Of a DNA stretch of 64,000 nucleotides, positions 1 to 64,000 are shown piece by piece. The notes under the pieces are model-generated. The model made no database searches, was not told the DNA's origin, and was given only the letters and a program-made list of their open reading frames with translations. Source of the stretch: Rhodothermales bacterium (GTDB lineage: Bacteria; Bacteroidota; Rhodothermia; Rhodothermales; VXPQ01). The translations under genes were made by a program, and so were the position numbers. Where the stretch lies: assembly GCA_951812345.1 (NCBI GenBank), contig OX638295.1, positions 1,646,965-1,710,964 of the forward strand. Reading direction: 5' to 3'. The number at the start of each line of letters is the position of its first letter. Positions within the stretch are counted from its first letter, which is position 1.

Positions 1-1830
1 CACATACCCGGGAGGGGCGCCGACCAGCCGACTGACAGAAAATTTCTCCATGTATTCGGACATGTCGATGCGTATCAACGCTTCGTCCGAATCGAAGAGA
101 TACTGCGTAAGCACCTTGGCCAACTCGGTCTTGCCAACTCCGGTGGGTCCGAGAAAAATAAATGAGCCGATAGGCCGGCCAGGGTCTTTGAGTCCGGCCC
201 GGGTGCGACGTATAGCGCTCGATAGTTTCTGAATGGCCTCGTCCTGTCCGATCACACGCTTCATAAGCGCGGCATCCATTCTGACAAGCTTCTTCTGTTC
301 GGGCTGGGAAATTTTATCGACCGGAATACCTGTCATCATGGCCACAACCTGAGAGATATTCTCTTCGGTCACGTCATGCACTTCCGCCTCGGCCTTGATC
401 TCCCATTCCCGCTTGGCTTCTTCGAGCTCTCCATCGATTTTCTTTTCCTTGTCGCGCAACCGGGCCGCCTCCTCAAAACGCTGGCTCTTGACGACACGGT
501 TCTTTTTCTTTCTGACGGCCTCGATTTCTTCTTCGAGGCGAACAATATCCTCCGGTACGCGGATATTCGCCAAGTGGACACGCGCACCTGCCTCATCCAT
601 CACGTCAATGGCTTTATCGGGCAGGAAACGGTCCGTGATGTAGCGGTCGCTGAGACTCACCGCGAGCAGGAGGGCCTCATCGGAATAACGGACGTTGTGA
701 TGTTCTTCGTAGCGGCTCTTGATGTTGCGAAGGATTTCGATCGTTTCGTCCGTGGTGGAAGGATCCACGATAATTTTCTGGAAACGTCGATCAAGCGCGC
801 CGTCCTTCTCGATATATTGCCGGTATTCGTCAAGGGTCGTAGCTCCGATACATTGAATCTCGCCCCGGGCAAGCGCTGGTTTGAACATATTCGATGCATC
901 AAGACTGCCGGAAGCCCCGCCTGCACCGACAATCGTATGCAACTCATCGATAAAAAGAATGACTTCCGGGCTCTTTTCGAGCTCGTTCATCACCGCCTTC
1001 ATCCGTTCCTCAAACTGTCCCCTGTATTTAGTACCGGCAACAAGTGCTGCCAGATCAAGCGTCACAATACGTTTGTTATGGAGCACACGGCTGACCTTAC
1101 GCTGGACAATGCGTATGGCAAGTCCTTCGGCAATAGCCGTCTTGCCAACACCTGGTTCACCAATCAATACAGGATTATTCTTCTTGCGCCGGCTGAGCAC
1201 CTGTGCAACACGCTCTATCTCTTGTTCTCTACCCACGATCGGATCCAACTTGGACTCCTCGGCGAGCCGGGTCAGGTCCCTGCCAAAGTTGTCCAGTACC
1301 GGGGTTTTGCTTTTTTCCATCTTGCGGCGCTCTTTTCCTTGTCCTTCAGGCAGCGAAGGTTCTGATCCGCCGCCGCCCGTCGCAGGAATTTTTCCTCCAA
1401 TAATGGAATCCAACTCGGCTCGTACGGCATCGTACGTTATCGAAAATCCCTGCTGCAAAATGCGCGCCGCAACATTTTCCTCGTCACGAAGAAGGCTTAG
1501 CAGCAAATGCTCGGTACCTATAATATCACTCTTGTATATCTTTGCCTCCAGATAGGTGATCTTAAGGACCTTTTCGGCTTGCTTGGTGAACGAAATATTG
1601 CCTACGGCAAGCGCTCCACCCGTACCGCGGACCGTTTCCTCGACCGCCTTTCTGAGCTTTAACAAATCGCAACCAAGGCTACGGAGAATCTTGACAGCAA
1701 TGCCCTCGCCCTCGCAGATAATCCCGAGGAGAAGGTGCTCCGTGCCAATGTAATCGTGGCTCAGCCGTATCGCCTCTTCCCGGCTGTCCCTGATAACATC
1801 TCTGACGCGATTCGAGAAATTGCCTTCCAT
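1..1830 (-). CDS. clpC: ATP-dependent Clp protease ATP-binding subunit ClpC (3' end cut by window edge)
   Basis: Hsp100/Clp AAA+ unfoldase that feeds substrates to ClpP in the cytoplasm. 610 codons are visible from the ATG at 1828-1830. In order: two N-terminal Clp_N repeats, each with the TEHLLL motif; a first AAA+ module with Walker A GEPGVGKT near residue 223; a coiled UVR-like middle segment near residue 460 (the ClpC/MecB hallmark, against ClpA or ClpB); and a second AAA+ module beginning with [10 protein letters not shown] near residue 560. The second module and the C-terminal ClpP-binding region continue beyond base 1. It lies 14 bp after the Fe-S carrier gene on the same strand, so co-transcription is likely. 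Confidence 0.96.
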
Positions 1831-1844
1831 GTCATAAAACGAGG

Positions 1845-2213
1845 CTACGCGGCGAAGCTGGACCCACACCCGCACGTTTGAGTCGCATTAGGGTTTTCGA
1901 ATGTGAACCCTCGTGCATTCAAGCCGTCATGGTAATCCACCGTTGTACCCATAAGATACAATCCATGACGTTTATCCATGTACACGGTGACACCGTTTAT
2001 CTCAAAACTCGTGTCGTGCTCGCGCATTTTGTCGAAACCGAGGATATAGCTCATGCCAGAACAGCCGCCTCCTCGAACACCCACTCGCAGATGGAACCCT
2101 TCGGGAATGTCCTTGGTGGACATGATCTTGCGAATCTCTCCCGCAGCGCGCTCACTGAGCGCGATGGGTGCAGGCCGCGTTTGGATATGGGTGCTGGTTT
2201 CCTCAGCCGGCAT
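1845..2213 (-). CDS. A-type iron-sulfur cluster carrier (IscA/ErpA/SufA family)
   Basis: 122-residue HesB/IscA-fold protein that binds and hands on Fe-S clusters during maturation of client enzymes. The three family cysteines are present: Cys51 in GGGCSG, and Cys114 and Cys116 in the terminal CGCG. Length is typical; about 20 N-terminal residues precede the conserved core. It lies directly upstream of clpC. No isc or suf genes are next to it, so which paralogue it is (IscA, ErpA or SufA) cannot be decided here. Confidence 0.93.
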
Positions 2214-2315
2214 GATCTGGAGACGTTTCCGTAACCTGAACGAAGCATATAAGAAAAGGGTAACTCAGGGGGTGAACGATAGTCTGCGGGGGCGGTTCCG
2301 TGTGCGGACACGGAC

Positions 2316-4031
2316 TCAGTACCGGCGTGCAAGTACGATAGGCGCCTTGAATGCATCCATTACATGGTTGCGGGCGTCATAGGCCTCGACAAAAACAATG
2401 TATATACCCGTGCGCAGAAGGCGGTCCGCATCATCCCGACCGTTCCACAGCAACTCGGCGGACTCCGCAACGAGTCGGGATGCGACCAATTTCCGCACCT
2501 GGTTCCCCGTCAGATCGAACACAAGCGCCCTAATCCTGGATACGCCGGAAGAGAAGGTACACCTGATGTGAACGATATCGTCCACACCGTCCCGATCCGG
2601 GGAAAAAGGATTCGGCGTAACATGTATTCCCCGCTCCGACAACAGGGTTTTACCGGCGATACGTATTGAATTGGGCAGCCCCGGCGTTCCGCCGCCCGGT
2701 CCCACCGAACTGGTCCAGTTTTGAGGGTTATCGCCAGATGCATCCACGTCGATCCGCTCCAGCGTAATTCCCCGGGTTTCCAGAACATCCGGATGATGCC
2801 ACGAAGGATCGTACCGTACGTCGTCAAGCACTTCGCCGTCTTCCCGATTCATACGAATGCGGTCGCCTTTGTTAAGCAAAGTAAGCCCCTTGCCGGTAAC
2901 CACCGGAGCGCTTGCGTTCTCCATACTTGCGGCGGCAAAAAGCAGGTACTCTCCGGGCTCCAGGCCGATAAACCGCCCTTGAACATGAACCGTATCGGCG
3001 TCTCCATCTTCGTCAGGATCCCGGGTCCGATATAGCCCGTCGAGATAGATGTGACGAGCAGATCGGTTCACCAATTCAACGAATTCCACCTGGTCTACAA
3101 ACCCGTCATAATCGTCTGTAAGCGGTTCGTACAAAATTTCGTTCACAACGATATCCTGCGAAACAGGCCGATAGAAGATCGGCGCCGATACCTGTTCTGA
3201 AATATTTCCACGCAGATCGGATACCTTCTCGACCGCAACGGATACACCCGTTACGGGACCCGCGAAAAGCACGCGCAGCCAGTCCGGACCCAACATTTGT
3301 ACCTCCTGTCCCACAAGATTTTCCAACCGGATAGAGCCGGGAGCAATGCTTCCGGTCCGTACCGGTTCGTTGAAATAAAGATCGAGTCGGGTGTCGTCGA
3401 CAACTTTGGCGAAAGACAATACCGGACCGGACACATCCGGTGCGTACCGGCTGTTTTGCGCATCCGGTGTTGCTCCGGAAGTATCGATAGATAGGGCAAA
3501 GTTATACGGGTCTGAGGGCGCCCCCGGATCAATGCGTTCCAGGGATCGACCTGCTTCCACTGTGCTTCCGGCGTAAAAAAGCGAATCGATAACCACTCCG
3601 CCGGATTCGAGAATCACGGTGTCGCCCCCATTGTTCAGGCTTGCCCAGCGGGCCGGCGCGATATAGGGAACTCCGGCAAAACGGTTGGAAAATGCCATTC
3701 CGTCCGCAACGAGCACCGTGTACGTTCCGGAAAAAAACGCCGATGCTTCTCCGGAAAGCGGAAGCGGTGGGGAAGAGGCATCCCGTATCGTCAAGTCGCG
3801 GAGATCGAACGTATGTACGCTGCGGTTGAACAACTCGACAAACTCCGAGCCCGAAGAAAGGGGCCGGGGATACACCTCATTGATAACAATGTCTCCAGGT
3901 TGCGGGAGGGGGGGAGCGCCGATATCAATGGCGGTGGCGGACACATCCTGAAGGGGCTGGGCATGCATTGGCAAGACGCACAGGCATATCGCCAGGCCGG
4001 CAGTCACAAAAATAAAGAAAAGGGCTCGCAT
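2316..4031 (-). CDS. Secreted lamin-tail-domain protein with FlgD-like C-terminal domain
   Basis: 571 residues from the ATG at 4029-4031. The frame stays open upstream to 4154, but this ATG begins a classical signal peptide (MRALFF, then a hydrophobic stretch ending in MHAQ), so it is the preferred start. Two LTD (lamin-tail) modules are recognisable by the motifs VINEVYPRP...EFVELFNRS and VVNEILYEP...EFVELVNRS, at about residues 45-150 and 290-440. The last ~100 residues (TPNPFSPDRDGVDD, then VFDLTGNQVRKL and WNGRDD) resemble the FlgD Ig-like/gliding-type C-terminal domain used by secreted proteins of Bacteroidota relatives. It is probably a cell-surface or secreted protein; no catalytic site is visible. 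Confidence 0.82.
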   Translation of the reverse strand: MRALFFIFVTAGLAICLCVLPMHAQPLQDVSATAIDIGAPPLPQPGDIVINEVYPRPLSSGSEFVELFNRSVHTFDLRDLTIRDASSPPLPLSGEASAFFSGTYTVLVADGMAFSNRFAGVPYIAPARWASLNNGGDTVILESGGVVIDSLFYAGSTVEAGRSLERIDPGAPSDPYNFALSIDTSGATPDAQNSRYAPDVSGPVLSFAKVVDDTRLDLYFNEPVRTGSIAPGSIRLENLVGQEVQMLGPDWLRVLFAGPVTGVSVAVEKVSDLRGNISEQVSAPIFYRPVSQDIVVNEILYEPLTDDYDGFVDQVEFVELVNRSARHIYLDGLYRTRDPDEDGDADTVHVQGRFIGLEPGEYLLFAAASMENASAPVVTGKGLTLLNKGDRIRMNREDGEVLDDVRYDPSWHHPDVLETRGITLERIDVDASGDNPQNWTSSVGPGGGTPGLPNSIRIAGKTLLSERGIHVTPNPFSPDRDGVDDIVHIRCTFSSGVSRIRALVFDLTGNQVRKLVASRLVAESAELLWNGRDDADRLLRTGIYIVFVEAYDARNHVMDAFKAPIVLARRY

Positions 4032-4116
4032 GGGACCGGGAAGGTGAAATCGGTCCCTTAAGACACGGCATACTCCAAAATGTAACCTTCCGGGAATACT
4101 TTTTCGGCGCGTAAAG

Positions 4117-5343
4117 TCAGCCAGACTCCTGCTCTGGATGGGTCCGAAGCACATGGGCCATCAGCGCCGCGGTGGGGGCCATAGTGCCCTCGTCGATATC
4201 GAAGTGAGCACTGTGCAGGGGATAGGCACTCTCCGGAGCAGAACGGGTACCTACCCGGAGAAGCATTCCGGGTATTTTCGCCAGATAGTGTCCGAAATCT
4301 TCCGAACCCATGCTGGGAAGAGGAATATGAAAGACAGCTTCCTCTCCGCGGAAGGACCGGATAACGGAGGCTACATGCTTCGTTAGTCGAGGATCGTTGT
4401 TCACGGCAGGCGCCCCGGCCGCTATGTCGATGTGCGCCTTGACCCCGTACAAACGAGCAAGTTCGTTTACGATACTTTCCAGGCGTTGTCTTATGGCGGT
4501 GCGCTCCTCGGCATTCGTGGTGCGGATCGTGCCCCCCAATTCCGCCTTGTCGGGGATCACGTTGTATGCATCTCCGGCATGAAACCGGCAAATCGTCAGA
4601 ACGGACGCCTGGCGCGCATCCGTAAAACGCCCAACGAGATGATAAAGCGCGTTGGCGATCTGATTGGTCACCCAGATAGTATCCACGACTTCATGGGGAC
4701 GCGCCGAATGACCGGTGCTTGATGCCTTCACGCATATACGGAACCGGTCTTTAGACGACGTAATAGGACCGGCCAGCACGCCATACCTGCCCGTCTCCAG
4801 CGAGGGATCGACGTGAATAGCATACATGCTCTGCACGCCATCAAGAACTCCATCCTGGATCATGTTCACAGCGCCCCCTGGCGTACCTTCCTCGTTCGGC
4901 TGAAATAGTACGCGGACCGTACCCTGGAGGTGCTCCCTGTTTTGATGCAAGATGAGCGCTACACCGATCGCAACCGCCGTATGCGCATCATGGCCGCATA
5001 GATGGGCAACCCCCGGGTGGCGGGACGCATACTCCACGGATTTTGCATCTGTGGTGGGCAATGCGTCCATATCCGCCCGGTACGCAATGACAGGCCCGCC
5101 ATGCGCCCCCTCGATATCCGTGTATAGGCCGGTACCGGCCAAGGGGCCTGTTACGGCCAGCCCATGTTGCTCAAGAATGCTGCGAACAAACTCACTGGTG
5201 CGATACTCCTCAAAGCCCAGTTCGGGGTGCTGATGAATAGATCGCCGTATGTCGCGCAGAAACGTCGCGAATTCAACGGGCGCTTTACCGGCTCCGGCAA
5301 GACCGGAAACGTCCATGGAAGGAATATCCATTATGGCTCTCAT
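4117..5343 (-). CDS. M20-family amidohydrolase (hippurate / N-acyl-amino-acid hydrolase type)
   Basis: About 408 residues. Zinc-dependent metallopeptidase/amidase of the M20D group, which hydrolyses N-acyl amino acids or related amides. Visible motifs are RADMDALP, CGHDAHT (metal ligands), the catalytic EEG in QPNEEGTPGG, and GSEDFGHY near the C-terminus, with a dimerisation lid domain between. Start choice: ATG at 5343 preceded by GAAGAAG; an upstream ATG at 5382 would overlap the preceding gene by 34 bp, and 5331 is also possible. The substrate cannot be inferred from context. Confidence 0.9.
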   Translation of the reverse strand: MRAIMDIPSMDVSGLAGAGKAPVEFATFLRDIRRSIHQHPELGFEEYRTSEFVRSILEQHGLAVTGPLAGTGLYTDIEGAHGGPVIAYRADMDALPTTDAKSVEYASRHPGVAHLCGHDAHTAVAIGVALILHQNREHLQGTVRVLFQPNEEGTPGGAVNMIQDGVLDGVQSMYAIHVDPSLETGRYGVLAGPITSSKDRFRICVKASSTGHSARPHEVVDTIWVTNQIANALYHLVGRFTDARQASVLTICRFHAGDAYNVIPDKAELGGTIRTTNAEERTAIRQRLESIVNELARLYGVKAHIDIAAGAPAVNNDPRLTKHVASVIRSFRGEEAVFHIPLPSMGSEDFGHYLAKIPGMLLRVGTRSAPESAYPLHSAHFDIDEGTMAPTAALMAHVLRTHPEQESG

Positions 5344-5348
5344 CTTCT

Positions 5349-7514
5349 TCAAACCATCCCGTTCCGTTTGCGGAAAAACCATTCCGCGGCAAGAAGCGCA
5401 ATAATGAGTACTAAAAGAACAGGGTGTTTACGCAAATCCTCTTCTGTCGTTTGGGATATCGTATCAGATGCTCCTTCCAGAGAGGCCGAGAGGGCTTCGA
5501 TAAATGGCTCGGGGCGATTTTCCTCCAGTAAAATACCCCCTGAGCGCTGAGCGATTTGCCGCATCAATGTAGCGTCTGCTCCCGGTTCCCGATATTCCAG
5601 CGTCAATGATCCAACCACAAACACGCCGCGATCCGAACCCAGAACTTCATCGCCTCTGTATGCTTCCGCTGTCCAGGTATAGGCGCCTTCGGGCAGCGCT
5701 CCTGCGTCGAGCGTGTACCGCCCACTCCCGATTGCGTGCATAAGATAGGGAAACTCCACGCCATCCAGCGAAACCAACCTGATCTCCACGGACGCATCCG
5801 GGACGGGATTCAGACTTTCGTCATACACCTGACCGGAAAACTGAACCGATTCTCCACCTCCGAAAACATCCCGGACAGGATATATGCGCACGGGGCGGTC
5901 ATCCTCCAGAGCAGTCAGCCACTGGATAATGTTCGCAAAAAATTCCGCAGGAAGTTGCTCGAGATGAGACAGGTCTCCAGGAAGGTTTTGCCATCTCCAT
6001 GTCCCGGCGCCAAGTAAGGCGGCAGTACGATGTTGCGCACGCCGACGAACGACGAGCAAGGGTTCCGGCAGGTCAATCCCTCGTACCGACACCGTGGCAA
6101 GTACCCGTGCATCAGGGGGAAGCATCCATTGGGTTCGACTGTATTCCAGCGGGGGAAGAGCGCTCCATGCTTCCGGGTCCCCACCGGGAATATGCATGAC
6201 CGGGTGACGATTTCCTGCCGGCGTAGTTCGGAACGTCGCCTCCATAAAATCCTCTCGAACACGTCCTGCCGCAACGGGGAGTGCGTCTGCAGCGATTGTG
6301 CCCAGTTGGGCAATGGAGGTACCTGAAGTAAGCAGAAAAAACACAGGAATCCCTTCGCGGGCCGCCTCGCCGATGCGTCGCAATACCGGTTCGTCGCTAA
6401 TCCGTCCGGGGTAGCCGGCCAACACGATTACATCGAAATCCGCAAGCGAGACGGGAAACGCGCCTTCGTAAAAAACATTCTCACTTTTTTGCACGAATGC
6501 AGACACCTCGAACGCCGTATCCCGCTCGAGCAACCTCCGGATTGCAGCGACATCCGGGCCGGGAGCCGCTGCAACGAGAAGGATGCGGCGTTTGGAGGAA
6601 AGCACACGAACCGCCAGGGATTCCCGATTATTTCGGTGCGTCACTTCATCGGGAAACTCCGTTACGGTCACCGTGTAGCGCTGGAGCCCTTCTACTTCGG
6701 GCGCCACGGACAAATCGGCGACTATTTCGGTATTCCCCAGGGGAATTTCAAGATTCTGCGAGGTTATCGTTTCCCCGTCGGCTGCAAGCGATACCGTAAT
6801 CCGGTGACCACCCATGCCCTCTGCACGAATACTGACCTCAACAGGGAGTTCGGCGCCCACATAGGCCACTTCGTTGGTGAGCACACGTTGCACCCGAATA
6901 TCCTGCCGGCGTAATGTGTCGCCTACGACCGCCGTAAAAACAGGCACCGGATATCGTTCGGATACATATAGCGGATTGCGACCCGTATTGTATCGTCCAT
7001 CGGAAACAAGCAGTACGGCACGCAAATTATCATCTTGCAATCGCTCTTCGGTGGAAGCAAGCGCCTGTGCAATGTTGGTCCTGAATGCGTTCAACCCCAG
7101 CGAATCCGGTTCGAAACGGGAAAGATCGCCGGCGTCGAGGTCCGAGCCAAAACGGATGTACCGTACATCCGCATCCCGCGCAGCTGCCGGGATATGCTTG
7201 AGGATGTCCCGGATACGGGCTTGTGCTACGGTAAGTGAAGTATCCGCACCGGATGCCAGACGAAGGCTTGCGCTGTCATCGATGAGCACCGCTACGACAG
7301 GTTCTTTTTCGGCATGCCGGACAAGGCGTAGAACAGGTTCGAGCAGAAGCAGCAGAATGAAGAAGAGCGCAAAAAATCGCAGCGCGCCAAGCACGATCCT
7401 CTTGCGCCACGGCAATACGGGCATCGTGTGACGATACAACCATACGGCCCCGGCGCCGGCTGCAAGCAAGGATACCGCCAACAGCCATGGACTCATGCCA
7501 AAAGACAAAGACAT
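5349..7514 (-). CDS. Membrane-anchored von Willebrand factor A-like protein
   Basis: 721 residues. Two N-terminal transmembrane helices (about 9-26 and 41-60), then a VWA-like domain with a MIDAS-type DDSAS motif at 79-83. Ig-like segments follow, then a glutamine-amidotransferase-like region around FDVIVLAGYPG, and a C-terminal transmembrane helix (about 697-714) ending in a basic tail. This is the layout of large BatA/YegL-like proteins of Bacteroidota, often found with MoxR ATPases, though no MoxR gene lies nearby. The bulk is expected in the periplasm. Function is unknown; possibly a metal-ion-dependent scaffold. Confidence 0.75.
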   Translation of the reverse strand: MSLSFGMSPWLLAVSLLAAGAGAVWLYRHTMPVLPWRKRIVLGALRFFALFFILLLLLEPVLRLVRHAEKEPVVAVLIDDSASLRLASGADTSLTVAQARIRDILKHIPAAARDADVRYIRFGSDLDAGDLSRFEPDSLGLNAFRTNIAQALASTEERLQDDNLRAVLLVSDGRYNTGRNPLYVSERYPVPVFTAVVGDTLRRQDIRVQRVLTNEVAYVGAELPVEVSIRAEGMGGHRITVSLAADGETITSQNLEIPLGNTEIVADLSVAPEVEGLQRYTVTVTEFPDEVTHRNNRESLAVRVLSSKRRILLVAAAPGPDVAAIRRLLERDTAFEVSAFVQKSENVFYEGAFPVSLADFDVIVLAGYPGRISDEPVLRRIGEAAREGIPVFFLLTSGTSIAQLGTIAADALPVAAGRVREDFMEATFRTTPAGNRHPVMHIPGGDPEAWSALPPLEYSRTQWMLPPDARVLATVSVRGIDLPEPLLVVRRRAQHRTAALLGAGTWRWQNLPGDLSHLEQLPAEFFANIIQWLTALEDDRPVRIYPVRDVFGGGESVQFSGQVYDESLNPVPDASVEIRLVSLDGVEFPYLMHAIGSGRYTLDAGALPEGAYTWTAEAYRGDEVLGSDRGVFVVGSLTLEYREPGADATLMRQIAQRSGGILLEENRPEPFIEALSASLEGASDTISQTTEEDLRKHPVLLVLIIALLAAEWFFRKRNGMV

Positions 7515-7538
7515 TCGACGAAGGAGAAAGGGTGCTCG

Positions 7539-8495
7539 TTAAAGATACGGCAGGATCAGGTAGACAAGGTAAGCCAGAAAACCTGTCAGGAGAAACGCTC
7601 CCTCCATGCGTCCGATCCTGGTCCGGAACCACACAATAGGGAGGAGCACCACACCGAACGCAAGCATGACCGGAAAATGTACGGCAAGCACGTTCGCTTC
7701 CACATGCAGGGGGCGGAATAGAGAAATCGGCCCCACCACGAACAACACATTCAGGATATTACTGCCGAGTACGTTGCCCACCGAAAGTTCTGCCTCGCCC
7801 TTCAGGGCGCCCACCAGGGAAGTAGCCAGTTCGGGCAGGCTGGTGCCGATAGCCACGACCGTCAGGCCGATTATCACAGGAGAAACGCCGAGCATGGTAG
7901 CGATATGCACGGCGGATTCCATCATGAGCCAGGCCCCGCCCGCAAGCAGGAGGGCGCCTGCGAAAAGGAGTGTCCATTGTTTGCGGCGCGACATCGGAGC
8001 CTTTGCAATTTCCGGGGAAACGCCATCCAATGTCTGTCTTTCACCGCCATACGTGCTTCCCCGCACGAGAAGAAATACAAAAACGATCAGCAGGGCAACC
8101 AGTACCATGCCATCGATCCGCGTAATCGTTCCGTCCAGCGCCACCAGATAGAAAACGACCAGCGCAAGCATCATGGAAGGGTACCCTTTCGTAAGGACAT
8201 CGCGCGATGCCAGAAGGGGAAGAACCAGCCCGCTTGCTCCGAGAACCAGAGCAATGTTGCAAATGTTTGAACCGACGATATTCCCCAGCGCAAGACCGTC
8301 TTCATCCGAAAAGGCCGCAAACAGGTTAAACACAAATTCGGGCATGGACGTACCGAGCGCCACCACGGTACCGCCAACAAGCAAGGGACTTACGCTGTGC
8401 CGATGCACCAGCCCTGTGGCGCCCTTCAGGAGCCATTCAGCGCCGAAGTATACCAGGGCAAGCCCCAGGGCAAAAAGAAATAATTGAAGAGGCAT
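7539..8495 (-). CDS. Calcium/sodium antiporter, CaCA family (YrbG-like)
   Basis: 318-residue inner-membrane exchanger with about ten hydrophobic segments. The two inverted alpha-repeats that form the ion path are clear: GTSMPEF...GNIVGSNICN in the first half and GTSLPEL...GNVLGSNILN in the second. The cytoplasmic loop between halves is short, as in bacterial YrbG-type members. It heads the minus-strand run that continues to clpC, with a 24-bp gap to the VWA gene. Confidence 0.93.
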   Translation of the reverse strand: MPLQLFLFALGLALVYFGAEWLLKGATGLVHRHSVSPLLVGGTVVALGTSMPEFVFNLFAAFSDEDGLALGNIVGSNICNIALVLGASGLVLPLLASRDVLTKGYPSMMLALVVFYLVALDGTITRIDGMVLVALLIVFVFLLVRGSTYGGERQTLDGVSPEIAKAPMSRRKQWTLLFAGALLLAGGAWLMMESAVHIATMLGVSPVIIGLTVVAIGTSLPELATSLVGALKGEAELSVGNVLGSNILNVLFVVGPISLFRPLHVEANVLAVHFPVMLAFGVVLLPIVWFRTRIGRMEGAFLLTGFLAYLVYLILPYL

Positions 8496-8909
8496 GATAT
8501 GTTTTATTCTTTGCTAAACAAGGAGTTACATGATTATACTCGTGTTATTATTTCAGTTATGATAGCCGAATTATCCGATCTTGCATTCTCTGCGAAAAGA
8601 GAAAAGTGGACGATGAATCGTTGCGGATGAAGACCACATGGATGTATGAAGCGGACAGGCAGCTATTCAGGAGAATGGCATGCCCTATTTTCCTTTAGGA
8701 GACTCTGATTAAGTTCGCAAAGCTCAGCGCGTCACTTCCACAACGTACCGAACCACAGTGTTTTTTGCTGGTTTCAACGATGCAATCATGAATCCTTTAC
8801 GCACGAACGTGACGCGCTGGGCGAAGCGGTTTTGATCAGAGAATCCTTGATTTTAGCAGGTTGTGCGCGACATGATCCTGTTTAGCACAATATTGACGAC
8901 ACGCATCCG
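8496..8909. other. Intergenic region with a miniature inverted-repeat element
   Basis: About 410 bp between the exchanger gene (minus) and tRNA-Leu (plus). It contains the element at 8697-8847, listed separately. The AT-rich part next to the exchanger (8500-8640) is a plausible promoter area, but no confident promoter could be assigned. No coding potential was seen. Confidence 0.6.
8697..8847 (-). mobile_element. MITE-like element, copy 1 (151 bp)
   Basis: The termini are inverted repeats: AGGAGACTCTGAT at the left and ATCAGAGAATCCT at the right. A second inverted pair lies inside: GCGCGTCAC near the left end and GTGACGCGC near the right end. Reverse-complemented, it matches the first ~115 bp of the 39857-40101 copy and then jumps to that element's other end (AGCTTTGCG followed by the TTAATCAGAG terminus). 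It is therefore an internally deleted relative in opposite orientation. There is no open frame. Confidence 0.72.
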
Positions 8910-8993
8910 GCCGGGATGGCGGAACGGTAGACGCAACGGACTTAAAATCCGTTGGAGCAATGCTCCGTGCGGGTTCGAATCCCGCTCCCGGTA
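8910..8993 (+). tRNA. tRNA-Leu (anticodon UAA)
   Basis: An 84-nt class II tRNA. The acceptor stem GCCGGGA pairs with TCCCGGT with one G-U. The anticodon arm is ACGGA-CTTAAAA-TCCGT, which places TAA at positions 34-36. The long variable arm GGAGCAATGCTCC is typical of tRNA-Leu. The T arm is GCGGG-TTCGAAT-CCCGC. CCA is not encoded: the discriminator A is followed by CGA. It lies immediately upstream of the LolA-like/ABC cassette. Confidence 0.95.
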
Positions 8994-9061
8994 CGAAACC
9001 AGACCCCCCCATTCGTATATTCCATAGACAGCAACATTCCCGGAAGCCAAGAGGTGCTCCG

Positions 9062-9844
9062 ATGAGAGCGTTTGTTTATAGAAGCTTCGTGCTGTTGCTT
9101 TTGAGCGGGTTGGTGATCGGCGGGGCGCAATCAGGCTGGGCGCAGAACGCGCGGGACGAGTCTGCCGAAGATATCCTCCGAAAATCGGACGACCTGATGC
9201 GCGGCGACACCCAGGCCGGTATCTACCGCATGACCATCGTCCGCCCCGACTGGGAACGCACCATGATCTTCGAATACTGGTCGGAAGGGACGGAGAAGGC
9301 GTTTATTCGGGTCAAGGAGCCGGTTAAAGAGCGGGGGGTATCGTTTTTGAAGATCGAGCGCGAGATGTGGCAGTACGTGCCTCGCATCAACCGCGTCATC
9401 AAGATCCCCCCGTCGATGATGCTTCAATCCTGGATGGGCTCCGATTTCACCAATGATGATCTGGTCAGGGAATCGAGCGTCGTCGAAGATTACGAGCACA
9501 CGTTGCTGGGAATCGAAGCGATGGACGACGGCGAGGCATACAAGCTCGAACTGATCCCTAAGCCCGAAGCACCCGTGGCGTGGGACCGCATGCTCTACTG
9601 GGTGCGGGTGGTCGATTATGTGCCGCTGCGCGCCGAGTTCTTCAACGAACGCGGCGAACATGTCCGCACTATGATTTACAGCGATATCCGCGAGATGGGC
9701 GGCCGCATCATCCCTGTGCGGTTCGAGTTGATCGAAGAGAAAAAGCCGGGCCGCAAAACTGTCATGGTGTTCGACGATCTTACTTTCGACGAATCCATCA
9801 GCCGCTCGGTCTTCACCCAGGCCAATTTGCGGCGATCAAGGTAG
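9062..9844 (+). CDS. LolA-like outer-membrane lipoprotein-sorting protein
   Basis: 260 residues from the ATG at 9062, preceded by AGAGGTG about 7 bp upstream. The frame extends back into the tRNA gene, but that part cannot be coding. A signal peptide (MRAFVYRSF, then a hydrophobic core ending near GWAQ) is followed by a fold of the LolA-like family with the motifs WSEGTEKAFIRV, MWQYVPRINRVIKIPPSMM and YWVRVVDYVPLRAEFFNERG. These proteins are usually encoded beside FtsX-type permeases and probably carry a lipid or lipidated cargo across the periplasm. The four following genes fit one transport machine. Confidence 0.88.
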   Translation: MRAFVYRSFVLLLLSGLVIGGAQSGWAQNARDESAEDILRKSDDLMRGDTQAGIYRMTIVRPDWERTMIFEYWSEGTEKAFIRVKEPVKERGVSFLKIEREMWQYVPRINRVIKIPPSMMLQSWMGSDFTNDDLVRESSVVEDYEHTLLGIEAMDDGEAYKLELIPKPEAPVAWDRMLYWVRVVDYVPLRAEFFNERGEHVRTMIYSDIREMGGRIIPVRFELIEEKKPGRKTVMVFDDLTFDESISRSVFTQANLRRSR

Positions 9845-9853
9845 CACAACCCC

Positions 9854-11089
9854 ATGACAAAGCTCCTCAAACTCGCCTGGCGCGATATCTGGCGTAACCG
9901 GCGGCGGAGCCTGCTGACGATGGGCGCCATCATCTTTGCGGTGATCATCATTTCGCTCACCAATTCCGTTCAGTACGGCACCTACGACGCCATGGAGGAA
10001 CTCGTCGTGCGGCTCTACACGAGCGATCTTCAGGTCCATCGTACCGGATTTCAGGACGAGCGCACGCTCTCCTACTCGATGGAAGAGAGCGAACAAGACT
10101 GGGCCTCGTACTTCGACGAATACCCCTGGATCGAGGCCGTCAGTAAACGCCTGACCGGCTTCGGTCTGGCCAGCAGCGATTCTTCCAGCGCCGGCGCGCT
10201 GATCGTCGGCATCGAACCGGAGACCGAGGGTTCCGTCAGCAGCTTCGCCAACGCGCCGTTCGAAGGCCGGGCGTTGGTTGCTGAAGATCGGCAGGCGGTG
10301 CTCCTGGGCGCAACGCTGGCGCACAACCTCAACGTGGGCGTGGGCGACTCGGTGGTGGTGCTCACGCAAGGCTATCGCAACGTGATGGGCGCCGACCTTT
10401 ACGCCGTCAAGGGCCTCGTCCGCACGAGCAACCCGGACGTAGACCGGGCCATGATGATCATGCCGCTGGCCGATGCTCAGTACTTGTTTTCGATGGAGGG
10501 GCGGTTTACAGAGGTGGTGATCAGGGGGCACGATTTTCGGGGGGCGGACTCGTATGCAGCGGTGTTGCAGGCGGCCCTGGGCGAAGAGCAGTACGAGGTA
10601 CTGCCGTGGCGAGAGATGATGCCCGAAATACAACAAATGCGCGCCCTCGACGACGCCGGCAACTACATCTTCTATATATTCCTCGTGCTCTTGATCGGCT
10701 TCGAGATTTTCAACACGACGACGATGAGTATGATGGAGCGGGTGCGCGAGTTCGGCGTGATGATGTCCATCGGCATGAAGCCGCGCCAGATCAGCCTGCT
10801 GGTGACGTTGGAGTTGATGCTGAAAGTCGTGCTGGCCCTCGCCATTGGCTTTTTGATCACCTTCGTGGCGGTTTCGATCCTTAAGGACAACCCGATCCCC
10901 GTCACCGGCGAATTGCAGGAACTCTACGAAGAGTGGGGCTTCACGATCGAAGGAATCTCGTTCTCGGCGCGCATTGTGATCTTCTTCTTCCCGATGCTGG
11001 CCGTGACTACCGTGTCTTTACTTTCGATGATCTATCCGATCCTGCGAATGCGGCGTTTTTCGCCCGTACAGGCGTTAAGGACGACATGA
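9854..11089 (+). CDS. ABC transporter permease, FtsX/MacB-LolC type (first of pair)
   Basis: 411 residues: one N-terminal helix (after RNRRRSLLTMG), a large periplasmic domain (about 45-265), then three helices in the C-terminal FtsX domain, including the conserved cytoplasmic loop ERVREFGVMMSIGMKPRQI. It begins 9 bp after the LolA-like gene. It should pair with the second permease and the ATPase downstream to form a mechanotransmission-type ABC complex acting between the inner membrane and periplasm, rather than a classical importer. Confidence 0.92.
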   Translation: MTKLLKLAWRDIWRNRRRSLLTMGAIIFAVIIISLTNSVQYGTYDAMEELVVRLYTSDLQVHRTGFQDERTLSYSMEESEQDWASYFDEYPWIEAVSKRLTGFGLASSDSSSAGALIVGIEPETEGSVSSFANAPFEGRALVAEDRQAVLLGATLAHNLNVGVGDSVVVLTQGYRNVMGADLYAVKGLVRTSNPDVDRAMMIMPLADAQYLFSMEGRFTEVVIRGHDFRGADSYAAVLQAALGEEQYEVLPWREMMPEIQQMRALDDAGNYIFYIFLVLLIGFEIFNTTTMSMMERVREFGVMMSIGMKPRQISLLVTLELMLKVVLALAIGFLITFVAVSILKDNPIPVTGELQELYEEWGFTIEGISFSARIVIFFFPMLAVTTVSLLSMIYPILRMRRFSPVQALRTT

Positions 11090-11092
11090 AAG

Positions 11093-11128
11093 GTCATGGG
11101 TCGTGGAAAAAAACTCATGATCCATGAC
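11093..11128. repeat. Imperfect inverted repeat between the two permease genes
   Basis: GTCATGG at 11093-11099 and CCATGAC at 11122-11128 form the ends of a hairpin whose arms match imperfectly for about 14 positions around an A-rich loop. It is followed by the direct repeat GCGAGC-GAA-GCGAGC just upstream of the next start codon. It could fine-tune expression between the permeases or be a small repeat relic. Confidence 0.45.
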
Positions 11129-11151
11129 TGCGAGCGAAGCGAGCAAAAACC

Positions 11152-12381
11152 ATGAGCATTCTTATAAAAATCGCCTGGCGCAACATCTGGCGTAATCCGC
11201 GCCGATCGTGGGTGTTGATTACCGCGCTGGCCGTGGCCGTTTTTAGCTTTCTCGGCTCGGTGGCCTACATCGACGGTTTTTCGATCCAGATGATCGATTC
11301 GGCGATCAATCTTCAGGGTGGGCACATTCAGGTGTCGGGCAGGGGCTATCACAAGAATCCAACGATTCGAACGTACGTGCCCGACGTGGCGCGTGTCGAG
11401 CGGATCATCGCCGAGAACGACGCCATCCGCTACGCGTTGCAAACAACCACGCCAGGCATGATCAACAGCGCCGAGCAGGCTTCCGGCGTGGTTATCACCG
11501 GCGTCGATCCGGTACGCGAGGTCGAGGTGTCGAGCGTTGCCGAGTCTATCATCGAAGGTTCGTATCTCGCGCCCGAAGGCGAGGCCAACGAAGTAGTCAT
11601 GGGAGCGATGCTGGCCGAGCAGCTAAACGTGCTCCTCGGCGAAAAAGTGGTGTTGATGGCCAACGATCTGGATAACGAAGTCGGCGCCGGGGCCTACCGC
11701 ATCGTTGGGCTGTATCGCACTAACAGTTCGGATTTCGACAAGACAAACGTTTATCTCCATCTAAACCAGGCGCGCAATCTCATCGGCTACACCGCCGAAC
11801 AAGCCTCCACCGTGACGCTGCGCCTCGATCCCGGCCTCGACCCCGTCGAGACGGCGATTCATCTCCAGACAACCCTCGACGCCGCCGATCTGGAGATCCT
11901 CACCTGGCACGAACGCTCGCCGCTGTTGGTGATGATGAATGAGATGATGAACCTGGCGAACATTTTCCTCGTGATCATCCTGTTCACGGCCATCGCCTTC
12001 ACGCTGATCAATTCGTTCATCATGGTCATTTTCGAGCGGATCCGGGAGATCGGGATCATGTCGGCCAATGGGGTGCGGCCCGGCCAAGTCCGTCTCATGT
12101 TGTATCTCGAAGCCGTTTTCATCGTGCTGTTGGGCACAGCTGTGGGCGGGGCGATAGCCGTCGTGCTGATCACGTGGTGGAGCGCCGTCGGGCTCGATCT
12201 TTCGGCGTTTGCCGAAGGGCTGAGTTCCTTCGGCGCAGCGTCGGTGCTTTATCCGTACATCCACTGGGGCCACATTCTCAACGGGTTTGTGATGATTTTT
12301 GTGTTGGTGCTGCTGGCGGTGCTGTACCCCGCCGTCAAGGCCAGCCGATTCGAAACCGTAGACGCAATCAATCATGTCTGA
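11152..12381 (+). CDS. ABC transporter permease, FtsX/MacB-LolC type (second of pair)
   Basis: 409 residues with the same plan as the preceding permease: an N-terminal helix following the RNPRRSWVL segment, an extended periplasmic domain, then three C-terminal helices with the cytoplasmic coupling loop FERIREIGIMSANGVRPGQV. The N-terminal motif WRNIWRNPRRS parallels WRDIWRNRRRS of the first permease, so the two are paralogues likely to form a heterodimer. The 3' end overlaps the ATPase gene by 8 bp, indicating translational coupling. Confidence 0.92.
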   Translation: MSILIKIAWRNIWRNPRRSWVLITALAVAVFSFLGSVAYIDGFSIQMIDSAINLQGGHIQVSGRGYHKNPTIRTYVPDVARVERIIAENDAIRYALQTTTPGMINSAEQASGVVITGVDPVREVEVSSVAESIIEGSYLAPEGEANEVVMGAMLAEQLNVLLGEKVVLMANDLDNEVGAGAYRIVGLYRTNSSDFDKTNVYLHLNQARNLIGYTAEQASTVTLRLDPGLDPVETAIHLQTTLDAADLEILTWHERSPLLVMMNEMMNLANIFLVIILFTAIAFTLINSFIMVIFERIREIGIMSANGVRPGQVRLMLYLEAVFIVLLGTAVGGAIAVVLITWWSAVGLDLSAFAEGLSSFGAASVLYPYIHWGHILNGFVMIFVLVLLAVLYPAVKASRFETVDAINHV

Positions 12382-13138
12382 TCATTCGATAGAATCGCGG
12401 TCTGCCTCATTGGCGACGGATGGGCCGAAACCCATCGACGGGCAGGCGCCGCTCGTCGAGGCCACGCGCCTGGTCAAGATATACCAGGACAAAGAACACG
12501 TGCCGGTCACGGCGCTCAACGAGGTCGATTTCCGGGCGGCGCCAGGCGAGTTTACGGCCATCGCCGGGCCGTCGGGCTCCGGCAAGACGACACTGCTGAA
12601 CCTCATCGGCGGCCTTGACAAACCGACGTCCGGCTCGGTGGTCGTGGCCGGACAAGACCTCGCCGCGATGAGCCGCAATCAATTGGCCACATTCCGGCTG
12701 AACAACCTCGGATTCATCTTCCAGGCCTATAACCTGATTCCGGTGTTGACGGCAGAGGAAAACGCGGAGTTCAACCTGCTCTTGCAAGGGGTGCCGGCGC
12801 ACGAACGACACGAGCAAGTCGTCCGTGAATTCGAAGATCTCGGCATCGACAAAGAGTTGATCCACCGGCGGCCTGCCAAGCTCAGCGGCGGGCAGCAGCA
12901 ACGAGTGGCTATCGCGCGAGCGCTCGTCTCGCGCCCGAAACTCATCCTCGCCGACGAGCCGACGGCCAACCTCGACTCGAAAACCGGCGCGCGCCTGCTC
13001 GACAAAATGCGCAACCTCAACGAACGCACCGGCATCACTTTCTTGTTCTCCACGCACGACCCGATGGTCATGGAACGCGCCCGCCGCCTGGTTATCCTCC
13101 GCGACGGCCAGATTGCCGAGGATGACGTGCGCGGGTGA
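12374..13138 (+). CDS. ABC transporter ATP-binding protein, LolD/MacB type
   Basis: 254-residue cytoplasmic ATPase. Walker A GPSGSGKTT is at residues 65-73, the Q-loop is in GFIFQAYNL, the signature is LSGGQQQRVAIARAL, Walker B is LILADEPTANLD, and the switch His is in FSTHDP. The sequence after the signature is typical of the LolD/MacB group that energises FtsX-like permeases. An N-terminal extension of ~30 residues precedes the ABC core. It overlaps the second permease gene and probably drives both permeases of this cassette. Confidence 0.95.
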   Translation: MSDHSIESRSASLATDGPKPIDGQAPLVEATRLVKIYQDKEHVPVTALNEVDFRAAPGEFTAIAGPSGSGKTTLLNLIGGLDKPTSGSVVVAGQDLAAMSRNQLATFRLNNLGFIFQAYNLIPVLTAEENAEFNLLLQGVPAHERHEQVVREFEDLGIDKELIHRRPAKLSGGQQQRVAIARALVSRPKLILADEPTANLDSKTGARLLDKMRNLNERTGITFLFSTHDPMVMERARRLVILRDGQIAEDDVRG

Positions 13139-13281
13139 TCAGGAGGCGTCCACACGCCCTACCGGTACATCGCCATTTCAATGAAGAAGGGCGGGCCTGC
13201 GCAAGGTTCCAGACCGAACCGGTCGTCGTCGAAGGCCAGGCGGTTGCCTGGCCGTTCGGGTCTGTGCGCCTGTACAAGGTA

Positions 13282-14445
13282 ATGCGCAAACCATGCATCC
13301 TGAAGATGCTTCTTCGTTTCTGCAATATTTTCCTGCTCGCCCTCGGGCTGACGCCAATCCTCGCGTCGGCGCAGACGCCGTCGTTCGAACTTCACGGTTA
13401 CGCCAAAAACCTCGGCATCCGGTCGTCGTCAATCCTGTCGAACGAGCCCTTTGTGCTCGATATCAGCCGGCTGCGCACGCAAGGACTTGTCAGCACCGGC
13501 GAGTGGTTCCACGCCGAAGTCTGGCTCGATACCGAGTTGCTGCTGGGCAACTTTCTCGATACACCCGAATTCGAACTGGGCGAGGCCCTCGAACGGCCTA
13601 CGTTTTTCAATCTCGACTGGAAGATCACCGACGGCAAACGCTATCAGGTGCAGCAGCAACTTTTCCGAGCGTTCGCCACATTCTACGTCGGGCAGACGGA
13701 ACTTACCGTGGGGCGGCAGCGCATCGCCTGGGGCACCGGCTTCGCCTGGAATCCGACGGACATCCTCAACCCGTTCAATCCCGGCGCTATCGAATTGGGC
13801 GAGAAAGCCGGCGTCGATGCAGCGTACGCCAATGTGCCGCTGGGTGCTTTTTCGCGGATCGAGGCAGTGGTGGCGCCGGGACGACGTCGGGAGCAGTCAA
13901 GCATGGCGGTGCGGGCTGGCACCAACTGGCGCGAGTACGACGTGTCGGTCATGGGTGGTAGTTTCCGCAACGACTGGGTCGTCGGCGGCAATTTCGCCGG
14001 GTATCTCGGCAACGCCGGCTTTCGCGGCGAGGCGGCCTATACCTGGAATGACGACGGACGCAACTACCTCCGCGCCATCCTCAACGCTGACTACAACTTC
14101 GCCGGCGGCTACTACGTGCTCGTCGAACTCTACTTCAACGGCCAGGGCAGCCGCGATAAGGGCGACTACGATGTGACGACGTTGCTCACAGGCGAGACGT
14201 TTAACCTGGCGAAGAACTACGCGGCGGCTTCCATCGGCAAATCCATCACACCGCTCCTGGCCGGCGCCCTCTACGGCCTTGTCAACCTCGATGATCAGAG
14301 CGCCCTCGTCGGCCCGGCACTCACGTATTCACTGGCCGAAAACCTGGAACTGACCGCCAGCACCTACTTCTTCATCGGGGCGAACAACACCGAGTTCGGG
14401 GCGCAAGAACACGTCTTTTTCGCCTCGCTGCAATGGTATTTCTGA
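13282..14445 (+). CDS. Predicted outer-membrane beta-barrel protein of the ABC cassette
   Basis: About 387 residues from the ATG at 13282; the frame is open upstream, but the signal peptide begins here (MRKPCILKMLLRF, then a hydrophobic run ending ILASAQ). An alternative start is 13306. The mature protein is rich in alternating aromatic/polar strands and in YFNGQGSRDKGDYD-like loops, and ends HVFFASLQWYF. A C-terminal aromatic residue is a usual barrel-insertion signal. No specific family was recognised. Its place after a LolA-like protein, two permeases and an ATPase suggests an outer-membrane partner of that system. Confidence 0.72.
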   Translation: MRKPCILKMLLRFCNIFLLALGLTPILASAQTPSFELHGYAKNLGIRSSSILSNEPFVLDISRLRTQGLVSTGEWFHAEVWLDTELLLGNFLDTPEFELGEALERPTFFNLDWKITDGKRYQVQQQLFRAFATFYVGQTELTVGRQRIAWGTGFAWNPTDILNPFNPGAIELGEKAGVDAAYANVPLGAFSRIEAVVAPGRRREQSSMAVRAGTNWREYDVSVMGGSFRNDWVVGGNFAGYLGNAGFRGEAAYTWNDDGRNYLRAILNADYNFAGGYYVLVELYFNGQGSRDKGDYDVTTLLTGETFNLAKNYAAASIGKSITPLLAGALYGLVNLDDQSALVGPALTYSLAENLELTASTYFFIGANNTEFGAQEHVFFASLQWYF

Positions 14446-14685
14446 AGGAGGCAGGCTTTGCGGCAAGAGTATTCCCATCACGTCATCGGTTCGCTAATGA
14501 TGCTTGTTTCGTTCCGTTTGGCAGCCAGCCCGTTTGAGAGGACTGTTCCGTGCCGCGCAGCATTTTATCCAGGACTTTACCTCCGCTCCGTGTGCGAACA
14601 GCACCCGGTCTTTCCGAACAATGATTGCGATGCGCCGTGAGATGTACGATCTTGTTGCCCGCACTTTTTGACAACAGCCGGCGCC

Positions 14686-15786
14686 ATGACCAAGCGTATC
14701 GTCGTCAAAATAGGAACGAGCGTGCTTACCGCTGGAACGCGGCGGCTCAACCATGCACGGATGCTTGAAATCGTCCGGCAGTGCTCCGCGCTCCATCAGG
14801 AAGGATACGATCTTATCGTATGTACCTCCGGGGCTATTGCCGCCGGAAGCGAACGGCTCCGTATTACCAGGCAGCCCGACTCGTTGGCCGAAAAGCAAAT
14901 GCTGGCGGCTGTCGGGCAAAGCAGGCTCATGGAAATCTGGGAGCAACTTTTCACGCAGTTCGATATCCATGTCGGCCAGATGCTCCTTACCCGGGCGGAT
15001 GTGGAGGACCGCCACCGATTTCTGAATGCTCGCGATACGTTGCGCACCCTGCTCGAACATCGGATTGTGCCGGTCATCAACGAGAACGATGCCGTAGCTA
15101 CGGCCGAGATCCGGGTAGGAGACAACGATAACCTGTCCGCACTATGCGTCCTGCTTGCCGAGGCTGACCTGCTGATTCTCCTCAGCGATCAGCAGGGCCT
15201 GTTCACTGCAGATCCCCGGACAAATCCGGATGCGGAACTCATTGCGGAAGTGGAAGATATCGACGCCGACCTGCATGCGGCAGCAGGGGAAAGCAAATCC
15301 GGCCTGGGCATCGGCGGCATGAAAACGAAACTGGACGCTGCCGACATGGCTCGCCGCGCCGGGGCACATGTGGTCATTGCAGCGGGCGACGCCCCTGACG
15401 TGATTCTCCGCATTGTGGGAGGGGAGCAGATCGGCACCCGTTTCCCGGCGTTCGATACCCCGGTCGGAAACCGCAAACGGTGGATTCTCGGAGGCGCCGG
15501 CGCATCCGGAACCGTTGTGATCGACAAAGGGGCCGCGACGGCACTGTCCAACGGAGGCGGCAGCCTCCTGCCGGCAGGAATCATTCACGTGCACGGCTCG
15601 TTCGAGCGTGGGGATGTGGTGCGGATTACGGGCCCCGACCAAACGAACCTTGGCCGGGGCGTCGTTCGGTATGACAGTACGGATGTGAGCCGCATCCAGG
15701 GACTACAATCCGATTCCATCCACGAGACACTTGGATACGCATACGGCCCCGTCGTCATCCACCGCGATGATCTGATTCTTATGTAA
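14686..15786 (+). CDS. proB: Glutamate 5-kinase
   Basis: 366 residues from the ATG at 14686; an in-frame TTG at 14668 is an alternative. It catalyses ATP-dependent phosphorylation of glutamate, the first step of proline synthesis. The amino-acid-kinase domain shows [10 protein letters not shown] at the N-terminus, INENDAVAT with [23 protein letters not shown] in two parts of the active site, and [14 protein letters not shown]-terminal PUA domain (about 275-366) is present, as in full-length ProB. The next gene is proA, giving the standard proBA order with an 83-bp gap. Confidence 0.96.
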
Positions 15787-15806
15787 AGGATACTCTGATC
15801 AAAACC
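15787..15806. repeat. Solo terminus of the MITE-like family after proB
   Basis: AGGATACTCTGATCAAAACC starts on the base after the proB stop codon. It matches one end of the elements at 34456 and 39857 (GGATACTCTGACCAAAACCGC) but no second terminus follows. Confidence 0.6.
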
Positions 15807-15869
15807 ACCTGCGGCCGGCAGCAGGCCCGTGCGTACCCGGGCATACACCCAACATTCCATAACACCTTC

Positions 15870-17147
15870 ATGCTTGTCGAAGAAATGATCTCCGTGCACA
15901 AAATGGGAGAAAAGGCGAAGGCTGCGAGCCGTTCGCTGGCCACGTTGGGCACAGAGGCAAAAAACGCGGCGCTGGCCGCCATCGCGGACGAACTGGAAAG
16001 CGCCTCCGCTACAATTCTCCAGGAAAATGCACTGGATATACAAGACGGGCGGGAGGCCGGGTTGTCCGAGGCTATTCTCGACCGTCTGCTCCTCGATGAA
16101 AAACGGCTCGGCGATCTGGCAAGCGATGTCCGTTCCGTGATCGACCTGCCGGACCCTGTCGGCGTCGAATTCGAAAGCCGCGTGCTCCCGAACGGAATGC
16201 GACTCGTCAAACGCCGGATACCCCTCGGCGTGGTGGGCGTGATCTATGAAGCCCGTCCGAACGTAACCATCGACATTGCATCTCTGTGCCTGAAAACAAG
16301 CAATGCCGTGATCCTTCGCGGAGGCAAGGAAACCCTGCGAAGCAATCTTGCCCTTGTCGCAGCCATCCGGAAGGCGCTGGAAAAAACAGGAATACCCCCT
16401 GACGCCGTGCAATACATTGGCGATCCCGACCGGGCCCTTGTTGAAGAATTGCTGCGCCTGGACGCCCACGTCGATATGATCATTCCCCGCGGCGGCGCCG
16501 GGTTGCACAGGCTATGCCTGGAAAAAAGCACCATACCGGTCATTACGGGGGGGATGGGGGTGTGTCACATTTTTGTAGACGACTCGGCCGACCTCGAGAG
16601 GGCGGAGGCCATCGTGGAAAATGCAAAGGTGCAGCGCCCGAGCGTATGTAACGCACTCGACACACTCCTCATACACAGGAAAGTAGCCAATACCTTTTTA
16701 CCGCCTCTGGCGAAGCGTCTCCACGCACAGGGCGTAACGTTTCATGCAGAGCCGGAAGCGCTGAGCATTCTCGAACAGACAGGGGGCATTGCGTGCCAGG
16801 CCGCCCAACCCGGCGATTTCGATCAGGAATGGATGGCGCTGATACTGAACGTCCGCATCGTGGACAGCCTGGACGACGCCATCAAGCACATACAGAACCA
16901 CGGGACGGCCCACTCGGACAGCATCCTGACCAACGATTGGGAACGCGCAAACACGTTCATCGACCGCATCGACTCGGCAGCGGTATTCGTGAATGCAAGC
17001 ACGCGATTCTCGGACGGCGGCCAGTTCGGGCTGGGCGCAGAAGTGGCAGTCAGCACGCAAAAACTGCATGCCCGAGGCCCGATGGGACTGGAAGAGCTAA
17101 CGAGCTACAAGTGGATCGGTATCGGGAAAGGGCATATCCGGAATTAA
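15870..17147 (+). CDS. proA: Glutamate-5-semialdehyde dehydrogenase (gamma-glutamyl phosphate reductase)
   Basis: 425 residues. NADPH-dependent reductase converting gamma-glutamyl phosphate to glutamate semialdehyde, the second step of proline synthesis. Family motifs are [17 protein letters not shown], the nucleotide-contact GGKE, and the catalytic Cys260 in [14 protein letters not shown]. The C-terminal segment ending [13 protein letters not shown] is diagnostic of ProA. Length is typical. It ends in a 4-bp convergent overlap with the osmC-like gene. Confidence 0.97.
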
Positions 17148-17575
17148 CCCGACTGGAGCGTCGCGGCAAGCGTGATATTTGCCCCCTGAAATAACTGCGA
17201 GACCGGGCAATTGGATTTTACTCCATTGGCCAGTTCCTGAAAAGTCGATTCGTCGATGCCTGGTACGTCGGCCTCGATCGTCAGATCGATCTGTGAAATA
17301 GCGATACCTCCTTCCACTTTTATCAGATGGACCCCCGCAACCGTATGTACCCGGTTTGGCGTATATCCTGCTTTCGCCAGTTCGTTTGAAAGCGCCATCG
17401 AGACACATCCTGCGTGGCCTGCGGCAAGGAGTTCTTCCGGATTCGTTCCGGCGCCATCTTCAACACGGGAAGCAAAGGAATACGGTACGTGCTCGTCCAG
17501 AACCGTCACTTTACCTTCTCCATTTATCAAGTCGCCTTGCCAAACGGCTTCGGCTGTACGTACAAGCATGATCAT
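17144..17575 (-). CDS. OsmC-family peroxiredoxin
   Basis: 143 residues. Thiol-dependent peroxidase family acting on organic hydroperoxides in the cytoplasm. The two redox cysteines are visible in [11 protein letters not shown] and [11 protein letters not shown], and the conserved early segment [11 protein letters not shown] is intact. Length and the [15 protein letters not shown] core fit OsmC rather than Ohr, though substrate preference cannot be set from sequence alone. It is a single gene, divergent from pepF across 113 bp. The start is ATG 17575 or, two codons later, 17569. Confidence 0.92.
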
Positions 17576-17688
17576 CGTGGAATGTTTAATGGAATCACGT
17601 TCGGAATGCGTTACTTAATATACGCACTCTCCTGAACGCATTTCCCGGTAAATTTCAGGAAAACACGTTCGTATAACCCCTTTTCCCA

Positions 17689-19470
17689 ATGCCCGAAAAA
17701 AAGACCGGAGCAGAAACCGTACGCTGGAATCTCGACGACTTGTACCCGTCGGAGGATGTGCTGGAAGCAGATATTGCGCAGGCTTTCTCTGATGCAGAGG
17801 CTTTTGCAACCGCCTGGCGGGGCAGGGTGGCAAGCCTGGCGCCGGGCGAGATGGCCAACGCGCTTGAGCAACTGGAAGATATTCAGGACCGGATGGGGAA
17901 AGCATACACGTATGCCTTTTTACAATGGGCTACAGACACCGGCGACGAGCGGCGGGGAGCATTGCTCCAGCATGTCCGCGAAGCGTATACCCGCACCTTG
18001 CAGCAACTCATCTTTTTCGGGCTCGAATGGGGGAAAACCGATGACGAGCATGCGACGGCCCTGATCGCTTCCGAAGAACTTGCCGGGTATCGCCATTACC
18101 TCGAAGTGGAACGACTGCAGCGGGATTACCTGCTCACGGAGCCGGAGGAAAAGATATTGGCCGAAAAGGCCGTGACGGGGCGGGGGGCCTGGAACCGTTT
18201 CTTCGACGAACTGCTTGGCGCCACCCGTTTCCGAATAAACGGAGAGGAAAAAACCGAGCAGGAAGTGCTGTCCATGTTGCACGAACCGGAGCGCTCCCTG
18301 CGCAAAAAGGCTGCTTTGGCCCTTACGGAGGGACTTGCAACGCATGGCCGCTCGCTTACCTGCGTTTTCAATACGATTCTGGCGGACAAGGCACTGGACG
18401 ACCGGCTTCGTGGCTATGCTACGTGGTTATCCGAGCGGAATCTGTCCAACGAAGTACAGGCTGAAACCGTGGAGGCCCTGATCGAGGCGGTAACCTCAAA
18501 GTATGGCCTCGCAGCCCGTTTTTATCGCCTGAAACGCGATCTGCTCGGGTACGACGAGTTGTTCGATTACGACCGGTATGCTCCTGTCGGCGAATCCGAT
18601 CGGCAATATACCTGGGAAGAAGCGAGAGAGATCGTGTCCACGGCCTACCGCGCATTTCATCCCCGCATGGGGGCCATCGCAGATCTTTTCTTCGACCGCA
18701 ACTGGATCGACGCCCCGCCGGCTCCAGGCAAGCGGGGAGGCGCCTTCAGCCACGGCGCCGTCCCGAGTGCTCATCCGTACATTCTCCTGAACTTTGCGGG
18801 CAGATCACGCGATGTGCAGACGCTGGCGCACGAACTTGGCCATGGCGTCCACCAGTATCTGGCAAGGAAGCAAGGAGTCTTGCAAGCGGATACGCCGCTG
18901 ACCACTGCCGAGACGGCTTCGGTCTTCGGCGAGATGATCGTATTCCGGGGAATGCTGGCGCAGGAGCAAAACCCCGCCAATCGGCTCGCCATGCTCGTCG
19001 GTAAAATCGACGATACGGTCGCCACCGTATTCCGGCAAGTTGCTATGAACCGGTTCGAGCATGCAATGCATACGGAGCGCCGTGAACGCGGGGAACTCAG
19101 CGCCGATCGATTTGCCGACCTGTGGATACAAACCCAGGAGGATATGTTCGAGGGCAGCGTAACGCTGGGGGACCACTACCGGTATTGGTGGAGCTACATC
19201 CCGCACTTCCTTCATACGCCGGGCTATGTGTATGCCTACGCCTTCGGAGAATTGCTCGTGCTTGCGCTGTACGCTCGATATCTCGATGACCCGCAGGATT
19301 TCCCGGATCGGTACCTTGCCCTGCTGGAAGCAGGCGGATCGGACTGGCCGCACGTACTTGCGGGAAGAATGGGCATTGATCTGCAGGACCCCGCTTTGTG
19401 GAACGCCGGACTGGCAGCCATCGAGGATCTGATTACGGAAGCCGAAGGACTGGCTCGAGACCTGTCTTAG
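17689..19470 (+). CDS. pepF: Oligoendopeptidase F (M3 family metallopeptidase)
   Basis: 593 residues, usual length for PepF. A cytoplasmic zinc peptidase that cuts short peptides. The zinc-binding HELGHGVHQ is near residue 383 and the upstream substrate loop GKRGGAFS is present. The C-terminal YWWSYIPHF and FGELLVLALYARY segments are typical. It begins 113 bp from the divergent osmC-like gene and converges with an M24 peptidase, suggesting a small peptide-turnover neighbourhood. Confidence 0.96.
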   Translation: MPEKKTGAETVRWNLDDLYPSEDVLEADIAQAFSDAEAFATAWRGRVASLAPGEMANALEQLEDIQDRMGKAYTYAFLQWATDTGDERRGALLQHVREAYTRTLQQLIFFGLEWGKTDDEHATALIASEELAGYRHYLEVERLQRDYLLTEPEEKILAEKAVTGRGAWNRFFDELLGATRFRINGEEKTEQEVLSMLHEPERSLRKKAALALTEGLATHGRSLTCVFNTILADKALDDRLRGYATWLSERNLSNEVQAETVEALIEAVTSKYGLAARFYRLKRDLLGYDELFDYDRYAPVGESDRQYTWEEAREIVSTAYRAFHPRMGAIADLFFDRNWIDAPPAPGKRGGAFSHGAVPSAHPYILLNFAGRSRDVQTLAHELGHGVHQYLARKQGVLQADTPLTTAETASVFGEMIVFRGMLAQEQNPANRLAMLVGKIDDTVATVFRQVAMNRFEHAMHTERRERGELSADRFADLWIQTQEDMFEGSVTLGDHYRYWWSYIPHFLHTPGYVYAYAFGELLVLALYARYLDDPQDFPDRYLALLEAGGSDWPHVLAGRMGIDLQDPALWNAGLAAIEDLITEAEGLARDLS

Positions 19471-19481
19471 AAAACATACCC

Positions 19482-19497
19482 CTTAATCAGAGCATCC
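19482..19497. repeat. Solo terminus of the MITE-like family after pepF
   Basis: CTTAATCAGAGCATCC lies in the 35-bp gap between convergent genes and matches the right-hand end (ACTTAATCAGAGTATCC) of the full elements with one change. A similar shorter match, TCAGAGCATCC, occurs at 20640-20650. Confidence 0.5.
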
Positions 19498-19505
19498 TTA
19501 ACCTT

Positions 19506-20630
19506 CTACCGCGCCGCGATATCCACAAGTTCGCGGGGCAGGGTGGTCAGCGTATCGACGCCGTCTTCGGTAACCGCCACGATATCTTCGATCCGGGCTC
19601 CGGTTACCCCGGTCAGATAGATTCCCGGTTCGATCGTGAAGGTCATGCCGGGACGCAGAAGCATCGGATTGCCGTCCCGGATATACGGCGCCTCGTGTAT
19701 TTCCAGACCCACGCCATGTCCGGTTCGGTGCACGAAGCGCTCGCCGAAACCGGCCTTTTCAATCACGGCACGGGCTGCGCTATCCACATCCGAAGCAGAC
19801 ACACCCGGCCCCGCAGTCTGCTCTGCTGCATGCCGGGCGTGTTCCACCACCTCGACGATATGACGGACCTCGTTTCCGGGATCGCCATACGCAAACATGC
19901 GCGTCATATCGGAAAAATAGCCTTCTACGTTCGCTCCCCAGTCGCATAACATCAAATCTCCGGGGCGTAGTGCACGGTTGCCCGGCACAGCATGAGGGTT
20001 TGCCGAGGAAGGCCCAAAGGCCACAATAGGAGGGAAGGGAAGTTCGGGAGCACAGCCCGCATCCAGAAGCCGGGCTGTCAGAATAGAGGCCGCTTCCTGT
20101 TCCGTGACACCCGGCTCTATGGCGGAAAGCATGTGCCGCATGGCGTCTTCGGCCACCCGGACAGCTCGCCGCATCTGCTCGATCTCGTGCGCATCCTTAC
20201 ACATGCGCATGGCGGCAATGGCTTCGTGCCCATCCGGATACGTGGATCCCGGCATCGCCTCCTGGAGCATACGCAGTTCGAGCACACGCATGCTCCCGGA
20301 TTCAATCCCGATCCGTTGACCATCCAAGCCGCCTGCACGAGCGGCCTCCCGGAACGCTTCTGGCCAAATGGAAGGATCTTCTCCATATGTACAAACGTAT
20401 ACGTTATGGGTATGTTTGGCCAATTTGCCCTCCTCGAGCTCCGGAAGAACAAACACCGGAGCGCCGTTCCGCCGGAAAAACGCCACCGTCGGACGCTCGC
20501 TCAAGTGAAAATTCAGCCCGGTAAGATAGGCCAGCGAGGCGCCGGGAACGACGGCAAGAGCATGCAAATCGAGGCGCGCCAGTTCGCGCGCAAGGGCGCA
20601 TTGACGAGCCGGGAAGGGAGATTCGGACAT
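19506..20630 (-). CDS. M24-family aminopeptidase / Xaa-Pro dipeptidase
   Basis: 374 residues: an N-terminal creatinase-like domain followed by the pita-bread catalytic domain. The metal ligands are all present: two Asp in LCDWGANVEGYFSDMTR, His in HRTGHGVGLEIHE, Glu in TIEPGIYLTG, and Glu in GARIEDIVAV. Predicted to remove N-terminal residues next to proline, in the cytoplasm. A homologue with the same motifs occurs at 57756-58829. Exact specificity (PepP or PepQ) is not decidable. Confidence 0.92.
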   Translation of the reverse strand: MSESPFPARQCALARELARLDLHALAVVPGASLAYLTGLNFHLSERPTVAFFRRNGAPVFVLPELEEGKLAKHTHNVYVCTYGEDPSIWPEAFREAARAGGLDGQRIGIESGSMRVLELRMLQEAMPGSTYPDGHEAIAAMRMCKDAHEIEQMRRAVRVAEDAMRHMLSAIEPGVTEQEAASILTARLLDAGCAPELPFPPIVAFGPSSANPHAVPGNRALRPGDLMLCDWGANVEGYFSDMTRMFAYGDPGNEVRHIVEVVEHARHAAEQTAGPGVSASDVDSAARAVIEKAGFGERFVHRTGHGVGLEIHEAPYIRDGNPMLLRPGMTFTIEPGIYLTGVTGARIEDIVAVTEDGVDTLTTLPRELVDIAAR

Positions 20631-20713
20631 CGGATATGCTCAGAGCATCCTGAAATTAGGGAATAGGGAATTCCGGTGAAACGCCTTGGCGGTTTTGCGA
20701 AAAAGGGAAGTGA

Positions 20714-20750
20714 TGCCTACTTTAATAAAATAGCAAAATAGGCTTTTTTA
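20714..20750 (+). terminator. Hairpin plus T-run in the hemA leader
   Basis: GCCTA at 20715-20719 pairs with TAGGC at 20739-20743, with further T/A pairs inside after one mismatch. Six T residues follow (20744-20749). It resembles an intrinsic terminator but sits ~60 bp upstream of hemA between divergent genes, so it could act as an attenuator in the hemA leader or be chance. Confidence 0.3.
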
Positions 20751-20809
20751 TCCCTCCATATATTGTGCTGCTTTTTGTAGTAAAAGCCGCTTAAGGCAAT
20801 ACTTTCCCC

Positions 20810-22276
20810 ATGACATTCTACGCACTTGGCATTAATTATTTGCGTGCGCCGGTAGAGATCCGCGAATCCTTCGCATCGGCCTGGGAGGAGGGGCATGCAT
20901 TGTACCGGGATATTTCCCTGAACCCGGGTTCCGAGCTCGTTCTGCTCTCCACCTGTAATCGTACGGAAGCCTACCTCTATGGCGCAGAAGAAGACGTACG
21001 AACAGTGCGGGAAGCGTTTGAGAACCATGCCGGTCGTACATGGCCGGAAGACATGACATTTCTCTACCGGGACGAAGAAGCGATCCGGCATATTTTCGAA
21101 GTGGCCGCCGGCATGAAATCGCTGATACCGGGCGACCTGCATATCTATTTCCAACTGAAGGAAGCGTATGGCGTTGCGGTGGGGCAGGACTGTGTAAATA
21201 CCACGATGCATCGCCTGCTGCACACTGCATTCCGAGCGGCAAAGCGGGTCATCAACGAGGCAGACCTCTCGCAAAACAATGCCTCCATATCTGTCCGGGC
21301 CGCGGAAGTCGTCAAGTCGCGTTACATCCGGGCCCGTGCCTCAAAAAGCGGGGATATCCGAAGAGAAGGCCCCGACGCCCCGTCCGCGCTGATTATCGGC
21401 GCCGGGCGTATAGGAAAAGAAGTGGGGGAGGCGCTCCGGATGCTGGGCGTACAGCGCCTTTCGTTTACGAACCGATCGGAGGGACGGGGCCGCGAAGCTG
21501 CCGACCGCTATCGGGCCCACTACGTGCCCTGGGAAGATCGCCATGCCGCCGCCGCGCAATCGGACGCGATTATTGTGGCGACATCGGCCCCGGAACCCGT
21601 GTTGCATTGTACGGAATTTGCCTCGGAGAGAAGCAATACGCCAGCACTGATTATCGATATTTCCGTACCGCGAGGCGTGGAAGAGCAAATCGGCGCACTG
21701 CCCGGTATTGAACTCATTACCATAGACCAGTTAGGAAAAGCAGAAACAAGAACCCGGGAAATGCTCCAATCTTCTCTGGAGAATGCGAGCAGGATCGTCG
21801 ACGAGATGATCAGCGAGTTCGTTTCCTGGGTGTTCCTGCATCAATCGCTGCAACCGGCTATTCAGGCCATCGCGGAGACCTTCGAGGCCATCCGGGCGCA
21901 GGAAGTGGGCAAACATCGCCAGCGGTTTTCGGAGGCGGACCAGGAGCAATTGGATCGCCTTACCCGCTCTATCGTGCAGAAACTGCTGGCGGTACCTGTC
22001 GTGCGCCTTAAAAGCGTCGATCCCGAACGCATCGATTTCGCCCATGGAGTACGTTTGCTTCAGCACCTTTTCCTGCGGCAGGATTGCGACGACGAGGAGT
22101 TAGCCACTGCAGCGAACATATTCTTGCCTGACGCAACCGAGCAGGAAATACCCCGCGAAGATTGCCCGATAGACGCACAGCATTCCGACCAACTTCTTCA
22201 GGATGTGGAGCGCACCCTCAGCGATGCGTTACGGATTTCTTCCCGGGATCCGGACACCGTCCGCCATGAGTCGTAG
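20810..22276 (+). CDS. hemA: Glutamyl-tRNA reductase
   Basis: 488 residues, longer than the usual ~420 because of a C-terminal extension. It reduces glutamyl-tRNA(Glu) to glutamate-1-semialdehyde, the first step of C5-pathway tetrapyrrole synthesis. The nucleophile Cys49 is in STCNRTE and the NADPH site is ALIIGAGRIGKEV. The active-site stretch that usually reads S-xx-GE-x-QI is here SLIPGDLHIYFQLKEAY, so the usual Glu and Gln positions look like Asp and His; this is unusual but the rest aligns well. It starts the hemA-hemC-hemD run. Confidence 0.92.
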   Translation: MTFYALGINYLRAPVEIRESFASAWEEGHALYRDISLNPGSELVLLSTCNRTEAYLYGAEEDVRTVREAFENHAGRTWPEDMTFLYRDEEAIRHIFEVAAGMKSLIPGDLHIYFQLKEAYGVAVGQDCVNTTMHRLLHTAFRAAKRVINEADLSQNNASISVRAAEVVKSRYIRARASKSGDIRREGPDAPSALIIGAGRIGKEVGEALRMLGVQRLSFTNRSEGRGREAADRYRAHYVPWEDRHAAAAQSDAIIVATSAPEPVLHCTEFASERSNTPALIIDISVPRGVEEQIGALPGIELITIDQLGKAETRTREMLQSSLENASRIVDEMISEFVSWVFLHQSLQPAIQAIAETFEAIRAQEVGKHRQRFSEADQEQLDRLTRSIVQKLLAVPVVRLKSVDPERIDFAHGVRLLQHLFLRQDCDDEELATAANIFLPDATEQEIPREDCPIDAQHSDQLLQDVERTLSDALRISSRDPDTVRHES

Positions 22277-23213
22277 CAGCCTGCCTCCATTGGTGCTTGG
22301 AACAAGGGGAAGCCCCCTTGCGCGGCGGCAGGCAACCATCGTCCAGGACAGCCTCAACGCGCAAGGACATCGCGTTGAGCTACGCGAGATCAAAACGACC
22401 GGCGACCGCATCCTCGATATACCGCTTGCAAACATAAACAGTCAGGCGCTATTCACGAAGGAACTGGATCAGGCCCTGCTGGACGGCTCCATCGATCTTG
22501 CCGTACACTCCCTGAAAGACTGGCCCACGGAGATGCCTCCCGGTCTGGTCATCGGGGCGGTAAGCAAGCGGGAAGACCCGGCGGATGCGTTCGTTGGCCA
22601 CCCGGGATATTCCGGAGGACTCGCTGACCTGCCCGAAGGAGCTGTACTGGCGACATCCTCCCCCAGAAGACAGGCGCAATTACTGGCCTGGCGCCCCGAT
22701 TTGCGCATCGAGCCGGTCCGCGGCAATGTCGGCACGCGCCTCCGCAAATTAGCGGAAGGTACGTGGGCCGGCCTAATCCTGGCGGCGGCCGGACTGAAAC
22801 GGCTTGGCATGCAGGAACGCATCACGGAGCATATTCCTCCCGATATCATGCTGCCCGCGGTGGGACAGGGCGCATTGGCTGTCGTTTGTACGGACCGGAA
22901 CGAGGATATCCGTAGCCTGCTCCAGAAAACCGTGCACGACGTACCCACTTCGTGGGAAGTACTTGCGGAAAGGGCCTTCCTGCGCACCCTGCGAGGAGGG
23001 TGCTCCATCCCCGTGGGCGCATGGGGGGGCGTACAGGACGACCAACTTGTGCTCGAAGGTTGCGTGGCGTCCCTGGACGGCGAGCAAATCTGCCGTTCGC
23101 AACGGACGGGCCCCGTTTCCGAAGGCGAAACCATCGGCGCCGAACTCGCCAACGAGCTGCTGGAAAAAGGAGGGAGGCGTATCCTGGAGGAACTCCGCAA
23201 TCCGCATGCGTGA
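22266..23213 (+). CDS. hemC: Porphobilinogen deaminase (hydroxymethylbilane synthase)
   Basis: 315 residues from the ATG at 22266, which overlaps the hemA end by 11 bp; the frame is open further upstream, but the conserved start LVLGTRGSPLAR lies just after this codon. It polymerises four porphobilinogens using a dipyrromethane cofactor attached to Cys near residue 246 in LRGGCSIPVGA. Other motifs are IKTTGDRI, LAVHSLKDWPT and ATSSPRRQAQL. The overlap indicates translational coupling with hemA. Confidence 0.96.
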   Translation: MSRSSLPPLVLGTRGSPLARRQATIVQDSLNAQGHRVELREIKTTGDRILDIPLANINSQALFTKELDQALLDGSIDLAVHSLKDWPTEMPPGLVIGAVSKREDPADAFVGHPGYSGGLADLPEGAVLATSSPRRQAQLLAWRPDLRIEPVRGNVGTRLRKLAEGTWAGLILAAAGLKRLGMQERITEHIPPDIMLPAVGQGALAVVCTDRNEDIRSLLQKTVHDVPTSWEVLAERAFLRTLRGGCSIPVGAWGGVQDDQLVLEGCVASLDGEQICRSQRTGPVSEGETIGAELANELLEKGGRRILEELRNPHA

Positions 23214-23962
23214 TGAGAAATACGGTCCTCTTGTTGCGCTCCGGAGACGAATCCTCCGAAAATATACCGGACCAGGAGGCATCCTGTGCCTGGGAAAAGG
23301 CGCTCAATGAGGCTGGCTTCGATACGCAAACCCTGCCGGTGCTCACGTTCGAGTACGCAGAACAGGATGCGTTATACAAGCTCTTGAAACACCCGGACCG
23401 GTATACAGGACTGATTTTCACCAGTCCGCGGGCGGTAGAAGCTTTCAGCAGGGCGTTTCCCGGAACCGGGATCGGAAAAACGGGATGGGAAAATAAGGTC
23501 CTGTTTACGGTAGGTCCACGTACCGCTGCCGCTATACGTTCCCTCGGTTACGAACCGGAAGGGGAGGGCGCCGGATCGGCAGAACAGCTTGCAGCCTATA
23601 TCCTGAAACGGCACACAGCAGGCACATTGCTTTTTCTATGTGGAGACCGACGACGGGATATGCTGCCTTCCCTTTTGCGTGAGGCCGGCATCCGCACGAA
23701 AGAAATAACCGCTTATCGAACCGGCTTGCGTACGCTGCACGCATGGCCCGGCGATAAAAAACCGGACTGGGTGGTGTTTTTCAGCCCCTCCGGCCTGGAA
23801 GCAATGCTCAAGTCTCCGGAAGTATCTCTGGAAAGCATCTCCATCGCTGCCATTGGGTCCGTCACGGCAGAGGCTGTGCGCGCCCGCGGCTTCCAGGTAC
23901 GCGCTACCGCGCACGAACCCACCCCCGAAGCACTCGCTCTGGCGCTCCGGGGGGCGCATTAG
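23213..23962 (+). CDS. hemD: Uroporphyrinogen-III synthase
   Basis: 249 residues. The start ATG at 23213 overlaps the hemC stop by one base (TGATG), so it is coupled. HemD closes and inverts hydroxymethylbilane to uroporphyrinogen III. The family is weakly conserved; supporting features are the N-terminal VLLLRSG, LIFTSPRAVEAF, FTVGPRTAAAIRSLGYEP, LLFLCGDRRRDMLP, the Y in EITAYRTG, and VVFFSPSGLEAML with IAAIGSVTAEAVRARG. Position after hemA-hemC supports it strongly. Confidence 0.93.
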   Translation: MRNTVLLLRSGDESSENIPDQEASCAWEKALNEAGFDTQTLPVLTFEYAEQDALYKLLKHPDRYTGLIFTSPRAVEAFSRAFPGTGIGKTGWENKVLFTVGPRTAAAIRSLGYEPEGEGAGSAEQLAAYILKRHTAGTLLFLCGDRRRDMLPSLLREAGIRTKEITAYRTGLRTLHAWPGDKKPDWVVFFSPSGLEAMLKSPEVSLESISIAAIGSVTAEAVRARGFQVRATAHEPTPEALALALRGAH

Positions 23963-23998
23963 GGATACGTCGGGGGAACTGCATTTTTTATGAAGATC

Positions 23999-24673
23999 TT
24001 ACAGGATATTCTGATCGGAGTATCCTGCAATCACCACATCCAACTCCTCGCGGAACGCCCGGGCAGCCCGGGCAGGATTCTCTGCCGTCGTCACTGCCGT
24101 CATGACCGCCACGCCGTGCGCCCCGGCCCGAATCACGGGCTTGACACGCTCCACGGAAATGCCCGCGATAGCGATGACGGGAATACGCATCGCCGCGCAG
24201 ACACATGCCAGATTCGTCACCCCCTTTACCGGGGCCGGATTGTCCTTGCTGGTCGTAGGAAACACAGGACCGAATCCTATATAATCGGCGCCTGCTTCCT
24301 GCATCGCCAGCGCCTCTTCGACGGTGGTGGCCGTACCCCCTATGATCGCCTCCGGGCCCATAATGCGCCGTGCTTCCCGGACAGGAAAATCCTGCTGCCC
24401 AAGATGTATCCCATCGGCTCTGCAAGCCAACGCCACATCAAGGCGGTCATTAACAAGAAACGGCACATCCCGCTCCCGGCAAACGGCTGCTGCGTGTTTT
24501 GCCTCCTCCAGCATATCTCGAACGGACCCCGATTTTTGTCTGAACTGAATCGTATCGGCGCCTCCCTCCGCGGCAAGACGGGCAAGCTCCGCATGACCGA
24601 ATCGCTGCTGGAAGCGAGGGTCCGTCAACACATGAAATCGTCCGATGCGCTTGTTCATGAGGCAATAACACAA
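23999..24673 (-). CDS. thiE: Thiamine-phosphate synthase
   Basis: 224 residues (start 24673, or ATG 24658). TIM-barrel enzyme joining HMP-pyrophosphate and thiazole phosphate. Recognised by DTIQFRQKSG (usual LREK form), FLVNDRLDVALAC, GIHLGQQD, IIGGTATTVEEA (usually GxSxH), YIGFGPVFPTTSK and IPVIAIAGIS. No other thiamine genes are adjacent and no TPP riboswitch was seen in the 36-bp gap upstream. The last codons are formed by an inverted-repeat sequence described separately. Confidence 0.93.
   Translation of the reverse strand: MCYCLMNKRIGRFHVLTDPRFQQRFGHAELARLAAEGGADTIQFRQKSGSVRDMLEEAKHAAAVCRERDVPFLVNDRLDVALACRADGIHLGQQDFPVREARRIMGPEAIIGGTATTVEEALAMQEAGADYIGFGPVFPTTSKDNPAPVKGVTNLACVCAAMRIPVIAIAGISVERVKPVIRAGAHGVAVMTAVTTAENPARAARAFREELDVVIAGYSDQNIL
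24003..24026. repeat. Imperfect palindrome of element-end type inside the thiE 3' end
   Basis: A 24-bp near-palindrome whose halves are AGGATATTCTGATC and its approximate complement GATCGGAGTATCCT. Both halves resemble the MITE-family terminus AGGATACTCTGATC. It encodes the final residues of ThiE, so an element end may have been absorbed into the coding sequence. Confidence 0.5.
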
Positions 24674-24709
24674 TTCGCATGACAGGACAGGCCATGCGTT
24701 CCCGAATAG

Positions 24710-25741
24710 TTAGTCCGTGTTCGGACTGCAGGCAAATGCACGTGGGACGGGCAGATCCATCATGGTTTTGAGACCCGGTGAGGCATGCAGCACAAGGGGT
24801 ATCGCATTGATCAGGGTAGCAACTGTGGCCGTATCTCCAAATATACCGTCGCGAACCACGAGATCAACCGGTGGCTCGCCCACAACACGCACGGCGTCGC
24901 GAGGCTCTTTCGCTCCCACAAACATTTTCAAATCAAGAGAAAGCAAGGGGCGCCCGCCCACATAGCCTGTAATAAAATGATGGATACCGGCCACGTTCCC
25001 TGGCGCCACCGTCAGAAACGGGGTGGATATTTCCGCGTCCGCCAGTACGGGGTGAAGTTGTTCGTCCACTCGATCGAGCGGCCAACCGAGACCCTTCGCC
25101 ACAAAAAACAGGGATTCCCTCAGCCCGATATGTCCGAATACGCCCGTCGCTTTCTTTTCATCGAATGCCTTGGCCGAAAGACCGGCCCCCACCTTGAGCT
25201 GGAGAGGCTTCCGGCGCTTTCCTGCATCCACCACGCGCACGGCATGCACCTCTGAAACGTCGGTGCACACGCCGGTCGCCATGAGCGCCAGTGTATCCAT
25301 AGCATAGCCGGGGTTTACCCCCGTGCCCACGACAGCCACACCGTGTTTCACCGCTTCTTTGTGCAGGACGGCACTGAGTTCAGGATGCCGGTCGTACGAG
25401 AAAGAAAGCTCCTCAGTGGAAGAAACCACAGGGACACCACAGCGAATGCATTCCTCGATCTGTCCATGCACGCGATCCAGAAATGAAGTAGTGGTATGCA
25501 ACACCACATCGGGAGTGGTTTCTGCAAGCACAGCGGCGGCATCGTCGCTCACGAGGATCCCGGTAGGAGAGAGGCCTCCGCCTAACAACTCCGCCACGTC
25601 CCGGCCCACTTTCTCCGGAGATATATCCACAGCGCCTGCGAGGACAAGTTGACCCGTTTCCTGTTTGGCAAGAATCGTGCGGATGCATGCCAACCCGATC
25701 GGGCCAACACCGTACTGAAGAACACGGACAGGGGGCAACAT
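24710..25741 (-). CDS. DapB-like NAD(P)-binding oxidoreductase (2,4-diaminopentanoate dehydrogenase type)
   Basis: 343 residues from ATG 25741 (24 bp inside a longer frame), so that the Rossmann motif VLQYGVGPIG lies at the N-terminus. The middle shows HTTTSFLDRVHGQIEECI, GVPVVSSTEELSF and VGTGVNPGYAMDTLAL, with a C-terminal domain like that of 2,4-diaminopentanoate dehydrogenases and dihydrodipicolinate-reductase homologues. It probably oxidises or reduces an amino-acid-derived imine. It follows the P5C dehydrogenase gene on the same strand, which hints at ornithine/proline-type catabolism. Confidence 0.8.
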   Translation of the reverse strand: MLPPVRVLQYGVGPIGLACIRTILAKQETGQLVLAGAVDISPEKVGRDVAELLGGGLSPTGILVSDDAAAVLAETTPDVVLHTTTSFLDRVHGQIEECIRCGVPVVSSTEELSFSYDRHPELSAVLHKEAVKHGVAVVGTGVNPGYAMDTLALMATGVCTDVSEVHAVRVVDAGKRRKPLQLKVGAGLSAKAFDEKKATGVFGHIGLRESLFFVAKGLGWPLDRVDEQLHPVLADAEISTPFLTVAPGNVAGIHHFITGYVGGRPLLSLDLKMFVGAKEPRDAVRVVGEPPVDLVVRDGIFGDTATVATLINAIPLVLHASPGLKTMMDLPVPRAFACSPNTD

Positions 25742-25854
25742 GAAATACAAGGATTGGTTTATCAACTACGAACTAAGCCCTGCCATAATCATTGGGCTGT
25801 GCTTGGCAGGGTACTATGAAATACGCTAACTCGTTGAATAACAACATATTTTTC

Positions 25855-27495
25855 TTAATCCATAAAGGGGTACCTAAAGTGTCGTGCAGGGGCAAAATTC
25901 TCTTTTACAACCCGGGGAGAAATCCAGCGCGTCAGATTCAACTGCGACCCTGCCTTATCGTTGGTGCCCGACTTGCGCGCGCCCCCGAAGGGCTGCTGGC
26001 CGACCACGGCCCCTGTGGGCTTATCGTTGATATAGAAATTACCGGCGTTATCGATCAGTCGATCTGAGGTCTGCCGGATTGCATCCTTATCGACGGCGAA
26101 AACAGCTCCGGTCAAGGCGTACGACGAAGTGTTGTCCAATAGGTCAAGCATATCCTCATAACGGGCATCCTCATATACAAACACCGAGACGACCGGCCCG
26201 AATATCTCTTCCTGCATCGTTTCGTGCATGGGTTCGTGAACCCGAAACACAGAAGGGGTGATAAAATACCCTTCCTCGTCGGAGTACGTGCCCCCATGTA
26301 CGAGGTCTGCATCCGGATCGGCATGCGCCCGGTCGATATATCCGGTGATGCGGTCGAAAGCAGGACGGTCGATCACGGCGTTGACGAAGTTCGAAAAGTC
26401 CTCGACCGGTCCCGTTTTTACATCGTCGAGTTGTTGCGTCACCTCTTGCTCTATTTCCGGCCAAAGCGAGGCCGGCAGATACGCGCGCGAAGCAGCCGAG
26501 CACTTCTGGCCCTGGTATTCGAAGCCGCCCCGCACGATCGCGGTGGCTACCTCCACTGCGTGCGCCGAAGGATGCGCCACGATAAAATCTTTGCCCCCGG
26601 TTTCTCCGACGATGCGCGGATAGGACCGGTATCTATCGATATTCGCTCCGATCGTGCGCCACATGTACTGAAACGTACCCGTAGAGCCGGTAAAATGCAG
26701 ACCGGCAAGATGCTCCGAGGCCAGGATCGGAGCGCCTATCTCCGGACCGTGGCCCGGAAGCATATTGATCACACCCGGCGGCAAGCCCGCCTCTTTAAGC
26801 AGTTGATAGGTGTACCAGGCGGACAGAAGGGCGGTTGTAGCCGGTTTCCATAACGCCACATTGCCCATCAACACGGGGGCCGTGGGCAGATTGGCCTGAA
26901 TCGCCGTAAAGTTGAAGGGGGTTATAGCGCTCACAAACCCCTCAAGCGCCCGGTACTCCATGCGGTTGAGGATGCCTTCCGAAGAAAGAGGTTGATCTGC
27001 TATGATCCGCTCTGCATAGGCCGCATTGAACCGCCAGAAATCAATCGTTTCGCAGGCCGCATCGATTTCCGCCTGAAAAGCATTCTTGCTCTGGCCCAGC
27101 ATCGTGGCGGCGTTCAACGTATCCCGCCAGGGATCGGAAAGCAGATCGGCTGCCTTCCTGAAGATCCCGAGACGATCCGACCATGGCATGCGCATCCATT
27201 CCTCCCGGGCTTCCAGCGCACAGCGTATCGCCTCCGTCGTTTCTTCGGGACCGCAAAGATGCGCCACGCCAAGCACACACCCATGATCGTGGGGCGCCCT
27301 GATTTCCACGGTCTTTCCCGTGCGGACTTCGCGCCCGCCAATAAGGGCCGGAATTTCGACCGTTTCGCTGCGAAGTTTTTCCAGTTTTTGCCGAAGGCGG
27401 CTGCGCTCCCCTGAACCCGGGGCATAATTGAGCACGGGCTCGTTTTTCGGCAATGGAATCTCCAGCAAGGTAACAGAAGAATGCACGTGGTTCAT
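25855..27495 (-). CDS. L-glutamate gamma-semialdehyde (1-pyrroline-5-carboxylate) dehydrogenase
   Basis: 546 residues from ATG 27495, preceded by GAGAGGG a few bases upstream; an earlier codon at 27519 lacks this. Aldehyde dehydrogenase superfamily enzyme oxidising glutamate semialdehyde to glutamate, the last step of proline breakdown. Visible are ITPFNFTAIQANLP, FTGSTGTFQYMW, the general-base region VGETGGKDFIVAHP, and catalytic Cys332 in EYQGQKCSAASR. KPTGAVVGQQPFGGARKSGTNDKAG is split here as GQQPFGGARKSG plus flanks and marks the P5CDH group. No proline dehydrogenase gene is in the window. Confidence 0.94.
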   Translation of the reverse strand: MNHVHSSVTLLEIPLPKNEPVLNYAPGSGERSRLRQKLEKLRSETVEIPALIGGREVRTGKTVEIRAPHDHGCVLGVAHLCGPEETTEAIRCALEAREEWMRMPWSDRLGIFRKAADLLSDPWRDTLNAATMLGQSKNAFQAEIDAACETIDFWRFNAAYAERIIADQPLSSEGILNRMEYRALEGFVSAITPFNFTAIQANLPTAPVLMGNVALWKPATTALLSAWYTYQLLKEAGLPPGVINMLPGHGPEIGAPILASEHLAGLHFTGSTGTFQYMWRTIGANIDRYRSYPRIVGETGGKDFIVAHPSAHAVEVATAIVRGGFEYQGQKCSAASRAYLPASLWPEIEQEVTQQLDDVKTGPVEDFSNFVNAVIDRPAFDRITGYIDRAHADPDADLVHGGTYSDEEGYFITPSVFRVHEPMHETMQEEIFGPVVSVFVYEDARYEDMLDLLDNTSSYALTGAVFAVDKDAIRQTSDRLIDNAGNFYINDKPTGAVVGQQPFGGARKSGTNDKAGSQLNLTRWISPRVVKENFAPARHFRYPFMD

Positions 27496-27540
27496 GGTAC
27501 CCTCTCGAGGATGAAGCAAGTGCGCACAGGGAATATGTAC

Positions 27541-27590
27541 AGAATACTCTGACCAAAACCGCTTCGTTCAGTACTTCAGGATACTCTGAT
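27541..27590. repeat. Solo MITE-family ends upstream of P5C dehydrogenase
   Basis: ATACTCTGACCAAAACCGC followed by TTCGTTCAG (27544-27571) matches the left end of the 39857 element. A second GGATACTCTGAT at 27579-27590 is in the same orientation. The inner part of the element is missing. Confidence 0.55.
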
Positions 27591-27729
27591 ACGGGTAGCA
27601 TACCCGCAGGTTACACGGAGGTTTTGATTCCGGGCGCAAAAATGCGGTATCAATGATTCGAGAACCGGCGTGTACCCCGGCGGGTATCAAAAACCCCTCC
27701 GTCATGTCGTCGCACCGTCCCGCAAACCC

Positions 27730-28986
27730 ATGTCTTCCCGCTTCGAACGCTTCATGGCGATGCGCTATCTCCGGTCCGTGCGCGGGCAAGAGGAGGGAAG
27801 CCGTTTTGTATGGTTCATTGCCTGGATAGCTACGGCAGGCGTCGCTCTGGGAACGGCGGCCTTGCTCCTGGCGCTTTCGGTCGTAAGAGGTTTCGGCAGT
27901 GAAATCGAAGCCAAAATCACCGGATTCGGGGCGCATGTACAAATAGAAACTTTTCGGGATGTGCCCATTGACCAGGCCGCCTCTATCCGGGATACGCTTG
28001 CCTCCATAACAGGTGTCGTCGATGCGGCGGTCGTAGTACAGGAATTTGCTCTGCTTCGGCGGTCCCGGGAGCATATAGAGGGCGTAGCGATACGGGGCAT
28101 GGAGCAACCGCCTGCATATTTTCTGGAACAGATCGTGGACGGCTCTTTCGATACGCAACCCGACAGCAGCGGACATGCCGGCCTTGTCATCGGAAAGGAA
28201 CTGGCCGACCTGCTCCAGGTGCAGCCAGGGCAAATTGTCACCTCCTTTTCCATGCGCTCGGCATCCGCAGGGGAAATGCCTTCCATGGCGGGTCTGACGA
28301 TACCCCGTGCAAAGACATTCCGCATTGCCGGCGTCTATGAAACGTCCCTTGCCAATTTCGATGCGTTGTATGTCTTCACATCCCTTTCCGCGGCACGTGA
28401 ACTTCTTGCCTACGGCCCGGACCAGGCGACCCGGTTCGACGTGACCCTTTCCGAAGTAGGTACAGCGAGAGAAAAAGCACAGGTCATAGAAGATCGGCTG
28501 GGGTTTCCACTCATGGCGCGGAGCATATATGACGTATATGGCGGGCTTTTTGCCTGGATCAACCTGCAGAAAAGCATTATCCCCGTCGTGATCAGCATTA
28601 TCGTCGTGGTGGCTGCATTCAACATCATCGGCACGCTCCTGATGACCACGCTTGAAAAAACACGGGAGATCGGTATTCTGAAGAGTATGGGCGCCTCCAT
28701 GCGATCAATCCGCAAACAGTTCATATGGTCAGGTCTGCTGATCGGCGGCGTGGGGGTGGCGCTTGGAGAAACCCTTGCCTTTGCGCTGGTGCTATTACAG
28801 GACAAATACGGCCTTATTTCATTGCCGGAAGAGGCGTATTACCTGACCACGGCGCCGGTCGAGTTACATGCTTTCGACTTTCTGCTCACAGGCGCCCTTG
28901 CGATGGCGCTGTGCGTGCTGGCGGCGTATGTGCCCGCCCGCGTAGCCGCTGGCATCGAAGCGATTCGCGCCATCCGGTTCCGTTGA
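27730..28986 (+). CDS. Lipoprotein-releasing ABC permease, LolC/LolE type
   Basis: 418 residues from ATG 27730; the frame opens earlier with a GTG, but MSSRFERFMAMRYLRS is the conserved family start. The first helix follows (WIATAGVALGTAALLLALSV), then a periplasmic domain and three C-terminal helices with the coupling loop EKTREIGILKSMGASMRSI. LolCE with LolD extracts lipoproteins from the inner membrane for delivery to the outer membrane. No ATPase gene is adjacent. This is a different subfamily from the two permeases at 9.8-12.4 kb. Confidence 0.92.
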   Translation: MSSRFERFMAMRYLRSVRGQEEGSRFVWFIAWIATAGVALGTAALLLALSVVRGFGSEIEAKITGFGAHVQIETFRDVPIDQAASIRDTLASITGVVDAAVVVQEFALLRRSREHIEGVAIRGMEQPPAYFLEQIVDGSFDTQPDSSGHAGLVIGKELADLLQVQPGQIVTSFSMRSASAGEMPSMAGLTIPRAKTFRIAGVYETSLANFDALYVFTSLSAARELLAYGPDQATRFDVTLSEVGTAREKAQVIEDRLGFPLMARSIYDVYGGLFAWINLQKSIIPVVISIIVVVAAFNIIGTLLMTTLEKTREIGILKSMGASMRSIRKQFIWSGLLIGGVGVALGETLAFALVLLQDKYGLISLPEEAYYLTTAPVELHAFDFLLTGALAMALCVLAAYVPARVAAGIEAIRAIRFR

Positions 28987-29006
28987 GCGCTCATACAGGA
29001 CAAAAC

Positions 29007-29276
29007 ATGGGGGACAAAAAACTACAGAGCGTACAGGTGCTGCTTTTCAGTGTGATCCGGGAACAGGCAGGGATCGATGCAACGACCTTGCATCTTGATC
29101 CCGGAGAAGCCGTATCCGCCGGCGCGCTCCTCGAAAGGCTGGCTGCAACGTATCCTGCCATTCGCCCCATGCTTCCGCTCGTACGCATTGCAGTCAATCG
29201 GGAGTACGTACCCCGAGAACATATCGTCCGGGCAGGGGACGAGGTAGCTCTCATTACGCCCGTCAGCGGAGGATGA
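29007..29276 (+). CDS. moaD: Molybdopterin synthase sulfur-carrier subunit
   Basis: 89 residues, start ATG 29007 with AGGA eight bases upstream. Ubiquitin-fold protein that donates sulfur to precursor Z as a C-terminal thiocarboxylate; the required Gly-Gly terminus is present (ITPVSGG). The internal VRIAVNREYV and GDEVALITP segments are standard. moaE begins one base after its stop codon. Other cofactor genes (moaA, moaC, moeA) are not in the window. Confidence 0.95.
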   Translation: MGDKKLQSVQVLLFSVIREQAGIDATTLHLDPGEAVSAGALLERLAATYPAIRPMLPLVRIAVNREYVPREHIVRAGDEVALITPVSGG

Positions 29277-29277
29277 G

Positions 29278-29784
29278 ATGACCGGGATATCGAACGATTC
29301 GGTCTGGATAACCATCCAGGAAATGCCCCTTTCTCTGGAAGAGGTTTCGGAATTTCTCCGGGTCGAAGAGGCTGGTGGGGTAGATATCTTCCTTGGAACC
29401 ACACGCCGGTGGACCGAAACCGAAGAAAAAGCGGCTGGCGGAAAAACCGTGCGGCGAGAAACGGTACTCCTTGAATACGAATGTTACAAACCTATGGCTC
29501 TCAAGGAGATGCACAGGCTGGTCGATGAAGCTTTTGCCCGTTGGCCGGTTCGCCGCGCCTGCCTGCTGCACCGTATCGGCGAAGTCTCGCTACGGGAAAT
29601 AAGCGTCATTGCGGGAGTCGCGGCGCCCCATCGTGCAGATGCCTTCACGGCCTGCCGGTATCTGATCGACACGCTGAAGACCCGGGCGCCGATCTGGAAG
29701 AAGGAACACTTCGTCGACGGGAACGCCAGGTGGGTCGAGGGGGATTCCGCACCCGAACCCTTCAGTTCGCCAGATACGATGTGA
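29278..29784 (+). CDS. moaE: Molybdopterin synthase catalytic subunit
   Basis: 168 residues, slightly longer than usual. Together with MoaD it converts precursor Z to molybdopterin. Motifs: GGVDIFLGTTRRWT, LEYECYKPMALKEMHRL, HRIGEVSLREISVIAGVAAPHR and the substrate-binding KTRAPIWKKEHFVDGNARWVEG (given here in parts: KTRAPIWKKE, WVEG). The 3' end overlaps the convergent purC gene by 23 bp. Confidence 0.95.
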   Translation: MTGISNDSVWITIQEMPLSLEEVSEFLRVEEAGGVDIFLGTTRRWTETEEKAAGGKTVRRETVLLEYECYKPMALKEMHRLVDEAFARWPVRRACLLHRIGEVSLREISVIAGVAAPHRADAFTACRYLIDTLKTRAPIWKKEHFVDGNARWVEGDSAPEPFSSPDTM

Positions 29785-30766
29785 CCGCCTGGTGTATGCG
29801 CTCGACCGGATCGGGATGGGTATCCGGTTCGAACACCAACCCGGTAAGCGCCTCATACAACTCGATGTAGCGGGCCGCTACCTGTATACGGAAATCGTCC
29901 GGTAAGTCGGGCAGCTCCTGGCCTGGTTCTCCCCGGAAACCCTGCTCCATCAGCCACTCCCGGACGAATTCCTTGGAAAGCTGCTTTTGAGGCAGCCCCG
30001 ACCGAAGCCGCTCCTCATAGCCATCCGCGTAGTAGTACCGTGACGAATCGGGGGTATGCACCTCGTCTATAAGGAGGAAAGCGCCATCCGGAGCGCGGCC
30101 GAATTCGTATTTGGTATCTACAAGCAGCAACCCCCGCGCCGCAGACATGTCCGTGCCGCGTGCAAACAGGGCAAGCGCCATACCTTCCAACTCATCGAAT
30201 TCGTCGTGCGTCAGCAGGCCGCGCGCTATAATCTCCTCCCTGGAGATATCTTCGTCATGTCCCGTTTCCGCTTTGGTGGCGGGGGTGAGTACGGGTTCGG
30301 GAAGGCGACTGCTTTCCTGCAGGCCGTCCGGCAACGCCACGCCTGAAACGCTGCGCCGCCCGGCGCGATATTCCCGCCAGGCATGCCCTGCAAGATACCC
30401 CCGGACCACAAATTCGACGGGAACAGGCACGCAAGGCACCGCCACCGTCACGTTCGGGTCCGGAACCGCCACAAGGTGATTGGGCGCAATATCCTTTGTT
30501 CGTTCGAAGAAAAAAGCGGCCGTTTGATTCAGCACCTGCCCCTTAAAGGGAATCTGCTGGCGAAGAATGTGATCGAACGCCGAAATGCGGTCGGTCGTCA
30601 TCAGGCAGAGCGCATCGCCGGAAACAGTGGAAGCGCGGTAGACGTCGCGGACCTTGCCCCGGTACAGCTCGCCCGCCTCCGTGAAACTCGTCTCGCTGAC
30701 CGTATGATCGAGTTGTTGTCGAATCGCCTCCTCCAGAGACCGACGCAACGTGCTTTCTGACGTCAT
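29762..30766 (-). CDS. purC: Phosphoribosylaminoimidazole-succinocarboxamide synthase
   Basis: 334 residues from ATG 30766; a TTG two codons upstream is an alternative. It ligates aspartate to CAIR in purine synthesis. Motifs: LYRGKVRDVY, TTDRISAFDHIL, EFVVRGYLAGHAWREY, PEPVLTPATKAETGHDE, LLVDTKYEFG and LIDEVHTPDSSRYY. Length and the central insert match the ~300-residue class (yeast ADE1-like) rather than the short ~240-residue class. It is a lone purine gene in this area. Confidence 0.96.
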   Translation of the reverse strand: MTSESTLRRSLEEAIRQQLDHTVSETSFTEAGELYRGKVRDVYRASTVSGDALCLMTTDRISAFDHILRQQIPFKGQVLNQTAAFFFERTKDIAPNHLVAVPDPNVTVAVPCVPVPVEFVVRGYLAGHAWREYRAGRRSVSGVALPDGLQESSRLPEPVLTPATKAETGHDEDISREEIIARGLLTHDEFDELEGMALALFARGTDMSAARGLLLVDTKYEFGRAPDGAFLLIDEVHTPDSSRYYYADGYEERLRSGLPQKQLSKEFVREWLMEQGFRGEPGQELPDLPDDFRIQVAARYIELYEALTGLVFEPDTHPDPVERIHQAVTSYLAN

Positions 30767-30790
30767 ATGCAAGAAAAGGTCAGGGAGAAT

Positions 30791-30804
30791 AAATCAGAGT
30801 ATCC
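30791..30804. repeat. Solo MITE-family end between purC and lacI-type gene
   Basis: AAATCAGAGTATCC matches the right-hand end of the full elements. It occupies most of the 43-bp gap between two minus-strand genes. Confidence 0.5.
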
Positions 30805-30809
30805 CGGAC

Positions 30810-31829
30810 TCATCCGGGCCGGGAAGACCTGCGCGCCATCAACCTGGGAACGATTACCCGATGCACCGGGGCGAGCTTTTCATCTCCGGTCATGCGCTGC
30901 AGGATTAACTCAGTGGCTTGCTCGCCCACTTCGTGCATACGCTGATCCACGCTGGAAATGCCAATGTACTGGCTGGTCTTGATATCGTCGTAGCCTACCA
31001 GCGCAATATCTCCGGGTATTTCCCTTCCGGCGTCGCGTATGGCTTTCCAGGCTCCAATGGCCTGCACATCACTCAGCGCAAAGACCGCCGTGACATCCGG
31101 GCGTTCCGAAAGAATCCGTTGCATCGCCTCGTAGCCCGCTTCCTCGCTGAAACCGGCGTGCTTCTCGGTACTCCCGCAGAAAATATCTTCCCGGGAGAAA
31201 GACCGATCGGCTTTACGCATGGCTTCCCGAGCCCCCTCGAGGCGCTCGTTCTGCATGGAACCGCTCGTGTGCGATACGATCATGGCAATCCGAGTGTGCC
31301 CAAGGCCGATCAGATGTTCGATAGCCGCCGCCGCACCCGCTCGATCGTTCCAGGAAAACGAATCGAAGGCAGGATGTTGCGTGCCCACAAGAACCACCGG
31401 GGAGTGCAGGGTTTCCAGTTCCTCCACAATGCGCTCATCGAGGGCAACGCCGACAAGAAGCAGACCTTGCACGGAACCCCCATCCAGAAAATTCATCAGC
31501 GTGGCGTTCGGTGACTTCGTTCCCAGATCGCAAAGCAGCAGATCAATATCCTGTTGGCGCAGCCGAAACCGGACGCCTTTGAGCAACTCGTTATGAAAGG
31601 GCATCGTGAAGGTGGGAATAGCCACGGCAAAGGACTTCGCCGCCTTGCGGGCCAGCGACTTAGCCGTACGATCCGGACGGAATCGCAGTGCTTCGATGGC
31701 GTTGAGCACACGTACCCGGGTCGGCTCGGTCACCAGATCGGAGCTATTCATCACACGCGACACGGTGGATATCGAAACGCCCGCCCTCTCCGCCACATCA
31801 TAAATGGTGATTCTTGATTTTTTCTGCAT
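30810..31829 (-). CDS. LacI-family transcriptional regulator
   Basis: 339 residues from ATG 31829, which begins MQKKSRITIYDVAERAG; the long upstream extension of the frame is not supported. N-terminal helix-turn-helix with the hinge motif ISTVSRVMN, then a periplasmic-binding-protein-like effector domain (SFAVAIPTF... LLLVGVALDE... RIAMIVSHTSG... VALVGYDDIKTSQ). It should repress sugar-utilisation genes. It is divergent from a malK-like ATPase gene 132 bp away, and an operator-like palindrome sits just upstream of its own start. Confidence 0.93.
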   Translation of the reverse strand: MQKKSRITIYDVAERAGVSISTVSRVMNSSDLVTEPTRVRVLNAIEALRFRPDRTAKSLARKAAKSFAVAIPTFTMPFHNELLKGVRFRLRQQDIDLLLCDLGTKSPNATLMNFLDGGSVQGLLLVGVALDERIVEELETLHSPVVLVGTQHPAFDSFSWNDRAGAAAAIEHLIGLGHTRIAMIVSHTSGSMQNERLEGAREAMRKADRSFSREDIFCGSTEKHAGFSEEAGYEAMQRILSERPDVTAVFALSDVQAIGAWKAIRDAGREIPGDIALVGYDDIKTSQYIGISSVDQRMHEVGEQATELILQRMTGDEKLAPVHRVIVPRLMARRSSRPG

Positions 31830-31835
31830 CGTACA

Positions 31836-31845
31836 AATTCGAATT
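31836..31845. promoter_or_regulatory. Candidate LacI-type operator
   Basis: AATTCGAATT is a perfect 10-bp palindrome with a central CG, the usual centre of LacI-family operators, flanked by near-symmetric ACA and GTT bases. It lies 7 bp upstream of the lacI-type start codon, in the region shared with the divergent malK-like gene. It is too short to be certain. Confidence 0.35.
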
Positions 31846-31961
31846 GTTCGATCTGTCCCCGTAGAGGGTATATTGCGCCAGAGTACGCTTAATCCCGATT
31901 CCCGCAAAAGGTCCCGGCGTCTACCGGCCAAATTCTTCCATCGCCCTTTCCCGTTTGCCGC

Positions 31962-33068
31962 ATGGCGCGTATCCGGCTCGAAAATATCCGTAAGGTCTAC
32001 GACAGGAATGTCACGGCAGTCCGGGACCTGACATTCGAGGTCGGGGAGGGGGAGTTCGTGGTGCTGGTTGGGCCATCGGGATGCGGGAAAAGCACCGTGC
32101 TGCGCATGATTGCCGGCCTCGAGTCGATCACGCAGGGTTCCCTGTATATCGATCATCGGATGGTAAACGGCGTACCCGCGCGGGACCGGGACGCGGCGAT
32201 GGTCTTTCAGAACTATGTGCTGTACCCGCACATGTCCGTGTTCGACAACATGGCCTTCGGGCTCAAACTACGCGGATACGGCAAGGAGGAAATGCACCGC
32301 CGGGTCCGGGAGGCCGCAGAATTACTCGGCGTTGAAACCATTCTGAACCGGAAACCGGAGCAATTGTCCGGGGGGCAGCGACAGCGGGTCGCTCTGGGAA
32401 GAGCCATTGTCCGCAAACCGCGCATGTTTCTCTTTGACGAACCGCTTTCCAACCTCGATGCGGGGTTGCGAGGAAAAATGCGGGCGGAAATATCGAGGCT
32501 CCACAGCCGGTTAGGTACGACCATGGTCTATGTTACCCATGATCAGGTCGAGGCCATGACCATGGGTGACCGGATTATAGTACTCGACAGGGGGCGAATC
32601 CAGCAGATCGATACGCCGCTTGCGCTCTACAGGCGGCCTGCAAACCGCTTCGTAGCCGGATTTATCGGGAATCCGGCGATGAACTTCATCGAGGGCCGCA
32701 TCGTCGAGAAGGAGGGAGGACCCGCATTCGAGGCAGAAGGAGCAACCCTGCTCATTCCCCTGCGGGAGCCCGACCATGCAGCCGTCGGATCATACGTCGG
32801 GCAGGCCGTGACCCTCGGCATCCGCCCGGAAAATATCCAGGTGTCCTCCGCTACGCCCCCCGCATATCCTGCGTACGAAGCCAATTTTCTACTGGATGTC
32901 GTGGAACCCATGGGCCATGAAGCATTTCTTTGCGCCAGGGTAGGAAAACAGGACATTCGCGCCCGAATTGCGTCACAGACACTTCCTGAAGCGGGCCGAT
33001 CCGTCCGACTGGCGCTGGACCTGAGAAAACTTTATTTCTTCGACCGGGCAACGGAGCGTGCCCTGTGA
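31962..33068 (+). CDS. Sugar ABC transporter ATP-binding protein (MalK/UgpC/MsmK type)
   Basis: 368 residues. Walker A GPSGCGKST at 37-45, signature LSGGQRQRVALGRA, Walker B MFLFDEPLSNLD, switch motif YVTHDQVEAM, followed by the C-terminal TOBE-type regulatory domain (from ~residue 240) that marks importers of sugars and glycerol phosphate. It is an orphan: no binding protein or permease genes are nearby, so it may energise distant permeases. The divergent LacI-type regulator suggests carbohydrate control. Confidence 0.94.
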   Translation: MARIRLENIRKVYDRNVTAVRDLTFEVGEGEFVVLVGPSGCGKSTVLRMIAGLESITQGSLYIDHRMVNGVPARDRDAAMVFQNYVLYPHMSVFDNMAFGLKLRGYGKEEMHRRVREAAELLGVETILNRKPEQLSGGQRQRVALGRAIVRKPRMFLFDEPLSNLDAGLRGKMRAEISRLHSRLGTTMVYVTHDQVEAMTMGDRIIVLDRGRIQQIDTPLALYRRPANRFVAGFIGNPAMNFIEGRIVEKEGGPAFEAEGATLLIPLREPDHAAVGSYVGQAVTLGIRPENIQVSSATPPAYPAYEANFLLDVVEPMGHEAFLCARVGKQDIRARIASQTLPEAGRSVRLALDLRKLYFFDRATERAL

Positions 33069-33230
33069 CATAAACAGTCGCCGAAAGTTTTTCCTGCAAT
33101 TGACCGGCACGCACAATATCTTCATATTCGCTTAAAATGTTCATCCATACCGTAAACGTGTGGCGCTCCGCGCAGCACGATGTATTGCATGGATTGCACA
33201 CATACTCCTTCATAACCATCTCCCGATAGC

Positions 33231-33761
33231 ATGTTCAGGAAACTCCTTACCGTATCCGTTGCGCTGGTTGTCGCCGGATTTGCCTCCATGACGGTGCAGG
33301 CGCAATCGAGCCAGGAAGAAATCGCCTCGGAGGTGGACGCCGTGCTTTCCAACATGGTAGCCCTTGCCGAAGCCTTTCCCGCCGATAAATACGAATGGGC
33401 GCCTACCGAGGTCGTGTTTCCGGTCCGGCGGCACCTCGTGCATGCTTCGCAAGCGTCCTACTTCTTTGTAGGGCTCGGTGGGGTGGAAGCGCCCGAGGGG
33501 GTCGATGTGCAAGGCGCACTCGAAAATGTGATGGAAAAAGAAGACGTGGTCGCGTTCCTGAAGCAAACGCACGAATTTGCGGTTTCCAGTATTCGCGGGA
33601 TGTCCGACGAAACGATGGACTCCATGGTGGATTTCTACGACGGATCACAACGGAGCGTGCGTGCAGGACTACTCGTTTATCTGCGGCATAATTCCGAACA
33701 TCTCGGGCAATTGATTTCCTATGCGCGCATGCAGGACATCGTACCGCCCTGGAGTGAATAA
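33231..33761 (+). CDS. Exported DinB-like protein, copy 1
   Basis: 176 residues with a signal peptide (MFRKLLTVSVALVVAG... ending VQAQ) followed by a DinB/YfiT-like four-helix domain. Candidate metal-binding histidines are in RRHLVHASQ, KQTHEF and LRHNSEHLGQLISYAR, the last being the typical C-terminal DinB motif. These folds are metal-dependent thiol transferases or of unknown role; an exported form is less common. A near-identical copy follows at 33925-34455. Confidence 0.88.
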   Translation: MFRKLLTVSVALVVAGFASMTVQAQSSQEEIASEVDAVLSNMVALAEAFPADKYEWAPTEVVFPVRRHLVHASQASYFFVGLGGVEAPEGVDVQGALENVMEKEDVVAFLKQTHEFAVSSIRGMSDETMDSMVDFYDGSQRSVRAGLLVYLRHNSEHLGQLISYARMQDIVPPWSE

Positions 33762-33770
33762 GAATATCGC

Positions 33771-33880
33771 GAAGAGCCTTTCTGCACTTGTCCGGTGCGG
33801 CGGCGGCAGTTTCCACGGCGGGCATGCCTCACCCGCCGCACGCCCGCCCGCACCGGGCCGTGCCGATCGTGACTGCGATC
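33771..33880 (+). pseudogene. Truncated 5' fragment of the downstream glycosylasparaginase-like gene
   Basis: This stretch in the spacer between the two DinB genes matches 34576-34682, the beginning of the Ntn-hydrolase gene, nearly base for base. It reads FLHLSGAAAAVSTAGMPHPP and then ARPHRAVPIV, against the intact gene's FLHLSGAAAAVSTASMPHPP. It then runs into the leader of the second DinB gene. It has no start codon or catalytic part: a scar of a tandem duplication that included the DinB gene plus the first ~110 bp of its neighbour. Confidence 0.85.
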
Positions 33881-33924
33881 GCACGAAACGTACACGCATT
33901 CCTTCATCACCATCTCTAAATAAT

Positions 33925-34455
33925 ATGTTCAGGAAACTCCTTACCGTAACCGTTGCGCTGGTTGTCGCCGGATTCGCCGCAATGACTGTCCAGGCGCAGT
34001 CGAACCAGGACGAGATCGCCTCGGAGGTAGACGCCGTACTCACCAACATCGTAGCCCTTGCCGAAGCGTTTCCCGCCGACAAGTACGAATGGGCGCCTAC
34101 CGAGACCGTGTTCCCGTTCCGGCGACACCTCGTGCATGTTTCGCAGGCCTCCTATTTTATTTTAGGAGTCGGGGGCGTAGAACCGCCCGAGGGAGTCGAT
34201 GTAGCAGGCGCGCTCGAGAATGTGATGGAGAAAGAAGATGTGGTAGCGTTCCTTAAGCAAACGCATGAATTTGCGGTTTCCAGCATTCGCGGGATGTCCG
34301 ACGATACGATGGACTCCATGGTGAGTTTGTACGGCGACCCGGAACGGACCGTGCGCGCCGCCATGCTCGCTTATCTGCGGCATAATTCCGAGCATCTCGG
34401 GCAATTGATTTCCTACGCGCGCATGCAGGACATCGTACCGCCCTGGAGTGAATAA
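33925..34455 (+). CDS. Exported DinB-like protein, copy 2
   Basis: 176 residues, the same length as copy 1 and differing by eye at about 25 positions. Signal peptide, DinB histidines and the C-terminal HNSEHLGQLISYARMQDI segment are all kept, while changes cluster around residues 75-90 and 130-150. Start ATG 33925; the ~25 bp just upstream resemble the leader of copy 1 (CCTTCATCACCATCTC against CCTTCATAACCATCTC). Both copies look intact and therefore possibly both functional. Confidence 0.88.
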   Translation: MFRKLLTVTVALVVAGFAAMTVQAQSNQDEIASEVDAVLTNIVALAEAFPADKYEWAPTETVFPFRRHLVHVSQASYFILGVGGVEPPEGVDVAGALENVMEKEDVVAFLKQTHEFAVSSIRGMSDDTMDSMVSLYGDPERTVRAAMLAYLRHNSEHLGQLISYARMQDIVPPWSE

Positions 34456-34559
34456 GGATACTCTGACCAAAACCGCTTCGCCCTGCCACGCTGCTTCGTC
34501 ATTCCTTGCCAGCGCACCCCTCTCAGCCTCTGAACTTCACGGACTTAATCAGAGTATCC
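34456..34559 (+). mobile_element. MITE-like element, copy 2 (104 bp)
   Basis: It begins GGATACTCTGACCAAAACCG directly after the stop codon of DinB copy 2 and ends ACTTAATCAGAGTATCC, so the outer 11 bp are perfect inverted repeats (GGATACTCTGA/TCAGAGTATCC). The inner part (34487-34559) matches the right half of the 39857-40101 element closely, including CTGCTTCGTCATTCCTTGCC. It is absent from the corresponding place after DinB copy 1, so insertion followed the duplication. Confidence 0.8.
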
Positions 34560-34562
34560 ATA

Positions 34563-35579
34563 GTGAGCATATCTAGAAGAACCTTTCTGCACTTGTCCGG
34601 TGCGGCGGCGGCAGTTTCCACGGCAAGCATGCCTCACCCGCCGCAAGCCCGCCCGCACCGGGCCGTGCCCATTGTGATCGCTTCAGGGAACGGCATCCGG
34701 GGTGTCGAACAGGCATACCGGATGATGACGGAGGAAGAAGCGGACCCGCTTGACGCAGCCATTGCCGGCGTCAAAATCCAGGAATTGGACCCGACAGACC
34801 AGAGCGTGGGCCTTGGCGGCTTGCCCGACGAGCGAGGCGTCGTTACGCTGGACGCTTCTCTTATGCATGGTCCTACGCGCCGCGCCGGGGCCGTCGCCGC
34901 CCTCGAAGACATCGCTACGCCTTCCCTTGTGGCCAAGGCGGTGATGGATTACACGGATCATGTGATCCTTGTAGGGAAGGGCGCCCGGGATTTCGCCATC
35001 CGAATGGGATTCAAACCGCAAAACCTGCTTACGGAACAGAGCCGTAAAGACTGGCTGGCCTGGAAGACAAGCCTGAACGCCGAGGATAACTGGCTGGAAT
35101 GGCCGGAAGCGGCGGCAAAACACACGGACGGCACCATTCACATGAGCGCCGTTACGGCAAGCGGGGACATCGCCTCGGTGACGACCACGAGCGGACTGGC
35201 CTGGAAGATTCCCGGTAGGATAGGGGATAGCCCCATTGTGGGCGCCGGACAGTACTGTGACAACACGGTGGGTTCCGCCGGCGCAACCGGGCGGGGCGAA
35301 GCCGCTATTCAGTCCTGCGGATCGTTTCTTGCCGTCGAGTTCATGCGTCAGGGATACGCTCCGGAAGACGCCTGTCTCGAAGTGTTGCGACGCGTCGTGT
35401 CCATGACGGAAGACCGTCTACTGGACGAACAGGGCCGCCCGCGTTTCGGGCTCAGCTTCTATGCCGTCCACAAGGACGGACGGTACGGGGCCGCCACCAT
35501 GTACGAAGGGCCCGAGTTCGCCATCGCCTCGGCGGACGGCGTTCGCCACGAACCCATGGCCTTTCTGTTTTCCAAATGA
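34563..35579 (+). CDS. Glycosylasparaginase-like Ntn hydrolase (N4-(beta-N-acetylglucosaminyl)-L-asparaginase family)
   Basis: About 338 residues if translation starts at GTG 34563 (MSISRRTFLHLSG), which gives a twin-arginine signal SRRTFLHLSGAAAAVS. In-frame codons further upstream lie inside the repeat element. Ntn-hydrolase motifs are GNGIRGVEQA, DPLDAAIAGV, SVGLGGLPDERG, LDASLMHGPTRRAGAVAAL, and the autoprocessing site DGTIHMSAVTASGDIAS, where the Thr becomes the new N-terminus. It likely acts in the periplasm on glycoasparagine or asparagine. It overlaps the VOC gene by ATGA. Confidence 0.9.
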   Translation: MSISRRTFLHLSGAAAAVSTASMPHPPQARPHRAVPIVIASGNGIRGVEQAYRMMTEEEADPLDAAIAGVKIQELDPTDQSVGLGGLPDERGVVTLDASLMHGPTRRAGAVAALEDIATPSLVAKAVMDYTDHVILVGKGARDFAIRMGFKPQNLLTEQSRKDWLAWKTSLNAEDNWLEWPEAAAKHTDGTIHMSAVTASGDIASVTTTSGLAWKIPGRIGDSPIVGAGQYCDNTVGSAGATGRGEAAIQSCGSFLAVEFMRQGYAPEDACLEVLRRVVSMTEDRLLDEQGRPRFGLSFYAVHKDGRYGAATMYEGPEFAIASADGVRHEPMAFLFSK

Positions 35580-35977
35580 GTAAATCGCCTGCCTTCGGAA
35601 CCATCGGCTGGATGGACCTGACCGTTCCCGACGCCGAAACCGTTCGGGATTTCTATGAGGCCGTGGCCGGCTGGAAGGCCTCCCCCGTAAACATGGGGGA
35701 GTACGACGATTTCAGTATGTCACCCCCGGGCGACGACACGGAAGCGGTGGCCGGGGTATGCCATGCACGAGGCCCCAATGCGGATCTGCCCCCCCAGTGG
35801 ATCATCTACATTCTGGTCGAGGATCTCGAAGCAAGCATGACCGCATGCCGCGAGCAGGGCGGCTCCGTGATCGCAGGACCCGTATCCATGGGCGCCATGG
35901 GCAGTTATTGCGTGATTCGCGATCCGGCCGGCGCCGCAGCGGCGCTTTTTTGTCCGGGTGGGGACGAGGGGGCGTGA
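35576..35977 (+). CDS. Glyoxalase/VOC-family protein
   Basis: 133 residues, start overlapping the previous stop by 4 bp (ATGA), so co-translated. The VOC fold is recognised from GTIGWMDLTVPDAETVRDFYEAV, split by the family pattern: GWMDLTVPDAE at the N-terminus, the mid FSMSPPGDD, then WIIYILVEDLEASM and GSVIAGPVSMGAMGSYCVIRDPAGA. It resembles the PhnB/Cfp30B-like branch of metal-binding enzymes and binding proteins. Substrate unknown. Confidence 0.88.
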   Translation: MSKSPAFGTIGWMDLTVPDAETVRDFYEAVAGWKASPVNMGEYDDFSMSPPGDDTEAVAGVCHARGPNADLPPQWIIYILVEDLEASMTACREQGGSVIAGPVSMGAMGSYCVIRDPAGAAAALFCPGGDEGA

Positions 35978-35981
35978 TCCC

Positions 35982-38390
35982 TCACCCTCCAAGCCTCTCC
36001 TCGAGCAGTTTCCGGGCCAGGTCGGGCTTGGCCGCGCCCCCGGTGCGCTGCATCACCTGTCCCATGAAAAACCCCATAAGCCCTTTCTTACCCGCCCTGT
36101 AGGCCGCAACCTTGTCGGGAAATGCCTCCAGCGTTTCTTCCACGGCGGGGGCCAGCGCATCCGGATCCGCCACCTGTTTCCATCCCTTTTGCTCGATGAT
36201 CGTATCGGGGTCGTGACCCGATGCGATCATTTCCGCCTGCACTTCCTTTCCGATCCGTGCAGAAATAGTCCCTTCATGCATTAGTTTGATAAGAGGAGAT
36301 AATTTATTGGGAGACAATGCATAACCCTCTTCCATATTTTCCATTATTTCCCTTGGAACCGCGTTGAGGAGCCATTTGGCCAGCGTATGCGCGGCGGCAG
36401 GATCGTCCAGTTCCCGGAGAGCAAGGTCGAAGTAATCGTTCGCCGCAGGTTGCTCCACGAGTTCAAGGGCCGATTTCTCCGCCAACCCGGAGGACACGCT
36501 GCTGCCCAGTATGGCCTCGACATTGGATGCATACCGTTCGCGCTGCTCTGCGGAAAGCACTGCAACCCGTTCGTCATGCGTCATTTGAGGAGCGGGGGCA
36601 GAAGCAGTCTGTTTCTTCGGCGCCTCCGGAGCGGTTTCCGCACCGACCCCCGGCGGCTGACTTTCGCCTCTCGCCTTACGCTCCACCTTCGCCCAAGTGT
36701 CCCGCAGCGGCACGATCCGGTTAAAAACCGGGCGTTCGGGCGTCGAATCCTCCGGATCCCTCCAGAAATACCCTTCCCGCTCGAACTGGTAGCGCTGCGT
36801 ATCCGCATCCCCGGAAACGCTCGGCTCGATCCTGGCGTCCCGCAGCGTCACCAGCGAGTCGGGATTGAGATGAGCCATGAAATCCTCCTCGCCCGCTTCC
36901 GGATCGGGCGCGCGGAAGAGCCGATCGTACAAGCGCACCTCGACCGGGAGGGACCGCGTCGCCGATACCCAGTGGATGACGCCGCGCACCTTGCGTCCGT
37001 CGGGCGCCTTGCCGCCATGCGTTTCCGGGTCGTACGTACACCGCAGCTCGACCACCTCGCCGGTCTCGTCACGCACCGCCTCCTCGCACCGGATCAGACA
37101 GGCGTACCGCAAGCGTACTTCCCGGCCCGGCGCCAGTCTGTAGTAGTTCTTCGGCGGATCCTCCCGGAAGTCGTTCCGGTCAATGTAGAGTTCCCTGCCG
37201 AAAGGCACCGCCCGCGACCCCTCGCGGGGCACGTCGTGCGGCCAGAAAGAAGCCTCCAGTTCCTCGTCGGCCTTATCGGGGTAGTTTATCAGGGTGACTT
37301 TGAGGGGCCGCAACACGCACATCACGCGCGGCGCCTCGAAATTCAGATCGTTCCGAACGGTGTAATCCAGCAGGTCCATCCCGATACGGTTATCCGCCTT
37401 GGCGACCCCGATCTCGGCGCAAAAAGCCCGAATCGCCCCCGGCGTAACGCCCCGCCGCCGCAACCCCGCAAGCGTCGGCATCCGGGGATCGTCCCAGCCG
37501 GCCACATGCCCTTCCCGGACAAGGCGCAGCAGCTTGCGCTTGCTCATGATCGTGTAGTCGAGATTCAAGCGCGCGAATTCGTACTGGCGGGGACGGGGCT
37601 CCTCCACGCACCGGTCGACAATCCAGTCGTACAATTCCCGGTTGTTGTCGAATTCGAGCGTACACAAGGAATGGGTGATGTCCTCGATGGCGTCCGAGAG
37701 AGGATGGGCGAAGTCGTACATCGGGTAGATGCACCAGGCGTCGCCGGAACGGTAATGATGCGCATGCCGGATGCGGTAGAGGAGGGGGTCGCGCATCTTC
37801 ATATTGGAAGACGCCATATCCCCCCGGGCGCGCAGCACATGCTCGCCGTCCTTGTATTCGCCGCGTTTCATGCGGCGAAAAAGGTCCAGATTCTCTTCCA
37901 CGGACCGGCTCCGGTACGGACTCTCCTGTCCCGGTTCGGTGACCGTGCCCCGCGTCGCCCGTATTTCCGCCTCGTCCTGGCTGTCCACGTAGGCGTGGCC
38001 GTTCCGGATCAGGTGCTCCGCAAAGGCATACAGCCGGTCGAAATAATCCGACGCGTAATACTCGCGGTCTTCCCAGTCGAAACCGAGCCAGCGCACATCT
38101 TGCTTGATGGACTCGACATACTCCACCTCCTCCGTTTCAGGGTTGGTGTCGTCGAACCGGAGATTGCATGTTCCCCCGAAATCCTCCGCCAGCCCGAAAT
38201 TCAGGCAGATGGACTTGGCGTGCCCGATATGCAGATACCCGTTCGGTTCGGGAGGAAACCGCGTAGCGACCCGCCCGCCGTACGTATCGTTCCGCAGGTC
38301 GTTCTCAACGATCTCCCGTATGAAATGCGAACCCGATTCGGGAGCGTCGTCGGGATGCGGAGGGGAGGCCGGGGGTCCGGTTTCCATCAT
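35982..38390 (-). CDS. glnS: Glutaminyl-tRNA synthetase with C-terminal YqeY domain
   Basis: About 802 residues (ATG 38390 or 38387), far longer than the ~550 of E. coli GlnS. The class I synthetase core shows [15 protein letters not shown] (HIGH at 54-57), RFDDTNP and the KMSKS-equivalent MSKRK near residue 282, followed by the beta-barrel anticodon-binding domains. After a linker rich in Ala, Pro and Glu (about 570-600), the last ~190 residues form a GatB/YqeY-type tail domain that is thought to strengthen tRNA binding. Such fusions are known in a few bacterial lineages. Confidence 0.95.
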
Positions 38391-38495
38391 AAATATCGTC
38401 GGAATTAGTACTCCGGTCACGGAGCGGTTTCAAACGCCGCCGAACCCGAAAAGTCCCTCCTGCGTTTATAGCACTTTGCAGGCGTTACACTTCGC

Positions 38496-39827
38496 ATGAA
38501 CGTATCGGACAAGACATCTCCTGTGATCCGGCAAGAAACGCGGCGGGTTCTCGTCTTCGCATATTACTTTCCGCCGATGGGCCTGAGCGGGGTCCAGCGG
38601 ACCGCCAAGTTCCTGAAATACCTGCCCCGTTACGGCTGGGAATCGACGGTCGTCACCTGCCGCCCGCACGGCTATTTCGCCTACGACGACAGCCTGCTGC
38701 GCGAAGTCGAGGAGGCCGGAATAACGATCCATCGCACCGCTTCGTGGGATCCTACCCGCCTTTTCGGCAAACGCGCGACCGTGGGCATGCCCCGCGAATC
38801 CGTACGGAAGGGGCTGTCCGCGTTGAGCCAGTGGGTCTTCGTACCCGATAACAAGGTGGGATGGATGCGTCCCGCCCTTGGGCAGGCGCTCGATATACTC
38901 AGGGAAAAACCGCACGACCTGATCTATTCGTCCGCGCCGCCGTACTCCTCGCACCTTGCCGCCGCCCGGCTGGCCCGCAAGACAGGCCTGCCCCTTGTCC
39001 TCGATTTTCGGGACGACTGGGTGGGCAATCCCCGCCATATCTACCCGACGCCATGGCACCGGGCCCGCTCGACCCGGCTGGAGGGCCGCGCCCTGAAGGC
39101 TGCGGACCGGGTCGTCGTGATCGGCGACGCCATCGGGGAAAGCCTTGCCACACGCCATCCGGACATCCTTACCCCTGAAAACGCACGGGTCATCCCGCAA
39201 GGATTCGATCCCGAAGATTTTGCCGTCGAGCCCCGCATTCCCGGGCTGACCACAGACCCGAAGGTCTTCACGCTGCTCTACAGCGGCGTATTCTACGATG
39301 CGCAATCGCCGGAGCCCTTTCTGCGAGGGCTCGCAGCGCTTGTAGAGAGAAAACCGGCGCTTCGCAAGCACATACGCGCCGTCTTTACGGGTTTGCTGCC
39401 GGCATTCGCCAAAACCCTTGCCGCACAACTGCATATCGAGGACATGATCCATCATACGGGCTATCTCCCGCACGAGGAAGCGGTAGCTGGCCTGCTTGCC
39501 GCAGATGTGCTCTGGATGACGATCGGACGAGCCGAGGGCTCCGAGCGAATATGGACCGGAAAGCTGTACGAGTATTTCGGCGCCCGGAAACCGATACTGG
39601 GCCTGATTCCGGAGGGCGTGGCGCGCAAGGCCCTCAAGGAGTACGGCGCCTCCAGGATAGTGGAGCCGGACGCCGCGCCGGATGTAATTGCAGATGCGAT
39701 CGGACAGTTGTACGAGCAGTGGAGCGGGGGCCGCCTGCCGCATCCCGATCCGGCATGGGTAGCCGGATTCGATCGGGAGCGTCTTACAGGTGCACTGGCC
39801 GGTATTTTTAACGATATTATGGAATAA
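38496..39827 (+). CDS. Glycosyltransferase, GT4-like (GT-B fold)
   Basis: 443 residues. N-terminal GT-B acceptor domain beginning VLVFAYYFPPMGLSGVQRT (the glycine-rich loop follows FPP), a central LVLDFRDDWVGNP segment, then a nucleotide-sugar-binding domain with VIPQGFDPEDF, LLYSGVFYD, HHTGYLPHEEAVAGLLAADV and YEYFGARKPILGLIP. The E-x7-E motif region is compatible with retaining transferases of family 4. Likely involved in envelope polysaccharide or glycolipid synthesis; donor and acceptor unknown. A lone gene here, near a GT87-like gene. Confidence 0.88.
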   Translation: MNVSDKTSPVIRQETRRVLVFAYYFPPMGLSGVQRTAKFLKYLPRYGWESTVVTCRPHGYFAYDDSLLREVEEAGITIHRTASWDPTRLFGKRATVGMPRESVRKGLSALSQWVFVPDNKVGWMRPALGQALDILREKPHDLIYSSAPPYSSHLAAARLARKTGLPLVLDFRDDWVGNPRHIYPTPWHRARSTRLEGRALKAADRVVVIGDAIGESLATRHPDILTPENARVIPQGFDPEDFAVEPRIPGLTTDPKVFTLLYSGVFYDAQSPEPFLRGLAALVERKPALRKHIRAVFTGLLPAFAKTLAAQLHIEDMIHHTGYLPHEEAVAGLLAADVLWMTIGRAEGSERIWTGKLYEYFGARKPILGLIPEGVARKALKEYGASRIVEPDAAPDVIADAIGQLYEQWSGGRLPHPDPAWVAGFDRERLTGALAGIFNDIME

Positions 39828-39856
39828 TAAAAATGAACGGATCGCCAGTATCCTAT

Positions 39857-40101
39857 GGGATACTCTGACCAAAACCGCTTCGCTCAGCGCGTCACGTTCG
39901 TGCGGATAGGACGTTATGATTCCATCTTTGAACACTGCAGATTCGGTGCGTCGCGAACGTGACGCGCCCTTCGGGAAGCTGCGAGAAGCACGCTGGCCGC
40001 GTCATTCCTCATTGTGTGGGGCCTGCCACACTGCTTCGTCATTCCTTGCCAGCCCGCCCCTCGCAAGCCTCTGAGCTTTGCGGACTTAATCAGAGTATCC
40101 C
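39857..40101 (+). mobile_element. MITE-like element, copy 3 (245 bp, longest)
   Basis: The ends are perfect inverted repeats (GGGATACTCTGA at the left, TCAGAGTATCCC at the right). Inside the left half lies an inner inverted pair around GCGCGTCACGTTCG and CGAACGTGACGCGC. The left half matches copy 1 (reverse-complemented) and the right half matches copy 2, so this is the most complete member. No open frame is present: it is non-autonomous. It fills the gap between the glycosyltransferase and the RsbW-like gene, and its last base directly precedes the ATG at 40102. Confidence 0.82.
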
Positions 40102-40524
40102 ATGCCTGACAAGCCGTTGAATCCGGATGTAATGGAACGGGTGCTCGCCAGCAACCAGGCGAGCATCGAGCGGATTGTCTCCGAAACGGAAGCCTTTCTC
40201 GAAGAGCGCGTGCGAGACGAAGACCTTGCCTATCGTATCGTACTTCTGACCGTGGAGGCCGTTACGAATGCGATCGAGCACGGAAACCGGTTCGACAGTA
40301 CGAAGCAGGTCCGTTTCCGGATGGAAGCGGTGGGCCGACGCATCGAAGTGGCTGTAGAGGACGAGGGAGAAGGATTCAACCCGACAACCTCTGCCGATCC
40401 GCTTGCGTGCGAGAATCTCCTGCAGGAGGGAGGGCGCGGTCTGCTCTTCATGCAATCCATGGCCGACGAGGTCTTGTTCGAGAACGACGGCAGGAAGGTG
40501 CGTTTGATCTTCCATGCCGGCTAA
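40102..40524 (+). CDS. RsbW-like anti-sigma factor / serine kinase (HATPase_c_2)
   Basis: 140-residue GHKL-type ATPase domain. N box TVEAVTNAIEHGN, G1 box VEDEGEGFNP, G2 region EGGRGLLFMQSMADEV are all readable. These proteins bind sigma factors or phosphorylate STAS-domain antagonists; neither partner is in the window. The start codon abuts the MITE-like element, so the ribosome-binding site and promoter must be within or across that repeat. The 3' end overlaps the next gene by 11 bp. Confidence 0.9.
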   Translation: MPDKPLNPDVMERVLASNQASIERIVSETEAFLEERVRDEDLAYRIVLLTVEAVTNAIEHGNRFDSTKQVRFRMEAVGRRIEVAVEDEGEGFNPTTSADPLACENLLQEGGRGLLFMQSMADEVLFENDGRKVRLIFHAG

Positions 40525-42577
40525 ACCCTCAGGACTCACCTGGCTCCTTCTCGCGCTGCTTGCTGCGGCTATGGGCGGCATGGCGTGGTGGGCCGCCGCA
40601 CCGGAAACCCGCGAGGGATTCGTCGTTGCAGCGCTTGCCGCCGGCGCACTCTGTGCATGGCTCTGGAAACGGGGGGATGTGCCGATGGGCCTCGTCATCG
40701 GCTTTGCGCTGATCTTGCGGCTGGCCGTATTCTGGCTGCCGCCAGGCCTTTCCGACGACGCCTACCGGTACGTATGGGACGGTCTCGTGCAGGCGGAAGG
40801 GTACAACCCCTACCTGCACACGCCCGACAGCCCGGAACTGGAGGCGCTGCGCGACGAGCCTATCTACGACGAACTCAATTCGTCCGGCGTCTACACGGTA
40901 TATCCCCCGGTATCCCAGCTCGTTTTCCGGATCGGGGCCGTTTTCTACAAACAGGGCTGGGAAGTTTCCTGGTTCGTCATCAAGGGGATTCTGGCGCTCT
41001 TCGAGTTCGGGGCAGTGCTTGTGCTGAGTCGCATGCTCCGTCCCCGGCAACTGTTGCTGTACGCCTTGAATCCGGCGGTCGTACTTGCCGGAGCCGGTCA
41101 GGGGCACGGCGAAGCGGCCATGGTCCTGTTTCTGGCGCTTGCGTTGTTCGCGCTAAAGAACAAACGGGGCGTGTGGGCTTCCGTCTGGCTGGCCTGCGCC
41201 GGGGGCGTCAAACTCTACCCGTTTCTTTTGTTTCCCTTCCTTTGGCGCCGATTCGGCTGGAAAAGCATAGCCGCCGGCCTCGGCATGGCCATCCTGCCCG
41301 CACTGCCTTTCCTGCATCCGGAGGGGATAGGGAAAATGATTTCGTCGCTGGATCTCTATGTGCGCCTTTTTGAATTCAATGCTGGTCTCTACTATAGCAT
41401 TAAGTATTTCCTGGCCCTGCTGACCGGCATGGATCTGAGCAAGCTGCTCGGCCCGGCCCTTGCTGCGCTATATCTTGCCGGACTGGCGATGCTGTACGCA
41501 CAGCGCCCCAAATCGGCCGGGACCGGCTGGAAAATATGGTCCAAATCAGCCGGAACGGGCCGGGAAACATCGCCCGAATCAGCCGGAACCGGCTGGAAAA
41601 CATGGCCCGAATCAGCTGGAACCGACTGGAAAACATGGCTAATCCGGCGATACTTCCTGCCGGAGGATGGGGACCTGCGACGCCTTTTTGTCTGGGCGGC
41701 GGGCGGTTTCCTCGTGTTCGCCACCACCGTACACCCCTGGTACCTGCTTGGCGTACTCGTGCTTGCAGCTCCGGCGGAACGGCCCTCCTGGCACTGGTAC
41801 TGGCTTTCGGTGTGCGCGCTCGGCACCTACCTGCTCTATACCGGCGGACCCTACTGGATATGGGTCTGGACAGGGTGGGGAGGATGGACCGTACTGGCCG
41901 CTTGCCGCTATCGGCGTGCCCTCACAGACCTTCTGCTGCGGGTGCGCGCTGCCCGAAAAGCGGCCCTGCTGGCGCGTTTTCTGGAGGAGAACCGGTCGGT
42001 GCTCGATGTGGGGTCCGCGGAAGGCTATGTAGGAATGGAATTGGCCAAACGCCTTGGCGCACAGGTCCAACTGATCGATATCCTCGACCGGAACAGGACC
42101 ATGCTTCCGTTGGACATATACGAAGGACGACGCCTTCCCTACGCTTCCGGCGCCTTTGACGCCTCCCTGCTGGTTTTTGTCCTGCATCACGCCGAATCTG
42201 CGGACGAACTGCTTCGTGAGACGCTCCGTGTGAGCCGCCGCGTGGTAATCCTCGAATCGACCTATGCATCGAAATGGGAGCTGGCGCTGCTTCGCAGGCT
42301 GGATCGACTGGCGAACCGTCTGCGATCAGAAGGAACTGTGCAAGAACAGGAGGGAGGCCCCCGTTTTCGGACCCACGCCGAGTGGCTGGATTTTTTCCGG
42401 AAAGCCGGCGCGCGCGTCGTCCATGCGCACCGCACCCGGCGATGCGTGGATCGTCAGTCGCTTTTTGTGGTGGAGGGGGGAGAGGGCGCAGGGTCTGTAA
42501 GCGGAGGAGGTCTCCCGAACAGGGAAAGGGTTTCGGGATCGACCGGCTGCTCTTCTTCGGCGTCCTCCGGCCGATAA
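40514..42577 (+). CDS. GT87-like polytopic mannosyltransferase fused to a SAM-dependent methyltransferase
   Basis: 687 residues in two parts. Residues 1-460 are a polytopic GT-C glycosyltransferase of the DUF2029/GT87 kind: about ten helices, the acidic loop LSDDAYRYVWDGLVQAEGYNPY (read as SDDAYRYVWDG plus NPY), and the motif GVKLYPFLLFP. Residues ~475-660 are a class I methyltransferase (SVLDVGSAEGYVGMELAKRL, then FDASLLVFVLHHAESADELL). Between helices, four 11-residue repeats (SAGTGWK type) form a loop. The last ~40 residues, low-complexity Gly/Ser, lie over the convergent tetR gene and may be a read-on after loss of a stop. A lipid-linked sugar step is likely. Confidence 0.82.
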   Translation: MPAKPSGLTWLLLALLAAAMGGMAWWAAAPETREGFVVAALAAGALCAWLWKRGDVPMGLVIGFALILRLAVFWLPPGLSDDAYRYVWDGLVQAEGYNPYLHTPDSPELEALRDEPIYDELNSSGVYTVYPPVSQLVFRIGAVFYKQGWEVSWFVIKGILALFEFGAVLVLSRMLRPRQLLLYALNPAVVLAGAGQGHGEAAMVLFLALALFALKNKRGVWASVWLACAGGVKLYPFLLFPFLWRRFGWKSIAAGLGMAILPALPFLHPEGIGKMISSLDLYVRLFEFNAGLYYSIKYFLALLTGMDLSKLLGPALAALYLAGLAMLYAQRPKSAGTGWKIWSKSAGTGRETSPESAGTGWKTWPESAGTDWKTWLIRRYFLPEDGDLRRLFVWAAGGFLVFATTVHPWYLLGVLVLAAPAERPSWHWYWLSVCALGTYLLYTGGPYWIWVWTGWGGWTVLAACRYRRALTDLLLRVRAARKAALLARFLEENRSVLDVGSAEGYVGMELAKRLGAQVQLIDILDRNRTMLPLDIYEGRRLPYASGAFDASLLVFVLHHAESADELLRETLRVSRRVVILESTYASKWELALLRRLDRLANRLRSEGTVQEQEGGPRFRTHAEWLDFFRKAGARVVHAHRTRRCVDRQSLFVVEGGEGAGSVSGGGLPNRERVSGSTGCSSSASSGR
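41510..41641 (+). repeat. 33-bp tandem repeat, four in-frame copies
   Basis: Units start at 41510, 41543, 41576 and 41609, each coding an 11-residue unit with consensus SAGTGWKTWPE. Copies 3 and 4 differ at only a few bases and copy 2 is most divergent. The array is in frame, inserting a flexible loop next to a transmembrane helix of the GT87-like protein; copy-number change would leave the frame intact. Confidence 0.9.
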
Positions 42578-43218
42578 CCACGATAGCGGGAGCCGGGCCT
42601 TGTAGCGGCGATCAGCGTTTCCGCATAGAGGCCGCCGCTGAGCAGAAGAAGAACCGCATGATTCAGCGCCGCGACCCTGTGCTCGGCAGGGACTCGTTCG
42701 GGGGATGTTCCGTGCAAACGGGCATACGCCCAGGCGCCTTCTATCAGCAAATACAGGCGATGCGCGGTTCCGGCAATGTCCCGGAAGCCGGCATCGGCGC
42801 TCCATTTCTCCAGTTCGGTCCGTATCGCTTCCTTGTGCCTGCGGGCAAGGCGGTTTGCCGCATGATCCGGGTCGGGATACTCGCCCAGGGCCATCTGGAA
42901 GGGACATCCACGGCAATGGGGCGAACCGGTTCGTTCGGCGAGGGCGAAAAAGAACGCCTTTAATTTTTCCAGCGGGGTTCTCGCACTGTCCGTGCTCTTC
43001 CGGAGCCATGTCAGGATATTGGCTGCTTCTATCCCGAGGTATTCGAGCACCAGCTCGTCTTTGGACGCGAAATACCGGTACAGCGTTCGCTTCGCCACAT
43101 CTCCTTCCCTGGCGATCGCATCCACGCCGACCGCCTGATATCCGTATTTCCCGAACAAAATCGCCGCCGCGTTCAGGATATCCGCACGCAGTTGTTCTCC
43201 TTGCGCATCGACTGTCAT
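42454..43218 (-). CDS. TetR-family transcriptional regulator
   Basis: 254 residues. N-terminal helix-turn-helix: ILNAAAILFGKYGYQAVGVDAIA (shown here by its ends ILNAAAILFGKYG and VGVDAIA), then GDVAKRTLYRYFASKDELV. The ligand domain follows with the cysteine-rich SPHCRGCPF segment often seen in this TetR branch. The C-terminus (~35 residues, Pro/Ser-rich) overlaps the convergent GT87 fusion by 124 bp. Five operator-like inverted repeats lie upstream at 43271-43421. Confidence 0.93.
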   Translation of the reverse strand: MTVDAQGEQLRADILNAAAILFGKYGYQAVGVDAIAREGDVAKRTLYRYFASKDELVLEYLGIEAANILTWLRKSTDSARTPLEKLKAFFFALAERTGSPHCRGCPFQMALGEYPDPDHAANRLARRHKEAIRTELEKWSADAGFRDIAGTAHRLYLLIEGAWAYARLHGTSPERVPAEHRVAALNHAVLLLLSGGLYAETLIAATRPGSRYRGYRPEDAEEEQPVDPETLSLFGRPPPLTDPAPSPPSTTKSD

Positions 43219-43270
43219 ATCGTCCGTTCGGATCGTTCTCTGTACAATTTTCCTTTGGTTTCTCCTGGAG

Positions 43271-43421
43271 GTAGACTGATAGGTCTACCTGTGGAGACAC
43301 GAAGTATACCGAGCGGTCTACCTATTGTTTCCCAAGTAGACTGATCGGTCTACCCTGATCGAATTCCTGGTATACCGATGGGTCTACCTGTCGAGGGGTC
43401 CCGGTATACAGGCCGGTATAC
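43271..43421. promoter_or_regulatory. Array of five phased TetR-type operator sites
   Basis: Five 18-bp inverted repeats, each with 6-bp arms around a 6-bp centre: GTAGACTGATAGGTCTAC (43271), GTATACCGAGCGGTCTAC (43304), GTAGACTGATCGGTCTAC (43336), GTATACCGATGGGTCTAC (43370) and GTATACAGGCCGGTATAC (43404). Start-to-start spacing is 33, 32, 34 and 34 bp, about three helical turns, so all sites face the same side. They are upstream of the tetR-type gene, which they probably autoregulate; binding is inferred. Confidence 0.78.
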
Positions 43422-43742
43422 CGGAGCGTGATGGGCTGCGAGCAGAGGTGGTTTCAGGCGATGCGCGCCGAAAGATGCTATGTAACGGGAGGAAGAAGAG
43501 GATGGATGGATGGAAAGGGATGGAAAGAAGGATAGGGCGATGCCAGGGGCAGGCACGCCCTCGTTACGAGGACGAAAGGCGGATTTGTTCGATCAAGGGG
43601 GAATAAAGGGGCGGTGTGTGTGGAGGCGGGCACAGAGAGACACTCTCAGGCGCTCTATATGACGAGGTATACAGGTCAAGGCCCGCGAATCGAACGAGAG
43701 AGGCGCCGTTTCGATCGCAAGTGAGTGGCTGGCCTATTTGCC
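43422..43742. other. Non-coding gap beyond the operator array
   Basis: About 320 bp to the miaA stop, rich in purines on the plus strand (runs of GGATGGATGGAAAGGGA type around 43500-43545). No convincing gene, RNA or terminator was found. A divergent target gene for the operator array would be expected here but is not present. Confidence 0.5.
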
Positions 43743-44654
43743 TCAGAGGCTCAGTGCCTCCCGTACGGCATCCAAAAGCGCCTGCGAATCCTGGGCCGCA
43801 TCCACGAAAATCGCCTCGGAATCCCCCCTGAACCATGTTTCCTGCCGTTTGGCGTAGCGGCGCGTGTTTTGCTTGATCAAACGCACCATTTCCTCTTCCG
43901 TGATTTCGCCCTTCAGAAACGCGATGGGCTCCTGGTAGCCGATCGTGCGCAGCGGATTGAGTCCGGGATCGTATCCTGCCTCGAGGATGCCGCGTACTTC
44001 GTCCACGAGGCCCGCCGCCAGCATTTCGTCCACACGGCGTTCGATGCGGGCATAGAGTTCCTCCCGATTTCGCTGCAAAACGATGGTTCGGAACGCATAG
44101 GGAGGAGGCGCCTGGGTTTCGTGAAAGCGGCTGAGAGGGATGCCAGTCGCCTCGTATACCTCGAGGGCGCGGGCCAGGCGTTGCGTTTTGGTCGCGTCCA
44201 TGGTAGCGGCCGCGCGCGGATCGACCTGCTGCAATGCCTCATACAGCGCCTCTGGCCCTTCCTGGTCGAGACGTTTCCGGATATGTGCACGTACCGAAGG
44301 GGGGATGTCGGGAATATCTGCAAGGCCGTCCCGGAGAGCCCGTAGATACAGGGTGGAGCCGCCCGTAACGAGGGGAATCCGCCCCCGGTCGAGAATATCG
44401 GCAATGCGGTCAAGGGCTTCGGCCATAAACATACCGGCCGAAAAAGGCTCTTCGAGGGACCGCTCGTCGATGAAATGGTGCGGGATGCGCTCCAGTACAT
44501 CCCTGTCCGGCTTCGCCACCCCGATAGTAAGTTCCCGGTATACCTGCCGGCTATCCGCAGAGATGATTTCTGATTCAAGTAATACTGAAATATTTATGCT
44601 TAATTCTGTCTTACCCAATGAAGTAGGGCCAGTTATAACAGGTATAAGATTCAT
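43743..44654 (-). CDS. miaA: tRNA dimethylallyltransferase
   Basis: 303 residues. Transfers a dimethylallyl group to A37 of tRNAs that read codons starting with U. P-loop GPTSLGKTE at 9-17 (usual form GPTAVGKT), then the substrate motifs ISADSRQVYRELTIGVAKP, IPHHFID, LVTGGSTLYLRAL, and late GLNPLRTIGYQEPI and KQNTRRYAKRQETWFR, the last shared with all MiaA proteins. The tRNA-Leu(UAA) in this window, which carries A37 in its loop, is a possible client. Confidence 0.96.
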   Translation of the reverse strand: MNLIPVITGPTSLGKTELSINISVLLESEIISADSRQVYRELTIGVAKPDRDVLERIPHHFIDERSLEEPFSAGMFMAEALDRIADILDRGRIPLVTGGSTLYLRALRDGLADIPDIPPSVRAHIRKRLDQEGPEALYEALQQVDPRAAATMDATKTQRLARALEVYEATGIPLSRFHETQAPPPYAFRTIVLQRNREELYARIERRVDEMLAAGLVDEVRGILEAGYDPGLNPLRTIGYQEPIAFLKGEITEEEMVRLIKQNTRRYAKRQETWFRGDSEAIFVDAAQDSQALLDAVREALSL

Positions 44655-44782
44655 TGTATATATGGGTCAATCAACCTGTTTTGCCGTGTGGTAGCAGGGT
44701 AGGGGAAAGTATAGAAAATGCAATTGGTAATTATATACAATGCTACGCAACGCCCGTCATGTCACTATATCGCGCATCGCGC

Positions 44783-45772
44783 CTACGGGTTATCGCTTTC
44801 CTTCTCAATACGGATATAGTCCGCCGCACTGTCGCGCAGACGGTCGCGCTGGTGCACGTAGACCATGGTCGTTTCGATTTTCTTGTGGCGGGCATGCGAC
44901 TGCACCTGCTGGATAGAGGCGCCGGCCTCGATAGCCAGCGTACAACCTGTGTGCCTGAGCGAATGCGCTCCGATCTCTTGCGGGAGCCCGGCTCGCCGTG
45001 CAGTACGATCTACAATGCCATAGATGGAACGCTCTGAAAGGCGCTGGCCAAAACTGTTGTTGCTCAGGGAGCGCCAGAGAGGGCCGTCCGTAATGCCATA
45101 CCAGGTTTTCATGCGTTCGATCTCTTCCACCAGGTGATCGGGGATTTTAACATACTGGTCAGCGCCGCCCTTCGTATCGGGAAGATCGAGCACCCAGTAG
45201 TTTCCAAGCGAGCGGATATGCTTTATGTCCATGGCGGCAGCTTCCGAGCGGCGTAACACGCAGTGGAGGAGGGTAAGCAGAAGCGCCCGATCCCGTGGAG
45301 CTGTATGCGCTTGCTTGCCATCCGGACCAGGATTCGTTGCAGCCTGGATGAGCCGTTGGGCCTGCTCGCCGGTCAAAACCACATGAGTACGGTCGCGGCC
45401 GCCCGATTTACGGATACGGCGCAATACATGCCGGCTCGCCGGGTTTCTCGGCAATATGCCAAGGGCCACAAGCCATTCGCAAAACCCCCGAATGGCTGCG
45501 ATTCGCCGCTTGATGGTAGCCGGCTTGTAGCCATTTTGCTCCATCTCCGCGATGTGCCGGTTGATGTCGGTAAAGGACAGGTCGCGTACCGTAACGGTAT
45601 CCACAAAGTCGGACCCGAAGAACGCGCACAAATCGTCTCCATAGGCCTTACGCGTGCGGGGACGGTCGTAACGATCCAGAAAAGCCTCGATGAGGTTAGC
45701 ATCCGGACGGATGATCCCCGTGGCGACATCCATCAAGGCAGTGGGAGAAAAATCTGAACTCGAGTAGCCCAT
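44783..45772 (-). CDS. Tyrosine recombinase / phage-type integrase
   Basis: 329 residues: an N-terminal SAM-like core-binding domain (about 25-110), then the catalytic domain with the full set Arg174 (LRRSE), Lys201 (DTKGG), His270 and Arg273 (HSLRH), His296 (RHKKIETT) and nucleophile Tyr305 (VYVH). It resembles XerC/D-like and integron-distant integrases that recombine short sites. Neighbouring inverted and direct repeats upstream (45889-45981) could be its arm or core sites. No excisionase or phage structural genes are adjacent. Confidence 0.92.
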   Translation of the reverse strand: MGYSSSDFSPTALMDVATGIIRPDANLIEAFLDRYDRPRTRKAYGDDLCAFFGSDFVDTVTVRDLSFTDINRHIAEMEQNGYKPATIKRRIAAIRGFCEWLVALGILPRNPASRHVLRRIRKSGGRDRTHVVLTGEQAQRLIQAATNPGPDGKQAHTAPRDRALLLTLLHCVLRRSEAAAMDIKHIRSLGNYWVLDLPDTKGGADQYVKIPDHLVEEIERMKTWYGITDGPLWRSLSNNSFGQRLSERSIYGIVDRTARRAGLPQEIGAHSLRHTGCTLAIEAGASIQQVQSHARHKKIETTMVYVHQRDRLRDSAADYIRIEKESDNP

Positions 45773-46361
45773 TTTTCTGTGTAGTTTATATCTGACAGGG
45801 TGAAAGAACGCTATACCGCACCCGAAAACGCTGCGGAGAACCGGGTAAGGGTGACGACGACCCGTCTGAAAAACCTATACAACCATCGGAGAATACCCAC
45901 TTAACCCACCCGTATTTAAATTCCGATAACCCAATGAGAATACCCATATCTTACTTCCGATAAGAACTGTTATCGGAAGTAGATACAGTATAAGGACACT
46001 GGAACGGGTTGTCAAGGGGTTTGGGAGTTCTTTTTGGGGAAATGACGGGCCGTCTCTCCTGTATTAGCGTACGCTTGCGACCCTTTTTCGTTCGTTTCGG
46101 GGCTGAAGTGCTTCTTCAATGAGACCAGGACGCGCTTCCCGACCATAAATTCGGCACGGGGGCCATAAAAATGACAGGCCAAGGCCAACGGCTTCACGTG
46201 CGCATTGTCCGTGTAATCCTTATTATGCTCCCGCATTCTCATTGTCGTAACATTTGCGGTTTTGCAGGATCGTAAAACCATTGCGCGCCCGGGCGCGGTA
46301 TTACCCCTTGGCCCATTGCGCAGCAACCATAACCCCCATTGTCCCGAGACCCCTAAAAAAC
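45773..46361. other. Non-coding region upstream of the integrase with repeated motifs
   Basis: 589 bp. Contains a 12-bp perfect inverted repeat at 45952-45981, an extra TTCCGATAA at 45921-45929, and GAGAATACCCA repeated at 45889-45899 and 45936-45946. A frame on the minus strand (46012-46242, ~76 codons) has no recognisable match or ribosome-binding site and is not called. The remainder shows nothing firm. Confidence 0.5.
45952..45981. repeat. 12-bp perfect inverted repeat upstream of the integrase gene
   Basis: TACTTCCGATAA and TTATCGGAAGTA flank the 6-bp centre GAACTG. The TTCCGATAA core is repeated once more at 45921. The geometry (12-6-12) resembles a recombinase core site or a regulator site; without a T-run it is not an intrinsic terminator. 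Confidence 0.6.
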
Positions 46362-46778
46362 ATGAAAGAACGGTTCATGCTCAAGGCCCTGGGCCTTCTC
46401 CTGATCGTACTCAGCGCCGAAGAAGTTTTGCGATGGCTGATCGGATTGTTCGAAGGACGTATTGGTTTCGGTCTCGATAAGGACCTGCTCTTATTGCTTA
46501 TCGGCATCGGGTTGTTTTATGCGCATCCGTTATGGCACAAGGCGGCAAGGGTGTACGTGATCTTGTGCGGCCTCGCGATCATTGTTGTCGCCGCGCTGGC
46601 GTTTGCAGGATTCCCGGATATGGGGACTTGGCTGGAGTATGATGATACTCTCCAATCCATCCCCCCTCCGTTCGTAGCACTGTATGCAGCTGTGTTACTG
46701 GCGCTCCTCGTGTGGAGTTACGTATTCCTGCATAAAGCGGCCGTTGCGGATAAGGATGCGGAGAAAGTGTCGGGTTGA
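46362..46778 (+). CDS. Small polytopic membrane protein of unknown function
   Basis: 138 residues from ATG 46362. Four hydrophobic segments are visible: ALGLLLIVLSAEEVLRWLIG, DLLLLLIGIGLFYAHPLW, VYVILCGLAIIVVAALAFAG and FVALYAAVLLALLVWSYVFL. It ends in a short charged tail (ADKDAEKVSG). No family was recognised. It stands alone between the integrase region and the convergent alkD gene. Confidence 0.7.
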   Translation: MKERFMLKALGLLLIVLSAEEVLRWLIGLFEGRIGFGLDKDLLLLLIGIGLFYAHPLWHKAARVYVILCGLAIIVVAALAFAGFPDMGTWLEYDDTLQSIPPPFVALYAAVLLALLVWSYVFLHKAAVADKDAEKVSG

Positions 46779-46817
46779 GAAGGGAATAGGTTCTCCATTC
46801 CTCGTCTCACGGTACCT

Positions 46818-47522
46818 TCAGATCCGCCCCTCCAGGTAGTCCTTACGCGTTTTCTCGTCGAATCGCTCGATAGCGTAGCGTAGCATGGTCCGGGGCATGG
46901 TCCGGTAGTGCCGGCGCAGAAAGGCTTCCTCCACCGCAAGGTCCTGCTTCCCTACTTCGCGGAGCATCCACCCGACAGCCTTGTGCATCAGGTCCTGGTC
47001 GTCGTCAAGAAGTTGCTCGGCCATTTCCAGCAATTCGTCGAAGCGCCCCCGCTTGATGTACCAATAGGTAGCGATGACCGCAATCCGGCGCTTCCACAGG
47101 CTCTTGTCGCGGACCCAGTCGAAAAGCAGGCGCTTCCCCCCTGACTCCAGGTGCGCGCCCACGATCTTGTGGGCGGAAGAATCGACCAGATCCCAGTTGT
47201 TGACGTATTCGACCCGTTTCAGGTACAGGGCAAATACCGCCTCCTTCTGTGCGTCGTCTCCGCGTTCGTACCGCCGGATGAGCATGAAAAGAGCGCATAG
47301 CCGGTCTTCATGCCATGGGGACATGAGCAATTGCTCCACCACGGGCATATCCGCCGCATCGCAGGTGCGGGCCAACTTGCGAAGAACCGGCACGCGAATG
47401 CCCCGGAACCGGTCTCCCTCCCCGTATTCGCCCGGGCCGGTGCGAAAAAAGCGCGCCGAGTGGGCTGCAATTTCGGCATTGCCCACTGCCTCGAGCCGGG
47501 CCTGTATTTCTGCAAGGGTCAT
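46818..47522 (-). CDS. AlkD-like DNA alkylation repair protein (HEAT-repeat glycosylase)
   Basis: 234 residues from ATG 47522. All-helical HEAT-like repeat protein of the DNA alkylation repair family, which removes bulky N3/N7-alkylated bases without base flipping. Segments such as FFRTGPGEYGEGDRFRGIRV (20 residues), VNNWDLVDSSAHKIVG, LLFDWVRDKSLWKRRIAVIAT and KAVGWMLREVGKQD are characteristic. It starts 22 bp after the mazF stop, so it may be co-transcribed with the toxin-antitoxin pair. Confidence 0.93.
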   Translation of the reverse strand: MTLAEIQARLEAVGNAEIAAHSARFFRTGPGEYGEGDRFRGIRVPVLRKLARTCDAADMPVVEQLLMSPWHEDRLCALFMLIRRYERGDDAQKEAVFALYLKRVEYVNNWDLVDSSAHKIVGAHLESGGKRLLFDWVRDKSLWKRRIAVIATYWYIKRGRFDELLEMAEQLLDDDQDLMHKAVGWMLREVGKQDLAVEEAFLRRHYRTMPRTMLRYAIERFDEKTRKDYLEGRI

Positions 47523-47544
47523 AGTGAAAAATCGCCCGGATGGA

Positions 47545-47871
47545 TTACGGTGCAAACATTTCCTGTAGCGTTTTCAGCACCCTGGACATAGTGGCGGCAG
47601 GCAATGCCCCGATACGTCGAACCATCCGGCTCCGGTCTATGGTCCATAACTGGTCCACCACAACGAAGCGATCCTTACCCTGGAATCTGCAAGCGATTCG
47701 AAATGGATACGGATGACCGCCGGTTGTCATCGGCGCCACCAAAAACGTTTGAAGTTGAAGATTGAGTTCATCGGGAGACACGACTACGCATGGTCGCGTC
47801 TTCTTTATTTCCCGGCCTTGTGTGGAATCCGACGATACCAGGTACACATCCCCCCTTCTCGGTCCGCTCAT
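47545..47871 (-). CDS. mazF: MazF/PemK-type mRNA interferase toxin
   Basis: 108 residues from ATG 47871, which overlaps the antitoxin stop (ATGA); earlier in-frame ATGs at 47883 and 47877 exist. Typical MazF motifs: RRGDVYLVSSD, KKTRPCVVVSPDELN, FLVAPMTTGG and VVDQLWTIDRSRMVRRIG. It would cleave mRNA unless neutralised by the upstream antitoxin. Coupled translation with the antitoxin is the usual arrangement. Confidence 0.93.
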   Translation of the reverse strand: MSGPRRGDVYLVSSDSTQGREIKKTRPCVVVSPDELNLQLQTFLVAPMTTGGHPYPFRIACRFQGKDRFVVVDQLWTIDRSRMVRRIGALPAATMSRVLKTLQEMFAP

Positions 47872-48119
47872 TCCCATTCCCACTCGGATTCGTCGAATTT
47901 AGTGGGTACCGGATCGTCAAGAAGACCGTCTTCTCCCCTTTCCCGAATCTTCTGCGCCGCTTCGGCCCATCCTGTGCGAGGCGCCGGTACGCGCTCAAGA
48001 AGCAGGCCCGACTCTACAACGCGCAATTCAAGCGATGCATTGAGGCCTGCCGCCTCGATGAGAGGTTTAGGGATACGAATTCCCTGGGAGTTACCGATCG
48101 GGATAATCTTAACCTTCAC
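47868..48119 (-). CDS. mazE: MazE/AbrB-type antitoxin
   Basis: 83 residues. N-terminal swapped-hairpin DNA-binding domain (MKVKIIPIGNSQGIRIPKPL), then an acidic C-terminal tail (DDPVPTKFDESEWEWE) that should bind the toxin groove. It ends with the 4-bp overlap into mazF. The pair probably represses its own promoter in the AT-rich stretch 48120-48180. Confidence 0.92.
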   Translation of the reverse strand: MKVKIIPIGNSQGIRIPKPLIEAAGLNASLELRVVESGLLLERVPAPRTGWAEAAQKIRERGEDGLLDDPVPTKFDESEWEWE

Positions 48120-48319
48120 TTTTCGCCTCGCTTAATTAAAACCATGTGTAAAGTAACTACAAAGTAATTACTAAAATCGTTCCTGTCAGTGCCTAAAAGC
48201 TTTCGGTAGCACAAAAAATACCGGACGGAATTGTCGCAGGTAACACTCGCCGCCGTGCGCGGCGACAGCATGTTGGCAGAATTCGCCCGGCTCCAATGAT
48301 CCGTTTTTACTCCTTTTTT

Positions 48320-48343
48320 GGGGAATTACCGGTTTAACTTGAC
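48320..48343 (+). repeat. Left terminal inverted repeat of the IS1595-family element
   Basis: It pairs with 49535-49558 over 24 bp with a single mismatch at the fourth base. Confidence 0.88.
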
Positions 48344-48404
48344 ATTTTCGATGTAAGTTCTTATATTTACAGATAGTTAGAACGAACATCGAGAGGTCAA
48401 AAAC

Positions 48405-49337
48405 ATGGCTCACAGAACACATCGAAACGGCATATCCGTAATGCAGTTGGCCGAGATGTTTCCCGACGAGGAAGCGGCCCGGCGGTGGTTCGAATCCCGC
48501 ATCTGGCCCGACGGGCGCCATTGCCCGCGCTGCAAGAGCACCCGCACCCGCGAGGTGAAGGCTGCAAAGCCTATGCCCTACTGGTGCACCGATTGCCGGA
48601 AGTATTTCAGCGTCAGGGTTGGCACGGTCATGGAAGCCTCCCGGCTTCCGCTGCGCAAGTGGGTATACGCCATCTACCTGCATATGACGAGCCTTAAAGG
48701 CGTATCGAGCACGAAGATTGCACGGGACATAGATATTCACCAGAGCAGCGCGTGGCATCTGCTCCAACGGATTCGCAAGGCGTTCGACGCCGGAGAAGAC
48801 AATCTCTTCGGCGGCCCGGTAGAGGTGGACGAGACGTTCGTCGGCGGCAAAGAAGCGAACAAGCACGAGTCGAAGAAGCTGCACGCAGGCAGGGGCGTCG
48901 TAGGCAAGACGGCGGTCGTTGGCGCAAAAGATCGGGCGACCGGCAAGATCAAGGCCGAGGTCGTCGAAGATACGACCGCCGCGACGCTGCATGATTTCGT
49001 GCTGGATCATGTCCTGTTCGGCACCCCCCTGTACACCGACGACAACCGGGCGTATACCGGCCTGCGGTACATCTACGACCTCGACACCGTGAAGCACTCC
49101 GTGGGCGAATACGTGCGGGGCATGGTGCACACGAACGGGATCGAATCGTTCTGGGCCACGCTGAAGCGGGCGCATAAAGGCGTATATCACAAGTTCAGCA
49201 AAAAGCACCTGCATCGCTACGTGCAGGACTTCGTTGGTCGCCACGACCTGCGCGATTACGACACGCTGGAGCAAATGGCCGAAGTTGCCCGGAGCATGAC
49301 CGGCAAACGGCTCCGGTACGCGGACCTGATCGCATAA
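48405..49337 (+). CDS. IS1595-family (ISXO2-like) transposase
   Basis: 310 residues. N-terminal zinc-ribbon-like segment with CPRCKS and CTDCRKYFSVRVGT, then an HTH region, then the DDE-like ISXO2 domain: VEVDETFVGGKE (first Asp/Glu), LYTDDNRAYTGL (second Asp), and VHTNGIESFWATLKRAHKGVYH (third region, Asn/Glu). It appears intact and so may be active. The start is 62 bp inside the left terminal repeat. Confidence 0.95.
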   Translation: MAHRTHRNGISVMQLAEMFPDEEAARRWFESRIWPDGRHCPRCKSTRTREVKAAKPMPYWCTDCRKYFSVRVGTVMEASRLPLRKWVYAIYLHMTSLKGVSSTKIARDIDIHQSSAWHLLQRIRKAFDAGEDNLFGGPVEVDETFVGGKEANKHESKKLHAGRGVVGKTAVVGAKDRATGKIKAEVVEDTTAATLHDFVLDHVLFGTPLYTDDNRAYTGLRYIYDLDTVKHSVGEYVRGMVHTNGIESFWATLKRAHKGVYHKFSKKHLHRYVQDFVGRHDLRDYDTLEQMAEVARSMTGKRLRYADLIA

Positions 49338-49341
49338 AACC

Positions 49342-49488
49342 TCATTGCCGGGCCATCGAGCCGTCCGGTGCGGCGTGAACATCCCGTCCCTTATTGAACG
49401 GGGGATCGGTAGCGATGAGGTCTACCTGTTCGGAGTTCATTGCTCGCATGAATGCGAGGTTGTCGCCTTGGAACAGCGCATGATTTGG
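49342..49488 (-). pseudogene. Remnant of a DNA methyltransferase carried in the IS
   Basis: A 48-codon open stretch on the minus strand encodes HALFQGDNLAFMRAMNSEQ and continues VDLIATDPPFNKGRD. These are the motif around GDNL and the catalytic DPPF of N6-adenine/N4-cytosine methyltransferases. A stop codon follows ten residues later and another lies just upstream, so no full enzyme is possible. It lies between the transposase stop and the right terminal repeat, like passenger genes known in this IS family. Confidence 0.8.
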
Positions 49489-49534
49489 TCAGGTAGATTC
49501 CATAGGCGGAACATACGGGATGGATCAAGGACCC

Positions 49535-49558
49535 GTCAAGTTAAACCGGTAATTTCCC
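49535..49558 (-). repeat. Right terminal inverted repeat of the IS1595-family element
   Basis: It pairs with 48320-48343. Beyond it are six T residues and an AT-rich flank. Confidence 0.88.
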
Positions 49559-49839
49559 TTTTTTGAGTAATTTATATTTAAAAAAGGAGTAGTTTTTACT
49601 CGAAAAAGCCCAATGCGGCCCTACACTTAAATCCACGAAAAAGACTGTCCAGCTGCCTCGAAGCATTCAGGGGTACAGCCAGGGCCCGACACCCAGGACA
49701 AGCGCCAGACCGGTGGCCATTGCAGCCCGAATATCCCGGCAAATATGGCCCAGGGGACAAAGAATCCCGTCAGCAGATCGGTCATGTCAGAAACTTTGTG
49801 CTTCCGGCGATGAACTGGATCGTCGCCCCCCTCCCAGGC
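49559..49839. other. AT-rich flank and short hydrophobic frame right of the IS
   Basis: After the IS the sequence is AT-rich to about 49610. On the minus strand, 49627-49785 could encode 52 residues starting MTDLLTGFFVPWAIFAGIFG, which looks like the N-terminus of a membrane protein but loses hydrophobicity after ~22 residues. It may be a broken gene. No firm feature. Confidence 0.4.
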
Positions 49840-52686
49840 TCATTTAACAAGAATCATCGTACGGACAACCACTTCGTCTCCCGCCTGCAAGCGGTACGCG
49901 TACGGACCGCTCGGCAAATGATCCCCACGAAAACGCACCGCATGACGACCCGCAGGCTGAAGCCCGTCAACCAGCACCGCCACCTCGTGCCCCAGTAAGT
50001 CGTACGCCACAAGACGAACCTTGCCTGCATGGGGCAACGCATAACCTATCGTCGTTTCCGGATTGAACGGATTCGGATAGTTGCCCAGAAGCGCCACTTC
50101 GGCGGGCAACTCCTCGCTCTCGGTACTCGTCGGCCCGGGTGGCAGCGTTACGGTCACCGACGCGGAACGGCCGCCGCCATGTATATTCACCGCACGCACA
50201 TCGAACGTATAGGTCGACCCGTTCGTGAGGCCCGTGACTGTGTAACTGCCAGCGTTAGCCTCGCCGGAGCGGCTGTCCGGAATAGCCCCCCACTGACTGA
50301 AAGATCCGCCGTTTTCCTTATGTCTGTATGCGTAGCCGATAATCTCCGATCCTCTGTCATCGGCCGGAGCTTCCCAAGACAACAGTGCTTGTGCTATGTC
50401 GGGAGTAGCCTGTAGATTAGCCGGCGTATCCGGCACCACCGAGGCCCACTCGAACACATCCCACAAATTGACTGCGTTATCCCGGGCCCCAGAGGCTAAA
50501 ATAGTTCCATCGGGAGAAAACGACACCGTTGAAATACCAGCCGCATGGCCTGTAAAAGTGGCGATGTTTTCTTTTGTCTCCACGTCCCAAATCCTGACCG
50601 TTCTATCCTCCGACCCGGAAGCAAGTATGGTCCCATCGGGTGAAAAAGACACGCCGCGAACGAAGGATGTATGCTCCTGAAGGGTAGCAATGTTGCTTTC
50701 TGTCACTATGTCCCAAAGCCTGATCGTGTGATCCACCGGTCCGGAGGCAAGGGTGCTTGCACCGGGCGAAAACGACACCGTTGAAATACCAGTCGCATGA
50801 CCAAAGGTGGCCGTGTTTTCTTTTGTCTCCACGTCCCAAATCTTGACCGTTCTATCCTCCGACCCGGAAGCAAGTATGGTCCCATCGGGCGAAAAAGACA
50901 CCGAATTAACATTTTCTCTATTATGCCCTACAAGAATAGCGATATTCTCTTCTGTCTGCACGTCCCAGAGCCTGATTGTACCATCAGGCCTCCCCGATGC
51001 CGAAGCCAGAATTGTCCCATCGGGCGAAAAAGACACCGAATTGACCGGCCCTTCATGCCCCGCAAGAATAGCGATATTCTCTTCTGTCTGCACGTCCCAG
51101 AGCCTGATTGTACCATCTCTTCTATAACTCCCCGCCGAAGCCAGGATTGTCCCATCGGGCGAAAAAGACACCGAACCGACCGGCCCTTTATGTCCCTCAA
51201 GAATAGCGATGTTTTTTTCTGTCGACATATCCCATAGCCTGATCGTATGATCATGGGATGCGGAGGCAAGGATCGTCCCGTCAGGCGAAAACGACACGGA
51301 CGAGACGGCTTGCGTATGCCCCTCAAGAGTAGCAATACGATTCGGCGATATTTCCCAAAGAACAACAGATGCGGTTCCCGGATTTCCATCCGTATCGGTA
51401 ACTCGAACATACATTGAATGCAGGGGGGAGTCGGAAAGACTTGTGCCATCATTGGAAGGAATGGCGCCATCGTAATCGAATTCGACCACATCATTTTGTA
51501 CTCCCGCCAATCCATGGCACGCTTTTACTTCAACAGGTCCTGCAGAAAAGCGTGATCTTACGAACAAAATAGACTGGTGCAATCCCTCCGGGTCACTGAC
51601 TTCGAGATGGACAGGGACACTCTCTGAACCTGGTGGATAGGTGGGTGAAGAAACAAGTTCGATGCTCGGGCCCGGCTCCTTGTCAATGGAGCTATCGGCA
51701 TTGAAGTAGGGGTGTACAGCCAAAAATCCGGCACTGCACGCAGCTAAACGGCTTCGTGCTGCGCCACCATACGACATGATGTACGACTTGCTGTGAAAAT
51801 CATGTTGTAATCCGAACGCATGTCCAAGTTCATGGGCCAGAACTCCGAAGCTAAATCCGTGAGGAATCAACGCAGTACCCCCATTTTTTCCCCTCCGTAC
51901 GCCGACACCCCCGAAAAACTGGCTACCCGAGCCGATTAGATTTTTGTTATTGTCAATGACGATAACATAAACGTTGCTATAGAAATCAAATGCCGAGCCG
52001 ATTTCGTCATATACAGTGCTAGATGTATTGTAAAGATAGTAGCTATCGGGATGTTGCCCATCCACCCTATGAATCAGGGGCGCGCCCTGCGCATCGGTCT
52101 CAAAGCGGAACGTTTTGTCCCCGTATCCGCGTGACTGCATCTCCTCGGCATAAAAGGCCTGCGCGTTGCGAATCTCATCCTTTATCTTCTGTACTACATC
52201 TGCACGGAAGGAGCGATCATTCGGCAAAAAGTAGATCATCCGCACTGTGCGAGGTTCACCCACATTTAAATCTCCCCGCTGCTTGGCTGCAGAAATACCA
52301 ACATCACCCCCCCACTCATCAGGATCGAGCGGCAAACAAAAATTCACCGTGTCGGCAGGACTGGATGTCCGTATAACCGATTGAGGCGACAGACTGGAGA
52401 AAGGGGTAGTCTGCCCAGAGACTGACGGGATAAAAATCTGCCGGGGGGAGACTTCCCCCCGTGCGTGTGCACGGTTTCCCCAGCACAGTGCGGCAACCGC
52501 CATGACGACCGCGACGAGGGCGGGGCGCACCGGGAGGCGCGCACCGATCAGGGAAATGCGCTTTGCGGATGGCGAGGCAAGAGCGTCAATCAGAGAAACA
52601 GATCGTTGATGCCGCACGCTGAGCGCAGTCCGCAACATCACACCTGGGCTACGAACCGGATTCGTTTGCTCCCTTCCCGATCTCAT
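49840..52686 (-). CDS. Secreted metalloprotease with WD40 propeller, FN3 and type IX-like sorting domain
   Basis: 948 residues in order: a hydrophobic export segment (about 53-75, after an unusually long basic N-terminus); a zinc metalloprotease domain with HELGHAFGLQHD near residue 285; an Ig/cadherin-like stretch; seven WD40 repeats (about 455-745), most containing VSFSPDGTILAS and a WD dipeptide; a fibronectin III domain (VPDTPANLQATP... SYTVTGLTNGSTYTFDVRAV); and a C-terminal LLGNYPNPFNPETTI...DLLGHEVAVL sorting module. Seven near-identical repeats make one full propeller. Likely surface-bound or secreted. The start could also be 52638. Confidence 0.88.
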   Translation of the reverse strand: MRSGREQTNPVRSPGVMLRTALSVRHQRSVSLIDALASPSAKRISLIGARLPVRPALVAVVMAVAALCWGNRAHARGEVSPRQIFIPSVSGQTTPFSSLSPQSVIRTSSPADTVNFCLPLDPDEWGGDVGISAAKQRGDLNVGEPRTVRMIYFLPNDRSFRADVVQKIKDEIRNAQAFYAEEMQSRGYGDKTFRFETDAQGAPLIHRVDGQHPDSYYLYNTSSTVYDEIGSAFDFYSNVYVIVIDNNKNLIGSGSQFFGGVGVRRGKNGGTALIPHGFSFGVLAHELGHAFGLQHDFHSKSYIMSYGGAARSRLAACSAGFLAVHPYFNADSSIDKEPGPSIELVSSPTYPPGSESVPVHLEVSDPEGLHQSILFVRSRFSAGPVEVKACHGLAGVQNDVVEFDYDGAIPSNDGTSLSDSPLHSMYVRVTDTDGNPGTASVVLWEISPNRIATLEGHTQAVSSVSFSPDGTILASASHDHTIRLWDMSTEKNIAILEGHKGPVGSVSFSPDGTILASAGSYRRDGTIRLWDVQTEENIAILAGHEGPVNSVSFSPDGTILASASGRPDGTIRLWDVQTEENIAILVGHNRENVNSVSFSPDGTILASGSEDRTVKIWDVETKENTATFGHATGISTVSFSPGASTLASGPVDHTIRLWDIVTESNIATLQEHTSFVRGVSFSPDGTILASGSEDRTVRIWDVETKENIATFTGHAAGISTVSFSPDGTILASGARDNAVNLWDVFEWASVVPDTPANLQATPDIAQALLSWEAPADDRGSEIIGYAYRHKENGGSFSQWGAIPDSRSGEANAGSYTVTGLTNGSTYTFDVRAVNIHGGGRSASVTVTLPPGPTSTESEELPAEVALLGNYPNPFNPETTIGYALPHAGKVRLVAYDLLGHEVAVLVDGLQPAGRHAVRFRGDHLPSGPYAYRLQAGDEVVVRTMILVK
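50445..51345 (-). repeat. Seven WD40-coding tandem repeats (about 120-135 bp period)
   Basis: Each unit encodes a blade with a VSFSPDGTILAS core and IRLWD or similar end. Units 2 and 3 share DGTIRLWDVQTEENIAIL and units 4 and 6 share TILASGSEDRTV, pointing to recent internal duplication or gene conversion. Unit 5 is the most degraded (SPGASTLASGPVD). Confidence 0.85.
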
Positions 52687-52732
52687 TATCCCGATCCCAT
52701 TGTCAGGGTATCCGAAGAGCTTGTCATCGTCC

Positions 52733-55051
52733 TCACCCCAAGATCGCCCGGAAACGCTTCAGACGCAAGGCATTCGCCAGGACAAACACACTGGACAGGC
52801 TCATGGCGGCGGCCGCGAACACCGGGGACAAAAGATGCCCGGTGAGCGGATACAACACCCCGGCGGCTACCGGAATAAGCGCCACGTTGTAGGCGAATGC
52901 CCAGAAAAGATTTTGTCTGATATTGCGCAGCGTGCTATGCGCAAGCGCGCGGGCGTTAACCAGCCCCCTTGGATCGCCCGACATGAGAATAACGTCCCCG
53001 GATTCGATCGCGATGTCCGAGCCCGTCCCCATCGCCACGCCCACATCGGCCCGAGCCAGCGCCGGCGCGTCGTTGATGCCGTCCCCCGTGAACGCCACGC
53101 GGCGCCCTTCCTGCCGGTATTGCTGTACCGCGTCGGCTTTCCGGTCCGGGAGAATGCCCGCGGACACCTCGTCGATCCCGAGACGGCCGGCAACCGCCTC
53201 GGCGGCGCGAGGCGCATCGCCTGTCATCATCACTACCCGGCACCCCAGCTCCCGGAGCGCCCCGACGCTTTCCGCCGCATGTTCCTTCAGCGGATCCGCA
53301 ACCCCGAAAATCGCTGCCAGCACGCCATCCACCGCCATGAAAATGAGGGTTTTACCCTCTTCCGAAAGCGTATGCACCGCATCCGACCGGAATATATCCC
53401 CCGTAAGCGGCGACATATCGACATTTTCTGCGGCCAGAAAGCGCTCGGAGCCAATGAGCACCGCTTTTCTTCCTACCCTGGCCGAAATACCCAGTCCGGA
53501 ATGGGCCTGAACTCGGGTCGCCTCAGAAACGGATAGCCCCCGCTCCTCCGCAGCCTCTACGATGGCGTAGCCCACAGGATGCTCCGAACGCTTTTCCACG
53601 GCAGCGGCAAGACGCAGCGCCTCCTCGTCCGACCACGGGTTGCAAGGCATCATGTTCGTCAAGCGTGGGCGCCCCTCCGTGAGCGTGCCGGTTTTATCGA
53701 AGGCAACCGTATCGACCTCGGCCAGCAATTCCATGGCGTCCGCGCCCCGGAACAGAATCCCTAATTCGGCGGCCTTACCGGAACCGACCATGACCGATAC
53801 GGGGGTAGCCAGACCCATGGCGCAGGGACAGGCGATAATCAGTACGGATACAGCGGCTACAAGAGCAAAGGGCAGCGCCGGCGCCGGACCCATTATGAGC
53901 CACAAGACCAGGGTGAGAAACGCCACGCCGAGTACAGCGGGCACGAACCATGCCACCACGCGATCCGCCAGGCGCTGGATGTGCGGTTTCGATTGCTGGG
54001 CTTCCTCGACCATACGCACGATGCGGGCCAGCACCGTATCCTCCCCTATTCGCGTGGCCCGAAAACGAAAACCACCGCGTCCGTTGATCGTGCCACCAAC
54101 CACCTCGTCCCCTGCCTTTTTCTCGACCGGCACAGGCTCCCCGGTAAGCATGGACTCGTCTATCCAGGATTCCCCTTCCTCCACGATGCCGTCCACGGGC
54201 AAACGCTCTCCCGGACGCACGAGGATGATATCGCCGGCCACAACTTCCTCGATAGGAATATCCGTTTCGCCATCTGCGCGCGCGACGCGGGCAAGCGCCG
54301 GTTGTAAACCAAGAAGCAACCGCATCGCGGCGCCGGCGCGCCCCCTGACACGCACCTCGAGATATTTGCCCAGCAGAATCAGCGCGATGATCGCCGAGGA
54401 GGCCTCGAAATAGACATGGTCGGCGCCGGCGGGCATCACGCCGGGAAGAAACATGGCCACCACCGAATACCCGTAGGCCGCGCTGGAGCCAAGCATGACG
54501 AGCGTATGCATGTCCGGATGCAACGTCCGCCCCGCTTTCCAGCCCTGCCGGTAGAACCAGAGACCTGGCCCGAATTGCACGACACTGGCCAGTGCGAACA
54601 GAATATACAGCAAAAGCGACTCCCCGATCAGCACATGGAGCCACAACGCAGCGGGAGGCCACAGCATCGGAAGCATTTGCAAAGCGAGGATCACCGCGGT
54701 GGGAACCCCCGCGAATATCACCCGCCGGCGCAGGGCCTGTAGTTCTGCTTCCCGGGCTGTTTCCTCGGCTTCCTCGCGCGCCTTCGCGCCCGAAGTCGCC
54801 TCGAGCGCCTCGTATCCGGTCTCCCGGACTGCCGCATACATGGCCTCCACGAGCTCGGAGCCACCCCGGTAACGTACGCGAGCGCGTTCGGTAGCCAGGT
54901 TTACGTTCGCCGTCTCCACCCCATCCACACCGGTCAACGCTTCTTCGACGCGGAGCACGCATCCGGCGCACGTCATGCCGCGTATTCCGAGATGCACTTC
55001 CTGCTCCGGTATACGCTGCGGAGAACTGTCGATGGAGTGGTCAGTGGCCAT
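52733..55051 (-). CDS. copA: Copper-translocating P-type ATPase
   Basis: 772-residue P1B-type pump exporting Cu(I) from the cytoplasm. One N-terminal HMA domain with GMTCAGC, then helices, the actuator [13 protein letters not shown], the transport motif [10 protein letters not shown] in helix 6, phosphorylation site [11 protein letters not shown], the HP-containing SEHPVGYAI, and the hinge [21 protein letters not shown]. The CPC motif with MTCAGC marks copper/silver specificity. It starts 30 bp after the lipoprotein metalloprotease gene, on the same strand. Confidence 0.96.
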
Positions 55052-55081
55052 TTTGCCAGGGGAAACGGAGCACAGGTTGCC

Positions 55082-57580
55082 CTATTCTTCCTGCGGATCC
55101 AGTATGTTCTCGATGCGGACCAGTACGTCTTCAAGGTGCAATGCCGTAGGCCGGTCCGGCGCCCTGCGCGCGGCTCGCTGCACATCTCCACGCAACGTTT
55201 CCAGTTCGCCGCGTACATACGCCCGGATATCGCTCTGGCTCACGTTGACCGGCGTATAGCCGAGGAACCGGCGTGCAGCAGCAGGCGGAGCGGTGACCTC
55301 CTCGGTCATTAACCGCTCCATGTCCTCCACATAGGCACGTTGCAGGTTGCGACGCCATGGATCGATCGCTTCGTTGGCGTCCAGTTCGCGCCAGAGACCT
55401 TTTCGCAAATCTTCCAGCATATCCAACGGGGCATACGCCGTATCGCCGAGGCGGGCTTCCGCCTCGATAAGACGGGCCAGCCGTTGCGGATTCAGCAGCA
55501 GATCCAACTGGCCGGCCTGAACGCTTCGAACGCGGTCTACGGCGCCTGCATGTTCGATCCGGCGGAGAACGTCCTCGTCGAGAAGCCACAGGGGCGTATC
55601 GAATCCGAATTCATGCAGAAAAGCCATTGCTCTCGTTTGCCCATCCTTCGAAACCATTTCATACACAGGCCCGTCCTGATCGAACGTCTTCGGGGTCTCG
55701 TACACCCCTCCGATTCCACGCGCCACATGGCCGAGATAGCGTCTCCACTGGATCGCTACCTCCCCGTATATTTCCTCGAGTTGCGCGTAGTTTTCGCCCT
55801 CCTCCCGGGTCCAGTCGATCAGGTTCGGAATGATGCGTTCCAGGTTTGCAATGCCCAGCCGGCTCGCTTCCACTGCATCGTCGCCGAGATCCTCCCGCTG
55901 CGACCGAGGATCCAGCGGGTTGCCCGTCTGGCGACCGTAGAAGTACACCGGATCGCCGGCGCGTTCCTTGACCCAGCCGTTCAACACGGCCTTTATTTCT
56001 TCTTCGTTGTCTGCTTCGGGAATGGGACGGTAACCCCAGCGAACGCTCCATTTGTCGTATTCGCCGATCGCGGGCAGGAAGTTCGTCACCCCGTCTTCCG
56101 GCTGCGCAATGTAGTTGAAACGGGCGTAATCCATGATGGACGGCGCCGTGCCGTGCGTACCGGTAAACGTTGGCGACCGCAGCGAATCCACGGAGAACGC
56201 GTAGCTTGATCCCCAGTTGTGCGGCAAGCCGATCGTATGCCCCACCTCATGGGCGGACACGAAGCGGATCAGCTCTCCCATGACCTCGTCGTCAAACTTC
56301 ACGGCGCGCGCGTCGGGGTTCGATGCGGCTGTCTGGACGAAATACCAGTTCCGCAAAAGATTCATCACATTGTGGTACCACCCGATATCGCTCTCGAGAA
56401 TCTCTCCCGAACGCGGGTCGTGAACATGCGGACCGTAGGCGTTCTCGATGTCCGACGGGAAATAACGAATCACGGAATAGCGTACATCCTCCGGGCTGAA
56501 TTCCGGGTCTTCCTCCGCAGAAGGAGGATCTTTGCCGATAATGGCATTCCGGAAACCGGCTTCCTCGAACGCCACTTTCCAGTCGTCCACCCCCTGTTTG
56601 ATGTACGGACGCCACTTCATCGGCGTGGCCGGATCGATGTAGTACACAATGGGACGCACCGGCTCCACCAGTTCGCCGCGCGCAAACGCTTCGGGATCAC
56701 TGGGTTCGAGCCGCCATTTCGTGATGAAGCATTTCTCCTCCGCCCGCTGCTCATCCGCTCCGTAATCGATCGTCTCGACATTGAAATATCCCACGCGTGC
56801 ATCGCAGGGACGCGGCGTCATGATTTCGTCCGGAAGGAGCACCATGGACTGGTTCATCTCCACGGAGATGGTTCCGGTCGAGGGATTATCGGGCGGCTCG
56901 TCCGCTGCGTAGGTAAGCGTATGGCGCACTTCGATATTGCGCGGAAAGCTTTGCGCCCCATTTACATAGGAACGATCCTTGTCAAGGCTTTTGACCTTGT
57001 ACCTCGTCCGGTTGGACGAACTCAGACCCAGAAAGCGCACATCGGTCGTAAAGAGTTCGGTCACGTCCACGACGGACCGGGTGGAATCGTCGTTTCTGGC
57101 GAGAATATCGAATGCGGCCACCACCGGTTCGAGGTTTGCATTCCGGACTGCCTGGTAAATCGGTTGCTCCTCGCTCGCGACGCTTTCGTAGGATACTATC
57201 CGCAGGAGCACCTTATCCCCCTGCCGCTGCCACCGCAGCACCTGCGTGTTGGCTTTTTGCCCCCCATATCCCATGCCGGCGTGCGTACGCGCCATGCGCG
57301 TTACCAGCAGCATCTCCCGGTCCAGCAGGGAATCCGGAATCTCGAAGAATATTTTCTCCGTATCGCGGTGTACGGCAAACACTCCCTCGTCCGTGGTCAT
57401 GCTTTCCTTGATGACCTCGGAATATTTCTTCATCTTCGTCTCGTCGTCCGACCCGGCGGCCTTCGTGTCCGCGGACCCAGAGTCCGCCGTAATAGCGGTC
57501 TGCAGCCCGAAAGAACAGCCTCCAAGCAAAACGGTTAGGGAAAGAAGCGCAAAAAACGAAGTTACCTGAGAACGATACAT
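55082..57580 (-). CDS. Large zinc-dependent metalloprotease lipoprotein (DUF5117/DUF4953 type)
   Basis: 832 residues from ATG 57580; a longer upstream frame is open but lacks the signal. The start gives a lipobox signal (MYRSQVTSFFALLSLTVLLG then GCS), so the protein should be lipid-anchored. The metzincin-type zinc site HEVGHTIGLPHNWGSS is near residue 443, preceded by YIDPATPMKWRPYIKQGVDDW and followed by SIMDYARFNY. This matches the secreted zinc-protease family with DUF5117, DUF5118 and DUF4953 domains found in Bacteroidota and relatives. It may be co-transcribed with copA; the reason is unclear. Confidence 0.88.
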   Translation of the reverse strand: MYRSQVTSFFALLSLTVLLGGCSFGLQTAITADSGSADTKAAGSDDETKMKKYSEVIKESMTTDEGVFAVHRDTEKIFFEIPDSLLDREMLLVTRMARTHAGMGYGGQKANTQVLRWQRQGDKVLLRIVSYESVASEEQPIYQAVRNANLEPVVAAFDILARNDDSTRSVVDVTELFTTDVRFLGLSSSNRTRYKVKSLDKDRSYVNGAQSFPRNIEVRHTLTYAADEPPDNPSTGTISVEMNQSMVLLPDEIMTPRPCDARVGYFNVETIDYGADEQRAEEKCFITKWRLEPSDPEAFARGELVEPVRPIVYYIDPATPMKWRPYIKQGVDDWKVAFEEAGFRNAIIGKDPPSAEEDPEFSPEDVRYSVIRYFPSDIENAYGPHVHDPRSGEILESDIGWYHNVMNLLRNWYFVQTAASNPDARAVKFDDEVMGELIRFVSAHEVGHTIGLPHNWGSSYAFSVDSLRSPTFTGTHGTAPSIMDYARFNYIAQPEDGVTNFLPAIGEYDKWSVRWGYRPIPEADNEEEIKAVLNGWVKERAGDPVYFYGRQTGNPLDPRSQREDLGDDAVEASRLGIANLERIIPNLIDWTREEGENYAQLEEIYGEVAIQWRRYLGHVARGIGGVYETPKTFDQDGPVYEMVSKDGQTRAMAFLHEFGFDTPLWLLDEDVLRRIEHAGAVDRVRSVQAGQLDLLLNPQRLARLIEAEARLGDTAYAPLDMLEDLRKGLWRELDANEAIDPWRRNLQRAYVEDMERLMTEEVTAPPAAARRFLGYTPVNVSQSDIRAYVRGELETLRGDVQRAARRAPDRPTALHLEDVLVRIENILDPQEE

Positions 57581-57755
57581 GGGATCACGTACAATGAAGG
57601 ATGGCAGGCAGTAGAAGGAACAGGGAGATGAACCAAGCGAAAGTCCGACGAAAAACACAGGTGTTTTCGAACCGCCGTCCGCAATGCCCTGCAAGGAAAA
57701 GCATGATATGCAATTGTTGCGTCTGTTGCACGGCGCCGGATCGTATCGTCCTTCA

Positions 57756-58829
57756 CTAAAGAACCGTCCATTCCCTCGAAACACCGGTAAGATTATATAC
57801 TCCGTCTTCGCGCAGACATACCACATCTTCGATACGAATGCCGAATCGACCCGGCAGATAGATACCCGGCTCGATGGACACGACACACCCATCCGGCAGC
57901 ACGTCGTCCACCAGGCGGGACAGGCGGGGCCATTCGTGAATTTCCAGCCCCACGCCGTGCCCGAGGCTGTGAGAAAACGCCTCTTCGTACCCCCCTTCCC
58001 GGATCACGTCACGCGCCAACGCATCGACTTCTTTGGCCGGCATGCCCGCCCGGGCATGTCGCAGAGCGCATTCCTGCGCGGAGAGCACCAGATCGTAGAT
58101 CTCCGGAACCAGCGGATCCGGCGGCCCCACGGCTACCGTACGCGTCATGTCCGAAGCATATCCGTCCAGAAAGCACCCGAAGTCGAGCAGAAGTACGTCG
58201 CCGGACTGCACCGGGCGGTCCGTAGGCTGCGCATGGGGAAGCGCGCTATGAGTCCCGGACGCCACAATGGGGTCGAAAGACATCCGATCTGCACCCCGCC
58301 GCAGGTGCCCCGCCACAATCTCGGCGGCGATTTCTTTTTCCGTGCGTCCAGGCCGGATCCATTCCTTCAGGGTATCGAACACTTCTCCCGTCAATGCCTG
58401 GGCGGCGCGGATACGCTCCAGTTCGTCCGGGCTTTTGCGGGCCATAAGCCCATTGAGTAGTCCGGATTCTCCTGTCCATTCCACGTCAGGGAAACGCTCT
58501 TGCAGCATTTTCAGGGAGGATACCGTAAGACGGTCCGATGCATACGCAACCCGTCGGACGGCCTTCAGCAACCCTTCCGCCTCCACGTATTCGGGGGCGT
58601 TGCGCTGCGTGGGCCGGATTACATGGACGGACGCATCCCTGACTTCCTCTCCCGCCTGCGTACGATACCGCCCGTCCGTCACGAAATGCGCCGCATCCGC
58701 GCGAACGATCAGTACGCCATACGATCCCGTAAAACCGCACGCCCAGCGCACATGGGCATAATGGGTCAGGTACAATACATCCGCGGACAACGTACGGAGC
58801 AGGGCGCGGAGAGAAGAGATGCGATCCAC
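57756..58829 (-). CDS. M24-family Xaa-Pro aminopeptidase
   Basis: 357 residues: creatinase-type N-domain (VLYLTHYAHVRWACGFTGSYG, here ending at the 20-residue limit) and the catalytic C-domain with metal ligands in LLDFGCFLDGYASDMTRT (two Asp), LGHGVGLEIHEWPRL (His), SIEPGIYLPG and GIRIEDVVCL (Glu). Predicted to cleave N-terminal residues preceding proline, in the cytoplasm. It is homologous to the gene at 19506-20630. It ends the minus-strand run from the M16 gene. Confidence 0.92.
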   Translation of the reverse strand: MDRISSLRALLRTLSADVLYLTHYAHVRWACGFTGSYGVLIVRADAAHFVTDGRYRTQAGEEVRDASVHVIRPTQRNAPEYVEAEGLLKAVRRVAYASDRLTVSSLKMLQERFPDVEWTGESGLLNGLMARKSPDELERIRAAQALTGEVFDTLKEWIRPGRTEKEIAAEIVAGHLRRGADRMSFDPIVASGTHSALPHAQPTDRPVQSGDVLLLDFGCFLDGYASDMTRTVAVGPPDPLVPEIYDLVLSAQECALRHARAGMPAKEVDALARDVIREGGYEEAFSHSLGHGVGLEIHEWPRLSRLVDDVLPDGCVVSIEPGIYLPGRFGIRIEDVVCLREDGVYNLTGVSREWTVL

Positions 58830-58883
58830 GGAAAAGACTCCGGAAAACAGGGCGGGGCAGGGCGCCTCCCGACACGCGGATAC

Positions 58884-60383
<1,500 letters not shown>

Positions 60384-61247
60384 TCATTGCATGTGTACCT
60401 GACGTTTGAGCCGCCGGATTTCGAAGGGCTGCAGGCGTCTCCATTTTCCGAGTCGAACGCCCTTGGCGGTAAGCCCTGCGTAGTTCACGCGCTCGAGCGA
60501 TGTTATCTCGTGTCCAAGCACTTCGAACATCCGGCGAATCTGCCGGTTGCGGCCTTCGTGCATGCGCAATCCGACTTCACGGCGGTTGGGCAGAGCCACG
60601 TAAGCAACCTCATCGGCCTTTGCCCATCCATCCTCCAGTTCGATACCTTTCTTGAGCAGGTCGAGCTCATGAGGCTTCACGGCGTTTCGGGTACATACCC
60701 GGTACAGTTTATCCACCTCGTACCGGGGATGCATCAACCGGTGCGCCAGTTCCCCATCGTTGGTGACAAGCAACACCCCCGACGTATCCCGGTCCAGGCG
60801 CCCCACAGGAAACAGGCTGCCCTTGTCCGCGGCCGGAAGAGCCAAAAGGTCCATCACGGTGCGCCGCTTTTTCGGGTCGTGCTTCGTCGTAATTGTATCC
60901 TTCGGCTTATTGAGAAGGATGTACTCATGGGGTGAAGTGGAGATACGTTTCCCGTTGACCTCCACCGTATCGGTCGGCATAACCGAAATAAAGAATTCCC
61001 GAACACGCTCCCCGTTCACCTTGACGAGTCCCCGCTCGATCAAGCCATCCGCCTCGCGACGCGAACATACACCCGCCCGGGCAATATACCGGTTAAGCCG
61101 CATGCCCTCGCGTACCGCACCCTCTCCGTTCTGAGATGAACCGGACGGGTCCGAGCGGGCAGTCCGTCCAGTATTACCCGGTCCGGCAATCCCGGCGGGA
61201 GCCTTCCGCCCCTTTTGCCCCCTTTTGGCAGGTAATCCTGCGGACAT
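60384..61247 (-). CDS. 23S rRNA pseudouridine synthase, RsuA/RluB family
   Basis: About 287 residues from ATG 61247; the frame opens further upstream over scpB, but this ATG is the first that clears it. A basic, low-complexity N-terminus is followed by an S4 RNA-binding domain (MRLNRYIARAGVCSRREAD) and a catalytic domain with the Asp in GRLDRDTSGVLLVTNDG and late GRNRQIRRMFEVLGH. RluB modifies U2605 in E. coli 23S rRNA; the exact site here is inferred. The scpA-scpB-rluB order matches that in many bacteria. Confidence 0.93.
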   Translation of the reverse strand: MSAGLPAKRGQKGRKAPAGIAGPGNTGRTARSDPSGSSQNGEGAVREGMRLNRYIARAGVCSRREADGLIERGLVKVNGERVREFFISVMPTDTVEVNGKRISTSPHEYILLNKPKDTITTKHDPKKRRTVMDLLALPAADKGSLFPVGRLDRDTSGVLLVTNDGELAHRLMHPRYEVDKLYRVCTRNAVKPHELDLLKKGIELEDGWAKADEVAYVALPNRREVGLRMHEGRNRQIRRMFEVLGHEITSLERVNYAGLTAKGVRLGKWRRLQPFEIRRLKRQVHMQ

Positions 61248-61356
61248 TTTAGCGGGTATCGATCCTGGATGGATATAGCGCGTAACGTGTAAGTCTCCAT
61301 GAACGAACCAGCGTACGATCTGTTCTTTCCCGGAAGATTTTCCGATCGCGCCCGGA

Positions 61357-62043
61357 CTATTCCTCAATTTCCCGCACCGCTTCCGGCCCGGCTTTGTCCT
61401 CCTCCGTCTGGCCCTGTACCGCACTGTCTTCCTCCTGCAACTGCAACAACTCGGCACGCTCCCGGCTGAAGGAAGGATCTCCAAGTATTTCCTCGATCTC
61501 GCGCAGACTGGGAAGGTCGCCGATATCTCCGAGCCCGAACTGTTCCAGAAACGAAGCGGTCGTTCCGTAAATCAGGGGACGTCCCAGTGAATCGCTTCGG
61601 CCCACGACGTCGATAACCCCTCTTTCCATGAGTTTGCCCAGTGCATAGCCGGAATCGACGCCGCGTACAAAATCGACCTCGGGTTTTGTGACAGGTTGCC
61701 GGTACGCCACGATAGCCAGGGTCTCCATGAGCGAGTGGGACAATTTCTGTTCTCGCTCTCGATTGAAAAAGGATTTCAGATAGGGAGCAACCGGATAAGT
61801 GGTCGCCATCCGAAAGCCCGCGGCCCAGCGCTCAATGCGAAAAACGCGTCCACTCGCCTCATACGCCTCGTTCAGGCACGTCACCGCTTCCAGCACCTGC
61901 CCATCCGACGGAGCATCGTTCCCCGTGACGTCACTATACACACCGGCGATTGCGCGTGCAGTGACAGGGCGATCCGCCGCAAAGACAAGCGCTTCAGCGA
62001 CCTGCATAAGTGCCCGATCCCCCAGTTCGTGTATGGACGCCAT
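61357..62043 (-). CDS. scpB: Segregation and condensation protein B
   Basis: 228 residues: paired winged-helix domains (LVFAADRPVTARAIAGVYS... and VDFVRGVDSGYALGKLMERGVIDVVGRSDSLGRPLIYGTT, here marked by LMERGVIDVVG and GRPLIYGTT) and a C-terminal acidic tail. ScpB binds ScpA and bridges SMC heads in the condensin complex. It begins 13 bp after scpA. The acidic tail after residue 195 is longer than the folded part needs. Confidence 0.95.
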   Translation of the reverse strand: MASIHELGDRALMQVAEALVFAADRPVTARAIAGVYSDVTGNDAPSDGQVLEAVTCLNEAYEASGRVFRIERWAAGFRMATTYPVAPYLKSFFNREREQKLSHSLMETLAIVAYRQPVTKPEVDFVRGVDSGYALGKLMERGVIDVVGRSDSLGRPLIYGTTASFLEQFGLGDIGDLPSLREIEEILGDPSFSRERAELLQLQEEDSAVQGQTEEDKAGPEAVREIEE

Positions 62044-62056
62044 ACCGTTCGATGGT

Positions 62057-62851
62057 CTACTTTCTGTTACTGTTTCGTTCGTCCGCAGCCTCCTCTACCC
62101 GATCACCCGTATCGTCCGGGGGTTCAGAAACCGTCTTGCCTTCCTGGATATGAAGCTCAAGGTAAAAATCAATCGGATATCCTTCAGAAATATGTACACA
62201 CACCTGCTGCGCCTGGACAAGTTCAAGCACCCCGAGAAATGTCGCAACGATAAACGGCTTTGACCGGTTTTCAACAAGCGCAGAGAAAGAGAGATTCTTG
62301 TCCGCCGCGAGGCGATCGAGGAGAAACGCGCGCTGCTCTTCGATGGAATATTCTTCGCGCGCTACATCGTGCAGAACTTCCTCCGGAGCCTCCGCAAGAA
62401 TTCGCTTAAGCGCCGAGACAAGATCGAAAACAGACGCATCCAGGACCGGCGCCTGCTCCCATGCGTCCCGTTCGGAAACGGCATGACTGCGCGTAAAACG
62501 TTCCGCTCGTTCGCTTTCGAGCGACACTAAATGCGCAGACGCTTCCTTGTACCGGACGTATTCCAGGAGCCGCTCCACCAACTCCCGACGAGGATCGATC
62601 GGATCCCCATCTTCGTCGACCTCCTGCCCCGGCAAAAGCATACGGGCCTTTATGCCGATCAGGATAGCAGCCATGTACAAAAATTCGCCTGCACTATCGA
62701 GGTCGATCTGTTCGAGCAGGCGAACATGCTCAAGGTACTCGTCAGCAATGCGGGCTACAGGAATGTCGAAAATATCCAACTCGTCCCTCCTGATAAAAAA
62801 GAGGAGCAAGTCCAGCGGTCCCTCAAAATCTTCAAGGTTTATCTGGTACAT
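62057..62851 (-). CDS. scpA: Segregation and condensation protein A
   Basis: 264 residues. Kleisin subunit linking SMC heads. N-terminal LEDFEGPLDLLLFFIRRDEL and DIFDIPVARIADEYL, helical middle with MAAILIGIKARMLLP, and C-terminal winged helix around FIVATFLGVLELVQAQQV are all typical. Immediately followed by scpB. A 29-bp gap separates it from the epimerase gene on the same strand. Confidence 0.96.
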   Translation of the reverse strand: MYQINLEDFEGPLDLLLFFIRRDELDIFDIPVARIADEYLEHVRLLEQIDLDSAGEFLYMAAILIGIKARMLLPGQEVDEDGDPIDPRRELVERLLEYVRYKEASAHLVSLESERAERFTRSHAVSERDAWEQAPVLDASVFDLVSALKRILAEAPEEVLHDVAREEYSIEEQRAFLLDRLAADKNLSFSALVENRSKPFIVATFLGVLELVQAQQVCVHISEGYPIDFYLELHIQEGKTVSEPPDDTGDRVEEAADERNSNRK

Positions 62852-62880
62852 TTAATTCCTTGTTTTGCAAGAAAAAAAGA

Positions 62881-63807
62881 TTAACTATTAAAGTGTTTTT
62901 TGAACCATTTTACTGTTTCTTCAAGACCGTGTACAATACTTGTACGGGGAACCCAGCCCAATTCGCGTCGGGCGAGATCAAAAGCCAGTACGCTCCTGCG
63001 CTGTTCACCAGGCCGCCCTGCCTCATGACGCCGCTCCATGCCCGGAGCAATCCAGTCCCGCAAGATATCGAAAAGATCATTCACGCTGGTCTCTACTGCC
63101 GTTCCGACATTGAACGTGCCCGACCCGGCGTACGCCAACGCACTCAGATTCGCCTGCACTACATCGCCCACGTACACATAGTCCCGTGTTTGCAAACCAT
63201 CCCCGTAAATAACGGGCTGTTCGCCTCGTAACATCCGTTGGGCAAAGATAGCTACGACGCCAGCCTCTCCGTGTGGATTCTGCCTTGGTCCGTATACGTT
63301 TCCGTAGCGGAGCGCGACAAAGGGAATGCCATACTGATTTCGATAATAATCAAGGTATCGTTCCGCACACAGTTTGGTTACGCCGTATGGAGAAAGGGGT
63401 CTTGTCGTATGACGTTCATCCTGTGGGGCATATTCCGGTTCTCCGTAAATGGCCCCTCCTGTCGAGGCGAAAACAACCTTTTTCAGTCCTGCCCGGCGTC
63501 CGGCCTCCATGAGATTCAGCAGTCCGAGAATATTCACCGTAGCGTCAAATCGTGGATCCGCAACGGATTTGCGCACATCCATTTGGGCTGCATGGTGCAC
63601 AAGCACCTCGAAACCATGCTCCAGCATGCATGCCGAGGCCTCCTCGGACCGGATGTCCAGTTCGTGAAAAACAGCCCCTTCCGGGATATTTTCCCGCCGT
63701 CCTCCAGACAGGTCATCGAGGATATGCACTTCGTGGCCCGCCTTGAGCAGGGCGTCGGATACATGAGAAGCTATAAAGCCGGCGCCACCGGAAACCAGTA
63801 TCTTCAT
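62881..63807 (-). CDS. NAD-dependent UDP-sugar epimerase/dehydratase (GalE-like)
   Basis: 308 residues. Extended SDR enzyme: NAD motif GGAGFIASHV at 7-16, the Ser/Thr segment FASTGGAIYGEPEY, and the catalytic Tyr-Lys pair in SPYGVTKLCAERYL, then the sugar-binding RYGNVYGPRQNPHGEAGVVAIF region. It resembles UDP-glucose/GlcNAc 4-epimerases of the archaeal-type branch. It probably supplies envelope sugar nucleotides. It overlaps the M16 gene by 4 bp. Confidence 0.93.
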   Translation of the reverse strand: MKILVSGGAGFIASHVSDALLKAGHEVHILDDLSGGRRENIPEGAVFHELDIRSEEASACMLEHGFEVLVHHAAQMDVRKSVADPRFDATVNILGLLNLMEAGRRAGLKKVVFASTGGAIYGEPEYAPQDERHTTRPLSPYGVTKLCAERYLDYYRNQYGIPFVALRYGNVYGPRQNPHGEAGVVAIFAQRMLRGEQPVIYGDGLQTRDYVYVGDVVQANLSALAYAGSGTFNVGTAVETSVNDLFDILRDWIAPGMERRHEAGRPGEQRRSVLAFDLARRELGWVPRTSIVHGLEETVKWFKKHFNS

Positions 63808-64000
63808 GGGCGCCCCTCCGGTACAAGAGCAGCGGTCGAGAGCTGCTCTTCCCTGAACAACATCGAGGCTACTCGCTGTACATCTTCGACGGTAACCTTC
63901 TCTATCGCTTCGTTGATCTCGTCAAGCGTCAGATACCGTCCAAAATAAAGCTCCTGCCGCCCGATGCCCATCATCCGGTTGCTCATGCCTTCAAGGCCAA
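63804..64000 (-). CDS. M16-family zinc peptidase, C-terminal part (5' end beyond window)
   Basis: Only the last ~65 codons are present, open through base 64000. The segment NRMMGIGRQELYFGRYLTLD (20 residues) and the following EINEAIEKVTVEDVQRVASMLF are typical of the C-terminal domain of insulinase/processing-peptidase-like proteins. The HxxEH active site would lie upstream, outside the window. The stop overlaps the epimerase start (ATGA), suggesting coupling. Confidence 0.82.
   Translation of the reverse strand, partial: GLEGMSNRMMGIGRQELYFGRYLTLDEINEAIEKVTVEDVQRVASMLFREEQLSTAALVPEGRP

Follow-up and report, generated by a model that had tools for sequence, protein, structure and literature searches.

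Five palindromes stand at nearly even distances upstream of a tetR gene in this Rhodothermales genome (2.82 Mb, single contig); the array is real and conserved, and comparative sequence evidence indicates that its sites are almost certainly the operators of the adjacent TetR. We favor, with a probability of roughly 0.8, a reading in which the five operators serve the TetR encoded downstream of them, side-by-side dimers of which would repress their own gene in negative feedback, so that the array is probably autoregulatory. The sites share the 18-bp consensus GTAKACN6GTMTAC. Within the window (the whole 64-kb stretch of DNA analyzed), the pattern GTAKACNNNNNNGTMTAC finds five perfect sites and none elsewhere at 0 mismatches, and the mean count over 100 dinucleotide-preserving shuffles of the window is 0.00 at the same stringency. 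The five sites and the spacings of 33, 32, 34, and 34 bp between their starts, as given in the original prediction, match the sequence exactly (Table 1). The linkers between the 18-bp sites measure 14–16 bp and the whole array covers about 150 bp.

Table 1. Coordinates in the window of the five sites, the TetR gene, and its upstream neighbor.
Feature	Coordinates	Strand	Remarks
Operator S1, tetR-proximal	43271..43288	.	GTAGACTGATAGGTCTAC; found in 6/6 genus genomes
Operator S2	43304..43321	.	GTATACCGAGCGGTCTAC; GTAGAC..GTATAC in gene orientation, 6/6 genomes
Operator S3	43336..43353	.	GTAGACTGATCGGTCTAC
Operator S4	43370..43387	.	GTATACCGATGGGTCTAC
Operator S5, tetR-distal	43404..43421	.	GTATACAGGCCGGTATAC
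TetR-family regulator, 254 aa	42454..43218	-	PF00440; start 52 bp past proximal site S1
miaA, co-directional upstream neighbor	43743..44654	-	context only

The encoded protein carries an N-terminal helix-turn-helix domain of the TetR_N family (PF00440), recognized with a score of 58.7 bits (cut-off 24), and the tetR of the array is the one match returned by this profile in the whole genome. The Pfam Sulfatase profile, by comparison, has 28 matches in the same 2.8-Mb genome against the one of TetR_N. The AlphaFold2 monomer adopts an all-helical, two-domain TetR fold with nine main helices and a mean pLDDT of 76.7; confidence is low after about residue 204, and the C-terminal tail past this point is predicted to be probably disordered. 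The best match among solved folds is SCO4454 (PDB 3g7r), with a TM score of 0.91 by target; SAV143 (PDB 3jsj) is also matched, and QacR appears further down, including its cooperative DNA complex (PDB 1jt0).

Besides our own genome (G000), the five others from the genus (G109, G110, G111, G112, and G113) have an orthologue of tetR (E < 1e-20), which was detected in 0 of 108 other genomes of the order, and in all six genus genomes five sites lie upstream of the gene. The arms deviate from the consensus at 2 of 360 positions, in two sites of G113 with one arm mismatch each, and are 93–98% identical between pairs of genomes, while linker identity falls from 70% in the closest pairs to 37–43% in distant pairs across the genus, to be compared with 38% for random 15-mers aligned in the same way. 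The spacing has been held while the linkers drifted: all 24 intervals in the six genomes are 32–34 bp long, which bears out the regular, constrained spacing that had been proposed. Read from the distal to the proximal site, three genomes have spacings of 34, 34, 32, 33 (total 133 bp), one has 34, 33, 32, 34 (133 bp), and two have 34, 33, 33, 34 (134 bp). Linker indels have moved single sites by one base with the step preserved, in a compensating manner, and this points to selection acting on both the sites and the step between them. The alternative, common ancestry with too little time for larger indels, is less likely because the linkers are saturated.

The array is tied to tetR. A two-site pattern with 13–17 bp between the sites was found in four of 394 genomes of the phylum, all from this genus and always at tetR; this pattern needs a GTAGAC arm at its start and therefore misses some arrays (that of G110 is not among the matches). 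Within this scope, the same array unlinked to a TetR gene, which had been named as evidence against the assignment, did not occur. Outside the genus, the closest related TetR proteins share 33–41% identity and have two palindromes just upstream of their genes, perfect or near-perfect and 35–44 bp apart. Pairs resembling GTAGACAGGTCTGTCTAC are present in Caballeronia of the Burkholderiales (39 bp apart in L027, 38 bp in L029, where the second site was read by eye, and 36 bp in L030), pairs resembling TGTTACCGATCGGTAACA in Gemmatimonadota (36 bp in L023 and 35 bp in L025), and others in the Cyanobacteria Calothrix (L021, 37 bp) and Pleurocapsa (L022, 44 bp). Beyond such close relatives, a generic search for clustered palindromes in the upstream regions of 80 homologues returned mostly irregular, G+C-rich noise. 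The palindromic pairs of the relatives support the identity of the five sites as operators and, together with the conservation, the linkage to tetR, and the single TetR_N gene, uphold their proposed assignment to the adjacent TetR. Comparison with the two-site relatives further suggests that the five-site array may have grown from a two-site state.

The original prediction held that no divergent target gene remains; none is indeed present, as miaA lies on the same strand as tetR, whereas the implied loss of such a gene is unsupported. No lost divergent partner was seen in the genus genomes where the region is readable: five of them have miaA as the upstream neighbor, and G110 has an unrelated ORF there. 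We reject this possibility. Linkage of the array to miaA is likewise rejected: in G110 the array stays with tetR though another ORF stands in the place of miaA. From reading its sequence, this ORF (L020, 99–773) looks like an Eco29kI-type restriction endonuclease. On the other side, a gene for a GT87-like membrane glycosyltransferase fused to a C-terminal methyltransferase domain (40514–42577 of the window, + strand) is convergent to tetR, overlaps its 3′ end, and is kept across the genus.

Mixed arms (GTAGAC..GTATAC or GTATAC..GTCTAC) occur in 13 of the 30 sites of the six genomes, position 4 not having to match position 15, which fits half-site recognition with one half-site per subunit of a dimer. 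Read in the direction of the gene, S2 and S4 both end in a right arm GTATAC in each of the six genomes, and the TATAC within it resembles a −10 element, a resemblance that we treat as no more than a lead. A scan for sigma-70-like promoters and terminators in and near the array found none, so that overlap of the array with the tetR promoter is presumptive.

In the mechanism that we propose, TetR dimers would fill the five sites side by side, with footprints that would roughly abut, as the spacing of the sites is compatible with. Occupancy of these ~150 bp, in the presumed promoter region of tetR, would block transcription of the gene and keep the amount of TetR at a defined level, and some ligand would release the dimers and free the promoter. 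With five sites, repression would be tight and possibly steep, and about five dimers would be kept at tetR before remote single sites were served. Binding, autorepression, and the ligand are all presumptive, and direct cooperativity between dimers is speculative. Cooperative or filament-like loading is plausible by likeness to SlmA, RefZ, EthR, and QacR.

The claim that the sites recur every three helical turns on one face of the DNA survives in part. The mean step over the six genomes, 33.3 bp, corresponds to 3.17 turns at 10.5 bp/turn. Site phases have a mean resultant of 0.92–0.96 at 11.0–11.2 bp/turn but of 0.25 at 10.5 bp/turn, where the sites rotate by about 60 degrees per step round the helix. 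One-face phasing thus holds only at about 11.1 bp/turn and fails at 10.5 bp/turn, and the fractional number of turns per step at the latter value argues against a strict same-face filament. A repeat of ~11.1 bp/turn could occur in supercoiled or protein-bound DNA. It is conceivable, but in our estimation doubtful, that five dimers form a regular, spacing-constrained assembly at 11.1 bp/turn on their own promoter, with the DNA untwisted or wrapped, which would be a higher-order complex undescribed for the TetR family.

Allowing one mismatch to GTAKACYGNNCRGTMTAC, 11 sites are found in our genome, against one for a reversed control, and five of these are the array. The genome search that had been suggested for the pattern thus yields a few remote single sites, some of them within coding genes and probably due to chance. 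A site at 612294, between aroK and truA, is conserved in G109 and G112; G113 has a degraded version of it, and G110 and G111 lack it. A site at 34478, at a sulfatase/PhoD-like junction, is perfect in G109 and G113, carries one mismatch in G000 and G110, and is broken in G111. A further site (G000:C1:3122, L124) lies between a cytochrome-c/TPR gene and a divergently oriented sulfatase gene, where GTATAC half-sites recur at ~11–12-bp steps in all six genomes (L124, L125–L129); the regulator acting on these repeats could be TetR or another protein. Exact matches within gpmI and a BatD-like gene are set aside as probable chance occurrences in coding sequence. The existence of remote sites means that TetR may do more than autoregulate, and they hint weakly at a small regulon; a sulfatase regulon is not claimed, as a site is found at just two of about 28 sulfatase matches.

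A short repeat beginning CTCTGATTAAGTCCGCRAAG is present in 153 copies (≤2 mismatches) across the 2.8-Mb genome, whereas its reversed control has 0; copies in the window are at 8703–8722 on the + strand and at 34535–34554 and 40076–40095 on the − strand. The repeat is also found in intergenic regions of sister species. Some copies end in a near-inverted copy of the beginning (GGACTTAATCAGAG or similar), so that the repeat looks like a high-copy MITE or a similar non-coding element.

The same operators might instead nucleate a larger nucleoprotein structure, by spreading or wrapping, with a role in chromosome organization or division, in the manner of SlmA and RefZ, two proteins of the TetR fold for which spreading along DNA has been reported (PMC6657595). 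The status of this TetR as sole family member in the genome, its five regularly spaced sites, a weak match of the RefZ profile (NF037937) to the helix-turn-helix part only, and the half-site repeats at the remote cytochrome-c/TPR locus would suit such a role, which we nevertheless hold to be improbable. The sites of SlmA and RefZ are scattered over the chromosome and serve division, whereas those described here are clustered at the regulator's own gene and not chromosome-wide as SBS or RBM are, the remote sites being few and partly in coding genes. Nor does sequence evidence place this TetR with either protein. The 21.3 bits of the RefZ profile are far under its cut-off of 180.

Slightly less probable still is that the array acts mainly as a titration sink, which would determine how much free repressor is left for a small regulon elsewhere in the genome, made up of sulfatase, PhoD-like, and cytochrome genes. 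In its favor, near-perfect single sites occur where the sulfatase and PhoD-like genes meet in G000, G109, and G113, at the cytochrome-c/TPR–sulfatase region throughout the genus, and at aroK/truA in three genomes, but the remote sites decay between species, with parts lost in G111 and G113, and the scarcity of sites at sulfatase genes and the probable chance matches in gpmI and the BatD-like gene count against such a regulon. Autorepression is the simpler explanation for an array placed at the start of the repressor's own gene. We reject, as highly improbable, five leader hairpins or cruciforms that bind no protein, for although every unit is palindromic, foldable, and upstream of the start codon, the mixed arms break the 4–15 pair without compensation in 13 of 30 sites, core positions pair in just 16–19 of 30, and the protein's relatives have like sites in an ordinary promoter position.

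Most described TetR-family regulators use one or two operators and some use three, and QacR and EthR each bind one compound operator, whereas the array described here comprises five separate palindromes at 33 bp. The proposed array shares with these two proteins the presence of several TetR-family subunits per operator region: EthR seems to form an octamer on its operator and QacR to bind as paired dimers (PMC9736018, PMC3511530). MbdR from Azoarcus sp. CIB, also of the TetR family, resembles our system in its 18-bp palindromic operators with ATAC/GTAT ends (ATACN10GTAT) and in its autorepression, with three operators predicted at P3R, the promoter of its own gene, which it represses at high concentration; it differs in having three sites instead of five and in repressing a known catabolic cluster too (PMC4424350). 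With SCO7222 and ActR from Streptomyces, three palindromes in one intergenic region match three protein–DNA complexes, and a divergent target gene is present, unlike at the array (PMC3511530). The upstream palindromes of the relatives in Caballeronia, Gemmatimonadota, Calothrix, and Pleurocapsa are alike, with two sites in place of five. As the original prediction held, five sites are more than is usual for the family. A search of the literature, with subscription papers mostly outside its reach, returned no direct precedent for a five-operator TetR array; three-site autoregulatory clusters are already known, and five evenly spaced sites kept genus-wide were not found in the literature searched.

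With its held spacing and drifting linkers, the five-site array is a naturally occurring system for testing how the number and spacing of operators affect negative feedback, and likewise for testing contact between TetR dimers along DNA. The two-site relatives provide a ready comparison, and the single TetR_N gene in the genome makes the regulon easy to define.
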